Assembly (NCBI GenBank): GCA_015232355.1
Contig: JADFZW010000019.1
Span: forward strand, 1 to 64,000
DNA from: Oligoflexia bacterium
GTDB lineage: Bacteria > Bdellovibrionota > Bacteriovoracia > Bacteriovoracales > Bacteriovoracaceae
Direction: 5' to 3'
Length of the DNA: 64,000 bases
The notes beneath the pieces are model-generated. The model did no database searches, had not been told where the DNA came from, and was given only the letters and a program-made list of their open reading frames with translations. Below are positions 1-64,000 of this stretch, piece after piece; positions within the stretch are counted from its first letter, which is position 1, and every line of letters begins with the position of its first letter. A program made the position numbers and the translations under genes.

Positions 1-84
1 TATAGTTTGAAATAGTTATTTAGAGACCTTAATGAGAGGTTTTATTAAATAGTTGAATAAACACTTTCACTGTTTATGGATCGC

Positions 85-1365
85 TTATCTTATGTTGATA
101 CTGCTTATATTAGATGCGATTGCCCTTGGCGTGGCACTTGAATTTAACACCTTCACTGATGAAGAGAGCATCTCTGTCCACAAATCAATATATTGATCTA
201 TGAATGGTTTAAACGATCTATCAATTTGCATATTACTAAAATCAAGTGGCTCCATCGTTCGAGATAAAAAAATATGATCATAAAATTTTCCATCTCGCTC
301 TTGAAATGCTGTACAGATTGCTGAAGGTAAAAATTGATTTTGCAAAAGATACTCAATAGTACCATCGCAATCAAGACTAATCAAAGTCTCTACATAAGAG
401 ACTCCATGATCCTTCATTTGAAAAATAAGTTGCTTTAAGTGTGGGCCGAAGTATTCCAACTTTTTATTACAAGAAACCAATACACAGTAATGATCTTTGG
501 GACTAAAATAAGCAAATAATTCCAAATCAATTTGCGGGGCCACAATAAGTAAATTAGGAGTCTCAAATGGACTGACAATTCTACCACTACTCCTGCTGAC
601 TACACTACTTCCACAACAATATTTGTCTTTATTTTGTTGATAAAATTTCTTTACAAAATTTGGTGCAAAAATAAATTCAAACATTCCCTCTTTCGAAAAT
701 TCTTTGAGGTCCGCCTGCTCCATTGGTACAGGCACCTTTTTAAGAGGAGAAACACTCTTTTTACCAAAGATCTTATTAGATATTTTTAAAATTGGCTTTA
801 ATTTATCTGAAGCAACTTGCACATACTCTCTCTTCTCCAACACATCACTTCGAAAACTTCCCATAAAAGTTAAGGTTTCAAATTGCTTTATCTTATGAGC
901 ATTAGGAAAAATTCCCAATGGATAATACCCATTGGATAAAAACATCAATTGGCTTGCGGCCGATAAGGTTCTGGTTGTAGTGTAGAGAGCATGAATATTT
1001 TTTCTTTGCTCGAAAATTATTTTAGTTCCCTCAGTTATTAATCTAGTTGAAATATGATTTCCTCGATACTCTGGCAAAACTGCTACTGCAATAACTTTTC
1101 CTACTCCATAGCTATTGTAAAGTTGAAAGACAGTTGAACCAACCACTTTTTCGCTGCTATTAACCCCATCTCTTGATTGTGTTTGTGCTAGTGCCACCAT
1201 CCAAAGATACTCCTCTGGATGAGTTATTGCATACTCCATAACTTTAAAATCATAACCTATACTGATTGGATAATCTGAACCATAAACTGCATAATAGAGA
1301 TTAAGTAACTCTGGGATATGAGATTTATTTGCAACTATATTTTTAAATCCATAAGATACAGACAT
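85..1365 (-). CDS. GNAT-family acetyltransferase-like protein, two-domain
   Basis: A 426-residue cytoplasmic protein. Residues 1-165 look like a GNAT N-acetyltransferase: an acidic/hydrophobic N-terminus, a beta-strand with AVAVLPEYRG around residues 93-102, and a following RGNHIS segment matching the acetyl-CoA pyrophosphate loop (R/Q-x-x-G-x-G/A, imperfect because the last Gly is Ser). Residues 260-380 look like a second, degenerate GNAT-like half ending in a FLPSAICTAF strand. No signal peptide or membrane segment. The ATG is preceded by a strong GGGGAGG Shine-Dalgarno. It is transcribed alone; the next minus-strand gene upstream is over 120 bp away. Substrate unknown. Family call fairly sure, function open. 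Confidence 0.7.
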   Translation of the reverse strand: MSVSYGFKNIVANKSHIPELLNLYYAVYGSDYPISIGYDFKVMEYAITHPEEYLWMVALAQTQSRDGVNSSEKVVGSTVFQLYNSYGVGKVIAVAVLPEYRGNHISTRLITEGTKIIFEQRKNIHALYTTTRTLSAASQLMFLSNGYYPLGIFPNAHKIKQFETLTFMGSFRSDVLEKREYVQVASDKLKPILKISNKIFGKKSVSPLKKVPVPMEQADLKEFSKEGMFEFIFAPNFVKKFYQQNKDKYCCGSSVVSRSSGRIVSPFETPNLLIVAPQIDLELFAYFSPKDHYCVLVSCNKKLEYFGPHLKQLIFQMKDHGVSYVETLISLDCDGTIEYLLQNQFLPSAICTAFQERDGKFYDHIFLSRTMEPLDFSNMQIDRSFKPFIDQYIDLWTEMLSSSVKVLNSSATPRAIASNISSINIR

Positions 1366-1489
1366 TTTTCCTCCCCTTCTCTTTTATTCTCTTTTACAAA
1401 ATTTGTTACAAAATTTGTATAACGAATATTACGAGGAAGCGAGGTAAGTTGAAAAGATATTTAATATATTTATTTGCTGATTTTTTACT

Positions 1490-2800
1490 TTATTTAGTAA
1501 CTTTTTTGATTGGAATTTTAATTAAAAATTTTTTATGATCATTTTCATTTTGCAAGTTGATAAATCCACCATGATCCTTCAAAATATTTTTTGCAATAGA
1601 TAATCCAAGTCCTTTACCCTTTCCAACATCCTTGGTAGTAAAGAATGGATCGAAAATTCGCTCTCGGTCCTTTTCCTCTATTTTTTTACCATTATCCTCA
1701 ACCCACACATTAATCCAATCACCCTCTTGCATTAATGTTACAGAGATTTTTTTAGTTTTTGAACTATTTCCCTCGAGAGCGTCACGAGCATTAAAGAATA
1801 GATGTAAGAAAACCTCTTTTAACTGCACTAGATTTCCTTCTACCATCAATTCATGCTCATTAAATATTTTTACTATCTCAATATCTTTATTGATAGTCTT
1901 CTCATTAAATATTGAAATAGTACTATCAATTAATTCACAAATATTTAAAGCACTATAATCATTTTTAGCACTGGTGTTTAAAAATGTTAACAAATCCTTT
2001 ATTATGTAAATCATTCGCTCTAATGCCTGTTTCATTCCGCCAATACTCTTTTGAATAGAATCATTTTCTATTGCTAATTTTTTAAAACCCTTCTCCACTT
2101 CCATTGCATGCCCAAAAGCAATGGTAATAGGATTATTTAATTCGTGGGCCATACCAGCGGCCAACGTTCCAATGGATGCTGCCTTCGACGACATAAAGAG
2201 TTCTTTTTGTATCTTTTCAATCTCTGCTGCCCGCCCTTTTATCTCTTTTTCCATCTCACCAATTTTCATTCTTGCTTTTTGAATTAAAAACCACTTTTCA
2301 CAAAGTGACTTGGCCATCAAAATAATTTCTACTTTGTCAAAGGGCTTCTTAATAATCAAAACTCTATCAGTAATACCAATTCTCTTCTCAATATCCTCTA
2401 CAGAATAATCAGAGTAAGCAGTACAAATCACTATTTGAATATCACTGTCTATCTCCATAATCTTTTCAATAGTCTCCAATCCATCCCAACCTGGAGGCAT
2501 TCGCATATCTACAAATGCTAAATTATAGGGATTACCCTCTTGTTGTGCCTGCAAAACCTTATTATACCCATCTTCTCCCTGATAAGCGGAATCAACTATA
2601 AACTTAAAGTGATTGGTAATCTCTTTATTATAATTTCCAAAGATCTCTTTCTCTAACTCCTTCATTCGCGAAGGTATATCTGTATTATTATCTTCAAAGA
2701 TACTCTTGAAATCATCATGAATACTTTTCAAATCATCAATAATAATAATTTTCTTCAACTTATCATCATCTCTATCTTTTCTATCTTTTCTATCTTTCAT
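1490..2800 (-). CDS. Response regulator receiver fused to histidine kinase (hybrid, REC first)
   Basis: A 436-residue soluble signalling protein. Residues 16-165 form a receiver domain with the acidic pair in IIIIDD, phospho-acceptor Asp98 (FVDMRMPP), Thr127 (ICTAYS) and Lys152 (IIKKPF). A coiled coil (170-205) leads to a HisKA domain with His219 in MAHELNNP. The C-terminal HATPase shows the N box (FFNARDAL, Asn337), DNG, and GKGKGLGLS. The architecture resembles kinases that are themselves gated by a receiver input. It lies directly downstream of the membrane kinase ending at 2814, with a 13-bp gap, so the two are probably co-transcribed. A 9-bp repeat encodes the KDRKDRKDR N-terminus. No DNA-binding domain. 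Start follows AGGAAT about 8 nt upstream. Confidence 0.9.
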   Translation of the reverse strand: MKDRKDRKDRDDDKLKKIIIIDDLKSIHDDFKSIFEDNNTDIPSRMKELEKEIFGNYNKEITNHFKFIVDSAYQGEDGYNKVLQAQQEGNPYNLAFVDMRMPPGWDGLETIEKIMEIDSDIQIVICTAYSDYSVEDIEKRIGITDRVLIIKKPFDKVEIILMAKSLCEKWFLIQKARMKIGEMEKEIKGRAAEIEKIQKELFMSSKAASIGTLAAGMAHELNNPITIAFGHAMEVEKGFKKLAIENDSIQKSIGGMKQALERMIYIIKDLLTFLNTSAKNDYSALNICELIDSTISIFNEKTINKDIEIVKIFNEHELMVEGNLVQLKEVFLHLFFNARDALEGNSSKTKKISVTLMQEGDWINVWVEDNGKKIEEKDRERIFDPFFTTKDVGKGKGLGLSIAKNILKDHGGFINLQNENDHKKFLIKIPIKKVTK

Positions 2801-2813
2801 AATATATTCCTAT

Positions 2814-4448
2814 TTATTTTTTATATAAATCACTTGCAGTAATTGGAATTATCAGCGTAAACAATGCTCCAGTATCTTTTCCATCACTATGAACCTGTAA
2901 TTTTCCTCCCATCTCTTTGGCAGTATTGGCCGAAGAATGCAATCCAAAACCATGACCTTCCTTTTTAGTAGAAAATCCATGTGTAAATATCTGTGATAAT
3001 TGTTCATGCTCCACTCCCACTCCATTATCACTCACCTCAATTTGAATATCAAAATGAGAAGAGCACTCCACCTTGCCTGCAACTTTTTTCACTCTAATAC
3101 TAATACTCTTTTCTTTATTTAATTTTGAATTGTTGTAGATAGCATGTCTGGCATTACTAAGCAGATTAACTAAAATTTGTAAGATCTTATTTTTATCAAT
3201 CATAAGAGCAGGAATATTGTTATCTATATCAAGATTTAACTTAATTTCTTCTCTCTCAAAAGCATCCTGATGAATCGAAATAGCATCACTTACTATCTCT
3301 GCAAACTTTGCTTTCTCTCTGTATCCTTTTATCTGCGCATATGTCTGGTGCATACATACTAAGTTAATTGTATGATCGATATATTTGGTTAACTTCTCCT
3401 GCTTACTTAAGAGATTCTTCCTCTCCTCTATTAACTCCTGCTGCAATCTCTCGATATACTCCGGGATTAATTTCCCTTTTGGATCGGACTTAAAAAACTC
3501 TGCTAAAGTACTTTCGCCTAAATGATTTTTTTGCTCCAATAACAAATTAAATAACTTTTGAACTTTATTAAAACTAGAATTTGAGTTTGAATTAGAATTA
3601 GAATTAGAATTAGAATTAGAATTAGAATTTAAAATCATATCTTTTATACTAGACGAAGTTACACTTATACTATTCATAACATTTCCAATATTGTGTAACA
3701 CTCCCACTGCAATCTCTGTCATACCTGCAAGCCTAGCACTCTCTACAAGTTTTTTATTTATCTCCTCTCTCTCAAAAATCAATCCTTGAGTCCTATTAAT
3801 GGCATTAGCAAGATCCCCAATCTCATCTCGATTTACAATCCCCTCTACCTTAACAAATTTTCCTGTCGACAGTGCTAGTGCTGAATTGGTAATTTTCTTA
3901 ATGGGAATAATAATAATCTCTTGAAGTGCCAGATGCAAAATCAAACTTAAAACCAGTACAATCACGACAATTAAAATTATTACCATAGCTATTTGTTGAT
4001 ATATCTCACTTTTCATAACTGCCGTAGATATACCAATTTTCACCTCTGCAATTACCCTTCCTGCGTACAAAATATCTCTGCTATACCACCTATCTACATT
4101 AATATTTTTATCAATTCTTTTTTCTATTATCTTTTGATTTCCTGGTTTCTCTACAAAAGAAATAAAGACAACATTTCTCTCCTTTTTGTCATTTTTGTCA
4201 CTTATCTCTTCATTTACTAGCTTCTCTAAAGCATTGTTATTTACCTCCCAAATATAGCTGCTCGTAGTCTTTGATAGCATGTCAGCTAATAACTCTCCTC
4301 TGCTATCAATGTTTTTATTTCCTTCAATAAAATTTTTTCTAATGAAGAAAAACGCCAACACACTCATTAAAAGCACAATGATAGTAGTGGACAAAATAAA
4401 TACTTTCTTCTCTAATGAAAAACGCATAACATACTTATCGGCACCCAT
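2814..4448 (-). CDS. Membrane sensor histidine kinase (HAMP, atypical H-box)
   Basis: A 544-residue inner-membrane kinase. Transmembrane helix 1 is about residues 15-36, the periplasmic sensor 37-150, helix 2 about 152-176, and a HAMP-like segment follows to about 230. The phospho-acceptor region is AVGVLHNIGNVMNS (His252), the variant H-box of kinases with HNIGN rather than HELRNP. The HATPase contains LLSNARHA, DNGVGV and GFGLHS. Residues 274-291 are a Ser-Asn alternating tract encoded by a 6-bp microsatellite between the H-box and the rest of the dimerisation region. It precedes the receiver-kinase gene and diverges from tpl. No clear Shine-Dalgarno at the first ATG; the in-frame ATG eight codons on (MRFSLEKK) is an alternative start. 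Confidence 0.9.
   Translation of the reverse strand: MGADKYVMRFSLEKKVFILSTTIIVLLMSVLAFFFIRKNFIEGNKNIDSRGELLADMLSKTTSSYIWEVNNNALEKLVNEEISDKNDKKERNVVFISFVEKPGNQKIIEKRIDKNINVDRWYSRDILYAGRVIAEVKIGISTAVMKSEIYQQIAMVIILIVVIVLVLSLILHLALQEIIIIPIKKITNSALALSTGKFVKVEGIVNRDEIGDLANAINRTQGLIFEREEINKKLVESARLAGMTEIAVGVLHNIGNVMNSISVTSSSIKDMILNSNSNSNSNSNSNSNSNSSFNKVQKLFNLLLEQKNHLGESTLAEFFKSDPKGKLIPEYIERLQQELIEERKNLLSKQEKLTKYIDHTINLVCMHQTYAQIKGYREKAKFAEIVSDAISIHQDAFEREEIKLNLDIDNNIPALMIDKNKILQILVNLLSNARHAIYNNSKLNKEKSISIRVKKVAGKVECSSHFDIQIEVSDNGVGVEHEQLSQIFTHGFSTKKEGHGFGLHSSANTAKEMGGKLQVHSDGKDTGALFTLIIPITASDLYKK
3582..3630 (-). repeat. In-frame hexanucleotide microsatellite (Ser-Asn tract)
   Basis: About eight near-perfect copies of a 6-bp unit (gaatta on the plus strand) inside the histidine-kinase gene, coding Ser-Asn on the minus strand. 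Copy-number change would lengthen a linker beside the H-box without shifting frame. Confidence 0.9.
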
Positions 4449-4546
4449 CTTGAAAATATTTAGATATAAATTGAATTGAATTGACGAAAAAGCTGATATA
4501 AAAATAGTTATAAAAAATATTACAAATGTAAAAACCGTAACCGTAG

Positions 4547-5938
<1,392 letters not shown>

Positions 5939-5976
5939 ACAGTCAAAAAGTAAACAATCAATAAAGTAAAAAAAAT

Positions 5977-7119
5977 TTGAAAAAAAACACAAATCTAAAA
6001 TTCTTCTTAATCGGTTTAGTCCTCTTAGGCATCAATCAAGGTATTTTAAATTCTACATTTAACAATTACCTGTATGACATCTTTAAAATATCTGCTGATG
6101 CCAGAGGATTTATCGAATTTCCTCGAGAGCTACCAGGGGCCCTTTCCATTCTAGTAACTGGTCTACTCACCTTTTGGAGTATTCGTAGATGGGCAATCTT
6201 AGTTGGATGCTTATCCGCAATTGGAGTCTTAGGCCTTGGATTTTTATCTACAAATTTTATCATCATGACCTGTTGGATGTTTATTTGGAGTATGGCCGAT
6301 CATCTCTTTATGTCAGTCGAAGCAATGATTGGTCTTAAGCTCGCTCCTAAAAATGAAGAGGGGCGAGTATTAGGCCAAATCAGTGGCATGAGAAATCTCT
6401 CAGCAATCATTGGTAGCTTTTTAGTCTTTTTATTAATGGGTAAATTAAATTTCACTTATCCAAATCTCTACTTGGTAGCAGTCATCGCGGCCATCCTCTC
6501 AGCATTTGCATTTTATATTATGCGCTTTAAAAATGAAGAGATCCGACCCAAAAAATTTGTGATTAAAAAAGAGTACTCTCTCTTTTACATTTTGAACGTC
6601 CTCTTTGGTGCTCGCAAACAAATTTTTTTAACCTTCGCCCCTTGGGTTCTAGTTAGTGTTTATAAAACTGATGCCAGCACGATGGCCATACTCTTTACCA
6701 TTACTTCTGCCATCGGTTTTGTCTTCAGACAATATGTGGGTATTTTAGTTGATCGCTACGGAGAGCGGCCGATGTTGATTGCCGATTCGATTGTACTTTT
6801 TTGTATCTGTATCTCTTTTGCCTTTATAAAAAACGTTTATTTTCTTTATGCATTTTTTATTATTGATGGATTGATGTTTGCAACTAGAATTGCTCGCATA
6901 ATTTATCTTAAAAAAATTGCAACAGATACAAGAGATTTACAACCAACAATTTCTTTAGGGGTTTCTATAGATCATGTTATATCAATGATGATTCCAATTT
7001 TAGGTGGATTTTTATGGCATTTATATGGATATCAAGTAGTTTTTATCTTGGCATCGCTAATTAGTTTTTTAAATCTCTTTAGCGCAATGAAGATTCCTAC
7101 AACTACAACGTCAACTTAA
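5977..7119 (+). CDS. MFS transporter
   Basis: A 380-residue polytopic inner-membrane protein with about 10-12 hydrophobic helices and the major-facilitator feel: a loop containing VDRYGERPM (residues about 260-268) matches the cytoplasmic motif-A type loop between half-domain helices. The start is TTG (MKKNTNLK); there is no upstream in-frame ATG, and the next Met is beyond the first helix. The gene follows tpl closely and probably shares its transcript, which suggests import of tyrosine or export of a product such as phenol, but the substrate cannot be read from sequence. It ends 10 bp from a convergent gene. Confidence 0.85.
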   Translation: MKKNTNLKFFLIGLVLLGINQGILNSTFNNYLYDIFKISADARGFIEFPRELPGALSILVTGLLTFWSIRRWAILVGCLSAIGVLGLGFLSTNFIIMTCWMFIWSMADHLFMSVEAMIGLKLAPKNEEGRVLGQISGMRNLSAIIGSFLVFLLMGKLNFTYPNLYLVAVIAAILSAFAFYIMRFKNEEIRPKKFVIKKEYSLFYILNVLFGARKQIFLTFAPWVLVSVYKTDASTMAILFTITSAIGFVFRQYVGILVDRYGERPMLIADSIVLFCICISFAFIKNVYFLYAFFIIDGLMFATRIARIIYLKKIATDTRDLQPTISLGVSIDHVISMMIPILGGFLWHLYGYQVVFILASLISFLNLFSAMKIPTTTTST

Positions 7120-7129
7120 ACCTCTAATT

Positions 7130-8089
7130 CTACTTCAACTTCTTAACAAAATTTCTGAAATTCTCTACGTATCTTATTTGATCTGAAGTCTCATCATTAA
7201 ACGCCATACTTTTAATTTTACCTTTTGTCATAAAGTTCCATAGTACTCCAAGATCAGTTGCTCCTACCTTATAAGTAACTACCAATGTTTTATTTCCTAC
7301 ACGATAAAATTTCAACATCTGTGTTCCACCTACGAAGCGAGAATCAGTAGAGTTAGTTGTCTTCATTACAAAAACATGCTCAGGTTTTCTTCCCATCTTT
7401 TCATCATCAAATTTTGCCAATTGCTCGATCAGTTTATTATTAACATCACTATTATCACCAATCTTATGCATATGTTTCGACGTCACATCCATTTGCACAG
7501 TGATCCCCATCTTAGAAACAACTTTATCGGAAACAAATTCATTTTTGCTATTACCTTTTCTTTCAACACCTCTTAAATCTCTACCATAATATGCTTTTAC
7601 AAATTTAGGATCATCGATAATCTCTTTGGTAATTTTACTTGGATCTATATCTAAAACATATGCAACCTTCGAACCAATCAACTGAACAGCAGCATCGCTA
7701 GTGTATATTTTATCCACATCCAATTTTTTCATATCATAAAGAACACCATCTACATCATCCTCATTATCAGCTGCTGTAAGCTCATCCTTGTCATCTGTCA
7801 TATAAAATGACATTTGAATATTTCCCTTTGCTAACACCTTTGGGTTTAATTCAAAATTCACTTTACCAGATATTGCCAACGGTTCATCTTGATTCATGTT
7901 CTTAGTTACATCAGAAACATTCACCAGCAAATTATCTAAACTGGCAGCATGTCCTTTTACATTTCCACTCTGACATTCATCTTGAGCAAAGCTGGCAGAA
8001 ATAGCAAATAACATAAGCATTTGCACTGTCATCGCCCATACAATCCTCATAACTGTTGTAGCATTTTTTTTTGTTTTTCTTGTTTTCAA
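7130..8089 (-). CDS. Exported protein of unknown function
   Basis: A 319-residue protein with a long Sec signal peptide: basic MKTRKTKKN, hydrophobic MTVQMLMLFAISA, then SFAQ as a likely cleavage site, giving a mature protein starting DECQSG. The mature part is charged and without membrane helices, so periplasmic or secreted. The start is a TTG seven nt after a strong AAGGAG. I recognise no family. Single gene, convergent with the MFS gene. A real gene by its signal peptide and Shine-Dalgarno; role unknown. Confidence 0.75.
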   Translation of the reverse strand: MKTRKTKKNATTVMRIVWAMTVQMLMLFAISASFAQDECQSGNVKGHAASLDNLLVNVSDVTKNMNQDEPLAISGKVNFELNPKVLAKGNIQMSFYMTDDKDELTAADNEDDVDGVLYDMKKLDVDKIYTSDAAVQLIGSKVAYVLDIDPSKITKEIIDDPKFVKAYYGRDLRGVERKGNSKNEFVSDKVVSKMGITVQMDVTSKHMHKIGDNSDVNNKLIEQLAKFDDEKMGRKPEHVFVMKTTNSTDSRFVGGTQMLKFYRVGNKTLVVTYKVGATDLGVLWNFMTKGKIKSMAFNDETSDQIRYVENFRNFVKKLK

Positions 8090-8475
8090 AGTTAACTCCT
8101 TCTATTTTTTTTAAATAATCGTCTCTCTGGTTTAAAAAATTCAATTTAAAATATTCACAATAAATTCATACAAAAAATCATACAAACAATTTTACGTTCC
8201 TATTGGAGTTAAAACAAAGCTACTTCTTGAAAAAAAGATGTAAATATAATCTATTTAGTAAGTTAACAAAATTTATTTATAGTATGCTCCAAAATTACCT
8301 CACCCATAACTGCCAACAAAAATGGGCATACTCAATAAGTTCACACATACTCAATAAGTTACTCAATAAGTTAGGGTAAATAAAAAAAATTAAAAATTTC
8401 TTTTGTAGTTGCCGAATAGATAATAATAGTAATTATAGTCTTTATCTTATACAACATACCTCAAAGAAATATTAA
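8090..8475. other. Intergenic region with 12-bp direct repeats
   Basis: A 386-bp AT-rich gap between two divergent exported-protein genes, so it should hold both promoters. Three copies of ACTCAATAAGTT lie at 8330-8341, 8349-8360 and 8361-8372. No RNA gene or short coding sequence is evident. Confidence 0.6.
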
Positions 8476-9762
8476 ATGAAAAATGTAATGAAACATGTAA
8501 TTCAAATGATTAGTTGCTTTTATCTTAGTCTTTTACTTTTATTACTTTTATTACTTTTTTCTAACAAAGGATTTTCTTTTACCTGCAACGACAAAATGAG
8601 TGATTATGATCTGAATGATGTTTTTCAAAAAGTTACCTCAAAACCATACAAATCTAAGTGCTACAAAAAAAATCCCAAAGTTGAAGATTTAATGGACGAA
8701 CTAAATGATGAGATCATCGAAGAAATTTTGAGTAGCAAAGAATGGGATAAAGAAATAATAGAAGATTCATGCAAAGAAGAAACTCAAAAAATTTTAAGTC
8801 AATTCAGCATAGACATAAATAACATTAAATGCAGTGACTATACTCCTCTTCCATGTAAATGCATTAACATAAAATGTAGTAATAAAAAAAAATTTAATAT
8901 CTGCTTTGATCTCCATGGAAATTATCTTCAAGGATCAATATCATCTAAAATTAACCCCACTACATATCCAGAACTTTCTTGCTTTATTCATCAGACAGAT
9001 TCTTTCACTTTCAATAATATTATAAAACAAGGTACTCTAAATTCATCTTACCGAGCTTCTAGAGTACAAACAAAAAATAACGATCTTGAAAAAAGTGATG
9101 TTTTAGGCGTCCACACACAAGCTGTAGGCATCAATAATAAAAAATTAAAAGCTACTCTTAGTAGCAAATCAGATGATGTTCAAGTAATTTTGGCCCCAGA
9201 ATTCATTCGAAGTATTAAACACCAATGGAGAATATTAGAAAAGTCTAAAGACCCTAAAGAAAGCTGGAAAAATCAGAATGAAAATGAAAGAAACAATCTA
9301 ATGAATAATCTTTTAAAAAAAAATACAAGCAGCAATATTCAATCACACTGGGGAACAATTCCATTAAAAAATACCGTTCATGCTCTCATCTGTTCAACTC
9401 CAACTTGTTACAAGAATATCACAAATAAAGATCCGCTAAAAAATATAAAGACTCTTGAATGTAAAAATATTGAAAATCAGTGCATTCCAGTTATTTATGC
9501 CCCATATGAAAATTTAAAATTTCTCATCCCAATTTTACAAAAATACAATATTGCTGATCAACATGGTTGTCTTCGTGGTAAACCATCCTTCAACAATCTT
9601 CATGCCCCTAAACATAAATCTATCTTTAGCAAAATTAAAAAAAATTTCAACAAAAATAACAAAAATAACAATAATAACAATAGATCTTCAGATATCAACA
9701 TTAAAATTACCCCCAATCTACAGCAACTGGAACTGATTAAAAAATTTAAAGATAAGAAATAA
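8476..9762 (+). CDS. Secreted Cys- and Asn-rich protein of unknown function
   Basis: A 428-residue protein with an N-terminal signal sequence whose core is a run of leucines (residues about 18-27) followed by GFSFTCND. The mature part has many cysteines in its first third (for example CKCINIKC), consistent with periplasmic disulphides, and a C-terminal Lys/Asn-rich tail with a pure Asn run near residue 400, encoded by aac/aat repeats. No family recognised. It is followed after about 120 bp by creB; whether co-transcribed is unclear. The Shine-Dalgarno is weak; a second in-frame ATG four codons later is possible. Confidence 0.65.
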   Translation: MKNVMKHVIQMISCFYLSLLLLLLLLLFSNKGFSFTCNDKMSDYDLNDVFQKVTSKPYKSKCYKKNPKVEDLMDELNDEIIEEILSSKEWDKEIIEDSCKEETQKILSQFSIDINNIKCSDYTPLPCKCINIKCSNKKKFNICFDLHGNYLQGSISSKINPTTYPELSCFIHQTDSFTFNNIIKQGTLNSSYRASRVQTKNNDLEKSDVLGVHTQAVGINNKKLKATLSSKSDDVQVILAPEFIRSIKHQWRILEKSKDPKESWKNQNENERNNLMNNLLKKNTSSNIQSHWGTIPLKNTVHALICSTPTCYKNITNKDPLKNIKTLECKNIENQCIPVIYAPYENLKFLIPILQKYNIADQHGCLRGKPSFNNLHAPKHKSIFSKIKKNFNKNNKNNNNNNRSSDINIKITPNLQQLELIKKFKDKK

Positions 9763-9884
9763 AAAGACAACACAAACACAACACATACTCAAAAACATAT
9801 AAATTAAAGAGAAGTGCTGGCATTATCTAAGGCAAAATATTATTATGGCCCAATATTTATATTTAAGATTAACAAGGATCTATA

Positions 9885-10571
9885 ATGGCACAAATAGTAA
9901 TTATTGAAGATGAACCCTCTGTTGCAGCAAGTGTTCGATTTGCACTTGATAGAGAGGGATTATCTACTATCTGGGCCTCCTCTGGAAGAGAAGGACTAAA
10001 TCACATTTCGGAAAATACATCTTTAATTATTCTGGATATAGGACTTCCTGATGAAACTGGGTTTGAGATCTGTACGAAAATTAGAGACAGATGGTCCATT
10101 CCCATAATCTATCTTACTGCAAGAATTGAGGATAGAGATATGATCAAAGCATTCGATCTTGGTGGTGACGATTATGTTACTAAACCTTTCAAATTAGAGG
10201 TGCTTGTTGCTAGAATAAAAGCACACCTTAGAAGAAATTTTCGAGATGAGGAGGTCAGCTCACATACAAACACCTCAAAAATGCCTTTTCAAATCGATGA
10301 GGGAAAAAAGATCATTTCATATTTTGAGCAAAAGCTTGATCTAACGAAATCTGAATTTCAACTGCTTAAATGTCTTATTCAAAAACCAGGATGGGTTTAC
10401 TCTCGCAATCAATTATTAGAATCAATCTGGGATGAAAATAATAATTCCACAAATCGAGCGATAGACACTCATATTAAATTGCTTAGGCAAAAATTATTAA
10501 AAGTAAATAATCATATTCAAAGTATAATAACCCATCGTGGGCATGGGTATTCCATAAATGACAAATGGTAA
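9885..10571 (+). CDS. creB: CreB-like OmpR-family response regulator
   Basis: A 228-residue DNA-binding response regulator. The receiver has EDE, phospho-acceptor Asp51 (ILDIGLPDETGFE), Thr78 region (YLTAR) and Lys100 (DYVTKPF). The winged-helix effector ends in IITHRGHGYSI. Several strings (LDIGLPD-TGFE, LTAR-E, INTHRG-GYS-like end) resemble Escherichia coli CreB more than PhoB/OmpR in my memory. It overlaps the kinase gene by 7 nt, implying translational coupling. AGGA precedes the ATG. Likely targets include its own operon, which carries the exosortase system. Orthology to CreB is an inference. Confidence 0.88.
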   Translation: MAQIVIIEDEPSVAASVRFALDREGLSTIWASSGREGLNHISENTSLIILDIGLPDETGFEICTKIRDRWSIPIIYLTARIEDRDMIKAFDLGGDDYVTKPFKLEVLVARIKAHLRRNFRDEEVSSHTNTSKMPFQIDEGKKIISYFEQKLDLTKSEFQLLKCLIQKPGWVYSRNQLLESIWDENNNSTNRAIDTHIKLLRQKLLKVNNHIQSIITHRGHGYSINDKW

Positions 10572-12001
10572 AACTTAGATATAAACTATTCTTAATAGTA
10601 TTTGGATTTTCAATAGTTGTCTACGCAATACTTGGAAGTTCATTCTATCTTGGGTTATTCAACCATTTTCAACAACAAGAGGAAATTTATCTTTTAAAAA
10701 TTGGAGAGTTGTGTGCAAATTCCATTGTCAATAATTCAATTAAGACTCTTGATCAAAGTAATATTCAAAAAATAATCCAATCTTGTCAAACCACCAAACA
10801 AAATATTGAATTGTTTTTTAGATTACAAGATCAAAATAATAGAATAATCTTCAACTCCTTCTCGCAAATGTATGAACCATTTCTCTTGGAATCTCTTTAC
10901 CAAAATAATATTAATAAATATCGTACCCTACAACTAACTCCCTTTTTTGTTATTCAACTATTGAGTCTTCCAATTGAAAAAAAAGATGGTTTCACTGGCA
11001 CTTTGTATATTGGAAAAAGAAAAACCACCTGGTTGATGCTTTTATCTGAGGCCAGAGTATTAGTATTAACCAATGGTTTAATTGCTCTGTTTTTTTTATT
11101 AGGTCTCTCCATAGCGTTTACTCTAATCATTACTCGCCCACTGGAATCTTTACATCAGTTCGTACTAAAGAGAAAAAAAAATTTTAAAGTTCAATTACCA
11201 AAACTTGCCAAAGATGAAATTGGCCAAATAGGAACAGAGTTTTATGAATTAATAAAAGATCTCGATGGTAAGAATTATATCGAAAACTATACCCAAACTT
11301 TAACCCATGAACTTAAAAGTCCAATAACTGGAATACAAACTGCTATAGAAATTTTAAAACAAGATTTAAACAAGCAAGATCTAAATAATAAAGAAAGAGA
11401 ATTTTTTACCGAACAAATTGAAGCTGAATCGTCACGACTAGTGGTTATTATTGAAAGGATGCTAACTCTTACAAATTTAGAACATGGACAACACATCCTA
11501 AACAAAAATAAACATTTTCTGAATGCTCTTCTCGAAAAAACTGTTTGTAATTTATCAACCAAGCTTTCTCTGAAAAATCTTTCTGTTTCTGTATTAACAA
11601 AAGTAGAAAATATTTACCTAAACGTAGATGAAGATCTTTTTATATTAGCAATCCAAAATATAATTGAAAATTCTATAGACTTTGCTCCTAAAAATTCAAT
11701 TATTACTATCGAATCTGAAGCAGAAGAAGCAAAAGAAGATCTAATTGTGATTCGTATTACGGATCAAGGATCAGGAATTCCAGACTATGCAATAAATAAA
11801 GTATTTGACAAATTTTATTCATTACCTCGCCCCAATGGAGGAAGGAAAAGCACTGGCCTTGGCCTATGTTTTGTAAAGCAAATCATTGAGTTACATTCAG
11901 GAACAATTACTATCAATAATTGCGATCAATTAGATCAGTCAGCATCTGGCGCAATCGTTAAAATTACCATTCCCGTAATTACTCACACAAAACTCACATA
12001 A
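10565..12001 (+). CDS. creC: CreC-like sensor histidine kinase
   Basis: A 478-residue inner-membrane kinase. Transmembrane helix 1 is about residues 7-30, a periplasmic sensor follows to about 162, helix 2 about 166-189, then a HAMP-like linker. The H-box is TLTHELKSP (His248), preceded by GKNYIENY, a string shared with CreC (GKNYIEQY). The ATPase domain contains GSGIPDYA and FYSLPRPNGG, again close to CreC. Overlaps creB by 7 nt and is followed after 74 bp by the VIT-domain gene. The phosphotransfer partner is clearly CreB. The stimulus is unknown; the neighbours suggest an envelope signal. Confidence 0.88.
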   Translation: MVKLRYKLFLIVFGFSIVVYAILGSSFYLGLFNHFQQQEEIYLLKIGELCANSIVNNSIKTLDQSNIQKIIQSCQTTKQNIELFFRLQDQNNRIIFNSFSQMYEPFLLESLYQNNINKYRTLQLTPFFVIQLLSLPIEKKDGFTGTLYIGKRKTTWLMLLSEARVLVLTNGLIALFFLLGLSIAFTLIITRPLESLHQFVLKRKKNFKVQLPKLAKDEIGQIGTEFYELIKDLDGKNYIENYTQTLTHELKSPITGIQTAIEILKQDLNKQDLNNKEREFFTEQIEAESSRLVVIIERMLTLTNLEHGQHILNKNKHFLNALLEKTVCNLSTKLSLKNLSVSVLTKVENIYLNVDEDLFILAIQNIIENSIDFAPKNSIITIESEAEEAKEDLIVIRITDQGSGIPDYAINKVFDKFYSLPRPNGGRKSTGLGLCFVKQIIELHSGTITINNCDQLDQSASGAIVKITIPVITHTKLT

Positions 12002-12075
12002 CAGACACCTTTCTCTCAAAATAAAAAAATATATTAGATAAAACGTTTCTTAACAAAGTTGATTAGGAGTAAATT

Positions 12076-14637
12076 GTGAGCAATAATTATGACAAAAAAA
12101 AATGGATTTTTAAACAAAAATCAATTGCGGGAATAAAACTAAGTAATGGTGCTTGGATAGTCGCTCTAGGTATCTTTTTATGGGGATTAGGAGTGTTAAC
12201 AATATTCTCATTATTAGCATTATCGATAGATAAAAATAGTGGGAGTAATGGCCAAACATTTTTTTATATTGGAAGTTTAATTGGTTTATTCTTTTCCATT
12301 TGGATTGGGATAAAAATCTATCTCTCTAGACCAAATCTACTAGTATTGATAACTCTTTTAATAACTGGAATTGCATTCTTTACTGAAAAAATAATTTTAA
12401 ATAATATCTTTTTTTCCAGTTTTTCAACAGTAACATCAATTATGTTGTGGTCTATATTTGCATCTCTACTACTCATCTTTCTAATAAATTATTTACCCAA
12501 AATTACATTTTCTATTCTTATGCCCATATATACCCTGGGCGCACTAATTTCAATACCTTTTGCAATTAAACTATTTTTGATAATGGCCATTAGTTGGATG
12601 GCAATTCCTTTTGCAGGTATTGGTTTAATAACTTATGCACCAATATTTGCAATTTTTAGCTTTATTCAGTCATGGTTGGAAATAAACAAATTACTTAAAT
12701 CAGATCTATACCTTAAAAAATTCGGAACAATCGCTTCTCTATTAGTAGTAATTTTTGTTTTAGCTTATACTGGTTTTACTAGATATCAACTGCTATCTCT
12801 TAATAAAGAAATCAAACAGTTATTTCTTGAATCAAGAAAACCATACACTCTAACAAATGATCTACCTAATTGGTATAAATTTTCAGAGTTTGTCCAATCC
12901 AAACATTCAGCAATATTTTTTACTGGCATGTACGATAATAAATTTTCTATCGAACGATATGGACACGAATTTAATCCACTCCTCTATATAGCTGGAATGG
13001 GTATTAATCATAATGATTATTATCGGAGTTCGAACGAACAGAGCTGGCATGATATTGTAAAATCAGGTCTTCTTATAGATAATGTAGGTAAAATTTACGA
13101 AAATAACCTGCAGAAATTATTACCAGAATCATTGGAAACAATAAACACTCATGTTCAAATTTTCGTCAAAGAAAAGATTTCTTATACCGAAACTCAATTG
13201 CTTTTAAGCACTAAAAACAAATGGGATAAAGAAGTAGATCTGGTGATAAAAGTTCCCTCAGGAAGTGCTACTTCTCAACTTTCATTATGGATTGATGGAA
13301 TTGAACAACAATCCCGATTTGCTCCTAATGATATTGCAAAAAAAGCTTATGAAACTATCGTTAGTAAAAAAAGAGATCCTGCTATTTTGGAGTGGAAAGA
13401 TGAATCTCATCTTCGTCTCAGAGTATTTCCTGTAAGTAATGCTAAACCTAGAAAAGTTAAATTTGCTATCATCTCACCTCTCCTCTTTGAAAATAGCAAT
13501 ACTATCAAGATAGAAAGCATCAATCTTTATCGTATAAACAGATCAAATGCTATTCATCACATAGTAGTAGATTTATTTTCTAAAAAAAATAAGATCTTAA
13601 ATCTTAATTTTAATTCTAGTTTAGATGAATCTGAACAAAAAGAAATCTTTGCTTCAGATGCAATTCATTGGATGGCCAAAGGGAATTATCAAAATGATTG
13701 GTTTGTATCCATTAAGGGTGTCCAACAAGGATCAATGATCTCTAAAAAAGAGTTATTCTTGAATCAATTTAACACTTATGTATTCTTACTTAACAATTCA
13801 AGGACACAAAGCGAGTGGGCCGATTTAATTGAAAAAAACAAATTAGAAAGCAAAAATCAGATTAATAAAATCCTAGTTATTGGTAATGAGATTAATGAAA
13901 TTAAACTCAACTCAAATATAAAATCACAAATAGCAAAAATCAATTTACCTTTTGCTAATGTATTTCCTCTATACTTATATAAAAAAATTGCAAGTGATTC
14001 ATCAAAAATAATATTTTTTAGCGCATATGATTCTGCTCCTTCGATTCATAACTTCTCCCAAAGTAATTTGTTCAAAAAAACAAGAGATCACCTGATTAAT
14101 AATAAAGATAATCCTATCATTATGGTGGCATTAGATGACAAAATCTCACCTTACTACCAAAGTTTAAAAAACACTGGAGCATTAAATATTTATAGATTAT
14201 ATGAAAATAAATTTAATAAACTTATTCCTATCGAAACTGAAAGTAACTCAAGCATAGATAAATATACTCAAAGGTTACACTCCTATCAAAAATCGCTTTT
14301 GTCTCATGCTAAATCTGCCTTTGATTCTAATTATAATAATCTAACCCCAGAGCTAAAATCAGCAATTGAAAAAGCGCATATAGTTTCTCCATTTTCTACA
14401 CTTTTGGTTCTCGAATCAGAAAAAGATTATCTCGCATATAAAATTAATAATGTAGCTAGTGAACAAAATAATAGTACCCCTACTGATCCTTCTCTTAATA
14501 CAAAACTTGGTATCGTACCAGAACCCAGTGAATATTTCCTATTCATCATATGTTTAGGTATAATCATTTATCTCAATAGATCTCGGCTCTTCTCTCGAAT
14601 GTCTCGAATGTCTATGATCTATAGGATGCATAAATGA
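12076..14637 (+). CDS. VIT-domain membrane protein with PEP-CTERM-type sorting signal (XrtN substrate)
   Basis: An 853-residue protein built as follows: about seven membrane helices in residues 25-250, a large extracytoplasmic part with a VIT (vault/inter-alpha-trypsin) domain around residues 355-475 (diagnostic KRDPAILEW and LRLRVFPV), a von-Willebrand-like remainder, and a C-terminal tripartite sorting signal: PEP at about 816, hydrophobic helix, then an Arg-rich tail (RSRLFSRMSRMS). This matches the proteins described as sorted by exosortase XrtN in Bacteroidetes. It starts with GTG, six nt after AGGAG, and its stop overlaps the exosortase start by 4 nt. Predicted to be cut near PEP by the next gene product. 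Role of the VIT domain unknown. Confidence 0.85.
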   Translation: MSNNYDKKKWIFKQKSIAGIKLSNGAWIVALGIFLWGLGVLTIFSLLALSIDKNSGSNGQTFFYIGSLIGLFFSIWIGIKIYLSRPNLLVLITLLITGIAFFTEKIILNNIFFSSFSTVTSIMLWSIFASLLLIFLINYLPKITFSILMPIYTLGALISIPFAIKLFLIMAISWMAIPFAGIGLITYAPIFAIFSFIQSWLEINKLLKSDLYLKKFGTIASLLVVIFVLAYTGFTRYQLLSLNKEIKQLFLESRKPYTLTNDLPNWYKFSEFVQSKHSAIFFTGMYDNKFSIERYGHEFNPLLYIAGMGINHNDYYRSSNEQSWHDIVKSGLLIDNVGKIYENNLQKLLPESLETINTHVQIFVKEKISYTETQLLLSTKNKWDKEVDLVIKVPSGSATSQLSLWIDGIEQQSRFAPNDIAKKAYETIVSKKRDPAILEWKDESHLRLRVFPVSNAKPRKVKFAIISPLLFENSNTIKIESINLYRINRSNAIHHIVVDLFSKKNKILNLNFNSSLDESEQKEIFASDAIHWMAKGNYQNDWFVSIKGVQQGSMISKKELFLNQFNTYVFLLNNSRTQSEWADLIEKNKLESKNQINKILVIGNEINEIKLNSNIKSQIAKINLPFANVFPLYLYKKIASDSSKIIFFSAYDSAPSIHNFSQSNLFKKTRDHLINNKDNPIIMVALDDKISPYYQSLKNTGALNIYRLYENKFNKLIPIETESNSSIDKYTQRLHSYQKSLLSHAKSAFDSNYNNLTPELKSAIEKAHIVSPFSTLLVLESEKDYLAYKINNVASEQNNSTPTDPSLNTKLGIVPEPSEYFLFIICLGIIIYLNRSRLFSRMSRMSMIYRMHK

Positions 14638-16001
14638 ACTTGAGATATCAAAGTATTATTGCAAATACTTTCTTTTTTATCATGTGGATATCTGTGGCCA
14701 TACTGATAATACACAGACTGACTAACATCGAACATCTGATAGAATTTTATCCACTGATTTTTATGCCTTATTTTATCTCTGGATTTAAAAAGGAAAATGA
14801 TAATAATAAAAACAAGCATTCAATCCTCATCTCCATAGTGGTTGGTATTTTTTTTATCACTGGAATCTACTTTAAAATGTGGGCGATTATTTGGTTAGGA
14901 TCTTGGGCCATCTTTATGATTACTCTAAAAACTTTTGGTGCCAATGTTAGTTTAGCATATATACTTCTTCTTTTGGTCTCACCACCATTTGATCTAAAGT
15001 TTGATATCTTTTTTGGTCATCATTTAAGGCAATATGCAACCGCCTATGCAGTTACCATGCTAAAAATATTTAATCCCTCAACAATTCAGATTGGTAATGG
15101 AATCCTTATTGAAGGAAAAATATTTTATGTTGAAAAAATTTGTGAAGGACTAAAATTGGCATCTGCTTTAGTGGTTACTCTTTTACTTCTTTGGAAGCAT
15201 TATACGATTAACACTCATAAAACAAAATCCTTTCTTTATTGGACAATGGTAGTTTTCATTAGCGCTCTATTATGGTTTTTATCCAATGTTTTTAGAATTT
15301 TTTTATTAACTAGATTAGATATACCTCCAGAGAATCCTTTTCATGAATTAATTGGTATCACTATCTTTATTTGTGTTGTCATAACCCCTCTTTTATTAAT
15401 ATCTTTTCTATTATTTTCTAGACGAAAACAGACTACAAAATTTAAAATATTCAATCTTAGAGTATCACCGAAACATACCATAATTGCGACCATCACACTA
15501 TTATTAGTATTATTTGCTAATTATTCAAATCATGAAATAAAACCTTCCATATATTGGCCACAAAAAATCGAATCTTTTTTCAAAATGTCTGCTGATGAAA
15601 ATATTCCAACTATTGATGATGTTGCTATTTATAAAAATGTAAATTCTTATCTCATATTAAAAAACAATCTTAATCCAATACGTGTGGCCCATCATCCACT
15701 TCAGTGTTGGCAGGCCATAGGATATCTATTAACAGGTGAACAATCCATAGCTGTTGATAAAATTAAAGATCAAAATATTCGTAAGCATCTAATTATCAAA
15801 AATGGTATCCGATACAATTTAGTATGGTTTTATCTTATTTATTCCTCAAAAAATTTATTTATCTCAGACTCAGAGTGGATATGGAGAAAGCAGAAGTTAA
15901 TAAATGCCCATAAGGTAATTCTTGTCAATTGGTTTGCTCAAGAAAATATTATAATGCCAAATTGGATCGAGCTTAGTGTTCGAATAATTACAAACATGTA
16001 A
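14634..16001 (+). CDS. xrtN: Exosortase, XrtN type
   Basis: A 455-residue polytopic membrane transpeptidase-like enzyme. The catalytic triad of exosortases is visible: Cys170 (KICEGLK), Arg221 (NVFRIFL) and His237 (NPFHELIG), each at a helix edge. The first 270 residues hold about eight helices; residues 295-455 form an extracytoplasmic C-terminal domain with HHPLQCW, like the EpsI-type extension of XrtN. The ATG overlaps the TGA of the substrate gene (ATGA), so the two are translated as a pair. It presumably cleaves the PEP-CTERM-like tail of its neighbour. XrtN versus XrtK assignment is from memory; the exosortase call itself is strong. Confidence 0.88.
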   Translation: MNLRYQSIIANTFFFIMWISVAILIIHRLTNIEHLIEFYPLIFMPYFISGFKKENDNNKNKHSILISIVVGIFFITGIYFKMWAIIWLGSWAIFMITLKTFGANVSLAYILLLLVSPPFDLKFDIFFGHHLRQYATAYAVTMLKIFNPSTIQIGNGILIEGKIFYVEKICEGLKLASALVVTLLLLWKHYTINTHKTKSFLYWTMVVFISALLWFLSNVFRIFLLTRLDIPPENPFHELIGITIFICVVITPLLLISFLLFSRRKQTTKFKIFNLRVSPKHTIIATITLLLVLFANYSNHEIKPSIYWPQKIESFFKMSADENIPTIDDVAIYKNVNSYLILKNNLNPIRVAHHPLQCWQAIGYLLTGEQSIAVDKIKDQNIRKHLIIKNGIRYNLVWFYLIYSSKNLFISDSEWIWRKQKLINAHKVILVNWFAQENIIMPNWIELSVRIITNM

Positions 16002-16006
16002 GAGTA

Positions 16007-16031
16007 TGCCCCAATTTATTGGCACTTTTTT
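16007..16031 (+). terminator. Rho-independent terminator after xrtN
   Basis: Stem TGCC(CC)AAT / ATTGGCA with a two-base bulge and TT loop, followed by six T residues, six bases after the exosortase stop codon. It closes the creBC-VIT-xrtN unit. Confidence 0.6.
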
Positions 16032-16321
16032 ATACAAATTTCTATAAATTTTATTTTCAAAAATTTAAAAAATAAAAAAATTTTTTTCTACTCTAAATCA
16101 CCTCTCAAACTACCATCATTTTCAAATAAAACCACTAGTTGAACTTATCTTAATAGTTAAAGTTTTCTTATCTTTGATTAATTAATTGATCATAAAATAG
16201 TCAGCAACCAATAAAAATAATTTAGTAAATAAAATTAATTGAATTAAAATCATTCAGATAACAAACTTGCAACATTAAAAAAAATATAAAACAAAACAAA
16301 ACAAAAGAAGGATTACAAACA
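16032..16321. other. AT-rich intergenic region
   Basis: Between the xrtN terminator and the PKD lipoprotein gene. Very AT-rich, with a pentanucleotide run (aaaac repeats, about 16284-16305) just before the AAGGA Shine-Dalgarno. It must hold the lipoprotein promoter; I see no RNA gene or open frame. Confidence 0.5.
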
Positions 16322-17254
16322 ATGGCAAATGCAACCATAAAAACAAATATTACAATCCAGTTAATAATACTCTTACTTTCATTTGCATTTTTTGGAGCAC
16401 TTCACTCTTGTAAACCCAATCAATCAAATAATCCAACTGCTTCACTTAAAATCAATGTTACGGATGGAATATCACCTTTAGTTGTTACATTTGATGCCAG
16501 CGGATCATCTACTCCTAATGGAACAATTACAAGTTATCTTTTTAATTTTGGTGATGGTAGCTCACAAACGGTCACTACATCTAAAACATCCCACACCTAT
16601 ACTGGTGTCGGTACCTTCTATGCATCAGTTACTGTAACTGATAGTAGTGGAAAAACTGCTAAATCTTCACTCTACTCTATTTCAGTTGTAAGTCTTGGAA
16701 CTGGTGATGTGACTTTAGGAGATCCCACTTACTCTGGAAATGGATGCCCAAGCGGAACAATAAATGCTACTCTCTCTCCAGATAATAAAACATTAAGCGT
16801 ACTCTTTGATCAATTTATAGCTAATGCGGGAAATGGCAGTGGCGGACTATTGAGCGATAGAAAATCATGTTCACTCGCCATCCCTGTTCATCTACCAAAT
16901 GGATATAGTGTTTCTGTCTATAAAATAGATTTTAGAGGACATGCGGAAATTCCCTTAAATGGCGATGCTCTTGGAAACTTAAAAGTTGATTACTTCTTTG
17001 CTGGCCAACAAGGCGTCTCTCTTACAAAATCTTTTGCACCTGGATTTGCAGATGACTTTACCATTACAGATGATCTAGCAGCAACAGCAGAAGTATGGTC
17101 AAGTTGCGGTGAGGATGTTATCTTGCGTACCAACACAAATATCAGTGTAAAAACAAATGTTAGTGCTGAGGCCACAATGCTCTCAATCGACAGCATCGAT
17201 ATGGCCACAGGACTTACCTATCATATCAGATATCAAGCTTGCCAAAAAAAGTAA
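16322..17254 (+). CDS. PKD-domain lipoprotein
   Basis: A 310-residue lipoprotein. The signal peptide (residues 1-30) ends in GALHSC, an acceptable lipobox with the lipidated Cys about residue 30. Residues 40-123 are a PKD domain: the start ISPLVVTFDASGSS, the core LFNFGDGS and the closing FYASVTVTD are textbook. The remaining 185 residues contain several Cys and a GNGCPSG start and are not recognised. PKD domains usually mediate protein or glycan contacts on the cell surface. AAGGA precedes the ATG. It stands between the exosortase operon and the riboflavin genes with no obvious tie to either. Confidence 0.85.
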   Translation: MANATIKTNITIQLIILLLSFAFFGALHSCKPNQSNNPTASLKINVTDGISPLVVTFDASGSSTPNGTITSYLFNFGDGSSQTVTTSKTSHTYTGVGTFYASVTVTDSSGKTAKSSLYSISVVSLGTGDVTLGDPTYSGNGCPSGTINATLSPDNKTLSVLFDQFIANAGNGSGGLLSDRKSCSLAIPVHLPNGYSVSVYKIDFRGHAEIPLNGDALGNLKVDYFFAGQQGVSLTKSFAPGFADDFTITDDLAATAEVWSSCGEDVILRTNTNISVKTNVSAEATMLSIDSIDMATGLTYHIRYQACQKK

Positions 17255-17328
17255 TCTAGTTCATATAGGTATAGGTGAAGTTAATTAATTAATTAACCTA
17301 TTTCTTTCTTTCCTAGGATTTTTAAAAA

Positions 17329-18021
17329 ATGTTTACAGGTATAGTTAGAGAAATTGGAACTCTTTTGTCGATTTCAGATATTCCAAGTGGAAAATCACTT
17401 AAGATAAAAAGTTCTACTGTATTAAAAATGCTAGCTCTTGGTGATTCTGTGGCCATCAATGGTGTATGCCAAACAGTTACTCAAATTGATAATAGTAATA
17501 ACTCATTTTACGTTGAAAGTGTCTCTACTACCCTCTCAAAAACAACCCTTGGTTCTCTTAAAATTGGAACATCTGTAAATTTAGAACCAGCTTTGGCCCT
17601 AAATGAACGCTTGGGTGGTCATATCGTCTTAGGTCATGTCAACGGCAAGGCCAAAATTGATCGCATCGATGGACATAAAAAAAATAAAATATTTTATCTT
17701 ACAGTTCCTAGTGATTTAAAAAAATATTTAGTTGCAGAAGGATCCGTGACTGTAGACGGCATTAGTCTTACCATCAGCTCTACTATTCCCGAAGAAGGAA
17801 AAATTTTATTATCAATAATCTCTCACACTCTAGAAAACACAACTTTGCAATTTAAAAAAACTGGTGATGAAGTAAATATTGAAGTTGATATCTTGGCCAA
17901 GTATATTGAAGGAATTTTTAAATCCAATAATAATAGCAATAATAGTAGCAATAATAATAGTAACAGCGACCAAAGTACATTTCCATATACAGAGAACTGG
18001 CTTAAAGATAATGGCTTCTAG
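17329..18021 (+). CDS. ribE: Riboflavin synthase alpha chain
   Basis: Dismutates 6,7-dimethyl-8-ribityllumazine to riboflavin. The 230 residues hold the two tandem lumazine-binding barrels: MFTGIVREIG at the start, SVAINGVCQTVT and LGGHIVLGHVNG in the first, VDGISLTI and SIISHTLENTT in the second. The family is usually about 200-215 residues; the surplus is an Asn/Ser low-complexity insert around residues 203-218, encoded by aat/agc repeats. First of three riboflavin genes in a row. The 74-bp leader is too short for a full FMN riboswitch plus promoter, and I see none. Confidence 0.95.
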   Translation: MFTGIVREIGTLLSISDIPSGKSLKIKSSTVLKMLALGDSVAINGVCQTVTQIDNSNNSFYVESVSTTLSKTTLGSLKIGTSVNLEPALALNERLGGHIVLGHVNGKAKIDRIDGHKKNKIFYLTVPSDLKKYLVAEGSVTVDGISLTISSTIPEEGKILLSIISHTLENTTLQFKKTGDEVNIEVDILAKYIEGIFKSNNNSNNSSNNNSNSDQSTFPYTENWLKDNGF

Positions 18022-18076
18022 TTCATTTTAAGTTGATTATATTGACTAAATAGTTTCTATCCTGTACGAGGAACAA

Positions 18077-19420
18077 ATGGAAAACATAGATAACAACACA
18101 AACACAAATACAAATACAAACTCAAGCACAAACAATAACTACAATTATCAAGAAGATTTTTGTTTTGATCAAATAGAGAGTGCTATCGAGGATATCTCCC
18201 GTGGAAAAATGATTATCGTTGTAGACGATGAGAAGAGAGAAAATGAGGGAGATTTTGTTATGGCCGCAGAAAAAGTTACTGCTGAAGATATAAATTTTAT
18301 GGCCACTAATGGACGCGGAATTATTTGCGCACCAATAACCAAAGCTCGCGCCAAAGAATTAGAATTAGATTACATGGTCAAAGAACAAAACACCTCTGCG
18401 TTTGGCACTCCATTCACTGTCACTATCGATTATCTACACGGCACTACTACAGGAATCTCTTGTCCCGACAGAGCAAAAACTATAACTTCACTAACTAATA
18501 AAAATACTAGCAGCAAAGATTTACTAAGACCAGGTCACGTATTCCCTCTGATCGCTCGCGATGGTGGTGTTTTAGAGCGAGAAGGACATACAGAGGCAGC
18601 AGTTGATTTAGCAATGCTTGCTGGGTTATATCCTGCAGGCGCTATTTGTGAAATTTTAAAAGATGATGGATTGATGGCCAGAACTGCTGATCTTATTAAA
18701 ATTGCCAAAAAATTTAATTTAAAAATAATTACAATAAAAGATCTTATTCTATATAAAAAAAAACAAGAAGAGATAACAAACCTAAATATACGTCGCTCTA
18801 GTGTTGTTCCATTTCCAACTAAATATGGTGATTTTCTTTTGCATATGTTTGAGTGCACTGACTTGGCCCACCAAGGTGAATACCATGTAGCGCTCTCAAT
18901 AGGATTAGAATCTGAGAGCAAAAGTGAAAGTCATAAAAATAAAAAAATTTTAGTACGTATACACTCTGAATGCTTTACTGGTGATATCTTTGGCTCGAAG
19001 AGATGTGATTGCGGAGAACAATTAATGACATCGCTAAAAATGATCTCCGATCATGGAAAGGGAGCTCTTCTCTACCTAAAACAAGAGGGAAGAGGAATTG
19101 GAGCTATTAATAAAATAAAAGCATATGAGTTGCAAGATCAAGGAATGGATACTGTAACTGCAAATCATCAATTAGGATTAGCAACTGATCTTAGAGATTA
19201 TAGCATCGCCGCCAATATTTTAAAATATTTCAAGATAACAAGTGTAGATTTAATTACCAATAACCCAGATAAAGTTGAGGGATTAATCAAAGGAGGAATT
19301 GTAGTTGAGAATAGAATTTCTCTGGAGATAGCTCCAAATAATGTCAACATAAAATACCTTACCACTAAGAGAGACAAGATGGGGCACTTGATACTTGATG
19401 ATAATAATTATTTGCACTAA
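18077..19420 (+). CDS. ribBA: Bifunctional DHBP synthase / GTP cyclohydrolase II
   Basis: Supplies both riboflavin precursors: 3,4-dihydroxy-2-butanone-4-phosphate from ribulose-5-phosphate and the pyrimidine from GTP. The N-terminal half shows DDEKRENEGDFV (acidic metal loop, about residues 52-63) and RPGHVFPL; the C-terminal half shows the zinc cysteines (HSECFTGD, KRCDCGEQL, about 297-311) and QEGRGIGAINKIKAY. Residues 3-24 are an Asn/Thr simple-repeat extension (NTNTNTN) not needed for catalysis. GAGGAA precedes the ATG. It lies 55 bp after ribE and 22 bp before ribH. The deaminase/reductase RibD is not in the window. Confidence 0.96.
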   Translation: MENIDNNTNTNTNTNSSTNNNYNYQEDFCFDQIESAIEDISRGKMIIVVDDEKRENEGDFVMAAEKVTAEDINFMATNGRGIICAPITKARAKELELDYMVKEQNTSAFGTPFTVTIDYLHGTTTGISCPDRAKTITSLTNKNTSSKDLLRPGHVFPLIARDGGVLEREGHTEAAVDLAMLAGLYPAGAICEILKDDGLMARTADLIKIAKKFNLKIITIKDLILYKKKQEEITNLNIRRSSVVPFPTKYGDFLLHMFECTDLAHQGEYHVALSIGLESESKSESHKNKKILVRIHSECFTGDIFGSKRCDCGEQLMTSLKMISDHGKGALLYLKQEGRGIGAINKIKAYELQDQGMDTVTANHQLGLATDLRDYSIAANILKYFKITSVDLITNNPDKVEGLIKGGIVVENRISLEIAPNNVNIKYLTTKRDKMGHLILDDNNYLH

Positions 19421-19442
19421 GAGTTTAGGGAGTATCTAACAA

Positions 19443-19979
19443 ATGAGTAAAAAATTTAACAATAAAATTAATAATGATAAAATTAATAACGATAAAATTA
19501 ATAATGATAAAGTTAGCGAGCGAGTTATTGAGGGGCATCTCTCGGCCGAATCAATGAGTGTTGCAATTGTTGCCTCTAGATTTAATGAATTTATAGTCGG
19601 CAAATTGTTGAGTGGTGCTATTGATAGTTTTGTAAGACACAATGGCGATCGCAGTAACATTACTGTCGTCTGGGTACCAGGTAGTTTTGAAATTCCTTTG
19701 ATGGCCAAAAAACTAGCATTATCAAAAAAATTTGATGCCGTCGTATGTTTGGGTGCTGTCATTAGAGGAAGCACACCTCACTTCGACTATGTTGCCAATG
19801 AAGTTGCAAAAGGTGTTGCACATGTTTCATTAGATGCAAATTTACCTGTGATCTTTGGAGTGCTGACAACTGAAAATATTGAACAAGCAATCGAACGTGC
19901 TGGTTCAAAAGCAGGCAATAAAGGCAGTGAAGCAATGAACACTGCTATTGAAATGGTCGATGTAATAAAGAAAATTTAG
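19443..19979 (+). CDS. ribH: 6,7-dimethyl-8-ribityllumazine synthase
   Basis: Condenses the two RibBA-derived precursors. 178 residues against about 155 in the family: the first 25 residues are a fivefold Asn/Asp/Lys repeat (INNDK units from a 15-bp DNA repeat), after which the normal fold starts ([14 protein letters not shown]). [13 protein letters not shown], the substrate loop [15 protein letters not shown] with the catalytic His, and the VIFGVLTTE strand are all present. GGGAG lies upstream of the ATG. End of the riboflavin unit. Confidence 0.95.
19455..19512 (+). repeat. 15-bp tandem repeat at the ribH 5' end
   Basis: About three to four copies of a 15-bp unit (aaaattaataatgat with small changes), in frame, encoding KINND repeats at the lumazine synthase N-terminus. 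Confidence 0.85.
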
Positions 19980-20084
19980 ATTTAGTATAGATTTAAAAAA
20001 GTTGAAATATGATTTGATTTTCTAATGGCATGTGATTAGGAATTATAATTATTTTTAATAAAATGATTAATATATACTCGCACC
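19980..20084. other. Spacer with candidate sRNA promoter
   Basis: AT-rich spacer after ribH. A TATACT hexamer at 20073-20078 would start transcription near 20085, just before the three-hairpin segment; the -35 region is poor. A second -10-like TATAAT lies at 20044-20049. Confidence 0.35.
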
Positions 20085-20208
20085 CTACTGACTACCAAAA
20101 AGATCTTATGATTTTTTTGGTAGCAATGACAGGATCCCCCCTCCTTCCTTCCTGTCTTTGGTAATCCTATAAGGATCTAGAAATTTTATTTCTAGGTCCT
20201 TTTTTTTT
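20085..20208 (+). ncRNA. Candidate small RNA with C/U-rich loop
   Basis: Three consecutive hairpins with no open frame. Hairpin 1 (20092-20123): 14-bp stem CTACCAAAAAGATC / GATTTTTTTGGTAG, loop TTAT, one G-T pair. Hairpin 2 (20128-20156): 7-bp stem GACAGGA / TCCTGTC holding a 15-base all-pyrimidine loop with six consecutive C followed by TCC. Hairpin 3 (20173-20199): 12-bp stem followed by nine T residues, an excellent terminator. The loop of hairpin 2 is complementary to Shine-Dalgarno sequences (GGAGGG), as in C-rich-loop regulatory RNAs such as the staphylococcal Rsa RNAs. It could instead be a structured 3' end of the rib transcript. Not matched to any known family by eye. Confidence 0.55.
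20173..20208 (+). terminator. Strong rho-independent terminator
   Basis: GGATCTAGAAAT / ATTTCTAGGTCC, 12 bp with one G-T pair and TTT loop, then nine T. It ends the candidate small RNA and/or the rib transcript. Confidence 0.92.
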
Positions 20209-20270
20209 AACTTCTTTTTTAACTTCCTTTTTTAAATTTTCTTCTTTAAATAATAATACTATACACTCAA

Positions 20271-20310
20271 GACATAAGACTACAAAAGACTACATAAGAC
20301 TATATAAGAC
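20271..20310 (+). repeat. Helically phased 10-bp tandem repeat
   Basis: Four consecutive 10-mers of the form TACATAAGAC (GACATAAGAC, TACAAAAGAC, TACATAAGAC, TATATAAGAC), bounded on both sides by CTCAAG. It ends 38 bp before the FAD oxidoreductase start, so it lies in its promoter or leader. Confidence 0.8.
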
Positions 20311-20348
20311 TCAAGGTAGATAATAGATTTCATGACAAAGGTTAGAAT

Positions 20349-21791
20349 ATGCTTCTAAAAAAAGATGAAGTTCCTAAAAATGAATATGATGTTGTTGTAA
20401 TTGGAGGAGGACTGGGAGGAATGAGTGTGGCCAATATTCTGGCCAAAAATGGAAGAAGGGTATTGTTACTAGAGGCACACAACAAACTAGGCGGACTCGC
20501 CACTTGGTTCAAACGTTCACCATCCAATCATATCTTTGATGTTTCACTACATGGTTTTCCATACGGAATGGTTAAAAGTTTAAAGCGTTACTGGAGTAAT
20601 AAAATCTCTCAAATGGTAGTGGGATTAGATGATATTCGTTTTATAAATCCACAATACTCTATTAAAACAAACTACACCAAAGAAGATTTTATAAAAATCT
20701 TAACCACAAATTTTGATGTTCCACTCGCAAAAGTTGAAGATTTTTTTAATCATGTTATGAGTATTGGAACAGAATATGATTCAACAAAAACAGTAGGTGA
20801 ACTATTTGAAAGTTTCTTTCCAGGAAGAAGCGATATCGTTAGATTTTTAATGGAGCCCATCACCTATGCCAATGGACATTTACTAGAGGATCCAGCGCTA
20901 AGTTATGCAATCGTCTTTGCTAACTTCATGAGAAATGGAATTTACACTATTCAAGGTGGCACTGATCAATTCATCTTAAAGATGCAAGAAGAGTTAATTA
21001 AAAATGGTGTAGATATCAAATTACATAGTAAAGTAAAAAAAATTGCAGTTGAAAATAAAAAAGTTCAGGGAGTTTTTATTGATCTACAAAAGATCGATTC
21101 TCAGTCAATAAAGTTAATAAAAAGTAAAGTCGTTATTTCCAATGGAAATATTATCTCTACTGTAAAAGAAATGGTAGGCGAAGAACACTTTTCTAAAGAA
21201 TTTTTCAAGGCCACAAATAATGTTCGTCTCAATACCAGCAGCTGCCAAGTCTATATTGGAATTAAGGAGGGTGAAAACATTCCAAGTATTGGTGATCTGA
21301 TATTTTATTCTGATGCTAAGACTTTTAACACTAAAGAGTTACTAAGCATGAATATCACTAGTAGAACATTCTCTGTCTACTATCCTAAAACTCGTCCAGG
21401 ACACAATCGACATGTGGTAGTTGCATCTACCAATGCTAAGTATGAAGATTGGAAAAACTTAAATGCTGATCAATATCTTGAAGCTAAAAATAAAATGATC
21501 GATAGCACTCTTGATTGCTTGGAAAAATTTATTCCCAATGTACGCAGTAAGGTTGATCATCTGGAAGCTGCAACTCCTCTGACATTCGAACGTTATACAA
21601 GTCATCTAAATGGAGCATCATTCGGTACAAAGTATGAAGGGTTGCAAATTAGTAGAGGTCTACATCAACAAATTCATGGACTCTTTCATTGTGGTTCAGT
21701 CGGAATAATTATGTCTGGTTGGCTTGGGGCCTTAAACTATGGTGCTATCACTGCTAATGATGTGGAAGCAGTTTTATTTACAAATTCTTAA
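20349..21791 (+). CDS. CrtI/phytoene-desaturase-like FAD oxidoreductase
   Basis: A 480-residue flavoprotein. The Rossmann dinucleotide motif VVVIGGGLGGMSVANIL is at residues 15-31, followed by the acidic strand end LLLEAHNKLGG, the arrangement of the phytoene desaturase/carotenoid isomerase/retinol saturase group. The C-terminal FAD-closing motif is LFHCGSVGIIMSGWLGALNYG (interrupted family GxSxxPGxGxxG). A run-on set of FabG-like and FabZ-FabI-like genes follows, so the substrate may be an acyl or polyene chain rather than a classical carotenoid; no phytoene synthase is in view. AAAGG precedes the ATG. Confidence 0.82.
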   Translation: MLLKKDEVPKNEYDVVVIGGGLGGMSVANILAKNGRRVLLLEAHNKLGGLATWFKRSPSNHIFDVSLHGFPYGMVKSLKRYWSNKISQMVVGLDDIRFINPQYSIKTNYTKEDFIKILTTNFDVPLAKVEDFFNHVMSIGTEYDSTKTVGELFESFFPGRSDIVRFLMEPITYANGHLLEDPALSYAIVFANFMRNGIYTIQGGTDQFILKMQEELIKNGVDIKLHSKVKKIAVENKKVQGVFIDLQKIDSQSIKLIKSKVVISNGNIISTVKEMVGEEHFSKEFFKATNNVRLNTSSCQVYIGIKEGENIPSIGDLIFYSDAKTFNTKELLSMNITSRTFSVYYPKTRPGHNRHVVVASTNAKYEDWKNLNADQYLEAKNKMIDSTLDCLEKFIPNVRSKVDHLEAATPLTFERYTSHLNGASFGTKYEGLQISRGLHQQIHGLFHCGSVGIIMSGWLGALNYGAITANDVEAVLFTNS

Positions 21792-21845
21792 ATATTTTTA
21801 AATATTGTTAAATAATCTTAAATAATAATTGAAGGGAAATATTTT

Positions 21846-22643
21846 ATGTCAAACTTTGCTTCTGGTTTTAATTTTGATTTTGATTTTGATTTTAGTGGGC
21901 AACATGTTTTAATAACTGGTGGAACAAGGGGAATTGGACTCGGAATTACTCGCTCATTTATAAATGCCAATGCTAATGTTATTACTACATATCTAAATAA
22001 TGAGAGTGCCAAAGATAGTTTGTTGCTTGAATATGAACAATTACAATCACAATCCCCGACAAAAGGAAAGTTAGAAGTAATCAAGTGTGATGTTTCCAAG
22101 GAAGAAGAAGTTAAAAATCTCTATTCTCATCTAGAAAATAGTTATCCCTCACTGGAAATTCTAATTAACAATGCGGGAATAAAACGAGACTCTATTGTAG
22201 GAACCATGAGTAGTGATAATTGGCATGAAGTTATTAATACTAATTTAAACGCAGTCTTTTACACCTCAAAACTGGCAGTCCTATCATTTTTAAAAAATAG
22301 ATATGGTCGAATAATTAATATCGGATCAGTAGGAGGTAAATTAGGATTGGCCGGACAAGCAAACTACTCTGCAACCAAAGCAGCACTAATTGGATTTTCA
22401 AAATCTTTAAGCAAGGAAGTAGCAAAAAAGGGAATTACCGTAAACGTTGTTGAACCAGGTTTTATCGATACAGATTTTGTAGCTGAATTATCTAATGAAT
22501 TAAAAGAAAGTTATAAACAAATGGTACCACTTCGTCGCTTTGGTAAAATTGAAGAGGTTGCTTACGCTGTTTTATGTTTGGCCAACAAAAATGCATCCTA
22601 CATAACAGGAACTACTTTGGAGGTATCTGGTGGATTATCGTAG
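21846..22643 (+). CDS. FabG-like 3-ketoacyl-ACP reductase (SDR)
   Basis: A 265-residue classical short-chain dehydrogenase. The cofactor motif is TGGTRGIGLGI (about residues 25-35), NNAG is present, and the catalytic set is Ser161 (NIGSVGG), Tyr174 and Lys178 (YSATK). The Arg-containing TGGTRGIG and the full pattern suit NADPH-dependent ketoacyl-ACP reductases. The N-terminus carries a Phe-Asp/Asn repeat (residues 8-16) encoded by a GATTTT microsatellite. Its last codons contain the GGAGG that serves the next gene, which starts inside this one. Likely the ketoreduction step of a dedicated acyl-chain pathway. Confidence 0.88.
   Translation: MSNFASGFNFDFDFDFSGQHVLITGGTRGIGLGITRSFINANANVITTYLNNESAKDSLLLEYEQLQSQSPTKGKLEVIKCDVSKEEEVKNLYSHLENSYPSLEILINNAGIKRDSIVGTMSSDNWHEVINTNLNAVFYTSKLAVLSFLKNRYGRIINIGSVGGKLGLAGQANYSATKAALIGFSKSLSKEVAKKGITVNVVEPGFIDTDFVAELSNELKESYKQMVPLRRFGKIEEVAYAVLCLANKNASYITGTTLEVSGGLS
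21870..21894 (+). repeat. GATTTT microsatellite at an SDR N-terminus
   Basis: Four in-frame copies of a 6-bp unit coding Asp-Phe just before the Rossmann fold. Confidence 0.85.
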
Positions 22644-23964
22644 TGATATATTAAATCTTATTCCGCAACGACCTCCATTTCTATTTGTTGATCAAATAAT
22701 CTCCATCGACAATAAAAAGATTGTTACTAAAAAAATTATAAACAAAGATGAAGATTATTTAAAGGGCCACTTTCCTGGTCTTCCCATCGTTCCAGGAGTT
22801 CTTCTGTGTGAGGCAATCTTTCAAAGTAGCGCTCTATGGATTTCCCATGAAAATAATCAAGACAATCAAAGTAATCAAAATAAAATTGGCGTTGTTAGCA
22901 GAATAGAAAAATGCAAATTCAAACAAATGGTTGTACCTGGAGACACACTAACTATCGAAGTAGAGATAAAAGATAAATTGGAAAATGCTTTTTACTTTAG
23001 TGGTACGATTCATGTAAATGGTAAAGCTGCTGTCTATTGTGATTTTGCTTGTAATTTGATTGAACGACCTAACGAGCGAGCAGTATCAGAAGCAGGAGCA
23101 GAAGCAGCAGCAGAGATGATTGATAAATCAAATTATCAATCAAATGATAAATCAAACTATCAATCAGATTATCTTCAGATTAAAGGAAAAAATTATTTAA
23201 TCATGGGAGTATTTAATGCTAAAAGTATTGCCTTTAATATGGCCAAAACTTTAAAATCATTAGGTGCTAATTTGATTATTACAGCTCAAAACCAAGAAAT
23301 AATAAGTAAAATGAGTAAACACTTTCCCTCTGAAACTATACTTGCTTGTGATGTTTTAAAAGAAGATGATCTAAGAAACCTTAAAGAAACCATAAGCTCA
23401 AAGAAAATAAAATTAGATGGAATCCTTCACTCACTGGCCTTTGCTGATTTTTCCAAAGGCATGCCACCACTTCATGAAGTCAGCAAAGAAAACTTTTTTA
23501 ATGCTTTGGATGTCTCATGCTATTCACTAATAAATATTTGTAGATTATTAAAAGATTTTCTAGACTCAAAAGCATCAGTGGTTACAATATCTATTTCAAA
23601 TTTATTGGCCACCTCCTATGGTCATTTAGGTCCAATAAAAGCTACGCTACAATATATGATTCCCTATCTAGCAAAATCATTTTCTGAATTTTCGGAAGTT
23701 AGATTTAATAGTGTTGGCGCTGGCCCTTTAAAAACTTCTGCTTCTGCAGGTATCCCTGATTATCTAGACAATTACCTTTTTAGCGAACAACTGACTCTAA
23801 GAAAACGCTCTTTAACAACAGAAGAGGTTTCCAATACCGTCCTCTTTTTATTAAGTCAAATTTCTAGTGGTATCAATGGCCAAAATATTATCGTGGATGC
23901 AGGAATGAATCTAAATGGCTTTGACAAAAAAATTGTTAAAGCAGTAGTAAAGGACTTATATTAA
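22630..23964 (+). CDS. FabZ-FabI fusion: hydroxyacyl-ACP dehydratase + enoyl-ACP reductase
   Basis: A 444-residue two-enzyme protein. Residues 1-150 are a FabZ hot-dog fold: PQRPPFLFVD, catalytic His47 (GHFPGLPIVPG) and Glu61 (LLCEAIFQ). A Ser/Asn/Gln-repeat linker (about 155-180) leads to a FabI-type SDR: MGVFNAKSIAFNMAK cofactor motif, then Tyr330-x6-Lys337 (YGHLGPIK), the enoyl-reductase spacing. The two activities are consecutive steps of fatty-acid elongation, so the fusion passes product directly. The start is GTG, 8 nt after GGAGG, overlapping the SDR gene by 14 nt. With the two genes before it, it makes a reduction-dehydration-reduction set lacking only a ketosynthase. Confidence 0.87.
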   Translation: MDYRSDILNLIPQRPPFLFVDQIISIDNKKIVTKKIINKDEDYLKGHFPGLPIVPGVLLCEAIFQSSALWISHENNQDNQSNQNKIGVVSRIEKCKFKQMVVPGDTLTIEVEIKDKLENAFYFSGTIHVNGKAAVYCDFACNLIERPNERAVSEAGAEAAAEMIDKSNYQSNDKSNYQSDYLQIKGKNYLIMGVFNAKSIAFNMAKTLKSLGANLIITAQNQEIISKMSKHFPSETILACDVLKEDDLRNLKETISSKKIKLDGILHSLAFADFSKGMPPLHEVSKENFFNALDVSCYSLINICRLLKDFLDSKASVVTISISNLLATSYGHLGPIKATLQYMIPYLAKSFSEFSEVRFNSVGAGPLKTSASAGIPDYLDNYLFSEQLTLRKRSLTTEEVSNTVLFLLSQISSGINGQNIIVDAGMNLNGFDKKIVKAVVKDLY

Positions 23965-24003
23965 TTTTTCTATCCTTAAAAATCGCTTAACATCACTTTA
24001 AAA

Positions 24004-24501
24004 TCACTTAGTACACAACTCCATAAAAAATTCACCATGTGCTGATATAATAGGTATTAACACCACTGTAGTACCTGGAGGATAGTTTATTGTGTGATTA
24101 GGTCCACCGATAGTCGAAGGAATAGACATATCTAAAATATATCCTAGTCCACGCAAATCTCTCTTGGCATTTCCCAATATCATATTCGATATTTCAGCTC
24201 CCACATCAGAGATTGCATCATTAAACTCAGTAAATGATTCCATCAACATTGCATTGGCAATTTTCACATACGTATCGTATGGCCAAGAGAGAACCAACAT
24301 CGCCTTAACATCCTCTGCTTTTCCATCTTTTTCAAATTTTCCAGTAATTCCTAAAACTGCACTAACATCACCACGAGACATAGTATCTTTTTTAATTGAT
24401 GGTTTACCTGGTTCAATTTTTGTAAAGACCATTGTTTCGAAAACAACTTTAGCTGCTTGAATAAATGGTCTCGAAAATTCTATAAATTGCTGGTTAGACA
24501 T
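24004..24501 (-). CDS. cheX: CheX-like CheY-phosphate phosphatase
   Basis: A 166-residue CheC/CheX/FliY-family protein. The catalytic helix has the family's Glu-x2-Asn pattern in VGAEISNMILGNAKRDL (about residues 85-100). These proteins dephosphorylate CheY-P, and CheX acts as a dimer. I begin at MSNQQ because AGGAG sits 8 nt before it and only 2 nt before the upstream ATG. It follows the pseudo-Hpt gene and cheY on the same strand, so the three are probably one operon. No receptor or CheA is in view. Confidence 0.85.
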   Translation of the reverse strand: MSNQQFIEFSRPFIQAAKVVFETMVFTKIEPGKPSIKKDTMSRGDVSAVLGITGKFEKDGKAEDVKAMLVLSWPYDTYVKIANAMLMESFTEFNDAISDVGAEISNMILGNAKRDLRGLGYILDMSIPSTIGGPNHTINYPPGTTVVLIPIISAHGEFFMELCTK

Positions 24502-24557
24502 ATTCATCACTCCTATCTTTGTTAACACTGTTGATTTTTAACTATGAATAGCTTCAT

Positions 24558-25085
24558 CTATAATCCTAAACTCTTCATTAAATCATCAATCGCACTCTGA
24601 TCCAAAACTGTTTTTTCAGGCTGATCCTCTTTTTTCTTAGTTAACACACACGATCCTCTCTCAATATGTTTAAATTTATCTGAGAGCCATTTCAATCTAG
24701 TTGTAAATGCTTTGGTATTTAAATTTTTTAAAATATTATTATTTCCAGTTCGAACCTGTGCAATCATTTTTGAAAGCAAATAAACAGCATCAAAGAGAAC
24801 TGCCACTACTACGTTCAAAAGTTTGGTATCATCTGTCTGATCTGCTTTATAACCAATAGTTTTTCCTAATTCACAAAATGTGGCCACTTCTGAGAGTCCA
24901 AACGCTTTAGAGGCACCCATTATACGATCTATCCTTTGGCCGAATTCACCAAATTTCCCATTTTGCTTAGGATTTTGCTCCAATTCACCAAGTATTTTTT
25001 CTAACTCTGAAACTAAAGCATCAGATTCATTACAAAATTCTATTACAAGTTCTTTATCTATATTGGGATCATCAAATAAACTCAT
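24558..25085 (-). CDS. Degenerate Hpt-like protein with CheZ-like CheY-binding tail
   Basis: A 175-residue protein. Residues 10-130 look like a four-helix Hpt domain, but the HxLKGxxxxxG phospho-acceptor motif reads DRIMGASKAFG, with Asp53 replacing the His, so it should not carry phosphate. The last residues, DQSAIDDLMKSLGL, closely resemble the C-terminal CheY-P-binding helix of Escherichia coli CheZ (DQVDDLLDSLGF) and the FliM N-terminal peptide. A Lys/Glu linker (150-160) separates the two parts. Between cheY and cheX, it likely docks CheY-P, as a scaffold for the phosphatase or a sink. GAAGGA precedes the ATG. Confidence 0.7.
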   Translation of the reverse strand: MSLFDDPNIDKELVIEFCNESDALVSELEKILGELEQNPKQNGKFGEFGQRIDRIMGASKAFGLSEVATFCELGKTIGYKADQTDDTKLLNVVVAVLFDAVYLLSKMIAQVRTGNNNILKNLNTKAFTTRLKWLSDKFKHIERGSCVLTKKKEDQPEKTVLDQSAIDDLMKSLGL

Positions 25086-25121
25086 TTAATTACATCCTTC
25101 AAAAAAAATATTTATATTATA

Positions 25122-25529
25122 TTATATTCCTCTCTTAGCGAAAATTTTTTCAATCTTCTCTTTCAAAACCTGTGCAGAAAATGGTTTTACAATAAAATTA
25201 TCCACTCCTGATTTTACTGCAATCATCACATTTCCTTGTTCTGCTTCAGCAGTAATCATTAAAAAAGGAATATTTTTATGTGCTTCAGATTGTTTTAAAA
25301 TCTTTAAAAAATCTAGACCATTTAAATCTGGCATATTCCAATCAGAAAGAATAAATTCAATCGGGTCACCTATCTTATGAGCAGAATCTATTATCTCTAA
25401 TGCCTTTCGACCATCATCTGCTTCGATTATATTTTTAAATCCCAATTGACTGAGCATATTTTTTATGATTTTTCTCATTGTTGACATATCATCTACTACT
25501 AAAAGTTTCATATTTGGTTTAAAAGACAT
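25122..25529 (-). CDS. cheY: CheY-like chemotaxis response regulator
   Basis: A 135-residue stand-alone receiver. It has Asp12/Asp13 (VVDDMSTMRK), phospho-acceptor Asp63 (SDWNMPDLNGLD), Thr93 (MITAEA) and Lys115 (FIVKPF), the CheY set with the typical SDWNMP and MSTMR signatures. No output domain. Strong AAGGAG before the ATG. First gene of a three-gene unit with the pseudo-Hpt and cheX genes, so it is the likely ligand and substrate of both. Confidence 0.95.
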   Translation of the reverse strand: MSFKPNMKLLVVDDMSTMRKIIKNMLSQLGFKNIIEADDGRKALEIIDSAHKIGDPIEFILSDWNMPDLNGLDFLKILKQSEAHKNIPFLMITAEAEQGNVMIAVKSGVDNFIVKPFSAQVLKEKIEKIFAKRGI

Positions 25530-25811
25530 ATGCTTCTCCTTAATAATGTTGTTAGTATTACTAATTATGCTTTTATTTAATCTTCTCTCTACTTTTTCTT
25601 TTTTTCTATTCTTTTATTTATTATCGGTAGTGCTTTTATATTTGATCGGTAAAAAATAATTATTTCTTAAAAAAAAATATTTTTTTTTGTTTTTTTTAGT
25701 AAAATACTATTTCTGATTAATATTATCGCTATTGTTGATAAATAAAATTTATTTATTTTTATTGTTTGTTTGTTTGTGACTTGAATAAGAATAGAAGAAC
25801 AAAGTATACCC
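25530..25811. other. AT-rich intergenic region
   Basis: Contains the cheY promoter side and several A/T runs, including an AT-only palindrome near 25739-25757 (ATAAATAAA/TTTATTTAT). No GC-containing terminator stem or RNA gene seen. Confidence 0.4.
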
Positions 25812-27302
25812 TCATTTATCACTATCTTTTAAATTTTTTCCTTTTTCTGTAAGACGATATCTTTGCAAGCGACTCTTCGGTTTATCAGGAATTGTCAGCT
25901 CAATGAATCCTGTCTCAATGGCAGGCCTTAGATATAAGGTTTCAAAATTCTCTCTACTTTTTAATTTTAGTGATTCCTGTATTTCTCTTCGAGACATTTC
26001 CCCTTTAAGTACTGAAAGTAATCGCTCTACTTCATTACTTCTGACTTGCCCTGTGACTTGCCCTGTGACTTGCCCTGTGACCTCCAAAACCGCCTCTGTC
26101 CGACTCCAAATCTTGCAAAGAGTAGTTGTAAGTTCATGAGTAAATTCAGCTGGTTTATTGTGATTATCTCGAAGTTCCATTTGGGCCATCTGTATTCCAA
26201 CACCAAAACGTTGAACAAATCCTAAAACTTTCATTACCTCAGCAATGTTTGGATTTCTATAATCTGCAAAACCTGGACGTCCAAAATTTTCTGGAGTCAT
26301 CCTCCCAAAAAGTCCGCCAGAATTGATAATTTCAATTCTATCATCAAATAAATATACCATGATTGGTGAATTAGTTCCCTCATAACTTCGATGTATCACC
26401 GCATTTCTAGTTAATTGTTGAAGGGCCACCAAAGGATATTGGTAATAACGTTTTTCCGTGGAAGAAGAGGTGATATCCACAAGCACTCTATTATGAGAGA
26501 TCAGTTTTTGATCCAGCTGTTCTATTTGTTTAGCAAGATTACCATCAATACGATGTTCATCAATTATAGGTCCTCCCCACTCTATTCCCTTAAAACGAAG
26601 AAATTGAATGCGAGCGCAGGGGATAAACATATGAGGGTTTTTTGTTAGAGTTAAAACTCCAAGAACCGTTGGAATTGGATTATCTGGAGAAACAATCATC
26701 TTGCAACTTGAAAGTCGTTCTTCATAGGTTCTTTTGTCTTGAGAAAGAACATCAGAGGCAAAAGATTTTGGAAGAAACTCTTCTTCAAAAAAAACTCTAC
26801 TCAAATCTGAAAGATTTGCTGATGATACAGGATGAATATCATAGGGAAGATTTTTAAAACGTCTTCTCTCAGAAAGAATGCGTTCTTCTTGCTCATTGGC
26901 AATAGAGCGCCTTGGGCCTGTTCTAATCCAGATTCTGCCATCATATTTTACAGGAGGCATATCAGAAGGCATAACCGTAACAACACACATCTCGACATTT
27001 TTTAGAATTCTCCTTTCCACACTCATCACAGGAAGAGGCAAAATATTACCATCACTTTTCATGTCAGAAAGAGTGAGAAGTAGCTCTTCTGTAATTGAAA
27101 TCTTTGAAGGAGTTCCATCATCTTTGGCCCCGATAAATAAAACACCGGCACTATTTCTATTTGGAAGATCATTAGCAAAAGCACAGACAGCTTGCCTGGC
27201 CTTCTTAGGAACATCTCCTTTAAAAGATTCTTTTCGTTCAACAAGATCTGACTCTAAGTCATCAAGAAATTTTTCAAGTTCTTGGTCGGTATAACGTTTC
27301 AT
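25812..27302 (-). CDS. AlbA_2 (Schlafen-like) domain ATP-binding regulator
   Basis: A 496-residue protein of the widespread group annotated as RecG-like helicase or transcriptional regulator. Residues 10-130 form the AlbA_2/Schlafen divergent AAA_4 domain (FANDLPNRNSAGVLFIGAKDDG). The middle (about 300-400) is a GHKL-type ATPase region with QLTRNAVIHRSYEG and RIEIINSGGLFG. The C-terminus is winged-helix like. Between them is a 12-bp repeat coding TGQVTGQVTGQV, a repeat commonly seen at this place in the family. Often in accessory or defence regions; the neighbouring ATPases and pseudogene fit that. Ligand and target unknown. Confidence 0.82.
   Translation of the reverse strand: MKRYTDQELEKFLDDLESDLVERKESFKGDVPKKARQAVCAFANDLPNRNSAGVLFIGAKDDGTPSKISITEELLLTLSDMKSDGNILPLPVMSVERRILKNVEMCVVTVMPSDMPPVKYDGRIWIRTGPRRSIANEQEERILSERRRFKNLPYDIHPVSSANLSDLSRVFFEEEFLPKSFASDVLSQDKRTYEERLSSCKMIVSPDNPIPTVLGVLTLTKNPHMFIPCARIQFLRFKGIEWGGPIIDEHRIDGNLAKQIEQLDQKLISHNRVLVDITSSSTEKRYYQYPLVALQQLTRNAVIHRSYEGTNSPIMVYLFDDRIEIINSGGLFGRMTPENFGRPGFADYRNPNIAEVMKVLGFVQRFGVGIQMAQMELRDNHNKPAEFTHELTTTLCKIWSRTEAVLEVTGQVTGQVTGQVRSNEVERLLSVLKGEMSRREIQESLKLKSRENFETLYLRPAIETGFIELTIPDKPKSRLQRYRLTEKGKNLKDSDK
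26037..26082 (-). repeat. 12-bp in-frame tandem repeat (TGQV)
   Basis: Three and a half copies of a 12-bp unit (gacttgccctgt) inside the AlbA_2 protein gene. Confidence 0.9.
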
Positions 27303-27353
27303 TTTTATTTTCTCTCTTTGAATACTTTTCTATTTTACTTCAGTTTTTAATGC

Positions 27354-28754
27354 TTAAAAAATATCCTTCAAAGTTAAACAGTGGTGAAAATATCGACTAC
27401 TTCTCAGAGCAGAATTCATCCCTTGAGTAGTAATTAGCATCTTTTCAATAGTAACTCCGCTTTTTAACCTCTTACTAAGTTCATAGCATTTTTTTTCTAT
27501 CTGTGTAATAATGGTCGGAGTAATTAAATCATCTGCAAATTTGATTTCACATAGAACATAGATATTATTGGAGCGCTTGAAAATTAAATCTATCTGAAAG
27601 TTATTCTCCCCTCTTGCAAAATATGGAGCATACGAAAGCACATCCTCTGCAAACCCTGCTCTTTCCGCCAAATAAAGTGCATGCTTCAAGCAAAATGTTT
27701 TAAAAGCGATTCCCAACCATGGTTGCCAGCGGGAGCGAACAAGCGTTTTAAAAATATTTCTGCTCTCATTTTCTTTGATGATTTTCAAATTTGGTTCTAT
27801 AAACTTAAAGTGAAAAATCAAGAATTCATCAAACAGTTTAAATTTTTTATCTTTAGGCCCATCATTATCTATACTAGTACAAGACCTAATAAATCCAGCT
27901 TTCTCTAAATTATCAAGATACCCACGCAATCCACCACCTGATATGATTTTTAATTTCTTAGAAATTTCAGTAAGTGAGTAATTACCTTTACTCAATAGCT
28001 CGACAATTCTTTTATAATTTCTAGTCTCCTTAAATTGACTAAAAAAAACTTTATCAATTTCATCCACATAACCACCATCACTAACAAAACATAATTGATT
28101 TAGGTTCTCATCTAGAGATTTATTTTGATTAATATCATCTAAATATTTAGGAATGGTTCCCAAAACCATCAGATACTGTAATACCTCCAGCTCTCCTCTC
28201 TTGTTTAGCATTTTTCTGGACTCATGTGGTTTCAAACCTTTCAACCCTATTTCCAAATTAATTCGTCCATAGAGTGCTTTAGACCTGATTACTTTTTTAA
28301 CCATATAGCTTGCAATTGAACCACAAAGTATTATCTGTACATTTAAATCCTTCCAGTAATTATCCCAGTAGTGTTTTAGATAAGCAGGAAGATGAGATTG
28401 TTGACATGCTAACCATTGAAACTCATCAAAAACTATAATCATTTTTTTCTTTTGTTTTCTTATACATTCTGTAAGAAAATCAAAAAATTCAGACCATGTT
28501 TTAAATTTTATTTTTGATACAAATTTTTCATTAATAAGTGCATTTGATAATACCTTCATGCAGTTATCAATTTGAGCGGTCGTTCGCTGACGTTCAAGAC
28601 CATCAAAAAACCAATGATTTTTATTCTTACAAAATCTTTTGAGCATTTCGCTTTTGCCAATTCTTCTCCTCCCATAAACGACCATCAATTGCGATTTATT
28701 TAACTTAAAACTAGAATTCAAACGTTCAATTTCTGCATCTCTACCGACAAACAT
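27354..28754 (-). CDS. AAA ATPase with DUF234-type nuclease-like C-terminus
   Basis: A 466-residue archaeal-type ATPase. Walker A is GRRRIGKSEM (residues 28-37), Walker B is MIIVFDEFQWL (about 103-113), and the sensor segment is QIILCGSIASYM. A winged helix follows (about 255-310), then a DUF234 domain with a PD-(D/E)xK pattern, NFQIDLIF...LCEIKF (about 405-425). Family members are poorly characterised and often sit in mobile or defence-associated regions. AGGAG precedes the ATG. Upstream are two copies of a palindrome that may control it. Confidence 0.85.
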   Translation of the reverse strand: MFVGRDAEIERLNSSFKLNKSQLMVVYGRRRIGKSEMLKRFCKNKNHWFFDGLERQRTTAQIDNCMKVLSNALINEKFVSKIKFKTWSEFFDFLTECIRKQKKKMIIVFDEFQWLACQQSHLPAYLKHYWDNYWKDLNVQIILCGSIASYMVKKVIRSKALYGRINLEIGLKGLKPHESRKMLNKRGELEVLQYLMVLGTIPKYLDDINQNKSLDENLNQLCFVSDGGYVDEIDKVFFSQFKETRNYKRIVELLSKGNYSLTEISKKLKIISGGGLRGYLDNLEKAGFIRSCTSIDNDGPKDKKFKLFDEFLIFHFKFIEPNLKIIKENESRNIFKTLVRSRWQPWLGIAFKTFCLKHALYLAERAGFAEDVLSYAPYFARGENNFQIDLIFKRSNNIYVLCEIKFADDLITPTIITQIEKKCYELSKRLKSGVTIEKMLITTQGMNSALRSSRYFHHCLTLKDIF

Positions 28755-28804
28755 TTATAGTACTCTCCTGATACTTTGCTATGATACCTTGGAAATAATC
28801 TCAG

Positions 28805-28835
28805 CGCAAACTAAGTGTAACACACTCTATTTGCG
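28805..28835. repeat. Palindromic repeat, copy 1
   Basis: CGCAAA-cta-AGTGT-aac-ACACT-cta-TTTGCG: a two-step inverted repeat, 54 bp from a near-identical second copy. About 50 bp upstream of the AAA/DUF234 start, so a candidate operator. Confidence 0.85.
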
Positions 28836-28858
28836 GTATCAAGATTGATAAAGTTATG

Positions 28859-28891
28859 CCGCAAACAAAGTGTAATACACTCTATTTGCGG
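28859..28891. repeat. Palindromic repeat, copy 2
   Basis: CCGCAAA-caa-AGTGT-aat-ACACT-cta-TTTGCGG, perfect in both stem segments; same orientation as copy 1 and also followed by TAT. Confidence 0.85.
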
Positions 28892-29097
28892 TATTTTGTT
28901 GTTTCGTGAAGAGCAATAAACGGCAACAAAAACATTGTAGACAAAAAGATTTTTTATATACTAAAATAACATGAATGCTAACATAGACATCGGAATTAAA
29001 AAAAAACAAGATAATATCAGAAGATAGAAGGCATTACTAAAAAATATCGGAATTGAAGTTTGTGTTAACACTGTAGTTTATATGGAGAAAAATTAGA

Positions 29098-29951
29098 ATG
29101 AAAATGTTACCAGTAGGCATTCAATCATTTGAGAAGCTGATAGAACTGAATTGTGTCTATGTAGATAAAACAAAATATTTCTATGATCTTATAAAAAGTG
29201 GAACTACTTATTTTCTTTCTAGACCTAGGCGTTTTGGTAAATCGTTAACAATTTCTACATTGGAAGCAATTTTTCTAGGAAGAAGGGATCTTTTTAAGGG
29301 ACTTTGGATTCATGATCAAAGTGACTATGACTTCAAAATTTAATTGTATCATTTAGTGGCCGAGCATTTTCTGATATTGATGGTGATCTTAAAAAAATCT
29401 ACAATGCCCTTGATGACAAAGATATTGATATCTTCTTCAACACTCTTAAGGTTTTTATGGCCACCATCCATTATCCTGCTTATACTATAAGATCGGAAAA
29501 CGAAGAAAAACATTATCAAGCAATTATATACACAATATTACGCTGTCTAGGAATTCAAGTTAAAGTAGAGGTCACTACAAATAAAGAAAGAATAGATGCG
29601 GTAATAGAATTTTTGACAAGAATTTATTTAATAGAATTCAAATTAAATCAATCCCCTCAGATTGCTCTAAAACAGATTAGAAAGATGGAATATTACGAGA
29701 GATATAAGAACTCCAAAAAAGAGATCATATTAGTTGGGGTCAAAATTGATACTAAAAAAAGAAATATTGATAAGTGGGAACATGGATCTGGATCTGGATC
29801 TGGATCTGGATCTGGATCTGGAATGAAATCAATCTCACGCAAATCTATCAAAGAAAAAAAATCGAAAGAGAGAATTATAAAGAAAACGAAGAAAATAAAA
29901 AAAAAGAAATCGTCAGATGTTGTGGGCAAAAAGAAAAATAGAAGCATCTGA
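29098..29951 (+). pseudogene. Broken AAA-ATPase-like / PD-(D/E)XK protein
   Basis: Remains of a gene of the AAA-ATPase_like plus PDDEXK_9 family (about 500 residues when whole). The first piece (29098-29343) keeps the N-terminus: LPVGIQSFEKLIE, YVDKTK, and the Walker A FLSRPRRFGKSL, then stops. From about 29345 the frame changes and the reading continues with the C-terminal nuclease part (LKKIYNALDDKDIDIFF, then ERIDAVIEF and YLIEFKL), 29457 being its first ATG. Roughly 250 central residues are missing, so this is a frameshift plus internal deletion. The end carries a Gly-Ser microsatellite tract and a Lys-rich tail. Probably not a functional ATPase; the nuclease piece could still be made. 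Confidence 0.8.
29778..29820 (+). repeat. GGATCT microsatellite (Gly-Ser tract)
   Basis: Seven near-identical 6-bp units coding Gly-Ser in the tail of the PDDEXK fragment. Confidence 0.92.
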
Positions 29952-29994
29952 AAAAACTAATGGCATTATTATTACAACAAAGATTTTAAATAAT

Positions 29995-31743
29995 CTAAAG
30001 AATTTTCATTCTTATTAGTTCGCTAACTATTTTTAACTTACATACACGAAAAGAATTATTAACAAAGACATCTTCTGTGCAATAATATTGTGACATTCGA
30101 CTACTATAATAGTGATCAGTAAAACGCCACCTGTAAATACCATGAGTGTATGAATCAAAAACTAGATAGTAGTTAGGTCCATTTTTAAAATGATAGTAAT
30201 ATGATCTAATTGGAAAGATAATTTTATCTACTATTAGCGGAACCTCTGCGGCCAAAAAATAAGAGAGGTAGTATATTTTATCCTCTTTTTTTATGTTTTT
30301 TTCAAAGAATGAAACTAATTCCTTTTGATCACTCAAACTAAATATAGCTGGAGGAATACCTTGAAGTGCTCTGCTATGCCTAAGACCATCCAATTTATCT
30401 GTATTTTCCCTATCAAAATTAAAATTATACATAAAATTTTGATATGGAAAAAAGAGGTAAAGAATTAAAGCGACGATGATCGGCCATAATGGAATACTTA
30501 TTTTTCTTTTCTTAGCGTAGATAAATTTAAAACTCTTTATTAAAAATTCACCACAAATAATGGAAAACAAAAGCATCCCTATGTATGCTCCATACCACAC
30601 ATGACGAAACCATCCATTGGGAGAAATCAAAATAAACCACAAACTATTTATAGATAATAAAAGCAAAGATAATAAAATAATAATATTAATTTTTTTATCT
30701 CTTTTTTTATACAACAAGTAGAAGCATCCAAAAATAAAAGTGATCCAAAATAACCAACAATTATTTATTCCTACATCATTCCAAAAGTTAAATTTAGCTT
30801 CTATAAATGGTCCATTAGATAACATCTCTAGAATACTCTTAACCCCACTGCCTCCACTTTGCATCACCAATTGAAAATCTTTAAGCACCAAAGGATATGC
30901 TTCTGAAGTAAAATAAATAGAAAGATATATATACTGATACAAATTATAGAGAGCAATTGGAATTATAAATCCCATCAAATAAAAAGTGCCACGAACACAA
31001 GTGCTTTTAAATCTTCTATCAATAGTTAGTTCTATTAAGAAAAAGATAGCAAAGGATAAAAAAATAAAAAAAGCAAGTAGTTTAGTTAGAACTGCTAAAG
31101 ATGAAAATATTCCTGCAAAAAAAATAAATAAAAATGAAGTATGATTAAATGATTTTTTCCAAATTTTATCTTTGCAGGAGTAGTACCCAAAGAAAATAGA
31201 TAAAATTATCCACAAAACTGCAATATGTTCGCTAAATGCCTCATACGCATATACAATCGTCAATTGAGGAATACACCATATCCATAGAAAAAATATTAAC
31301 AGAGAATAAATATTTTTAAAATAGCTGATCATCAGAGCTGATAACAAAAATAACAAGCACATTCCAGTAAGTGCCCATAATCTATTTTGCCACCAACCCA
31401 CACCAAAGATTTTATAAAAGATAGCTTGTGGTAGAATAAATCCAGGACCAACAGTAATACTAGAATAAAAATAATTATATCCATCACTATCATGTACTAC
31501 TGGCCGCCCATGAATACTCATTCCAATCTCTTTATTATCTGCCTGAGTATTAACTGAAGAAGCATAGATTGATTGTGTGGCCAAATTCTTGGCCACCCCT
31601 AAATACCAAGCACTATCATGTTCTATCCCACCCCACTTATCAGCAAAACATATTATTCTTAACATTAATAAAAATATGCATATAGATGCTAACGACCAAT
31701 AAATAAAATAAAATCTATCTTTAATCATCCGTTTAATCATCAT
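29995..31743 (-). CDS. Polytopic GT-C-like membrane protein
   Basis: About 582 residues with roughly 11-12 membrane helices and a long first extracytoplasmic loop beginning GGIEHDSAWYLG, the place where ArnT/GT39-type glycosyltransferases keep their acidic catalytic residues (here Glu and Asp). The C-terminus is extracytoplasmic and ends in FVNNSFRVCKLK. A paralogue at 44918-46612 shares both ends (GGIEHD and CKLK). Likely transfers a sugar from a lipid carrier, but the substrate is unknown. I start at MMIKRM, just after the preceding stop; the upstream ATG would overlap the methyltransferase by 25 bp. Confidence 0.7.
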   Translation of the reverse strand: MMIKRMIKDRFYFIYWSLASICIFLLMLRIICFADKWGGIEHDSAWYLGVAKNLATQSIYASSVNTQADNKEIGMSIHGRPVVHDSDGYNYFYSSITVGPGFILPQAIFYKIFGVGWWQNRLWALTGMCLLFLLSALMISYFKNIYSLLIFFLWIWCIPQLTIVYAYEAFSEHIAVLWIILSIFFGYYSCKDKIWKKSFNHTSFLFIFFAGIFSSLAVLTKLLAFFIFLSFAIFFLIELTIDRRFKSTCVRGTFYLMGFIIPIALYNLYQYIYLSIYFTSEAYPLVLKDFQLVMQSGGSGVKSILEMLSNGPFIEAKFNFWNDVGINNCWLFWITFIFGCFYLLYKKRDKKINIIILLSLLLLSINSLWFILISPNGWFRHVWYGAYIGMLLFSIICGEFLIKSFKFIYAKKRKISIPLWPIIVALILYLFFPYQNFMYNFNFDRENTDKLDGLRHSRALQGIPPAIFSLSDQKELVSFFEKNIKKEDKIYYLSYFLAAEVPLIVDKIIFPIRSYYYHFKNGPNYYLVFDSYTHGIYRWRFTDHYYSSRMSQYYCTEDVFVNNSFRVCKLKIVSELIRMKIL

Positions 31744-31745
31744 GG

Positions 31746-32429
31746 TTACTTTCTCACTTGAATGTAGCATCTTACACCGAAGGGATATCGTAATCGTAGA
31801 GAGATATATTTTTCAACTCTTTGTTCAAAAGCACATATCCACTTTAATAAAAATATATTTCCAGATTTTTTGGCCAATTGAAATGTTATTTTCTTTTTTT
31901 GTTGCCAACTCTTTTTTGAATATAAAATTTGATTTAATTTTTTTCTGGCCCAAAAAAGTGGGTGTATGAGAGTAATAAAATAATTTGCACTTATAACTTT
32001 TAGCTCTGCTTTTTGTGCTAAAGCTATTAGATCCTCTAAATCATATCTTCTAAAATGACCTAATATTTCGTCAAAACAATCATAAAGAGCTTTGCATGCA
32101 GGAACAGTAATTACCGCCGTACCATCATCTCTTAAAATTCTTTTAATTTGTTTCATGGCCTCTATATCATCTGAGATATGTTCAAATACATTCATGCATG
32201 TGATAATATCAAAGGAGTTATCTTTAAAATGACAATCTAATAAATCTAGATAATTGATCTCTATTTTTTTTACTTGTTCTTTGAAATTTATAAGATTAAA
32301 AACAAGCTCTCGATTATATTTTTCAAAAAAATGATCTTCATTGAATTCTTCAAGGAATTCATCAAGAACATTAGATGAACTAACCAAATGATCCAAACTA
32401 TACTTACTATCTCTAGATAAATCTGACAT
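31746..32429 (-). CDS. Class I SAM methyltransferase, apparently N-truncated
   Basis: A 227-residue methyltransferase-like protein of the Methyltransf_11 type: FDIITCMNVFEHISDD (motif II/III region), ILRDDGTAVITVPA, and LGHFRRYDLEDL are clear. However, the SAM-binding motif I (DxGxGxG), which should lie about 40 residues before the FDII strand, is absent, and an in-frame stop lies three codons before the ATG. The N-terminus has therefore been lost or replaced and activity is doubtful. No Shine-Dalgarno is visible. It sits immediately before the GT-C-like gene and would be co-transcribed with it. Confidence 0.65.
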   Translation of the reverse strand: MSDLSRDSKYSLDHLVSSSNVLDEFLEEFNEDHFFEKYNRELVFNLINFKEQVKKIEINYLDLLDCHFKDNSFDIITCMNVFEHISDDIEAMKQIKRILRDDGTAVITVPACKALYDCFDEILGHFRRYDLEDLIALAQKAELKVISANYFITLIHPLFWARKKLNQILYSKKSWQQKKKITFQLAKKSGNIFLLKWICAFEQRVEKYISLRLRYPFGVRCYIQVRK

Positions 32430-32698
32430 TAAATTTTACAAACTAATGATATAAAAAACCAATTCGCTCAGAAATTGCGCAATCAATTAATCAGTCGTTG
32501 CCGACTAATTATACAGAATAAATTATAAAAAATATAAAATGACATGAAAAGAAAATTACACAAATTTAAGATAATGTTTTAGACTGATTGATATTGATAA
32601 AGTTAATGTTAAAAATTGTTGTTATCTGATTTCCAGAAGATATGAATTCTCACATAATCCTAATTATAAAACTGCTATAAGAAAGGTTTTTAATAATA
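32430..32698. promoter_or_regulatory. Divergent promoter region with hairpin
   Basis: A 269-bp region between divergent glycan genes. A hairpin at 32488-32511 (TAATCAGTCG / CGACTAATTA, one mismatch, loop TTGC-centred) could be an operator. No clear -35/-10 pair picked out. Confidence 0.4.
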
Positions 32699-33439
32699 AT
32701 GCGTGAAAATTTTCGTCCAATTCCTAATCTTCCTCCAAATTCTTTATTTGGCAAAATGATGTTCCATGGAAGAATGATGTTAGATTTACAGTTATTCACT
32801 GTCTATAGCGATGTCAAAAAAGAAGTCTCTGTATATAAAGGTCATGTGTTAGATGTAGGATGTGGAAAATCTCCTTACAAATTTCTCTTAAATACATCGC
32901 AAATAAAATATTTCGGAATAGATATTGTTGATGCCCAAAAATTTGATTACAGCAACCATGACATTATTTCATTTAATGGAGAAGATATTCCTTTTGATAA
33001 AGAAAAATTTGATGGGGTGATTTGTACCGATGTATTAGAACACGTCCAGAATTATCAAAAGATAACTGATGAAATATATCGAATAATGAAATTTGGAGCA
33101 AAAGGAATCATCACTATTCCATGGAGTGCCAGATATCATTATATTCCACACGACTACTTTCGTTACACACCAAGTAGTTTAAAAATGATGTTCTCTAAAT
33201 TTAGTAACGTAGAAATTAGGAATCGTGGTACAGACATTACTGTCATTGCCAATAAGATTATCGTAATTTGGTTTCGAAAATTTTTCCACGCAGATGTTTG
33301 GAGATGGATTTTTCTTCCTCTATGGATAGCAATTTCTCCTATTCTTATTATCATTGTTATAATAGCACATCTTTCGTTGTTACTAAATTGGGGAAGTAAT
33401 AACGATCCTCTTGGTTATACAATAATTTTAAAAAAATAA
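32699..33439 (+). CDS. Class I SAM methyltransferase with C-terminal membrane helix
   Basis: A 246-residue protein with a complete motif I (HVLDVGCGKSPYKFL, about residues 49-63), the acidic loop YFGIDIVD, FDGVICTDVLEHVQNY and GIITIPW. A hydrophobic helix near residues 205-232 would hold it at the inner membrane. Similar proteins occur in polysaccharide loci beside GT2 enzymes, and a GT2 gene follows. Likely methylates a glycan or lipid-linked intermediate; substrate unknown. AAAGG upstream of the ATG. Confidence 0.82.
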   Translation: MRENFRPIPNLPPNSLFGKMMFHGRMMLDLQLFTVYSDVKKEVSVYKGHVLDVGCGKSPYKFLLNTSQIKYFGIDIVDAQKFDYSNHDIISFNGEDIPFDKEKFDGVICTDVLEHVQNYQKITDEIYRIMKFGAKGIITIPWSARYHYIPHDYFRYTPSSLKMMFSKFSNVEIRNRGTDITVIANKIIVIWFRKFFHADVWRWIFLPLWIAISPILIIIVIIAHLSLLLNWGSNNDPLGYTIILKK

Positions 33440-33522
33440 ATGGATAATATTAAAAATGGTAGAGGTTATAATCAGATTTAAAGTGTAAATCAACTTGTTT
33501 TCACACAGAAGGTTTTTAACAA

Positions 33523-34452
33523 ATGTTAGTAAATGAATCAAAGATAAAGTTATGGATTGTTACCCCTACATTTCATGATTTTAAATCCTTCATCTCCCTC
33601 TATAAAAACACCCACACTCTTTTTAAACAAAATCCTAAACTTCTATCCGATATTGAAATCTCATGGGTAGTTATCGATGACTCCGCTGGGCGCGATGAGT
33701 TCCTTAACAAAACACCTCTTTCCGATTTAGAAAATGTGCATGTATTATTTCCTCCATTCAATCTTGGACATCAGAGCGCTATTGTATATGCTCTAAGAAA
33801 TCTACAACATAAAATTAACGAACAAGATCTTATCATCACTATGGACTCAGATGGTGAAGATTTACCAAACGATATACCTAAATTAATTGGGCCATTTATT
33901 GTTAAAAACATCCATTGTTCAAACGTTGTTTTGGCCATAAGAACAAAAAGAAAAGAAAATCTTATTTTCAAACTATTGTATTTTTTTTTCAAACTTCTTT
34001 TTAAGATAACTACTGGTCGAATTATTAATAATGGAAACTTTATTTGTTTTAAAGGAGCATTTTTAATTAGAATGATCGATCATCCAAGTTTTGATCTCTG
34101 TTACTCGTCAACATTTATTTCTTTAAACGTCCCTTATATTGGTGTCCCATGTGAAAGAGCAGTTCGTTACTATGGAAAATCTCGAATGAACACCTTTCAT
34201 TTAATTATGCATGGTTTGCGAATGTTACTTCCATTTGCAAGTATTATTAGCACACGCGGATTAATTTTATTATTTATTATCTTTTTATCATTGCTTTTTG
34301 TCTGCCTACCTCTAGAACTTTTCATGCTACCTTTTGCACACACTATCTGTATCGCTCATTTTGTTATGATAATGATGATTACACTTTCTTCGACACTATT
34401 TCTTCTCTTTTATAATTTTCATCTAAGCAATGTGCGCTCTATTAGGTTTTAA
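33523..34452 (+). CDS. GT2 glycosyltransferase, dolichyl-phosphate-mannose-synthase-like
   Basis: A 309-residue membrane-associated glycosyltransferase. The GT-A fold is seen from IVTPTFHD through VVIDDSAG, GHQSAIVYALR and the metal-binding TMDSDGEDLP (about residues 106-115). Two C-terminal helices (about 240-300) anchor it, the arrangement of DPM1/GtrB-type enzymes that charge polyprenyl phosphate with a sugar. Such lipid-linked sugar would feed the GT-C-like proteins of this locus. Its end overlaps the convergent YfhO-like gene by 30 bp. Donor sugar not deducible. Confidence 0.85.
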   Translation: MLVNESKIKLWIVTPTFHDFKSFISLYKNTHTLFKQNPKLLSDIEISWVVIDDSAGRDEFLNKTPLSDLENVHVLFPPFNLGHQSAIVYALRNLQHKINEQDLIITMDSDGEDLPNDIPKLIGPFIVKNIHCSNVVLAIRTKRKENLIFKLLYFFFKLLFKITTGRIINNGNFICFKGAFLIRMIDHPSFDLCYSSTFISLNVPYIGVPCERAVRYYGKSRMNTFHLIMHGLRMLLPFASIISTRGLILLFIIFLSLLFVCLPLELFMLPFAHTICIAHFVMIMMITLSSTLFLLFYNFHLSNVRSIRF

Positions 34453-36717
34453 TTTATATTTAAAAAATATAATCATTAAAATAATCGCCAAATAATGCAA
34501 AAGAAAAAGATATTTCACTATATATGGATCATATTTCCAACGTATAATATTTTTACCTGAAAAGAATTTAACAGCTTTGTAAGTGTAGTTTGCAGTATAT
34601 ATTTCTGTTTCCTTTTCATTAACATAAGCATTCCAAAAACGATCATTATTATCTAAAAACATAACAAATCCATCTTCAACTGAATCCAGTTCAATTTCTA
34701 CTTCCGTAAAAGTAAAATTGTTTATACGATATTTAATATCCAATGGTCTTGGTGCTTTATTTATTGATGAAACTAAATTTTGGTCATGCAAGAAAAATTT
34801 GGGGTAGCTATTGGTAATTGAATTGCACACAGAGATATAGTTTATATTATCGAGATCATTAAAAGATTTATAATATCCATTAGTAAAAAATTTAAATGCA
34901 GGATAACTAATCATTTGATTTCTTTTTATATCCCAATTTTGCAGCAGTTGTTGTCCACACGAATTTGTTAGCAAAATTAACCAATCCTTTTTTCCAATAT
35001 CTGGAATTCCACTATGATGAAAAGATCCAACATATCTTTCAGGAAACATTAGAGCATCGCCTGGATTAACAGGCTTTAACTTAGTATCATCTGGAATAGC
35101 TATGGCCGCATTATAATCATATAGTACATATGATATATTTCTATTAGATTGATCTACTCTTTTTACTTGATAAGATGTCGATATGGTTAAGTCTATAAAA
35201 GTTAATAAAAATAATAGTAATATAATTTTCTGTTTTGTTTTTTTATTCTTATGGGTAATTAATGCTTTAGTTAATATTGAAAAAAATATTAGATAAAATC
35301 CTATATGCATAAACGAGTGTCTGACCTTAGAACCTTCATTGAAAACTTGAAATATAATAAATGATCCAGCAACTATTAGACAGTTTAATATAAAGTTGGA
35401 AAATCTTATATATTTAATTTCTTTTATTCTTTTTATTCTAGAAATTTTATCGAATACTATGGCCATAAAAAATATAAGCAATATTGAAGCTCCTCCTCTT
35501 GCATAGAGAGTACTCATATTTCTTATATTTTTAATAACAGCAAAAGAATCAATAAAATATTGATAAAATAAATTTCTTTCAGTATACAAAAGAAAAATAT
35601 TACAAATAACATATGTAAACAATAGTGTCATTGCTAAGCGATTTCTTATACAAACAAAGATACCTAAAAAAGTCAAAATCAAAGTAAATATTCCTATATA
35701 TCGATAATCATGTCCATGCCAAGAATATTGGATAATATTATCTCTAACATCAGAAAAAGGTATCCAATTAAATAATTGCGACCAAATTTCGTTATATTCA
35801 ATAGGAATAGATGAATTAGCAAAAGGTGATTCTATATTATTAGTAACAATTCCTCCACGATATCTAATGTAATTCCCTTTATTAAAGTAAACTGCAGAAT
35901 AAGTAGTAATTAAACTTAAAAGAAACATTATAAAAGCACTCGCTATACCAATACATCCATTTTTTGTTTTTGATAAATTTCTAATAATAAAGATTGTATC
36001 AATTAAAATCTTTTTATTAAAGATTACGATTAAAATTGAAACTATTGTCGTCCAATACCATGAGGTCGTAGCAACTACCATATTAAAGCTACTGATAAGT
36101 AACAAGAGTGCAATAAATAAGCATAGCAAATTTGTAATGTTTCTATTTTTTGAATATTTAATCAATGTATATAAATAAAATAGAGGCATAATCATATTAT
36201 CAATGCAATAATAATCATGCATATTTAATAACTGAAAATATGAAAAAATAAAAAGAAAGGCGGGAAAATATACAATAATTTTATTCCTTATCATTTCTTT
36301 CGAGCAAAGATAAATAAGTATTAGTAATATTGAATTAACAATCATTGTAATATGAAAGAATATATATTGATTAATGTTTACATCAAAAAACAAATTTAAT
36401 ATTTTAAATAAAAAAATAGAAAATAGATATACAGGATTTAAAAAACACGCCCATCCAGATATTAATTGATAATAGATTGGATATCCATTTAAGGTGGTTG
36501 GATCCCACCATGGAAGTTCATTGAAATTATGTAAGGAATAAAATGCGATAAAATTAAGGGCCCAATGTTTATATGTATCACCAGAAGGAAGATACTGACC
36601 TGAAAAATAGTGACGAGCAATAATCAAATAATACATCATCAACATTAACAACAAAGGAAGATATTCAAGAATTATTTGTTTAATTATTGTAATATGTTTT
36701 TGTTTAATTTTTAGCAT
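34423..36717 (-). CDS. YfhO-like polytopic membrane protein
   Basis: A 764-residue protein with about 13 membrane helices and a C-terminal extracytoplasmic domain. The first outer loop, PSGDTYKHW...NELPWWDPTTLNGYPIY, is the signature of the YfhO family (GT-C fold, implicated in glycosylating lipoteichoic acid or exported glycans in Firmicutes). The end of the protein, KYDPYIVKYLF, brings the chain back to the membrane. A second YfhO-like protein is at 46656-48746. Presumed lipid-carrier-dependent glycosyltransferase. AAGG before the ATG. Confidence 0.75.
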   Translation of the reverse strand: MLKIKQKHITIIKQIILEYLPLLLMLMMYYLIIARHYFSGQYLPSGDTYKHWALNFIAFYSLHNFNELPWWDPTTLNGYPIYYQLISGWACFLNPVYLFSIFLFKILNLFFDVNINQYIFFHITMIVNSILLILIYLCSKEMIRNKIIVYFPAFLFIFSYFQLLNMHDYYCIDNMIMPLFYLYTLIKYSKNRNITNLLCLFIALLLLISSFNMVVATTSWYWTTIVSILIVIFNKKILIDTIFIIRNLSKTKNGCIGIASAFIMFLLSLITTYSAVYFNKGNYIRYRGGIVTNNIESPFANSSIPIEYNEIWSQLFNWIPFSDVRDNIIQYSWHGHDYRYIGIFTLILTFLGIFVCIRNRLAMTLLFTYVICNIFLLYTERNLFYQYFIDSFAVIKNIRNMSTLYARGGASILLIFFMAIVFDKISRIKRIKEIKYIRFSNFILNCLIVAGSFIIFQVFNEGSKVRHSFMHIGFYLIFFSILTKALITHKNKKTKQKIILLLFLLTFIDLTISTSYQVKRVDQSNRNISYVLYDYNAAIAIPDDTKLKPVNPGDALMFPERYVGSFHHSGIPDIGKKDWLILLTNSCGQQLLQNWDIKRNQMISYPAFKFFTNGYYKSFNDLDNINYISVCNSITNSYPKFFLHDQNLVSSINKAPRPLDIKYRINNFTFTEVEIELDSVEDGFVMFLDNNDRFWNAYVNEKETEIYTANYTYKAVKFFSGKNIIRWKYDPYIVKYLFLLHYLAIILMIIFFKYKLKPNRAHIA

Positions 36718-36736
36718 TTTACAATACCTTGCTCAT

Positions 36737-37675
36737 TCAAACGTTTGAAAAATTTAAATTATTTCTTTTTATAATCTGACAACCTTTTATTAACTCAATA
36801 ATTCCTGCGTCTATTGAGTTCTTTGCATAAAATCCTTTTTTATTTATTTTATCGTTGCTGACAATATAATTTCGTTGATCTGGATCTCGCCCAATATCTG
36901 ATTCAATAAAAACAAAATTAGGTACATGTTTTTTTATTATTTGACATAACTCCAATTTGCTTAAATTGGCATCATTTAATCCAACATTATAAGGTGTGTT
37001 TTTTAAACTTTCGAAATTTTCAATTGCAAAGAGGAAGGCATTTGCGGCATCAGTAATATGTAGATAATTGCGTTTAAAATGTGATTCAAACAATACTATT
37101 GCATGGTCACTCAAAGCACGTTGTACAAAATCATTAACTAAAAGATCGAAGCGCATGCGCGTACTCATTCCAAATACAGTTGCAAAACGAAAAGTCACAA
37201 CTTCTCCACTATCCAATAACAAACTTTCAGCGTCAGTCTTTAATCGACCATATAAAGAAATTGGTTTTAAGATACTCTCTTCTGTACAATAAATATTATC
37301 TTGACCAATACCATAGCCGCTGTTTGTAGTAGGAAAAATTATTTTTTGTTCTTTTGATCTAAGCTGAGTAATTAGCTTTATAGAATCAAGATTAATCATT
37401 TGGGCATCTATTGGATTCTTGTCACAAACTGGAGCACCTGTAAGTGAGGCAAGTGGTATTATAAAATCGACATCTCTTAAAACATCACTTAGGATTTTTT
37501 TATCACGAACATCACCTCTTATAATATTAAAATTTGTATTCCTACAACAGTACGCTAATGATGTTTGGTGATATATAAAACTATCAAGTACTGTTACTAT
37601 ATGATTTTTTTCTAATAGCAATGGAACTAATACTGACCCGATATATCCTGCACCACCAGTTACTAAGATTTTCAT
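36737..37675 (-). CDS. NAD-dependent sugar epimerase/dehydratase (SDR)
   Basis: A 312-residue extended SDR. The cofactor motif is VTGGAGYIGSVL (residues 5-16) and the catalytic pair Tyr142/Lys146 (LYGRLK) follows a Thr/Ser at about 117-119. The start overlaps the upstream nucleotidyltransferase stop by 4 nt (ATGA), so both act on the same nucleotide sugar most likely. Epimerase, reductase or dehydratase cannot be separated by eye. Confidence 0.85.
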   Translation of the reverse strand: MKILVTGGAGYIGSVLVPLLLEKNHIVTVLDSFIYHQTSLAYCCRNTNFNIIRGDVRDKKILSDVLRDVDFIIPLASLTGAPVCDKNPIDAQMINLDSIKLITQLRSKEQKIIFPTTNSGYGIGQDNIYCTEESILKPISLYGRLKTDAESLLLDSGEVVTFRFATVFGMSTRMRFDLLVNDFVQRALSDHAIVLFESHFKRNYLHITDAANAFLFAIENFESLKNTPYNVGLNDANLSKLELCQIIKKHVPNFVFIESDIGRDPDQRNYIVSNDKINKKGFYAKNSIDAGIIELIKGCQIIKRNNLNFSNV

Positions 37676-38418
37676 AATAAAATACCTCTATTAATAAAAT
37701 ATGGTCGTAGAAATTGTTGTGACCATTGATAATCTTCAATCGTACCTATATCGATAAACATTCCTGTAAATGGACAACCCATAATTAAAGTATTGCGATC
37801 CTCAACTAAAGCAGGGTAAACATTTTGCTCTAAGGATAAAAATTTTATTTTATTCAAAAACCATTTTTGATAAAAATAATTCAAGGATTCTTTTTTAATT
37901 AAAACGATTCCTCCATTTATATATTCCGATTGAATCTCTTTACCATTTTTTTCACATAACCCAATTATCTTAAAATCTGAATCAACTTTCACCTTTCCAT
38001 AACGACAGTTATTTTTTTTTATAAAAAGGGAAAATATAATATCAGGATTTTTCTGAAGATTAAGTTCATTTAGTTGTGTAAAATTAACATCAAAAAAAGT
38101 ATCTCCATTAAGTAAAAAGAACACATCCTCTACAAACTTCCATGCATTAAAGATACTACCTGCAGTTCCGAGAGGTTCATTTTCATGAATATATTCAATC
38201 TCAACACCGATTTTTTTTCCATCTCCAAAATAAGTTTCAATAATATCTGACTTGTATCCGACTAAAAATAAATATCTTTTAAATCCCACATTTTTTAAAA
38301 ATGATATTTGGTAATGTAAAAATGGATAACCACATATAGGCAACATAGGTTTTGGAATGTCTTTAGTTAAAGATCCCAATCTTTGACCTAGGCCACCTGC
38401 CAAAATTACTATTTGCAT
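37672..38418 (-). CDS. Sugar-phosphate nucleotidyltransferase (HddC-like)
   Basis: A 248-residue GT-A-fold pyrophosphorylase. The nucleotide loop is LAGGLGQRLGSLTKDIPKPM (residues 7-26, the GGxGxR...KP pattern); FLLNGDTFFDV carries the metal Asp. The length and the short form suit HddC (D-glycero-D-manno-heptose-1-phosphate guanylyltransferase) and related enzymes. The heptose kinase HddA lies 5 kb away on the same strand, supporting the heptose reading. Overlaps the SDR gene by 4 nt. A second such gene is at 55966-56766. Confidence 0.8.
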   Translation of the reverse strand: MQIVILAGGLGQRLGSLTKDIPKPMLPICGYPFLHYQISFLKNVGFKRYLFLVGYKSDIIETYFGDGKKIGVEIEYIHENEPLGTAGSIFNAWKFVEDVFFLLNGDTFFDVNFTQLNELNLQKNPDIIFSLFIKKNNCRYGKVKVDSDFKIIGLCEKNGKEIQSEYINGGIVLIKKESLNYFYQKWFLNKIKFLSLEQNVYPALVEDRNTLIMGCPFTGMFIDIGTIEDYQWSQQFLRPYFINRGILL

Positions 38419-38419
38419 T

Positions 38420-39928
38420 TTAAATATATTTCCTAGTAATTCTATAACTTGTTACTTCATTAATGTGTCTAACTACATTTGTTCCAAATTTATTTTCAAT
38501 CATCTGTAAATAATTTATATCTTGGTGAAAATCATAAAAAGCATTATCTCTAAATTGCAAAACCTCTGAACTAGTAAGATATTTAGTAGGAAGAGGTAAT
38601 GTCTCTTCACTAAATTGCGAGTAACCAATCCAACTCTCAGGGAGTTTCACTCCATTTTTCAAAGCACTATCATATAGATCAGAGCCAGGATATGCCATAG
38701 TGGTATAAAAATTATTATATTCACAGTTCAACTCTTTTGCTAGAGCAAGGGTCTCTTGCATAGTATCCATCGTATCCTCAGGCAACCCAAACATAAAATT
38801 TGCAAGAATATTTATTCCAGCATCTTTTGTCATCTTTATACTCTGTCTAACATTATTATTATTAAAGCCAGTTTTAATTACATCCCTAAGAACAAAACTA
38901 TTTGCAGATTCAATTCCATAACAAAGCCAATTTACACCAGCTTTCTTTAATTTTTTTAATAAATCAAAATCAACAGTATCTATTCTAGCATATGCCCATA
39001 TATTGAGATCCAAATTACGCTCGATTATAAAATCACATATTTTTTCAACGTGATCTCTTTGTAGAACAAAACACTCATCTAAAATTTTAATATTTTTCAC
39101 TTTATATATATTACTCAATAAAAATAATTCATTAACTACATTAATAGGGGATCGAAACCTTACTCCTCTATGCCCAAATAAAGTTTTTAAATTACAAAAT
39201 GAACAGTTATATGGACATCCAAGACTTGTATAAATAACAGCATAAGGTTCCCTTTTTTCTAAATTTTGAAAACACTGCCAATTGTGTGCTCGATATTTAT
39301 GAAGAGGAATTAAATCCCATGCAGGCATAGGTAATAAATTCAAATCAGTCACAATATCTGAAGTGATTTTTGTTTTTGAATATGCAGTGCTATTTTTTTT
39401 CTTATACCATAAACCTTTTATAGTCCATTGATCAGAATCAACATTTTGTTTTAAATTACTAATTAATTTCTCAATACTAAATAATCCTTCTCCTTGAATA
39501 AGATAATCAACATTTTCCTCGTTTAGTGTCCTTTCAGGAAGAGAAGATGGATGAAGACCCCAAATAAATATTTTGAATCTTCTTTCTTTTATAGAACTTA
39601 TTGTAGTTAAAACTTTACTAGCACCTAACATATTCCAAGTAGATGCCGCTAGGTTGTTCCCTGTAACAAAAATTCCTATTAGTAACGGATTAATTAATAT
39701 TAATTTATCTATAAGATCATCTGGAAGCAAATTTTCGATCTCCATATCAATAATCATAACCTTATAACCACGCTCTCTAAGAAAAGAAGCAATAATTAGC
39801 ATCCACAAAGGAGGTTCTATTGCAGAAATATTTGTATTTAAATCTCCATAAACCTTTTTTCTATCATTAGCTCTTACTAACAACAAATCAACATTTGTAT
39901 CCATAAAACAATCACTCTTTGTGAACAT
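38420..39928 (-). CDS. B12-binding-domain radical SAM protein
   Basis: A 502-residue protein. Residues 10-170 are a cobalamin-binding-like Rossmann domain (PLLIGIFVTG, WGLHPSSLPE, GEGLFSIEKL). The radical SAM core starts at the cluster motif CPYNCSFC and continues with YGIESAN and FMFGLPEDT. This is the BchE/HpnJ-type class that does methylations and rearrangements. In this setting it may C-methylate or otherwise alter a sugar or lipid. Next to the nucleotidyltransferase (1-bp gap). The ATG at 39904 (MDTNVDLL) is better placed after AAGAG than the first one. Confidence 0.82.
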   Translation of the reverse strand: MFTKSDCFMDTNVDLLLVRANDRKKVYGDLNTNISAIEPPLWMLIIASFLRERGYKVMIIDMEIENLLPDDLIDKLILINPLLIGIFVTGNNLAASTWNMLGASKVLTTISSIKERRFKIFIWGLHPSSLPERTLNEENVDYLIQGEGLFSIEKLISNLKQNVDSDQWTIKGLWYKKKNSTAYSKTKITSDIVTDLNLLPMPAWDLIPLHKYRAHNWQCFQNLEKREPYAVIYTSLGCPYNCSFCNLKTLFGHRGVRFRSPINVVNELFLLSNIYKVKNIKILDECFVLQRDHVEKICDFIIERNLDLNIWAYARIDTVDFDLLKKLKKAGVNWLCYGIESANSFVLRDVIKTGFNNNNVRQSIKMTKDAGINILANFMFGLPEDTMDTMQETLALAKELNCEYNNFYTTMAYPGSDLYDSALKNGVKLPESWIGYSQFSEETLPLPTKYLTSSEVLQFRDNAFYDFHQDINYLQMIENKFGTNVVRHINEVTSYRITRKYI

Positions 39929-39952
39929 TAATTTATTATAAAAATATATAAA

Positions 39953-40957
39953 TCAAACAATTGAAAAAATATAGCTCTGGATACTTCTCTGAAGGGTTTC
40001 AATATCTAAACCATATTGCTTATTCATATTTTCTCTTCCACCATACTTGTAACAATATTTATCATTGAAATTTAATCCATATCTTTTGACTGGAATTTTT
40101 ACAGAATTATCCGAAAATATTTCAAGTATATTACTCCCAAGACCACCAGCTAATGTATGCTCTTCAAGTGTGATAATTGATTGAGAGTTTATTACTTTAG
40201 AAAGAAATAAATTTTGATCAATTGGCAATTTATATATATCAATAACTCCAACATTAATATTTTTCATATTACTATTATTTAGATCTTTTACTATCCTAAG
40301 GGCCGAATGAACCATGTTACCAGTTGTCACAATGTAACTATCTTTTCCCTCAATTAATGTCTTCATGCCTTCTTTAAAATCATCTTGATCCCCATAAATA
40401 TCTGGTAACAATTGTCTATCTAATCTTATATAACATGGGTTAACACACTCATAGGATAATCGAGCAAATCCTTTTGCGGTTTTACTATCTGTAGAATTAA
40501 AAATTTTCATATTTGGAAGAATACGCATGATAGAAATATCTTCAACTGTATGATGAGTTGGGCCTGAATCTTCATAGCTAAAACCAGGGCCAACTCCTAC
40601 TAATTTTACAGGAATATTCATCATGGCCAAAAGACATTTTATTTGTTCAAAACATCTCAATGTAATAAATGGAGCAATTGCGTATGCATAAACTTTTTTT
40701 CCGGCAAGAGCAAGTCCAGCTGCAGTTGTAATTGTATTTTGTTCAGCAATTCCAGTATTAAAAAATTGTCCACCAAAATCTCTTCTGAATTTATCTAAAG
40801 CAGGAGCACCCATGTCTGCCGCCAATACGATAACATCTCTATCTTTTTTTGCTATTTCATACATTTCATTCCAAAAAGAATCTCTTTGCGAGATTTGCGA
40901 TATTTGCAAATCTTGTAAATTTTGTGAACTAGATAAACTCTGCAAAACTATACTCAT
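39953..40957 (-). CDS. Split transketolase, C-terminal (Pyr + C) subunit
   Basis: A 334-residue protein equal to the second half of transketolase: the Pyr domain with the catalytic Glu in NTGIAEQNTI and the C-terminal domain (TLEEHTLAGGLG). A strong AGGAGG lies in the end of the preceding gene, and the gap is 2 bp, so the two halves are made together. The complete enzyme moves two-carbon units between sugar phosphates; within this locus it could supply sedoheptulose-7-phosphate for heptose. An alternative is a specialised synthase making a branched sugar. Confidence 0.88.
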   Translation of the reverse strand: MSIVLQSLSSSQNLQDLQISQISQRDSFWNEMYEIAKKDRDVIVLAADMGAPALDKFRRDFGGQFFNTGIAEQNTITTAAGLALAGKKVYAYAIAPFITLRCFEQIKCLLAMMNIPVKLVGVGPGFSYEDSGPTHHTVEDISIMRILPNMKIFNSTDSKTAKGFARLSYECVNPCYIRLDRQLLPDIYGDQDDFKEGMKTLIEGKDSYIVTTGNMVHSALRIVKDLNNSNMKNINVGVIDIYKLPIDQNLFLSKVINSQSIITLEEHTLAGGLGSNILEIFSDNSVKIPVKRYGLNFNDKYCYKYGGRENMNKQYGLDIETLQRSIQSYIFSIV

Positions 40958-40959
40958 CT

Positions 40960-41787
40960 TTAAATATCCTCCTGATTAAGTTCTTTTTTTGCAATTTTTG
41001 CTAATTCTCCTTTTGGGGCCATTCCATGCCATAGTGGTTCGTTTGAAATAAAAGAACAACCTTTCCCTTTTATAGTATTTGCAATAATTATTTTTGGTTT
41101 TTGTGTCTTTCTACAACGAACATCTTTTAGTGCTAAATCAATTTCATTAAAGTCATGTCCATCTATTTCAACAACATCCCAATTAAATGATTTCCACTTA
41201 TCACGAAGAGACTCTAATGCAATAATATTTTCAGTAAAATCTGTAGCACATAAATGATTCCTATCAATAATTGTAATTAAATTATTTAATCTGTTGTGAG
41301 AAGCAAACATTGCCGCTTCCCATATTGAACCTTCATAGCATTCCCCATCTCCTATCAAACAAAATACTAAATTAGATTCTCTATTTAATTTATGTGCTAA
41401 TGCTAATCCAGCAGCAACACCAAAACCAATTCCTAGAGACCCACTGGTTATCTCTACTCCAGGAACATCATGTTGCAAATGTACGCCAAAGATTCCATTA
41501 GTCTGAGCAAAGTAATCTAGTTCTTTTTTAGGAAAAAAATTTAAATCTCCAAGAATAGCATAGAGGGCAGGACTTGCTTGTCCTTTACTTAAAATAAATT
41601 TATCTCTTGAAGGATCCGTATGTTTGCAAACATTGAACTTCATATAATTACCATAATATAGTGCTACCAAAATTTCTACACACGAAAAAGAAGAGTTCAG
41701 ATGACCAGTGCCTGCTTTCACGCAAAGATCAAGTACTTCATTTCGTATTTGCTTAGATTTTTGTTCTAATCTTTGTATAAAACTCAC
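40960..41787 (-). CDS. Split transketolase, N-terminal (thiamine-PP) subunit
   Basis: About 275 residues forming the TPP-binding half: GHLNSSFSCVEILVALYYG, the ThDP motif GDGECYEGSIWEAAMFA...N, and the closing GKGCSFI...WHG with the conserved His. I choose the GTG giving MSFIQRLEQ because GGAGGG lies 3-5 nt upstream of it; the first possible start (TTG at 41799) would sit on that ribosome site. Forms the holoenzyme with the next gene. Confidence 0.88.
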   Translation of the reverse strand: MSFIQRLEQKSKQIRNEVLDLCVKAGTGHLNSSFSCVEILVALYYGNYMKFNVCKHTDPSRDKFILSKGQASPALYAILGDLNFFPKKELDYFAQTNGIFGVHLQHDVPGVEITSGSLGIGFGVAAGLALAHKLNRESNLVFCLIGDGECYEGSIWEAAMFASHNRLNNLITIIDRNHLCATDFTENIIALESLRDKWKSFNWDVVEIDGHDFNEIDLALKDVRCRKTQKPKIIIANTIKGKGCSFISNEPLWHGMAPKGELAKIAKKELNQEDI

Positions 41788-41829
41788 TAATCCCTCCAAA
41801 ACAAAATCAAAAAAAAACTGTAAATATTG

Positions 41830-42528
41830 TTATCTGATTTTTTCATAAAGAACTTGTCCCATATAGGCAAGCCCCCATCTAATAACTTGTAACTTTCTCT
41901 TCCCTCCAACTCTGACAGGTTCTCTACAATAGATCTCACCCAAATTTAGTTTGTTTTTTGCAAAACGTGTTGATAAAATTGGCTCTACTCCTATTTTTGT
42001 AAAAAAAAGTTTTTCGAATTTGTAATAAGTGGAATCTTTATTAAGATCTAAAGTATAGAATAAATCTTTTTTATAAATTCTATACATAGTCATTGCATCA
42101 GTGTATTTAAAATTGAATAAAAAGTTAATTACTGTTTTAAAAAGCCAATTTCCAAAAGCAGTCACAATCCCATCATCTTCACTTTTCCAATCTCCATTAT
42201 GATAACGTGATCCTATTACCATATCATAACCTTCCTTCATTTTATTTATTAACTGTGGAATATACTCTGGAGGAGAATTTCCATCAGGACTATAGGTAAT
42301 TACCCAATCACCTTTTATCAACGGCCATACTTCTTGATACGCATGTCTCAATCCAGTAGTTAATTGCCGATAAACTTCACAACCCATACTTGTAGCATAT
42401 TCTGCTGATCCATCATTTGAATTATCCACTACTAAAATTTGATCTACCCATTCTCTTTTTATTCTAGGTAATTCTAATTTTAATCCTTCAATTTCATTTT
42501 TTGATAATATCAATAATGTTGTTTTCAT
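41830..42528 (-). CDS. GT2 family glycosyltransferase
   Basis: A 232-residue soluble GT-A enzyme: LILSKNEIEGL at the start, VVDNSNDGSAEYA, GLRHAYQEVW and the metal-site region ITYSPDGNSPPEYI, where the usual DxD is reduced to SPDGN, a form seen in DPM-like enzymes. No membrane helices except perhaps an amphipathic segment near 125-135. Probably transfers a sugar to a carrier or glycan. Shares the strand and close spacing (24-30 bp) with transketolase and the ColD-like gene. Confidence 0.82.
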   Translation of the reverse strand: MKTTLLILSKNEIEGLKLELPRIKREWVDQILVVDNSNDGSAEYATSMGCEVYRQLTTGLRHAYQEVWPLIKGDWVITYSPDGNSPPEYIPQLINKMKEGYDMVIGSRYHNGDWKSEDDGIVTAFGNWLFKTVINFLFNFKYTDAMTMYRIYKKDLFYTLDLNKDSTYYKFEKLFFTKIGVEPILSTRFAKNKLNLGEIYCREPVRVGGKRKLQVIRWGLAYMGQVLYEKIR

Positions 42529-42544
42529 ATTTTTTTCTCAAGCT

Positions 42545-43720
42545 TTATATATTATTTAATAAATTACAAAGTTTTAATATTTTATTCTCTTCAAGATCAG
42601 GGTAATTTCCAATGTAAAAACCAAAAAAATGTATATACTCAGTAATTGTAAATATTTTATAGTAATCATTAGGTATTATATTTTTTAAGTATGGTTGCCT
42701 TAATTGATTTCCACCTCCTGAAGTACCTCTTCTAAACTCAACATTTGCATTTTTCAATGCAAGCATTACTTTGTTACAAAAATCCATGTCCGGTTTTTTT
42801 AAAATTAATACAAATGCATAATTACAACTTCCTTCGATATCAAAATCGGTATAGTATTTTTTATTATCTAAATTATTCAAAAATATTTTAAAATTTTTTA
42901 TCCTTTTTTTATTATTATCATCTATTCTTTCTATTTGACTTAATCCAATCACTGCATTGATTTCTGTGTTTCTATAATTACTTGAAGGATAAGCAAAAAT
43001 AAAGTCTGCATATAAATCTCTATATCTTTCAATATAATCATTTTTGAAATTATCATCTGATGCTTCTCTTACCATACCATGCGAGCGAAATACTCTGGCC
43101 ATCTGAAAAACGTTATAATCATTAGTAGAAATCATACCCCCTTCAATAGTACTTAAATGATGAGCATAATAAAAAGAAAAATTAGAGATCAGACCAAATG
43201 TACCTAACTTTACTCCATTAAATGTGGCCCCATAAGATTCACATACATCCTCAATTAAAATAATTTTCCTCTCTTTAAGCTCTGTTAATAATTTTGTAGT
43301 TAATCCATTAAATCCCAAAATGTGGGTAAGAAATACAGCTTTCGTATTGATATTTATTTTTTTTAATACTTCATCTGTATCTAATGCTAGATTTTTCATA
43401 TTGATATCAGCAAATACTGGTCTAAATCCTGCTTTGATTACAGAAACTACATCTGAAACCCAAGCAAGTGGAGGAATAATAATTTCTCCTGATCCAAGAA
43501 TTTCCTTTAACAATGACATCGTTAAAATATTGGCCGAAGATCCTGAATTAACAAAAACACTATATTTAACACCAAGCCAATTTGACCATTTTTCTTCGAA
43601 CTCTCTCACTTTAGTTGATTGAGTTAATATAGGCACTCCATCGTTTAAAAAATCTACAACAGAATTTAAATCTTTTTTAGTAATATTATTTTCCATCAAT
43701 TTCAAATTGATTTTTTCCAT
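42545..43720 (-). CDS. ColD-like PLP-dependent sugar 3-dehydratase (His in place of Lys)
   Basis: A 391-residue protein of the DegT/DnrJ/EryC1/StrS fold. The usual Schiff-base lysine is replaced by His: SFYYAHHLSTIEGG (His187/188). This is the hallmark of GDP-4-keto-6-deoxymannose-3-dehydratase (ColD; SFYSHHIATMEGG as I recall) and of RfbH-type dehydratases. The first does not aminate sugars but removes the 3-hydroxyl using PLP/PMP. IEDVCESYGATFNG and the C-terminal FFGFYIGNYPDL also match ColD. Its ATG overlaps the hddA stop (TAATG). It suggests a 3-deoxy sugar in the glycan. The exact substrate (hexose or heptose) is unknown. Confidence 0.8.
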   Translation of the reverse strand: MEKINLKLMENNITKKDLNSVVDFLNDGVPILTQSTKVREFEEKWSNWLGVKYSVFVNSGSSANILTMSLLKEILGSGEIIIPPLAWVSDVVSVIKAGFRPVFADINMKNLALDTDEVLKKININTKAVFLTHILGFNGLTTKLLTELKERKIILIEDVCESYGATFNGVKLGTFGLISNFSFYYAHHLSTIEGGMISTNDYNVFQMARVFRSHGMVREASDDNFKNDYIERYRDLYADFIFAYPSSNYRNTEINAVIGLSQIERIDDNNKKRIKNFKIFLNNLDNKKYYTDFDIEGSCNYAFVLILKKPDMDFCNKVMLALKNANVEFRRGTSGGGNQLRQPYLKNIIPNDYYKIFTITEYIHFFGFYIGNYPDLEENKILKLCNLLNNI

Positions 43721-44736
43721 TAATTTTCTCCATCATTATTATATCTTTTTGCTTTCTGATCACAGTATAGGATCTGGGAACCTTCAAGATCAAAACGAAA
43801 AGGTACATGAATTAAATTTTTCAAACGATTTTTCACTGCTAAACGATCTCTTGGTCTTACAAAAAGTAATAGAAATCCGCCACCTCCAGCACCAATTATT
43901 TTTCCTCCAAGTGCACCAGCAAGGCGAGCTTCAGTATATATTTCATCTATTAATACATTTGACATTACATTCGAAAGTGATCTCTTATACATCCAACTTT
44001 CATGAAGAAGTTCTCCAATAAATTTAAGATCTGTTTTACTATTAATGATTGAAAGAGCTTCACCTACAAATTGTCTTATTTTTGATAATGCCATATGCTT
44101 TTCTGAAATATTCTCAATGATTTTTTTAGCTTGTTCAGAAGAAAGTCTAGAAAATCCTGTGAAAAATAACATTAAATGATTTTCAAAATCACATATTCTA
44201 CTTTCAGATAAACTTACTGGGTTTACAATAAACTCTCCATTTTTTGTAAAAACGATATGATTTAAACCACCAAAAGCAGCAGTTATTTGATCTTGGCAAC
44301 CAACACAGTCCATAGTCAATTCACGTTCGATATATATACTTTTTGTAGACAATTGGTATTTTGATAAATTCAAATTATTAAATGAAGTAATCGCATTCAA
44401 AAGTCCAACCGTAAATGATGAACTAGAACCTATCCCACTTCTAGCAGGAATATCTCCATCATAATGAATATCAAGTCCTCCATCTATTGAAAGATATTTC
44501 AGTACTTCTTTGACAACTGGATGTTGAATTTCATCGATTTCCTTGGCCAATTCAATTTTTGAATAAACAATTCTAAATTTATGATCAAAAAATGGAGGTA
44601 AATGTCTGCATGTTATATAGCAATACTTATCTATACTAGCAGCAACAACTTCTCCTCCATATTTTTTATACCATTCAGGATAATCAGTTCCTCCACCAAA
44701 AAAAGAAACTCTAAATGGTGTACGACTAATAATCAT
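43720..44736 (-). CDS. hddA: HddA-like heptose-7-phosphate kinase (GHMP family)
   Basis: A GHMP kinase of about 338 residues. The start MIISRTPFRVSFFGGGTDYPEW is the D-glycero-alpha-D-manno-heptose-7-phosphate 1-kinase signature; the ATP loop is PARSGIGSSSSFTVGLLNA, and the C-terminal motif is KIIGAGGGGFLLLF. I start at the ATG (44736) with GGTGA 6 nt upstream, not the TTG at 44748. The kinase step is followed in the pathway by GmhB (56753-57319) and a guanylyltransferase (37672 or 55966). It overlaps the ColD-like gene by one base. Confidence 0.88.
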   Translation of the reverse strand: MIISRTPFRVSFFGGGTDYPEWYKKYGGEVVAASIDKYCYITCRHLPPFFDHKFRIVYSKIELAKEIDEIQHPVVKEVLKYLSIDGGLDIHYDGDIPARSGIGSSSSFTVGLLNAITSFNNLNLSKYQLSTKSIYIERELTMDCVGCQDQITAAFGGLNHIVFTKNGEFIVNPVSLSESRICDFENHLMLFFTGFSRLSSEQAKKIIENISEKHMALSKIRQFVGEALSIINSKTDLKFIGELLHESWMYKRSLSNVMSNVLIDEIYTEARLAGALGGKIIGAGGGGFLLLFVRPRDRLAVKNRLKNLIHVPFRFDLEGSQILYCDQKAKRYNNDGEN

Positions 44737-44917
44737 CTCATTCACCAAATTTTATTATTTACCTTAGATAAGATATTCGCTTTCATGGTACGTTTTGAAA
44801 TTGATTATGTCTATAAAAATAAAAATCCCATGAAACTTTATTAAACAGTAAATTATGCTTAAAAAAATATTTAAAATATTGTACCATTGAAATAAACTAA
44901 TAAGGAATATAAAAAAT

Positions 44918-46612
44918 ATGCTAACTAACTATCTAAAAATTACAACAAATAAATCATTCGCCTACATCATTATTCTAGTTTTATCCTTTATTATTTGTGC
45001 ACGCTACGTGAATTTTGTTTATACCGACGGAGGAATAGAACACGATTTTGGTTGGCCAACAGGATTAGCAAAAAATATCTCTGAGAATTGGAAATTTGCA
45101 TCTTACACTAACACACTAATTGGAAATTCTTCTGGTGTAGGCCGTAGTGTTCATGGTGGACTTCAAATTCAAGATGACGATGGAAATGTCTACTACCCTT
45201 TCAATGGTGCCTTAGGATTAACTTATTTTCTCCCATGGGCAGCTACAATTAAAATTTTTGGCACTAGCTTTTTTAGCTTTAGAATATTCCCACTATTAAT
45301 ATTTTCCATTTTTTTAATTTCTCTTTTTTACTTTGCTTATTCTTTTGGTGGATTTCTCGCGCTTTTTATTTTGTTTTTTTGGATCTGGTTTTATCCTCAT
45401 TTCACCTTACAATCATCATTTGATCTCTCCTCACCAGAATGTTTGGCCCTTCTGCTCCTAATGTTTAGTTTATTATTTTATGCAAAGGGATTTTCTTATC
45501 AGATCAATAGTAATCAAATAAATAAATATCATTTTATTATCTCTGGAATTTTTTACTCATTATCATTTGATACAAAAATTATATTTATTATTTATTTGCC
45601 AGTAATTTTTTGCTTTGAAATATTAAACTATATTAAATATCGAATTATCGACAAAAGACGAATACTATACTTTCTCATGCCACTATTTATTATTTATATA
45701 CTGACACAAATATTTAGATTTTATGTCCTATATTCTAATTTTTCTTATTCCGCTTTTGATGCTAACAATAGAAGTTTTTTTATGCATCTAACAGCAATTT
45801 CATCACCAAGCTCACTATTATCCTCTCTGAAATTTATCTATGACAAAATGCTTTTATGGGCAGAGGTTGGTATTAATTATCCTTTACTACTATGGCCTAT
45901 TTTTATATCTTTAACTATTTTTTCATATAAAAAAACCACCACTTTTTTTCAATTACTTATTATCGCATGTTATGCTGACATCTTATACTTTGTCCTTCTT
46001 AATAAACAGGCTCAACCCAGATATGTTTGGCCAGGACTTATTTTGGGTTTATTAATCATATCAGTAAGTATTAGTCTCATTCTAAAACAAATAAAAACTA
46101 GTGTGAAATTATTTTACATATCAATAATAGCACTTATCTCATTCGTCTTCTTCATGATGAATTATGAAATCATTGTTTACAATTTTAAAATACCAGTAAA
46201 CACCGAATATCAAATGAAAACCAAGATTCTTCGTCCTTATTTTGGTCACGTATTAGGTTTTGGATTTCCATCAAGTATGATTCAAAATCTTCAAGACCAA
46301 AAATCAATAGTTGAAGCTATCAAAAACTCAGTAAAAGAAAGAGATATCATTTATTACATCCCTACACTTTTAGTTGCAGAAATACCTCCTTTTGTTAATA
46401 AGGTATTTTATCCACTTACAAAAGAACGTCTCTCTTATTTCTATCTCCGAGACTCTTTTTTAATACTTGGACCATATCAATCTGACAACAACCCATTCAG
46501 ACTGGTACCAATAGGATATTCATCCTCTATCCAAAATCAACTTTGCTCGCAAGTTATATTTCAAAATCACTCGTATATGTTATGTAAATTAAAATTTGGT
46601 CTTTATAAATAA
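44918..46612 (+). CDS. Polytopic GT-C-like membrane protein, paralogue
   Basis: A 564-residue protein with about 11 membrane helices. The first outer loop reads GGIEHDFGWPTGLAKNI, matching GGIEHDSAWYLGVAKNL in the gene at 29995-31743, and the C-terminus ends in QNHSYMLCKLK, again like its partner (NNSFRVCKLK). Presumed lipid-carrier-dependent sugar transferase of ArnT/GT39 style. It is followed after 43 bp by a YfhO-like gene. AAGGA precedes the ATG. Confidence 0.7.
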   Translation: MLTNYLKITTNKSFAYIIILVLSFIICARYVNFVYTDGGIEHDFGWPTGLAKNISENWKFASYTNTLIGNSSGVGRSVHGGLQIQDDDGNVYYPFNGALGLTYFLPWAATIKIFGTSFFSFRIFPLLIFSIFLISLFYFAYSFGGFLALFILFFWIWFYPHFTLQSSFDLSSPECLALLLLMFSLLFYAKGFSYQINSNQINKYHFIISGIFYSLSFDTKIIFIIYLPVIFCFEILNYIKYRIIDKRRILYFLMPLFIIYILTQIFRFYVLYSNFSYSAFDANNRSFFMHLTAISSPSSLLSSLKFIYDKMLLWAEVGINYPLLLWPIFISLTIFSYKKTTTFFQLLIIACYADILYFVLLNKQAQPRYVWPGLILGLLIISVSISLILKQIKTSVKLFYISIIALISFVFFMMNYEIIVYNFKIPVNTEYQMKTKILRPYFGHVLGFGFPSSMIQNLQDQKSIVEAIKNSVKERDIIYYIPTLLVAEIPPFVNKVFYPLTKERLSYFYLRDSFLILGPYQSDNNPFRLVPIGYSSSIQNQLCSQVIFQNHSYMLCKLKFGLYK

Positions 46613-46655
46613 AAACATAATATGAATTAGTAGTGATGGAGTTGTAAAAAATCAT

Positions 46656-48746
46656 ATGACTAAATTATTTTTTCTTTTTTCCTTGTTTTCTAGCATAATA
46701 ATTTTAATAACCTTTCGTGGTTTTCTTTCTACACATCCTTTAGGTAATGATGACCTAGCATTTGCCTACCCCTTAAGAATACTAATTAGTACATCAATAC
46801 AAAACGGTCAATTTCCACTCTGGGATCATTGGACTAATTGTGGTTTTCCTCTAGGTACCCTCTTACAATTTACTGCTCCAACATTTTCACCAATAATATT
46901 AATTCTTAGTATCTTTGGCATTTATTCATTAAAAACTTATTTGCTAGAATTAATTATAGTCTATATTATTAGTTTTATCGCAACTTATTATCTGCTTAAG
47001 GAATATTCCACAAATTCTTATATCTCTTCTATTTGTGCTTTTATTTATACTTCCACTCCTCTAATAATTTGCGGAATCACTATTACTTCTGATGCTATAT
47101 ATGCCCATGAATTTTTACCTTTATTTTTATTTGCTATAAAAAAAATTTTAAACTCTAAAATATATGGCATAGGATTACTTGTGTTTGCATCATTAATGAT
47201 GTTTATACAAGGTCACCTAGGAACTACAATTTTTTTATTTCAATTTGGTTTTGCATTTTGTTTAATAGAATATCTAATAAATATAAAATCCTACATACAT
47301 AAATCAAACTCCAACGTAATCTATGAGCAAGAAATAACAAAAAAATTGTTTTACTTTTTAATAGCAGGAATTCTTTTTCTTGGAATAATGAATTATTGTC
47401 TTCTGGAACAATATACTTTTTTTAAGTTTGATTTTAGTAAAATAAGATCTTCAGATGGCACTGTTTTTTCACCATTTTTTGCTTCATTAAAATTGGAATC
47501 ACTTTACACAATTTTTTTTCCTAATTATACTTACTATCATGCTAAAACTCCAGATATCATTTCTCCTCTTTTTATAGGCCAAATTAGTATTTATTTTATA
47601 ATTTACAATCTAATTTTAACTTATAAAAATCCTCGGACCATTTTCTTTATTTTATTTGCACTATTAATTTTGCTTACTAGTTTATATTCAGATTATTGGA
47701 TTGCCCGATTACTCGTAGATATAATTCCATTTCTTGAATCATTTCGCTGGCACTTTCACAATACAATATTGTTTGTCATGATCTTAATCATATTAGCAGG
47801 ACAAGGAATGTATCTATTTTTAAACGAACACAACAATAACAATTTAAAAAAAATAATCTCATTAATTATTTATAATTTATTGTTCATTGTTATTAGTACG
47901 CAGGTATATATTCAACCTGAATGGACAGTGCCATTTAATATCCTATACACTCCTCAATTTTATATTTTAATACTGACAAACCTGCTGATACTTACCTCCA
48001 TTCTGTCACAAACAAATCTATGTTTAGCAAATAAATTTTTCCAGACAAAACTTGCTCGACCAATTAATACTTTACATAAAAATTTATATTGGCCAATATT
48101 TCTTTTACTATTGTTTGATTTTTTTTCAGTTTTTATCAACATCGATTTCTTCGATGTAATAAAAAATTTACCCACAGCTGAGCTTGAAAACCGCAGAGTA
48201 GATAATTTTCCGTCACCTAATAACAATAGATTTACTTCGAATAATTTTTTCTTTAATCATTTCAATCTACAATATTACACAAAAATACCCGCAATTCTTG
48301 GTTATCAACGATTGATTCTTCCAGAAATAAAAAACTTACAAAATAGCGGAAATGAAACCCTCTTTAAGAAAACCTCTAAAATATTTTACTCAGCAGATAG
48401 AAACTATTTGCCTGACGATAATTCAAATACTTCAATAAAAATTTTAGATCTAACTCCCAATAATGTTAGTATCTCTGTAAACTCAACTAAAAATAATCAC
48501 CTCATTGTATGGAGTTCCACATTTACAAAAAATTGGAAAGCATCTTTAAACAATCAACCTCTCCAAATCTTTCCAACAGTTGATAATTTAATATCATTTA
48601 ACGTAAATAAAGGTTTTAATATTGTTAAATTCGAATATGCTCCTGCATATATACATTTATCATTTGCAATAATTTTCATATCAATCATCTTAACTATTTT
48701 CAGTGTAGTTTATGGAATTATAAAAACCCGAAATTTAAAAATCTAA
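46656..48746 (+). CDS. YfhO-like polytopic membrane protein, second copy
   Basis: A 696-residue protein with about 13 helices. The first loop, GNDDLAFAYPLR...GQFPLWDHWTNCGFPLG, is YfhO-like, with paired Asp replacing the SGDTYKHW of the first copy. A beta-rich extracytoplasmic domain near the end (VSISVNSTKNNHLIVWSSTFTKNW, broken here by function) precedes the last helix. Pairs with the GT-C-like gene before it. Its stop overlaps the convergent transketolase stop by 4 bp. Confidence 0.72.
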   Translation: MTKLFFLFSLFSSIIILITFRGFLSTHPLGNDDLAFAYPLRILISTSIQNGQFPLWDHWTNCGFPLGTLLQFTAPTFSPIILILSIFGIYSLKTYLLELIIVYIISFIATYYLLKEYSTNSYISSICAFIYTSTPLIICGITITSDAIYAHEFLPLFLFAIKKILNSKIYGIGLLVFASLMMFIQGHLGTTIFLFQFGFAFCLIEYLINIKSYIHKSNSNVIYEQEITKKLFYFLIAGILFLGIMNYCLLEQYTFFKFDFSKIRSSDGTVFSPFFASLKLESLYTIFFPNYTYYHAKTPDIISPLFIGQISIYFIIYNLILTYKNPRTIFFILFALLILLTSLYSDYWIARLLVDIIPFLESFRWHFHNTILFVMILIILAGQGMYLFLNEHNNNNLKKIISLIIYNLLFIVISTQVYIQPEWTVPFNILYTPQFYILILTNLLILTSILSQTNLCLANKFFQTKLARPINTLHKNLYWPIFLLLLFDFFSVFINIDFFDVIKNLPTAELENRRVDNFPSPNNNRFTSNNFFFNHFNLQYYTKIPAILGYQRLILPEIKNLQNSGNETLFKKTSKIFYSADRNYLPDDNSNTSIKILDLTPNNVSISVNSTKNNHLIVWSSTFTKNWKASLNNQPLQIFPTVDNLISFNVNKGFNIVKFEYAPAYIHLSFAIIFISIILTIFSVVYGIIKTRNLKI

Positions 48747-49291
48747 ACTCTAATATATGCAGCAACATCATTTAAAATCCACTCTGTAAATAATTTGTGA
48801 AAATCAAAATCATCGTTTTTATTTTGATGTGAGTTTTTGAGTAATTTTTGATAATTATTTTCATATGGATCATACACTTTTAGGCCAATAACATCAAAAA
48901 TCTTTTTATCATCCTCATCACAGCAGTGAGATTTACCTAAAAATTTAAAATAATTATTTGCTCCAGTACCAATAAATTTAACATTCAAATTTTGTAAAAC
49001 AACATCATTTCTAATTTGTTCTAGTGCTCTATAGACTAAAAAATTTACGATGGAATAAACAACAGGAATAAGTCCATCCATCGCCATACCGGCCGCAATA
49101 CCTACTGTTGCTTGCTCCATTACACCAACATTATAAATTCTCTTTGGAAAACTCTTTTTAAAATTATCACACACTCCAAAACCCATATCACAAACTAATA
49201 AGATAATTCTTGAATCCTTTTCAGCGTAAGGAATTAAATCATTAATCACTCTAGAGCGATAATTTATCTCAAGTATATTATTATTGGTCAT
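48743..49291 (-). CDS. Short transketolase Pyr subunit lacking the C-terminal domain
   Basis: About 182 residues: only the Pyr domain of transketolase, with the catalytic Glu in NVGVMEQATVGIAAGM. It stops where the Transketolase_C domain would begin, whereas the other copy in this window has it (334 residues). Loss of that domain is tolerated in some split enzymes, so activity is still possible. I start at MTNNN, 11 nt inside the upstream gene; MSYYM (49303) is another choice. Partner of the next gene. Confidence 0.75.
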   Translation of the reverse strand: MTNNNILEINYRSRVINDLIPYAEKDSRIILLVCDMGFGVCDNFKKSFPKRIYNVGVMEQATVGIAAGMAMDGLIPVVYSIVNFLVYRALEQIRNDVVLQNLNVKFIGTGANNYFKFLGKSHCCDEDDKKIFDVIGLKVYDPYENNYQKLLKNSHQNKNDDFDFHKLFTEWILNDVAAYIRV

Positions 49292-50114
49292 ATAGTAACT
49301 CATCCTCTGACGGTATTCTAAAATGAAATTTAGGAACATTCTCCATACATTTCAAACCAAAACCCTTTATAGTCTTTGCAATTAAAACTTGTGGCCCATT
49401 AATTTTCTTTTCTTGTTGATTAAAAGCATTCAATATTTTTATTAACGATTCAATATTATGCCCGTTTGTGACAGTAGCTACTTTACAACCAAATGCTTTG
49501 AATTTTCTTTTAAGCTCTATGTGAGGAGAGGTCACTGATAAAACATCTTCTAAAAAATCCATCGCCTGCAAATTATTATTATCAATAATTATTTTAAGAT
49601 TATATAGATTATGTTTTACCGCAAATTGAATTGCCTCCCAATTGCTTCCCTCTTGCATTTCTCCATCACCCACAATCACATATACTCTAAATTTTTCCCT
49701 CTTTAATTTGGCCGCAAATGCCAATCCTACTGCCAGAGGAAGACCATGGCCTAAGGAACCACAACTTGCTTCTAATCCTACATCTTCTCTACGCTCTAAA
49801 CATCCAGAGAGGAAACTGCCATTGTAAAAATTTTCAAAATCCTCTTGTTTTATTAGTTTTAAATCAGCAAGAATAGCATAAAGTGCATAACAACCATGTG
49901 CTTTAGAAAAAACTAGCCTATCTCTACTTAACCAATTTTTAATCTTACCTTTTCCAAGATCAATTTTCATCAATGAATAGTAAAGAGCTACTAATATCTC
50001 CACTGTTGAAAAGGATGGAGCAATGTGACCGGCACCATTTTTTACACATACACGCAGTATCTCTCGTCGTATGAATTTTGCCTTTAATTTCATTGCGTTT
50101 TGATTTCTTCTCAT
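49281..50114 (-). CDS. Split transketolase N-terminal subunit, second copy
   Basis: About 277 residues, the TPP half: GAGHIAPSFSTVEILVALYYS, the ThDP motif GDGEMQEGSNWEAIQFA...NN, and the closing AKTIKGFG...FHFRIP. The ATG (MRRNQNAMK) overlaps the HldE-like stop as ATGA, with GAGGAG just upstream, implying coupling. It diverges clearly from the other copy at 40960, so they are not a recent duplication. Confidence 0.87.
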   Translation of the reverse strand: MRRNQNAMKLKAKFIRREILRVCVKNGAGHIAPSFSTVEILVALYYSLMKIDLGKGKIKNWLSRDRLVFSKAHGCYALYAILADLKLIKQEDFENFYNGSFLSGCLERREDVGLEASCGSLGHGLPLAVGLAFAAKLKREKFRVYVIVGDGEMQEGSNWEAIQFAVKHNLYNLKIIIDNNNLQAMDFLEDVLSVTSPHIELKRKFKAFGCKVATVTNGHNIESLIKILNAFNQQEKKINGPQVLIAKTIKGFGLKCMENVPKFHFRIPSEDELLYDQ

Positions 50115-51649
50115 ATCTCCTCTAACCATTTTTTTATTTCATTCAGCTCAACCGGCACATTTCCTACTCTACCAACCGATATAGCGGCCACAATGGTGGC
50201 ACAAGCTGCTGATTCCATAATCGATCCTTTTACTGAGAGTGAAACTGCCAGGGCCGAGAGCATGGCATCTCCAGCGCCTACAACATCAAGTGGATTGGGA
50301 TTTAGGGCCGGGAAATGCTCTGTTTGAATATAGGATTTATTATCCGTCTTAGAAAAAACAATAAAACCATTGGGACCTAATTTTAAAAATAGATTTTCAC
50401 TCTCACTTCTCTCTAAAAGTTTTTTTCCCAGCATTTCAAGACCAGAGTATTTATCATTTACGGCCAGTCTTGCCTCTTTTTCAGTAGGAGAAATTAAAAA
50501 ACTATTTTTAAATTTAAAGAGATTACCTATCTGACTACTAGATTGCGAATCGGTTAAAATTTTTATATTTTTTTTAAGAGAGAGTGTTGTTAGTTCTTCA
50601 ATTATATTTTCCGTAAATAAACCGTAGCTAAAATCACTTATTACTATTGTATTAACTAGATTAATATTTTCTCTAATCTCTTTAATAATTTTATTTTCAA
50701 TTTTTTCACTTAAATACTTTTCTTCTAATCTGGATATTCTTAGTAACTTCTGTGCTCCGGCCACATAGCGAGTTTTAAGTGTTGTCGGTCGTGAATTATC
50801 TACTACAAATTTGCATTGAACTCCACTCTCTAATAAAGAACTTTTAAGATATTTCCCCTCTGCATCTGCTCCCACTACACTAATAAATATTGGTTGCGCC
50901 GATAATGCTCGCACATTTTGTGCCACAATCGCCGCTCCTCCAACATAGGATTTTCGTTCTAACTCTTTTAAGACTATCACCGGCGCTTCAGAACTCATTC
51001 CTAGAGGATCGCAAAAGCAGTAGTGATCTACAATAGAATCACCTAACACCATAATGGATGCAGATTTAAAATTATTGGCCAATGATTGCAGTTTGTTTTT
51101 ATCAATTTGATGCTTATTTAAAACATTTCTAAAGATAAACTTTCTCTCGTTTTCTAAATCATCTACTCTCTTTTCGTAAAAATCTGAATTAGTATAACGA
51201 ATATCTCCTGAACTAAAAATTATCTCTCCTTGATGATCTTCTATAATTTTTACTGCATCTTTAATTCTTAAATCTTTATTGTAGCTATCTTTAAATTCAG
51301 CACCTAAAATAAAAAAATTAGGTTTTATGATGGTAGCAATTTCACTTAGATTTTTATCTTCTACTATATATACAAAATCCACAATAGAGAGCATCGCCAC
51401 TCCCGATCTTCTCTCCTCGGCAGTATAGAATTCATTTTTAACTTGTTCTTCAATCATATTTGGGCCATGTATGGCCACAATCAAAAGATCAGCATGTTTT
51501 TTTGCAAATTCTAGAAATCGAATGTGCCCAGGATGGATCATATTAAAGTGTCCCTGGCATAAGGTAATTTGCTTACCATCATCTTTCAATCTCTGACAAA
51601 TGAGAGTGAGTTCTTTTTTGGAAGTTATGATTTTATTAGTTGAATTCAC
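50111..51649 (-). CDS. HldE-type heptose kinase/nucleotidyltransferase, domains in reverse order
   Basis: A 512-residue bifunctional protein. Residues 15-150 are a cytidylyltransferase-fold domain with the HxGH motif (IHPGH, His39/His42); residues 195-512 are a PfkB-type kinase with MVLGDSIVDHY, YVGGAAIVAQNV and the catalytic DVVGAGDAM (about 455-465). In Escherichia coli HldE the kinase comes first, so this is a domain-swapped fusion. In the heptose pathway it would phosphorylate heptose-7-phosphate at C1 and then attach a nucleotide, in parallel with HddA. Start GTG with weak Shine-Dalgarno. Coupled to the transketolase gene by an ATGA overlap. Confidence 0.82.
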   Translation of the reverse strand: MNSTNKIITSKKELTLICQRLKDDGKQITLCQGHFNMIHPGHIRFLEFAKKHADLLIVAIHGPNMIEEQVKNEFYTAEERRSGVAMLSIVDFVYIVEDKNLSEIATIIKPNFFILGAEFKDSYNKDLRIKDAVKIIEDHQGEIIFSSGDIRYTNSDFYEKRVDDLENERKFIFRNVLNKHQIDKNKLQSLANNFKSASIMVLGDSIVDHYCFCDPLGMSSEAPVIVLKELERKSYVGGAAIVAQNVRALSAQPIFISVVGADAEGKYLKSSLLESGVQCKFVVDNSRPTTLKTRYVAGAQKLLRISRLEEKYLSEKIENKIIKEIRENINLVNTIVISDFSYGLFTENIIEELTTLSLKKNIKILTDSQSSSQIGNLFKFKNSFLISPTEKEARLAVNDKYSGLEMLGKKLLERSESENLFLKLGPNGFIVFSKTDNKSYIQTEHFPALNPNPLDVVGAGDAMLSALAVSLSVKGSIMESAACATIVAAISVGRVGNVPVELNEIKKWLEEI

Positions 51650-51687
51650 TTTTTATCCATTCTTTTTACGAATAATGTGACCCCATA

Positions 51688-51718
51688 GAATTAGTACAAC
51701 AAACTGTTGCACTAATTT
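51688..51718. repeat. Inverted repeat upstream of the HldE-like gene
   Basis: AATTAGT-a-CAACA-aac-TGTTG-c-ACTAATT. No T-run on either side, so more likely an operator than a terminator; 39 bp upstream of the HldE-like start. Confidence 0.7.
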
Positions 51719-51829
51719 CTTATTCGGATAAGCTTCAGCAAAGGCCCGCATGTGTTTTAATTTTCTAATTAATTCTTTTTGTCACATCAATAAATAATTC
51801 CTTGGATTACAAAGATAGTTAAAATTATT

Positions 51830-53014
51830 TTATTCATTTAATCTATTGTCAATCAAGATATTAAGCAGTCTATGTGCTAAATAGATACGATTTCTCATTC
51901 GCCCCTTATTCTGCCCTTTTTTCTCTTTTAATATTCCCAATTTCACTAATCTGGCCACGCCATTCTTTACTGAATTGTAAGGGAGATTCCACTTCTTACT
52001 TAGCACAGAAATAGAGACTATCGGATTTACAAATATCTCCTCTACTAGCTTTAAGGCCGACTCTGGTACTTTTTTACTCTCTGATACTAATGCCAAATAG
52101 GTTACATGCAATTTAGTTATTCTGTGAGCATCATCTATTGCTGATTTTGCTTGGGTGATTATCCCATTTAAGAAATACTTTATCCAAGCATCCCAATCAC
52201 CAGAGCGACTAACTTCAAACAACCTGATATAGTACTCGCTTCTAAACTTATTAAAAAATGCCGATAAATATAAGAGTGGTACTGTTAAAACCTCTCGCTC
52301 TAATAACAAAAAGATTATTAACAAACGCCCCAAGCGGCCATTGCCATCTAAAAATGGGTGGATGGATTCAAACTGATAGTGGATGTAAGCACATTGTATA
52401 AGCACAGGTTCTTTGGGTTCAGAGTGAATATATTTTTCTAATGCTGACAAACACTCATGCATCTCATGTGGAGGAGGTGGAACATACTTGGCGCCATTAA
52501 GAGTGCATCCAGGAGTACCGATCCAATTCTGACTTTTACGAAGTTCTCCAGGTGTAACATGTCCTCCTCGAACACCTTTCATTAACACTTCATGAACTTC
52601 AGTCATAAAGCGAGTTGATATTGGTAGTTTTTTTAATAATTTTATTCCATGTTGTAGGGCCTTAACATAATTTTGTACCTCTCTAATATCAGCAATATTA
52701 ACTTCTGGATCACTCTCTTCATTGGTGGCCTCAAATAATAATAGATCGTCCATGGAGGTTTGTGTACCCTCTATTTGAGAACTGGAAACAGCTTCTCTTT
52801 GAACATATGGGGTAATTAGCAAATATGGATTAGATATTGCTTTACCTGTTCCAAGCAGTTCTCCTATTAGGCGATCAGCATCTGAGAGTAGAGCTCTCAT
52901 CTCTTTATCATATTCAATTGCAGGAGGTAGTGGATGCGGTACAAATGCCCAATAGTTGGCCGATGTTTTTATACATTTACCAGATGTTGATTTTTTGAAA
53001 TCTTTAGGGTTCAT
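51830..53014 (-). CDS. Fic-domain protein (AMPylase), class II inhibited
   Basis: A 394-residue protein. The full catalytic loop HPFLDGNGRLGR is present (His219). The N-terminal inhibitory helix motif (S/T)xxxE(G/N) is seen in SSSQIEGT (Glu82), so activity is self-restrained. Residues 320-385 look like a winged helix. Such Fic proteins AMPylate cellular targets or themselves; many are chromosomal with unclear targets. It stands just after the AbiE pair, within an apparent insertion in the glycan locus. AGGAA precedes the ATG. A palindrome lies about 85-120 bp upstream. Confidence 0.92.
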   Translation of the reverse strand: MNPKDFKKSTSGKCIKTSANYWAFVPHPLPPAIEYDKEMRALLSDADRLIGELLGTGKAISNPYLLITPYVQREAVSSSQIEGTQTSMDDLLLFEATNEESDPEVNIADIREVQNYVKALQHGIKLLKKLPISTRFMTEVHEVLMKGVRGGHVTPGELRKSQNWIGTPGCTLNGAKYVPPPPHEMHECLSALEKYIHSEPKEPVLIQCAYIHYQFESIHPFLDGNGRLGRLLIIFLLLEREVLTVPLLYLSAFFNKFRSEYYIRLFEVSRSGDWDAWIKYFLNGIITQAKSAIDDAHRITKLHVTYLALVSESKKVPESALKLVEEIFVNPIVSISVLSKKWNLPYNSVKNGVARLVKLGILKEKKGQNKGRMRNRIYLAHRLLNILIDNRLNE

Positions 53015-53097
53015 TTCTTATTTTAGTTCCTACTGGAAGGGTTTAATAGGAGTTCATAATCATGAAATAACTGTTAACCTTATTGCAATATTACCAT

Positions 53098-53133
53098 AAA
53101 TCCTGCAATAAGAAATATATTATTGCAGGATTT
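53098..53133. promoter_or_regulatory. 14-bp perfect inverted repeat upstream of fic
   Basis: AAATCCTGCAATAA-gaaatata-TTATTGCAGGATTT. A further TATTGCAATA lies at 53081-53090. Either an operator for the Fic gene or a structure after the toxin gene; no T-run, so a terminator is less likely. Confidence 0.6.
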
Positions 53134-53160
53134 ATATTATCATAATTAAAATGTTCATCA

Positions 53161-54069
53161 TTAAACCATTTCCTCAATAATATGAGAGAAAAATTTGCTA
53201 TTCCACACTTTCAAGGCAAAATTATCATTAACAAAGGGTTCAACATCTTGAATCGCCTGTTGCCAATTAACTTTAGAAATTCTTTCTAATAAAAGTTGCT
53301 TTAGATCTTTCTTTAAATCTACATTACTCATTAATTTTTTATCTGCTACATGAGCATCAATTTTCGCTTGCTTTTGAGTTTGTAAAAATTTTGCCTCTAA
53401 GTATTTTAGATTGGGAATGATTTTATGTTTATGATACCATAGAAAGTCATAGTAATCCCTTCCTTTAACTCGATCTCCTCTCCAATTTCTACAAAGGATA
53501 GCATGCAATTTTCCTGCAAATAAACTTGGTAAATCCAAAATCTGATATTCAAAAGAGATTGGATAATTGTGATATTTTATTTCTGTGCTTGATTGATAAT
53601 TAGGTGGATTAACATCAATTTCAACCTTAACACAAATCTGATCATTTTTATTAATTCCCTTACTAGGATTATCAATTCCTTCAATTAACAACAAGTTTTC
53701 TAAGGTGTTTCCTTTAACAAATGCAGATTCTACATGTAAGTTTACATTTATTTTTTTTTTCTTATTTGTAGTTAATTTAAGTCCGAAACTTAGCAACTCC
53801 TCATCTATTCCCTTTATAAAAGAACTTATATCAAAGTGAAGATCTTTTTTTCTTAATTCAAAATCTAGATCCTCGGAAAAACGATCAAGTTTATGAGCAA
53901 TTCTTAGAGCAGAACCTCCATAAAAAGCAGCTCTTTCAAAAAAACCATGTCTAGATAATCCAAGAAGAATTATCTCTTGAATAATTTCTTTTAGTGCACT
54001 TTTATACTCCATTTTGGTCTTACAATTATATCTTTTAATCATGGATTCAATTGCAGGATGTATGGCCAT
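53161..54069 (-). CDS. abiEii: AbiEii-type nucleotidyltransferase toxin
   Basis: A 302-residue toxin of the type IV AbiE system. The nucleotidyltransferase core reads FYGGSALR then FSEDLDFEL (Gly52/Ser53, Asp67 and Asp69), followed by a conserved Lys in LFAGKLHAIL and the RGRDYYDFLWY block (here KGRDYYDF). The antitoxin gene lies 25 bp upstream. Toxins of this family add nucleotides to tRNA or other targets and stop growth, giving abortive phage infection. All motifs intact, so likely functional. Confidence 0.9.
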   Translation of the reverse strand: MAIHPAIESMIKRYNCKTKMEYKSALKEIIQEIILLGLSRHGFFERAAFYGGSALRIAHKLDRFSEDLDFELRKKDLHFDISSFIKGIDEELLSFGLKLTTNKKKKINVNLHVESAFVKGNTLENLLLIEGIDNPSKGINKNDQICVKVEIDVNPPNYQSSTEIKYHNYPISFEYQILDLPSLFAGKLHAILCRNWRGDRVKGRDYYDFLWYHKHKIIPNLKYLEAKFLQTQKQAKIDAHVADKKLMSNVDLKKDLKQLLLERISKVNWQQAIQDVEPFVNDNFALKVWNSKFFSHIIEEMV

Positions 54070-54094
54070 ATAATATTAACCTACCTATGTTAAT

Positions 54095-54727
54095 CTACCT
54101 CTTCGAAAAAGATATCAAGGTATTTATAAAGTTAATTACATATTCTTTGCTATGAACTTTTTTTATTTGCAAAAGAGTTTTTTTATTAAATTTCTTCAAA
54201 GCATCTTCGTCAATTCTCAAATCATCTAATAAATATCCTAGATGGTCTGACTGACTTTTTAAGTTTTTTATCTTCTTAAGAAAAATTAAATCAATTAATG
54301 CTTTTTCAGCAGATGCCATAAGAAAATTACCTTCTGCTTGTTGATGATACTCAATACCCACACTATAAATATCTACAGGTAGACAACTATAAGCAAACAC
54401 TCCAACTGGAGTTTGAAACATTTTTTTCCTTTTGAAACAAACAGATGTAATCAGATTTACTCTTTCTGGTATAAGTCCATGATGACTTAGCGCCCACTCT
54501 AAAGATATTGCCGAAGGACCGTAAACTAAATTCGCAAGTGATGCTAAAGAATAACCTCTTTTGTATCTATCACCTAATACATACAAATTTCGCCTAATCT
54601 TGATTAGCTCTCCATTTTTTAAAATATGGTAAACCTTGTCCTTAGGATTTTTTTTATCTTTATATAAATCAAGTAATCCGCTATAGGTGATTATGTTACT
54701 TTTTAACTCAAGTAGTGATTCTTCCAT
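54095..54727 (-). CDS. abiEi: AbiEi-type antitoxin / autorepressor
   Basis: A 210-residue antitoxin. It has an N-terminal winged helix (YKDKKNPKDKVYHILKNGELIKIRRNLYVLG, about residues 22-53, with the R-x-x-Y turn) and the AbiEi C-terminal region (ISLEWALSHHGLIP, ASAEKALIDLIFLKK). In this family the winged helix binds inverted repeats in the promoter and represses the operon; the perfect 35-bp palindrome 19 bp before this start is a natural target. Neutralises the AbiEii protein without direct binding in the known cases. Confidence 0.88.
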   Translation of the reverse strand: MEESLLELKSNIITYSGLLDLYKDKKNPKDKVYHILKNGELIKIRRNLYVLGDRYKRGYSLASLANLVYGPSAISLEWALSHHGLIPERVNLITSVCFKRKKMFQTPVGVFAYSCLPVDIYSVGIEYHQQAEGNFLMASAEKALIDLIFLKKIKNLKSQSDHLGYLLDDLRIDEDALKKFNKKTLLQIKKVHSKEYVINFINTLISFSKR

Positions 54728-54745
54728 CTTATCTTTTTTTTATTT

Positions 54746-54780
54746 CCTCCAGAAAGTATGATAATATCATACTTTCTGGA
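54746..54780. promoter_or_regulatory. 35-bp perfect palindrome, probable AbiEi operator
   Basis: CTCCAGAAAGTATGATA, one central A, then the exact reverse complement. Lies 19 bp before the abiEi start. Fits autoregulation by the antitoxin. Confidence 0.85.
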
Positions 54781-54803
54781 GATGTATATAAATCTTAAAA
54801 AAT

Positions 54804-55991
54804 TTAAATAAAATTCACATGCGGATGAGGATTGATTAGCTCCCATAGGTAGTAATTAACATTCTCCATTCTGCAATTTAATCTGCAATCACTCACCTTT
54901 AATTTTTCCTTTATATAGTTAATACTCTCCTTTCTCTTTTCCCCTCTCCAAATTTGAGCAAATGAATTATTATTTATATTACCATAATTAAAATGTTCGT
55001 TGTTAAACCAATTACTACATCCTAAAACATCACCGATCGCTGTAATGTAGCTCCAAAAAAAAGGTACTGAGTAGCAAGTTTTATAGCGGTCTTGGCCTTC
55101 ACTTTGTTCATTTTGTTCACTTCGTTCATTTTGGATGTAATGATTAATCGCTTGCGAGCGATAGATAATTTTAAATTTGTCAGTAGAAATTTTCTTTAAC
55201 TCTGACTCCAAGGAAAGATATCGCTCTTCTTTATAATCGATATTTGCATATTCACTAGTTATACTTAAAGGATGTTGTGAATATGGTTTTACTACTAAAT
55301 AATCTACACCTAAATTTGCTGCTTTCTCCGCCAATTCCAATACGCTGTCAAAATTATCGGGTAATAGTATAATCTGCATTCCTATAGCACAATCGTTTCT
55401 AAAATCTTTTCTAATAGAGAGTGCATATTTAATATTTTCCATTAAAATTTCAAAATCATTTGCCTTAGCTTTAGTTCCATGAATCTTTGAATAAGTTTCC
55501 TCGTTACCACCACCAACACTAATCTTAATCCATTTACAATTCTTAACAAAGTTTGCAATTTTTGTTTTATCTTTGATAATAAAATTTGTTGTAAGTGAAG
55601 TATCGATTTTGTATTCAGAACAAAGATCCAAAAGTTGTGGAAGATCAGGATGTAGAGTGGGCTCACCCTCTCCTGCAAACATAATGCTTTTAATTCCTAG
55701 ATCGGCAAATTCTTTTATTCTATTGGCCAGTATCTTAGTATCTAACTTAGAGATAGTGGAAGAAGAAGAGGTAGTGGAATTATTTACAAAATCCAAAGCA
55801 CAAAATTTGCATCGATGATTACAATAACTAACAGGAGAAATCTCCATATATATAGGAAAAATATTTTTTTCTTTCTCCCAATCACCAATAGATTTGAGCC
55901 ACTCACTAACTCTTTCCGGATGATAAATAAGTTTATGAGCATCAATCTTATAGTCATCATTCTTATTATGTGAATGAAAATGGTCTTTCAT
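54804..55991 (-). CDS. Radical SAM protein of the sugar-locus type
   Basis: A 395-residue radical SAM enzyme. An N-terminal motif HKLIYHPERVSEWL (residues 19-32) precedes the cluster motif CNHRCKFC (Cys57/61/64); GEGEPTLHPDL and LSLTTNF-like strands follow. The C-terminal part has SPASM-like cysteines (GCSNW, CRLNCRME) that could hold auxiliary clusters. The same N-terminal and C-terminal patterns recur in the fused GT2-radical SAM protein at 59449. Its start overlaps the nucleotidyltransferase end by 26 bp, so they are coupled. The reaction is unknown; the context suggests a nucleotide sugar or glycan. Confidence 0.82.
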   Translation of the reverse strand: MKDHFHSHNKNDDYKIDAHKLIYHPERVSEWLKSIGDWEKEKNIFPIYMEISPVSYCNHRCKFCALDFVNNSTTSSSSTISKLDTKILANRIKEFADLGIKSIMFAGEGEPTLHPDLPQLLDLCSEYKIDTSLTTNFIIKDKTKIANFVKNCKWIKISVGGGNEETYSKIHGTKAKANDFEILMENIKYALSIRKDFRNDCAIGMQIILLPDNFDSVLELAEKAANLGVDYLVVKPYSQHPLSITSEYANIDYKEERYLSLESELKKISTDKFKIIYRSQAINHYIQNERSEQNEQSEGQDRYKTCYSVPFFWSYITAIGDVLGCSNWFNNEHFNYGNINNNSFAQIWRGEKRKESINYIKEKLKVSDCRLNCRMENVNYYLWELINPHPHVNFI

Positions 55992-56766
55992 TAATTACAT
56001 CCTGACATAATTTAAAATATCTTTCTGGCGAATCAACTGCCATCCTATAGCCACTATGAGAGAGAGCATATATGCTCCCTTCATTTACCAATTTATTAAA
56101 TACATCTTTAGGAAAATCCAAGTAACTATCGCTATCAATATAATTAAATATCGATCTATCAAACGAATAGAGTCCAGAATTTACCCAAGTATCCTCTTCC
56201 GTACAAATATACTTTAAATCACCACCTGCAGGTCTCTCTAAAAATTTCACTATTCTTCCATCTCCATCTCCATTTTTATCTCCATCAACTTCTACAATAC
56301 TGTTACTCTTTAAAAGTTTTCTCTTATGAAGAAGAATGGTGGCCACTGAATTAAATTTTCTTTTATTTTCCAATTGCTTATTTATTAATAATCTATAATC
56401 AAAATTACTTACAACATCTCCATATAAGACTAAAAATACGTCAGCATCTTCTAGTAATTTTTGAGCATGCTTAACCGCCCCTGCAGTTCCAAGTAACATA
56501 TCTTCATAGCTATAATTTATTTTGACACCAAATTTTTCTCCATCTCCAAAGTGCTCTACAATATGCTGATAATTAAAATTCAAATTAATCACTATGTCTA
56601 CAATCCCTAGCTCTCTCAAGTGAAGAATTGTCCACTCCATTAGAGGTCTGCCTGCGACCTCTAACATTGGCTTAGGAATCGTTTTAGTTAGTGGACCTAA
56701 ACGCTCTCCTTTGCCGGCCGCCAATATCATAGCTTTTACATTAATTGATTTTTTAAATAAGTTCAT
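55966..56766 (-). CDS. Sugar-phosphate nucleotidyltransferase, second copy
   Basis: A 266-residue pyrophosphorylase with LAAGKGERLGPLTKTIPKPM (about residues 15-34), VLYGDVVSN, and VNSGLYSFD near the acceptor site. It overlaps the GmhB-like gene (14 bp) and the radical SAM gene (26 bp), so phosphatase and nucleotidyltransferase are made together, as expected for consecutive heptose steps (HddC-like) or mannose-1-phosphate activation. The start may be the Met in MILAAGKG, but the first ATG is kept. Confidence 0.82.
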   Translation of the reverse strand: MNLFKKSINVKAMILAAGKGERLGPLTKTIPKPMLEVAGRPLMEWTILHLRELGIVDIVINLNFNYQHIVEHFGDGEKFGVKINYSYEDMLLGTAGAVKHAQKLLEDADVFLVLYGDVVSNFDYRLLINKQLENKRKFNSVATILLHKRKLLKSNSIVEVDGDKNGDGDGRIVKFLERPAGGDLKYICTEEDTWVNSGLYSFDRSIFNYIDSDSYLDFPKDVFNKLVNEGSIYALSHSGYRMAVDSPERYFKLCQDVINERPFSFT

Positions 56767-57319
56767 ACAATTGACTCAATTGGGTTATTTTATGATAAGG
56801 ATTAAAATTCTCCGACCCATAACAACCAACAATAGGTGCTTCAAATGATTTTTCACCTATCAACAAAATAGTTTTAAGACCTACTCTATTTCCTGCAACG
56901 ATATCAGAAACCCTATCTCCTACTAAGTAACTATTTCTTAAATCAATCCTATACTCTTCTTGCGCCTTTATCAATAAACCACTCTTGGGTTTTCTACACT
57001 CACAATTTACTCTATATGCTGCAACTGTGGCCCGCAGATGGTGAGGACAATAATATGATTTAGAAATAATTGCATGTTTATTTTGCTTTAAAATTTGTAA
57101 TTCAAAATCATGCAAATATTTTTCAATTTCACTCTCTGTTGCTAAACCTCTGGCCACTTCTGTTCTATTGGTAATTATAAAAATCAAATAACCTTTCGAT
57201 ATAAAACTAGCAATGATATCACCAACGCCATCATAAGGACGCTCTACCTTTGGCCAGATAATTCCAGAATCTTTATTTAAAACTCCGTCCTTATCAAAAA
57301 ATATCGCTTTGTTATTCAT
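56753..57319 (-). CDS. gmhB: GmhB-like heptose bisphosphate phosphatase (HAD)
   Basis: A 188-residue HAD phosphatase that would remove the C7 phosphate of heptose-1,7-bisphosphate. The nucleophile motif is FFDKDGVLN (Asp9/Asp11), the Thr motif is IITNRTEV, and the zinc loop CPHH...CECRKPKSG is intact; GDRVSDIVAGNR supplies the last acidic pair. All are GmhB features. Works between HddA and a nucleotidyltransferase. Confidence 0.9.
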   Translation of the reverse strand: MNNKAIFFDKDGVLNKDSGIIWPKVERPYDGVGDIIASFISKGYLIFIITNRTEVARGLATESEIEKYLHDFELQILKQNKHAIISKSYYCPHHLRATVAAYRVNCECRKPKSGLLIKAQEEYRIDLRNSYLVGDRVSDIVAGNRVGLKTILLIGEKSFEAPIVGCYGSENFNPYHKITQLSQLYELI

Positions 57320-57334
57320 CTTATTTTTTACTTT

Positions 57335-58381
57335 TCATCTTTGTAGATATCGAAACCAACTATCGGTGGCCTTAGCAATTGAATGAGTATCCCACAAAGG
57401 AGCATCTCTCCAATAATCAATATTTTCTAAAACTCTCTTCACTCCCTCTTCAAAACTAATCTGTGGTTGCCATCCAATTATATTTTTTATCTTTGAGATA
57501 TCTGCGTGAGTTTTATCTGGCTCTCCTGGGCGCTTAGGTATATAAACTCTTTCTCCTCCCAAAAGATCTGCCAGCATATTAATTGAATAACAATTTCCAC
57601 TACCCACATTAAAAATTTGAGAACAAACATTTGAGTTTGAGTTAGCAGCACTCCAAAAGGCATTGGCCACATCGGAAACAAAGATAAAATCTCTAGCTTG
57701 TTTTCCATCACCAACTATTGTATATGCTTTTCCCTCTAGTTTTTGCTTTAAAAAAATACCAAAGACTGCTCCGTATGTTCCAGTAGTTCGCGATCTCGGG
57801 CCAAAAACATTAAAGAGACGTAGTGAAATTGTTGGTAATTTGTAAATTCGTCCATAGTGAATTACATATTGTTCCCCAATATTTTTGCTTAAAGCATAGG
57901 GGTATTGTGGATCAATCGTTGCATTCTCATTAGTAGGAGTATTACTGGTATCACTGGCCAATCCATAACAAGAAGAGGATGCAGCGTAAACAAATTTTTC
58001 CAATTGATTGTACTTATTAGACCACTCTCTGGCCAAAGATAAAATATTAAATGTGCCATTAACATTAGCATTATGATAGTCAGCAGGTCTTTCAATTGAA
58101 GGAACAATATCTGCAAGTCCCGCCAAATGAAAAATATATTTTACATTCGGAACATCAATTCTTGTATCCATCTCCAATTTTTTTATATCTCTTTCAAATG
58201 TAATATCCACATTAACAATATACAAGTTAGAATTATTTAAATGTTTTTGAAGATTAGAAATTCTTCCAGTAGATGCATTATCTAAGACAATAACCTTAAA
58301 TCCATGATCTATTAACAAATCAACTAAATGTGAACCAATAAATCCCAACCCGCCAGTAACTATTGCACTCTTCGTATTCAT
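57335..58381 (-). CDS. NAD-dependent nucleotide-sugar epimerase/dehydratase (extended SDR)
   Basis: A 348-residue extended SDR: VTGGLGFIGSHLVDLL (residues 9-24), catalytic SSS and YALSKNIGE, FNVFGPR and the GDGKQARDFIFVSDVA nucleotide-sugar segment. The C-terminal DYWRDAPLWDTHSIAKAT block occurs in SDRs of heptose/hexose loci. Could be a UDP-glucose-type 4-epimerase or a GDP-sugar dehydratase. AGGTC before the ATG; 15 bp before the GmhB gene. Confidence 0.87.
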   Translation of the reverse strand: MNTKSAIVTGGLGFIGSHLVDLLIDHGFKVIVLDNASTGRISNLQKHLNNSNLYIVNVDITFERDIKKLEMDTRIDVPNVKYIFHLAGLADIVPSIERPADYHNANVNGTFNILSLAREWSNKYNQLEKFVYAASSSCYGLASDTSNTPTNENATIDPQYPYALSKNIGEQYVIHYGRIYKLPTISLRLFNVFGPRSRTTGTYGAVFGIFLKQKLEGKAYTIVGDGKQARDFIFVSDVANAFWSAANSNSNVCSQIFNVGSGNCYSINMLADLLGGERVYIPKRPGEPDKTHADISKIKNIIGWQPQISFEEGVKRVLENIDYWRDAPLWDTHSIAKATDSWFRYLQR

Positions 58382-58390
58382 ATATAGACC

Positions 58391-58891
58391 TCATTCCATT
58401 GCTAATAATCTTCTAAAAAAATAAATAATTCTTGCTGCTACATAAAATAGATAGAAGGCAAAATTTTTATTACACTTATATTGCTCTTGATCTCTACTAC
58501 CTTTAGATATTGATATTATACCTAAATCAATAAATCTATCTATCCTATCACTCAATGCTTTATTGCTATCATTTATGTTTTTCATATCCTTAGTCATCTT
58601 AATCTTCCCTCTGTAAATTGCAGTCATCAAAGAAATCCTTCTAGCGGTTTCACTCATATTAAAAAGATGAAAATAACAATATGACCACAAAATAATTATC
58701 AAAAAATGTCTAAAGAAATAATTAGAATAAGAATAATAACAATATCCAAAGCATGACATAACGATCACGAAAAAAACTTGAAAAAGAAGTGTTGCTTTCT
58801 GAGGACGCATACTCGTTATACGCATAAAAGCAGCATGAAAAACAAGATTAACAATTGGTATAACAAAAAGATAGATAAAAATAATTTTCAT
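58391..58891 (-). CDS. Small membrane protein with winged-helix-like tail (A)
   Basis: A 166-residue protein not recognised. Three hydrophobic helices (residues 1-20, 35-52, 60-78) are followed by a soluble stretch that looks like a winged helix (ISLMTAIYRGKIKMTKDM..SDRIDRFIDLGIIS) and a last amphipathic helix (AARIIYFFRRLLAME). Its layout and the RID-x-L/F-x-D and FR-LL ends match the neighbouring 181-residue protein, so the two are probably paralogues acting as a pair. They sit between an SDR and the GT2-radical SAM gene. Confidence 0.65.
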   Translation of the reverse strand: MKIIFIYLFVIPIVNLVFHAAFMRITSMRPQKATLLFQVFFVIVMSCFGYCYYSYSNYFFRHFLIIILWSYCYFHLFNMSETARRISLMTAIYRGKIKMTKDMKNINDSNKALSDRIDRFIDLGIISISKGSRDQEQYKCNKNFAFYLFYVAARIIYFFRRLLAME

Positions 58892-58900
58892 TTTTTCAAC

Positions 58901-59446
58901 TTACTTTCTTCTTACTTCAAGTCCTAAAAATTTTCTAAACGATATAAAAGAAATTGCTATTATTTTTCCCAGGCAACTCAATTCAACAATACAGTTCTCT
59001 TTGTCTGTTTTATCTGTTTTCTTTAAATTTACAAATTTATCATTTAGCATATCTAGCACTCTTCCCTCTATGTTTAACTTTGGCATTATCTCACTCTTTA
59101 ATTCCTCTAACGCAAAATATTTTTTATTCCTCAAGAGAATAATCAAATAAAGCGATGGTGACCATGCATGAATTGCAGGATAAGAAAGAATATAACTGCC
59201 ACCTAAAAATCCACTAAGGAGTAAATGATAAATAAATATATCTATATCCACCTCCATATTTAACAAAGGAAAAAACATCGCCACAACGTAAATTATCGAA
59301 GGCAACAAAATAAATAGCAACAAAAGCCACATTAAAGTATTTTTAGGATTAAATAATCTCCATATAATTACATGTAATGGGAAAGATATTAAAAATATTA
59401 TTATAAAGACATTTAAAATTAGATTTACGTTCACGTTTACATTCAC
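58901..59446 (-). CDS. Small membrane protein with winged-helix-like tail (B)
   Basis: A 181-residue protein not recognised. Four hydrophobic helices (about residues 8-30, 38-60, 68-92, 95-105) then a soluble segment (IILLRNKKYFALEELKSEI, MLNDKFVNLKK) like a winged helix, and a final FISFRKFLGLEV helix. Similar in plan to protein A downstream. The start is a GTG followed by a Val-Asn repeat (VNVNVN) from a 6-bp microsatellite. Two bases after the stop of the fused GT2-radical SAM gene, hence tightly linked. Confidence 0.62.
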   Translation of the reverse strand: MNVNVNVNLILNVFIIIFLISFPLHVIIWRLFNPKNTLMWLLLLFILLPSIIYVVAMFFPLLNMEVDIDIFIYHLLLSGFLGGSYILSYPAIHAWSPSLYLIILLRNKKYFALEELKSEIMPKLNIEGRVLDMLNDKFVNLKKTDKTDKENCIVELSCLGKIIAISFISFRKFLGLEVRRK

Positions 59447-59448
59447 AT

Positions 59449-61380
59449 TTAAATAAAATTAAGGTGCATAGGTGTTTGATGATGACTTTTAGAAAATTTA
59501 ACACCCTCTAGACCCTCTATGGCCGGTTCTTGTTTTTGTTCTTGTTTTAAATTCCACAAGAATTCATTTACTTTATGTTGCAAACACATTGTTCCACAAT
59601 CTGTATGAGTATTGAAATTTTCAGATGATATTTTATCCATTACTTCCCAATATCTATCGCTTAACCAGATTTCTTTAAAGGACTTTTCTGCAATATTACC
59701 TATATGAAATTTTTCTTTAAATCTATCATTAAATAAAAATCCACATGGTGCCACTAATCCTGTTCCTGATATTTGTAAGATAAAGGGAGGACCATAACAA
59801 TGCAAATAACTCTTAACCCCTTTACTTAAAATCTTTGACCACTTTACCTTAACAACATACTCATCACTAGATTCACTCTCAGCTTCCTTTAATAATAATT
59901 CCAGCTCTGGTCGCAAATATTTTTGGTAATCTACTCCTAAAGATTTTTGTTCATCATCTGAACAATGTTTTATAACTAGATAATCTACTCCCAATGACTT
60001 GCCTAAATTTACTAAAGGCATGATCTCGTTAGCATAAGAAGGAAGTAACACCATCTGCAAACCAATAGTTACATCTAGAGATTTTTTTCTCTTTATCTCT
60101 ACTGCTCTTTTTATATTATCAACTACTTTAAAAAATGCATCTTCACTCACTCCATGAATTTTTGCATATGCAGATGGAGTGCCTGCAGAGATATTTATCC
60201 GCAAATAGGTTAAGAGAGGTAAAATATCTGGTAATCTGTTAGCATGCAAATGGAAACCATTAGTCCCAACTGCCATATCTAGTCCAAGTTTCTCTTTGCC
60301 TCTAATTAAAAAATCATAGAAATGTTGAGAGAGAGTACTTTCACCATCACTAACCAAGCTTACTGCTTTTACTCCAATCTCTTTAGCATCATCTAAAAAA
60401 TTAAATAGATGTTCCTTATCCAAATCATGACCAACGTTTCGTTGTAATCTTCCAAAACAATATTCACAAGCATAAGAACATCGCTCAGTTAAGCTCATAT
60501 CAATAGTAATTGGAGCAATTCTTTCTCTCGCAAGCCAACTGGCCACTCTATCTTCATGCCACGCTAATTTATGGCCATCCAATATTAAATTATTACTACA
60601 ATTATTATTGTTACTATTACTATTTTGATTTTTTTTCTCTTTCAATTTTCTATAATCCTTAACTGCTTCAATCCTTTTAAAATGAATCTCCCATACCAAT
60701 CGTAAATAGTTTTTACTCACTTGTAATAATGATGTTAGGGTAGTTGCCTTTGATTTACCACTAAGGCGTTTTCTTAAAAAACTGGGAACTTCCGCAAATA
60801 GATAACCCTTCCTGATCAATTTTACGAGTATCTCTGCTTGATAAAAAAAACCATCACACTGAAGTTTAATATCATTTAAGATCTCTCTTCGATAAAAGAC
60901 CGTTCCATTGGTATAATTTAAATTAACTCCAAAAGAGATATTTATTATAAATCTAAATATGGTTGAAATTAATCTACGCCAATAATTCCTAACTTCTACA
61001 TTATGAATAAATGGCACTATAATATCAACTTGATTCATCAAATGATAACATTGTAATGCTTGATCGGGATCATTCTCATTATCTCCCGGAAACATTACCA
61101 CTACTTCATTTTTTGCTATTCCAACACCATCAAAAAATGATCTGCCAATTCCCTTTGGTGATTGATGATTGACTATCCTTACATTAGAATATCTTTTACT
61201 TAATTCTTTAGAATACTCGCTAGTTTTATCAGAACTACCATCATTAACAACGATGATCTCTCCCTCTATAAAATGCTTATTAAATGCACTTAAGGTGGAG
61301 TAGACTGCATTGGTAATATTTTTTTCTTCATTAAGTGCTGGCATTATCACCGATAACGAAGGTATCCTATTTTTAATCAT
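59449..61380 (-). CDS. GT2 glycosyltransferase fused to radical SAM domain
   Basis: A 643-residue two-enzyme protein. Residues 5-235 are a GT2/DPM-like transferase: VIMPALNEEKNI, IIVVNDGSSDKTS, FPGDNENDP (metal loop) and FLRKRLSGKSK. An Asn-rich linker (250-264) joins HKLAWHEDRVASWL and a radical SAM core with CSYACEYC (Cys301/305/308), SDGESTLS and a C-terminal cysteine region (CGTMC). The second half is a close relative of the radical SAM protein at 54804, which shares the HKLxxHxxRVxxWL lead-in and the final NEFLW/NYYLW. It implies that glycosyl transfer and radical chemistry act on one substrate. First gene of a minus-strand unit running to 54804. Confidence 0.87.
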   Translation of the reverse strand: MIKNRIPSLSVIMPALNEEKNITNAVYSTLSAFNKHFIEGEIIVVNDGSSDKTSEYSKELSKRYSNVRIVNHQSPKGIGRSFFDGVGIAKNEVVVMFPGDNENDPDQALQCYHLMNQVDIIVPFIHNVEVRNYWRRLISTIFRFIINISFGVNLNYTNGTVFYRREILNDIKLQCDGFFYQAEILVKLIRKGYLFAEVPSFLRKRLSGKSKATTLTSLLQVSKNYLRLVWEIHFKRIEAVKDYRKLKEKKNQNSNSNNNNCSNNLILDGHKLAWHEDRVASWLARERIAPITIDMSLTERCSYACEYCFGRLQRNVGHDLDKEHLFNFLDDAKEIGVKAVSLVSDGESTLSQHFYDFLIRGKEKLGLDMAVGTNGFHLHANRLPDILPLLTYLRINISAGTPSAYAKIHGVSEDAFFKVVDNIKRAVEIKRKKSLDVTIGLQMVLLPSYANEIMPLVNLGKSLGVDYLVIKHCSDDEQKSLGVDYQKYLRPELELLLKEAESESSDEYVVKVKWSKILSKGVKSYLHCYGPPFILQISGTGLVAPCGFLFNDRFKEKFHIGNIAEKSFKEIWLSDRYWEVMDKISSENFNTHTDCGTMCLQHKVNEFLWNLKQEQKQEPAIEGLEGVKFSKSHHQTPMHLNFI

Positions 61381-61479
61381 AAAAATAGGTTCTATATTTT
61401 AAAATGAAGTGTCAAGTTGATAACTTCGAGATTTGTAAGATTGAGTTGCGCTTGGATGCTCGCATATACGCATTAATAT

Positions 61480-61707
61480 TTATTTGTTATCTTTTTTTGT
61501 TTCACTATCGTATTTATAAACTCTTAGCACTTTAATCTTCTCCTTGCCTTTATCTTTGCCTTTATTAAAAGATTTAGCAGAAGAGGATTGATCGTGTGTC
61601 TGCTCTGTTGTCCGCTCTGTTGTCCGCTCGATTGTTTTATTTTTATTTGCCCATCCTAAATTTTGATCAACTGACCATTTATTAAATTCTACATAACCAC
61701 TTTCCAA
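61480..61707 (-). CDS. Doubtful small ORF
   Basis: 75 codons with a TTG start, low-complexity Thr/Glu/Arg and Lys/Gly repeats (ERTTERTTEQ) and a basic end. No family recognised and no good Shine-Dalgarno. Could be a repeat-derived artefact; included because nothing else covers this stretch. Confidence 0.2.
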   Translation of the reverse strand: MESGYVEFNKWSVDQNLGWANKNKTIERTTERTTEQTHDQSSSAKSFNKGKDKGKEKIKVLRVYKYDSETKKDNK

Positions 61708-61781
61708 TTCATATATACCCCGAATCGCTATAAAGAAAAAAGTGCATTTAGTGCCTTCAGTTTTATAAAAAAATATCTAAA

Positions 61782-61811
61782 TAGTCGCCGGCACTTTCGC
61801 GCCAGCGACTA
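61782..61811. repeat. GC-rich intergenic hairpin
   Basis: TAGTCGC-c-GGC ... GCC-a-GCGACTA, a 10-bp interrupted stem. On the minus strand it is followed within 10 bases by a T-run, so it may be a minus-strand terminator or a protein site. A related AGTCG/CGACT hairpin is at 32488. Confidence 0.6.
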
Positions 61812-62052
61812 AATAAATAAAAATGACCATTTTTTAAGTATCAATAAAATATATTTAGTTATCTTCATTAAAACAATATTAGTAGTTTATAAAAAAATTT
61901 AATTTATTTTATGTAATTCATCAATCATCTTGTTAAACTTTCAAATAGAGAATGGAGAATGGAGAATAGACGATGGATTAAGTAAAAAAAGATCCACCTA
62001 TTTAATTCAAAGTTAATCCAATGCTAATCCAATGCTAATCCAAGGAGATCAT

Positions 62053-62871
62053 ATGTTATTAAAATATTTAATTACTTTTGTTTCTTTATTGATGGTAAAT
62101 ATAATTTCAATTCCAGTTTCATTATCATCTCAAGAAGTTAAATTATACTCCCAAATAAATGAAATGATAATTGAACGTGGTAATTTTGGAGAAAACAGAT
62201 CGCTTGTCGATTACTCTTCTATGCTTCCCGGTTTGTTAGACGAAATAAAAACGCTTAAAAAAGGTGATCATATTATAGATGCCGGTGCAGGAAATTTGAT
62301 AGCTGTAATGGATATATTAAATGATGAAAATCTTCAAGGATTAAATATCTCCGCTATCTCTGCAGGTATAGACTTTGATAAAATTAGATTATCAAAGGAA
62401 CTAGCAGAAAAAAGAACTGGGAAATATAACCTATTTGAAAAAATGTTTAACAAGATTAAAGATGAAGAAATCACAAAAGATCTTGGAAAAGCAAAATTAA
62501 TAATGGATGTTTTTGGTATACTCTCTTACTCCATTTCTCCTGCCAAAGATCTTAAAAGATATCTAGATCTTTTAAAAGATGATGGTCTAATCTATTTGGT
62601 TAGTAGTTCACTTGATCATTTACCAAGCTCAAAGGTTGTACTTAAAGATGAAAAAAAGAGTAAAATAAGCATATTAAAATTGCTCATGCAAATTCCAGGT
62701 ATCAAGGTCACGCCTCTCGATTTTTCCTATGATTTATCAAATCAGGAGCATATAGAAGCAGTAAAAATCACCATTGTTGATAGAGATAAAATTGTAATTC
62801 CCAATATTATTATAAACGACTTAGTAACCACCTTTTCAGGAACAGGCTGTCGCACTTTTATTGAGTATTAA
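62053..62871 (+). CDS. Exported protein with SAM-methyltransferase-like fold
   Basis: 272 residues. A Sec signal peptide (MLLKYLITFVSLLMVNIISIP, interrupted here by cleavage near PVSLS) precedes a Rossmann-like domain with IIDAGAGNLIAVMDIL, resembling methyltransferase motif I, and later KLIMDVFGILSYS and DLLKDDGLIYLVSSS, resembling motifs II-III. A methyltransferase outside the cytoplasm would lack SAM, so it may have another role. I start at the ATG 6 nt after AAGGAG; an upstream in-frame ATG (62032) lies before that site. Periplasmic or secreted; function unknown. Confidence 0.72.
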   Translation: MLLKYLITFVSLLMVNIISIPVSLSSQEVKLYSQINEMIIERGNFGENRSLVDYSSMLPGLLDEIKTLKKGDHIIDAGAGNLIAVMDILNDENLQGLNISAISAGIDFDKIRLSKELAEKRTGKYNLFEKMFNKIKDEEITKDLGKAKLIMDVFGILSYSISPAKDLKRYLDLLKDDGLIYLVSSSLDHLPSSKVVLKDEKKSKISILKLLMQIPGIKVTPLDFSYDLSNQEHIEAVKITIVDRDKIVIPNIIINDLVTTFSGTGCRTFIEY

Positions 62872-63023
62872 ATATAATAGATAGTTGATCGCTAAAGTCT
62901 GCAAAATAAAAGATAAACAATAAGATCCTTGACCAACATATTCAAATTAATATCTAATTGAATAGTATTTAAATAAATATCTTCATAATTTTTATTAAAG
63001 CGATAAAAGATTGGAAATCATTT

Positions 63024-64000
63024 ATGGCCAATAATTTATTTAACATCAACACTTTATTTTCTCTTTACTCTTTACTTTGGTTAATGCTCATATTTTTACT
63101 CTATCCTTTTTCCTACAAAACACTGACAAAGGATAATAGTGAAAATAAAGAACATCTCTTTAAATATCTACTTCTCTTTTTTATTTTTTATGGATTAAGA
63201 GATACATTGAATTCATTTATCACATATGCAGGATTAAATGTTTTACCATTTTTTGCTAACTATTATCTAGTTCATGCTTTTTGGGTGATTTCATTAGTAT
63301 TTTTACACTTGTTTACAGTTCATACCAGTAAATACCTATTCCAACATATACAAATAACCTACAAACCATATTTGATTTCTCTGATACTTTTAGTTGCATT
63401 GTCGATAACATACGGATACAGAGCATGGCAGATTAGTACATACTTGTTATTTGAAGTTAGCGGTATCATTTGGCTTACAATCGTATTATCAAAATTTCAT
63501 AAAAGATTTCATCTTAAAAATCAAAATATTAAACCAGCTATAATTTCTATTATAGCTCTCTCTCTATTGAACTCCATTTCTCATTTTAATTTATCCATTC
63601 CTGTATTTACTTCTGTATCTACTGCATTTCCTGCATCGATATACATTTTAGCAATCTATTCTTTAAAATGTCTTTTAGTAATCATTATTGCTACCACTCT
63701 TCATAAATATATTTTTTCTCTACAAAAAAAACCACTATTAAAAGTTAAACCATTTTTTATTACTATTGCAGCGATAACCATCATTATTAGTAGTACCGTT
63801 AATCTTTATAAAAATGAACACTCCTACAATTTACAAAGTCAAAATCAACATAGTCTAATGATTATGAAAAACATGTGGGAAACACATGTGGGCTTTGCCA
63901 ATAATCTGATTGCCAGTTTAAGCAAATCGCCAGTTTTTTATACTCTTGAAGAAAAAGAAATAAAATCACAACAAACTTATGCCCTCACTTCCACTCTTGA
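63024..64000 (+). CDS. Polytopic sensor-like protein (partial, runs off the window)
   Basis: An open frame from the ATG at 63024 to the window end (325 codons, no stop). It encodes about seven membrane helices in the first 265 residues, beginning MANNLFNINTLFSLYSLLW, followed by an extracytoplasmic segment (SLMIMKNMWETHVGFANNLIASL) of the kind that starts a Cache-type sensor domain. Such N-termini belong to sensor histidine kinases or diguanylate cyclases; the output domain would lie beyond 64000. Shine-Dalgarno is weak (GGAAATCATTT). Type of output unknown. Confidence 0.6.
   Translation, partial: MANNLFNINTLFSLYSLLWLMLIFLLYPFSYKTLTKDNSENKEHLFKYLLLFFIFYGLRDTLNSFITYAGLNVLPFFANYYLVHAFWVISLVFLHLFTVHTSKYLFQHIQITYKPYLISLILLVALSITYGYRAWQISTYLLFEVSGIIWLTIVLSKFHKRFHLKNQNIKPAIISIIALSLLNSISHFNLSIPVFTSVSTAFPASIYILAIYSLKCLLVIIIATTLHKYIFSLQKKPLLKVKPFFITIAAITIIISSTVNLYKNEHSYNLQSQNQHSLMIMKNMWETHVGFANNLIASLSKSPVFYTLEEKEIKSQQTYALTSTL

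Follow-up and report, generated by a model that had tools for sequence, protein, structure and literature searches.

The 64,000-nucleotide stretch of DNA analysed here (the window) carries a tight run of four genes on the + strand between positions 9885 and 16001, which code in order for a response regulator, a histidine kinase, a VIT-domain protein and an exosortase. The first two genes overlap by 7 nt and the last two by 4 nt, with 74 nt separating the second from the third, and the positions of the open reading frames bear out the layout given in a preliminary description of this sequence. The features of the block, with the evidence for each, are as follows.

9885..10571, + strand: OmpR-family response regulator, CreB-like (receiver plus winged helix; Asp51, Lys100); Pfam, NCBIfam
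10565..12001, + strand: sensor histidine kinase with CreC-like transmitter (His248); Pfam, NCBIfam, hydropathy
12065..12069, + strand: AGGAG, Shine-Dalgarno-like, ahead of the VIT gene, which starts with GTG; sequence reading
12076..14637, + strand: XrtN-type VIT protein, 853 aa; TIGR04477
12139..12786, + strand: about seven predicted TM helices, VIT protein residues 22-237; hydropathy scan
13147..13464, + strand: VIT domain, residues 358-463; PF08487, structure model, PDB match
13792..13806, + strand: NNSRT where a vWA domain would carry the metal-site motif DxSxS; aligned to 14 VIT-vWA proteins
14515..14634, + strand: PEP-CTERM sorting tail, made up of VPEPS, a hydrophobic helix and an Arg-rich end; TIGR02595
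14634..16001, + strand: exosortase, XrtN-like, 455 aa; TIGR04476, PF09721, triad alignment
15690..15707, + strand: HHPLQC motif in the C-terminal extension of the exosortase, resembling the HxPxxC of EpsI (suggestive only); XrtN model compared with an EpsI-like open reading frame

The GTG start codon of the VIT gene lies six bases after AGGAG, and all four genes have the codon usage usual in the window.

The best NCBIfam model for the exosortase is XrtN (TIGR04476), at 182.3 bits under a curated cut-off of 200, and the protein also passes the gathering score of the exosortase superfamily model PF09721 (28.4 vs 25.7 bits). Calibration of the XrtN model gave maximum scores for other exosortases of 48 bits in 27 VIT-bearing genomes and 75 bits in 387 further genomes; the window protein, although formally sub-threshold, therefore falls clearly with XrtN. 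In an alignment with 13 diverse exosortases, the invariant Cys, Arg and His correspond to Cys170, Arg221 and His237 of the window protein, which puts the triad at the positions claimed for it and in this family rather than a different one. A single-sequence structure model of the protein had a pLDDT of 44 and was unusable. In regard to the C-terminal extension, positions 331-399 of the XrtN model match an EpsI-like open reading frame located beside another exosortase, a suggestive likeness by which the extension may be EpsI-like. Direct homology of the extension to EpsI was not significant by profile comparison.

The VIT gene adjoins the exosortase gene through the 4-nt overlap, and its product scores 244.7 bits with the XrtN-VIT model TIGR04477, under a curated cut-off of 250. 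This match is composed of two segments, at profile positions 13-682 and 721-818, with the C-terminal part of the model included. Overall, the predicted architecture is that of a multi-TM N-terminus followed by a periplasmic VIT and vWA-like region and a PEP-CTERM tail. The VIT domain is over the Pfam cut-off (PF08487, 37.6 vs 26.5 bits) and is modeled with a pLDDT of ~80-92, with the vWA-like region modeled at low confidence. Among PDB structures, this model is best matched by heavy chain 1 of inter-alpha-inhibitor, which is of the VIT-vWA type (for its vWA domain and metal site, see PMC7170535); because the TM-scores are low (0.30), the match is reliable for the VIT part only. In the vWA-like region, the alignment shows NNSRT where the metal-site motif is expected. 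Thus, identification of the two proteins as XrtN and XrtN-VIT stands as far as these are the best NCBIfam models, but falls short in that both scores are just below the curated cut-offs.

Model scores near threshold and an altered vWA metal-site motif would also fit a decaying relic that has lost its sorting activity. This is a very improbable explanation given that all four open reading frames are intact and that the exosortase triad, kinase His248, the phospho-acceptor Asp51 of the regulator and the VIT motif RDPAILEW have all been kept.

The sorting tail of the VIT protein, VPEPSEYFLFIICLGIIIYLNRSRLFSRMSRMSMIYRMHK, is matched by the PEP-CTERM model TIGR02595 at 14515-14583, the C-terminus of the protein, at 16.4 bits against a cut-off of 16. 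The PEP, helix and Arg-rich tail that the preliminary description had read by eye is thus also recognized by the family model, by a thin margin of 0.4 bits. Note that Haft et al. 2006 caution that a lone PEP-CTERM match can be due to chance (PMC1569441). A whole-genome scan for other PEP-CTERM tails found no second one over the cut-off, and the whole genome contains one exosortase gene. The presence of one exosortase and one over-cut-off tail supports a one-enzyme, one-substrate system, as had been proposed, rather than an enzyme with many substrates, and this system adjoins the kinase and regulator genes.

The regulator has Pfam Response_reg and Trans_reg_C domains over the cut-off, and its best NCBIfam model is CreB, at 234.7 bits vs a cut-off of 273, with the next model at 179 bits; it is 37-44% identical to true CreB. 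The kinase has HisKA and HATPase_c domains over the Pfam cut-off, and its best NCBIfam model is CreC, at 286.6 bits vs a cut-off of 356, with the next model at 133 bits. The match to CreC covers profile positions 151-463 only and leaves out most of the sensor, which by hydropathy consists of two TM helices around a ~125-residue periplasmic region outside of the CreC match. In trees built from few sequences, neither the window regulator nor the window kinase falls within the CreB/CreC clade (support values 0.86 and 0.75). For comparison, true CreC is present in 11 genomes of the phylum, presumed to be Bdellovibrionota, with scores of 440-536 bits, and creD is close to creBC in all eight phylum loci inspected (directly beside the pair in seven of them). 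A search of the window genome for creD found none, and it is the VIT-exosortase pair that stands in the place of creD beside the window kinase and regulator genes. We therefore call the pair CreBC-like and not CreBC, as the proteins are below the cut-offs, are outside of the CreB/CreC clade with modest support, and come from a genome that lacks creD. The earlier assignment of a CreB/CreC-like pair consequently holds in that CreB and CreC lead the other models by wide margins, but does not extend to CreBC proper.

These same wide margins, together with the occurrence of creBC-creD in other families of the phylum, could be taken to mean that the pair represents a genuine CreBC whose creD has been lost and whose main targets are elsewhere in the genome. 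We consider this quite unlikely, as both proteins are under the equivalog cut-offs, against 440-536 bits for the true CreC proteins of the phylum, the trees place them outside of the clade with modest support, and creD is missing from the genome. It is possible, though doubtful, that a two-component lineage sister to CreBC swapped its CreD membrane effector for the VIT protein and a dedicated exosortase. The result would be a regulated mobile module analogous to the dedicated sortase systems but built on an unrelated sorting enzyme. If so, the replacement of creD by a sorting pair would offer a clue to the signals perceived by CreBC-type kinases. Separately, a comparison of the TM region of the VIT protein with CreD was not significant.

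When analyzing the distribution of the module, we found that none of 58 relatives searched for XrtN had a match near the cut-off; the three matches that did appear were weak (19-34 bits), and two of these are clearly other exosortases. The XrtN-VIT protein, which was searched for in 369 genomes of the phylum, was found in the window genome only, besides short, weak or generic partial matches, in agreement with the expectation that such a system would be unusual for this lineage. The CreC-like kinase was likewise absent from 38 relatives at E 1e-50. No relatives were found in plasmids and viral contigs, and 66 generic VIT loci, collected by a genome-contig scan whose query was a designed VIT-motif alignment with two of its three rows being consensus-like strings rather than database sequences, included none beside an XrtN-like gene or a CreC-like kinase. 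Two other genomes of the phylum (L020 4555-8798, L021 4819-8865) carry a different small exosortase in an apparent one-substrate locus, where the exosortase is neighbored by a short protein with a helix and basic tail at its end and, on the other side, by a large EpsI-like fusion protein.

A congener conserves the riboflavin genes and the PKD-DUF4360 gene of this contig at 59-93% identity and beyond them has other genes, not the block, indicating that the contig belongs to the host and that the block is lineage-specific. The assembly has 96 contigs and an estimated contamination of 3.2%, and the contig or block could on that account be thought to come from another organism. This has been largely refuted, and is extremely improbable, as the conserved riboflavin cluster is on the same contig and codon usage is uniform. 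Gain of the block by transfer is the simplest reading, with the direction of transfer probably into this lineage; loss in the relatives is the formal alternative. Two further observations were made on this part of the contig. The protein with PKD and DUF4360 domains (16322-17254) is beside ribE in the congener too, at 63% identity, and an open reading frame at 22630-23964, in which FabA-like dehydratase and enoyl-ACP-reductase-like domains are fused, is 72% identical in the congener.

Overall, we think it likely that the four genes form a dedicated sorting module of the exosortase N type that is self-contained, carries a two-component system of its own and was probably acquired laterally. Counting against this are the sub-cut-off scores with both family models, the slim PEP-CTERM margin and the 74-nt gap between the kinase and VIT genes, which has room for a promoter. 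This gap splits the block into two pairs, and no site resembling the CreB binding tag TTCACN6TTCAC is present before the operon (the number of matches in the window does not exceed chance expectation); both would fit two separate units that are chance neighbors, with sorting not under control of the regulator. Such an arrangement is unlikely, as the pairs share the same strand and tight spacing, are missing together from the relatives, and have a counterpart in the dedicated sortase system, a known sorting system with its own kinase and regulator.

If the four genes do form one sorting module, probably co-transcribed, then the ~seven N-terminal helices would place the VIT protein in the inner membrane, the VIT and vWA-like domains would lie on the periplasmic side, and the PEP-CTERM helix would be a second membrane anchor. 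The exosortase would cut at or near PEP using Cys170, helped by Arg221 and His237, with removal of the helix and Arg-rich end, and the new C-terminus would probably be handed to an acceptor such as a lipid or polysaccharide. Cleavage near PEP followed by transfer is inferred here from the exosortase family (PMC1569441), and a covalent link of substrate to polysaccharide is a proposal made in PMC12188702. As the N-terminal helices remain, processing would alter the C-terminal tether of the VIT protein and not release it. Finally, the CreBC-like kinase and regulator would sense an envelope state and set expression of the operon. Elsewhere in the window, a surface-polysaccharide-like cluster at 29995-61380, located 14 kb from the exosortase, is by sequence reading a possible acceptor source; it contains glycosyltransferase, sugar-nucleotide, heptose-kinase-like, transketolase-like and radical-SAM genes. 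Within this region is a likely AbiE-type toxin-antitoxin pair (53161-54727) consisting of an AbiEii nucleotidyltransferase (PF08843, 97 bits) and an upstream 210-aa partner that has no Pfam match.

Exosortase genes have been shown to matter for biofilm in the case of xrtF in Flavobacterium johnsoniae (PMC10936215). Because an exosortase often acts on many substrates, exosortase function is hard to assign. In a genome with a single enzyme, a single substrate and a sensor pair next to them, the acceptor and the signal become directly testable with few mutants. Our literature search found no paper on XrtN, on an exosortase with CreC, or on an exosortase with VIT.

Among known systems, the module most resembles exosortase N/XrtN-VIT (TIGR04476, TIGR04477), with which it shares an adjacent exosortase and VIT target, the full-length architecture and the best models by a wide margin, differing in that the window proteins are slightly below both curated cut-offs. 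The window locus also has a CreBC-like pair in front, and the combination of kinase pair and XrtN may be a new variant, a reading that rests on sub-threshold scores and a linkage found in no paper, in a comparison that leaves aside the Bacteroidota reference XrtN loci. MSEP-CTERM (TIGR04286) similarly combines a VIT domain and a C-terminal sorting signal in one protein, but its match is limited to the window VIT region (37 vs 150 bits). PEP-CTERM/EpsH systems with PrsK-PrsR also place exosortase substrates under two-component control; PrsR, however, belongs to the sigma-54-interacting regulators and has many PEP-CTERM genes as targets (PMC1569441), whereas the window has an OmpR-type regulator and one substrate. 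CreBC-CreD is the closest two-component family, and its regulator and kinase genes likewise have a membrane-protein gene after or beside them, but in the window VIT and exosortase genes are present instead of creD. The proteobacterial dedicated sortase system consists of one sorting enzyme, one VIT-domain target and its own kinase and regulator, and is represented in NCBIfam by TIGR03785 (kinase), TIGR03787 (regulator) and TIGR03788 (VIT-containing target). By these models, no window protein belongs to the dedicated sortase system families, as the window kinase and regulator are far below (103 vs 612 and 126 vs 336 bits, respectively) and TIGR03788 has no match to the window VIT protein at 1e-3. 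Nevertheless, the window module follows the same logic of one enzyme, one VIT target and a kinase and regulator of its own, with an exosortase in the place of the sortase.

Follow-up and report, generated by a model that had tools for sequence, protein, structure and literature searches.

The intergenic region that separates ribH from an FAD-dependent dehydrogenase gene in the window (64,000 nucleotides of contig JADFZW010000019.1 from an Oligoflexia bacterium) carries three hairpins that end in a T run, which raises the question of whether this element is a regulatory RNA gene in its own right or part of the transcript of one of its neighbors. The features on which the analysis draws are as follows.

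19443–19979, + strand: ribH, upstream neighbor, last gene of ribE-ribBA-ribH (Pfam DMRL_synthase, 5e-60)
20073–20078, + strand: −10 box TATACT of the presumed sRNA promoter, aligned in three genomes
20085–20208, + strand: putative sRNA gene with a predicted transcript of ~124 nt (fold z score; syntenic orthologues at L010 and L011)
20092–20123, + strand: hairpin 1, 14 bp (arms 20092–20105/20110–20123), a hairpin in 3/3 genomes with unconserved sequence
20128–20134/20150–20156, + strand: hairpin 2, 7 bp, from the fold
20135–20149, + strand: loop UCCCCCCUCCUUCCU, 15 pyrimidines, predicted anti-Shine-Dalgarno (anti-SD) seed, unpaired in all folds and invariant
20157–20170, + strand: single-stranded linker UUUGGUAAUCCUAU, invariant, a possible second seed
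20128–20172, + strand: invariant core of 45 nt, hairpin 2 plus linker, from the alignment of three genomes
20171–20208, + strand: intrinsic terminator, 14-bp stem plus U tract, from a terminator search, with equivalents in L010 and L011
20349–21791, + strand: FAD-dependent dehydrogenase (amine-oxidase/CrtI-like), downstream neighbor and possible cis target (Pfam Amino_oxidase, 2.2e-12)

Structure and promoter of the element

Folding of the window sequence gives hairpins of 14, 7, and 14 bp followed by a U9 terminator. The first-pass annotation had described stems of 14, 7, and 12 bp; the first two lengths hold, whereas the third stem (arms 20171–20184/20188–20201) also has 14 bp, and the T run said to close the structure continues to 20208. 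The element folds at −46.5 kcal/mol, compared with −21.1 ± 3.4 kcal/mol for dinucleotide shuffles (z = −7.4 to −7.8; 0 of 200 shuffles equally stable), and hairpin 1 by itself reaches z = −8.3 in the window and −2.1 and −3.9 in two relatives. The terminator search places a terminator at hairpin 3 (0.1 expected in shuffles); the intergenic region downstream of ribH has no other in the window. The loop of hairpin 2 was predicted from the outset to complement GGAGGG ribosome sites, and it does contain the anti-SD heptamer CCUCCUU, lengthened by a C run, so that it complements GGAGG(GG). Because the element is present in a single copy in the 5.6-Mb, AT-rich genome, a repeat family or mobile element was rejected.

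The −10 box, about 7 nt 5′ of the structured part, reads TATACT, TATACT, and TATATT across the three genomes that carry the element: the window's genome (G000), a relative of the same genus (G001), and a member of another genus of the same family (G020). The −35 box is weak in the window and in G001 and good (TTGTCA) in G020, in which the promoter TTGTCA-18-TATATT matches 10 of 12 consensus positions. The remaining upstream intergenic DNA of the window cannot be aligned with that of G020.

Conservation, distribution, and gene context

Exact-pattern matching located the orthologues in two “Oligoflexia bacterium” MAGs, JADGAM010000025.1 and JADGAN010000034.1. The 45-nt core, GACAGGATCCCCCCTCCTTCCTTCCTGTCTTTGGTAATCCTATAA, is 100% identical between G000 and G020, and its sole change in G001 converts an A-U pair to G-U in the stem of hairpin 2. 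In the comparison of the window with G020, protein identity is 68% for RibH and 57% for the dehydrogenase, and the fourfold-degenerate sites of ribH are saturated (16 of 50 identical). Hairpin 1 has almost no sequence conservation yet is a hairpin in all three genomes, and the sequence of the terminator drifts while its stem is kept. The initial proposal had been made to depend on the conservation of stems and loop in relatives; both are retained in the syntenic relatives, the loop without any change. An invariant loop and linker, drifting scaffold stems, and a promoter and terminator at the ends constitute the pattern of an RNA gene. In our judgment, which is not a computed value, it is highly likely that 20085–20208 is a genuine sRNA gene or functional structured RNA; it is very probably a real, new, and lineage-specific sRNA gene.

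A covariance model built on hairpin 2, linker, and terminator was run on 129 family and 369 phylum genomes. The element occurs in only three of the 369 phylum genomes; no further true member was found among the 129 family genomes, in which the weaker matches are bare terminators. In ~85,000 species genomes, an exact 19-mer returned the two relatives and one match in Sphingobium, which lacks the stem and is attributed to chance. A 23-nt match (L012 in G007) was rejected, as it lies inside a coding frame, and the element was not found in the viral contigs searched.

The core also contains a frame of 10–12 codons, GSPLLPSCLW-stop, that is open in all three genomes with an ATG or GTG a few codons upstream, as would suit an attenuator operated by a translated leader peptide. 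However, the frame shows zero synonymous changes although fourfold sites elsewhere are saturated, the start context and first residues are unconserved, and conservation runs beyond the stop codon. Lack of synonymous change together with conservation past the stop indicates that RNA rather than peptide is under selection, and we regard a leader peptide as very improbable. None of the short ORFs inside the element is credible as a gene.

The order ribH, element, dehydrogenase gene is shared by all three element-bearing genomes; beyond the dehydrogenase gene lie FabG-like and then FabA/enoyl-reductase-like genes. The position directly after ribH, with hairpin 3 as the only terminator from ribH to the element in the window, is what would be expected if the element were no more than the 3′ untranslated region of the ribE-ribBA-ribH operon with its terminator, and any short RNA a product of read-through or processing. 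A terminator needs hairpin 3 alone, however, which leaves the 45 invariant nucleotides upstream of it unexplained, and a conserved −10 box precedes the structured part; we consider this account quite unlikely.

The same synteny can be read from the downstream side, with the element acting in cis as the 5′ leader of the dehydrogenase gene, an attenuator or riboswitch-like switch in which hairpin 3 is a regulated terminator. In G020, unlike the window, the dehydrogenase gene starts ~24 nt past the U tract (L011 1586–1612), leaving no room for a promoter of its own, so that it must be served by an overlapping promoter or by read-through. The linker, invariant and unpaired, could serve as a ligand-binding site or enter an alternative pairing; pairing of a 5′ segment with GGUAAUCC is partly seen in the minimum-free-energy folds of L010 and L011. 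Against this, at least ~140 nt of unrelated sequence separates the element from the dehydrogenase start in G000 and G001, and the family members examined besides these three have a dehydrogenase gene that stands elsewhere than after ribH and lacks such a leader. Moreover, the match between the loop and the SD site of the dehydrogenase gene is inconsistent, and no strong antiterminator is conserved. A leader acting in cis is thus the strongest rival to a stand-alone sRNA, though an unlikely one, and a dual role in cis and as an sRNA is possible.

RibH, RibE, and RibBA contain Asn/Lys-rich low-complexity stretches (window 19443–19520; 17960–18000 and 18080–18130), including tandem NDKIN repeats at the RibH N terminus; such stretches are absent from RibH of G001 and G020, and Asn-rich insertions of this type occur in many proteins encoded by the window's genome. 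A protein with PKD and DUF4360 domains (window 16322–17254) has at least one apparent DUF4360-like paralogue at another site in the genome (G000:C11 near 156384).

Relation to known RNAs

No Rfam 15 family reaches the gathering threshold anywhere in the window, and the best subthreshold matches are at chance level for the window, L010, and L011. By sequence, the element is of the C-rich or anti-SD loop kind of sRNA, with an SD-complementary loop, an intrinsic terminator, an intergenic position, and a predicted promoter. The first-pass description of a stand-alone regulatory RNA with a C-rich anti-SD loop is supported, also by the conserved −10 box and terminator. Its framing on the sRNAs of Gram-positive bacteria is not, as the relatives are Oligoflexia/Bdellovibrionota MAGs of a Gram-negative lineage; the sX13 RNA of Xanthomonas and the rhizobial αr14 RNAs match the element's design as closely as 6C/B11 does.

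The Xanthomonas sX13 RNA is structured, with three stem-loops and C-rich loops, and acts on G-rich ribosome-binding motifs without Hfq (PMC3771888). The element resembles it in its three stem-loops, strong structure, and C-rich loop, whereas Hfq-free action on such motifs is only proposed here. All three loops of sX13 are C-rich, with 4C motifs in loops 1 and 2, whereas only the middle loop of the element is; the two come from different phyla, with no relation shown in sequence or synteny. The αr14/NfeR1 “cuckoo” RNAs of alphaproteobacteria also have three hairpins with ultraconserved anti-SD loops (PMC10746234), and they share with the element an invariant unpaired anti-SD motif on drifting stems. 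They differ in displaying CCUCCUCCC in each of the three hairpins, whereas the element has one UCCCCCCUCCUUCCU, in its only C/U-rich loop, plus an invariant linker. In actinobacteria, C runs in the hairpin loops of 6C/B11 RNA pair with G tracts of 5′ UTRs (PMC10470900, PMC12395582). The element likewise has a C run in a hairpin loop, with pairing to 5′ UTR G tracts only proposed; B11 has two C-rich loops, one of them in the terminator (loop 3 of Mycobacterium marinum B11), whereas the element has one and gives no Rfam match to the actinobacterial covariance model.

Within the phylum, Bdellovibrio bacteriovorus expresses attack-phase sRNAs, among them merRNA, a 445-nt c-di-GMP riboswitch RNA (PMC3627812). 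These resemble the element in being intergenic sRNAs of the same phylum; those other than merRNA were set beside it by description, and matches to the covariance model are confined to the three phylum genomes. We rate the element as a member of a known functional class of RNAs but as a new family within it, one that lacks the defining features of sX13, αr14/NfeR1, and 6C/B11. If this is correct, it adds a new RNA family to the Bdellovibrionota, a phylum with few sRNAs described, and another apparently independent case of an anti-SD loop, beside those of actinobacteria, xanthomonads, and rhizobia, in genomes without detected Hfq.

Proposed mechanism and candidate targets

In the mechanism that we propose, the promoter and terminator of the element would give rise to a separate, lineage-specific transcript that displays the loop on the conserved 7-bp stem as a mimic of the 16S rRNA 3′ end. 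The loop would pair in trans with G-rich SD sites of the form GGAGGGG(GG) and, by covering them, would block ribosome binding and so repress selected genes without Hfq. No match to Hfq (PF17209) was found in G000, G001, or G020, the genomes in which an Hfq-dependent sRNA would need the protein to be encoded; 5 of 14 control genomes gave a match, and the assemblies are 84–95% complete, so that absence of Hfq is unproven. The result fits C-rich-loop RNAs that work without Hfq, such as sX13.

Candidate targets were ranked by the duplex energy of their leaders with the loop, using simple ORF calling on stretches amounting to 1.26 Mb of G000 (995 leaders) and 0.4 Mb each of G001 (315) and G020 (348). 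The leader of a dksA/traR zinc-finger gene (Pfam PF01258) pairs at −21.0, −21.0, and −17.0 kcal/mol in G000, G001, and G020, respectively, and ranks 4/995, 2/315, and 10/348 among the sampled leaders; this locus was selected by way of a pattern match, which means that the ranking was not blind for it. The corresponding leaders of relatives without the sRNA (13 dksA-like leaders) reach only −6.6 to −13.7 kcal/mol. Across the three sRNA-bearing genomes, the dksA-like leader retains GGGG(A)GGG..GATTATGGTC, and its identical run of 27 nt between G000 and G001 ranks second among 116 orthologue pairs (median 6). The dksA-like genes of the three genomes may be paralogues. Ranking by the linker alone is unremarkable for dksA (114/995, 37/315, and 55/348).

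Two of the 116 G000–G001 orthologue pairs stand apart in loop pairing, the third lying at −15.2 kcal/mol. Besides dksA, a gene for a ~200-aa protein, predicted to be secreted or outer-membrane-like and without a Pfam match, pairs at −21.1 kcal/mol in G000 and −28.1 kcal/mol in G001 through leader sequences that differ; it loses the complementarity in G020. Other top-energy targets of G000 (MinD/FlhG-like, FHA, cNMP-binding, and others) were set aside, their complementarity being mostly lost in the relatives.

Of 1000 permuted loops of equal composition, 308 pair as well with the dksA leaders and 120 with the ~200-aa gene; the complementarity thus owes more to a C-rich loop meeting G-rich leaders than to the precise order of bases. 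In G000 and G001, near-complete loop complements show no genome-wide enrichment when compared with the reversed control; in G020 the enrichment is slight. The permutation result would suit a decoy or scaffold RNA with a C/U-rich loop directed at a protein or at some RNA other than the SD sites of mRNAs, as would a linker as invariant as the loop. However, the loop contains the exact anti-SD heptamer, and no candidate protein is known; we hold such a role to be slightly less likely still than the 3′ untranslated region discussed above.

Our preferred reading, held with somewhat better than even confidence, is a stand-alone, Hfq-free anti-SD sRNA acting in trans, with the dksA/traR-type and ~200-aa genes as the best candidate targets. 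Judged rather than computed, the anti-SD mechanism in trans merits about the same modest confidence, and the loop suggests that the element probably turns off selected genes through occlusion of their ribosome-binding sites. The dksA/traR-type gene is the best single candidate, its identity as a target being suggestive from leader sequence; were it the target, an anti-SD-loop RNA would be linked to stringent-response-type control, and the element is perhaps a regulator of that type. We advance with considerable doubt the fuller version, in which a clade-specific, Hfq-free anti-SD sRNA would set the levels of two proteins, a DksA/TraR-type regulator and one that is secreted or at the surface, through both loop and linker (with GGUAAUCC facing GGAUUAU at the start codon of dksA), the sRNA and target leader having coevolved.

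The transketolase gene of the window had been singled out for its GGAGGG site, which is present (minus strand, 41797–41792, ahead of the GTG start at 41787) but is an ordinary SD and marks no notable target. The transketolase itself consists of two adjacent half-genes of 279 and 334 aa (window 39953–41799, minus strand) that adjoin sugar-nucleotide and transaminase genes.

Two further leaders drew attention. A gene starting MRYLFLSSFIIVWLLWRITLSAGE (L143, G000:C42; G001:C111) carries G-rich SD sequences, AAGGAGGGGGAACTATG and AAGGAGGGGCATTGTG, in the two genomes and may be one more conserved target. In front of a flagellin-like gene (L201 near 441, G000:C96; G001:C358; G020:C26), the leader MGFRINTNVTSLSAQRHLSN includes ATGATTCGAGGAGATTA, which is identical in all three genomes and suggests another conserved 5′ UTR element.
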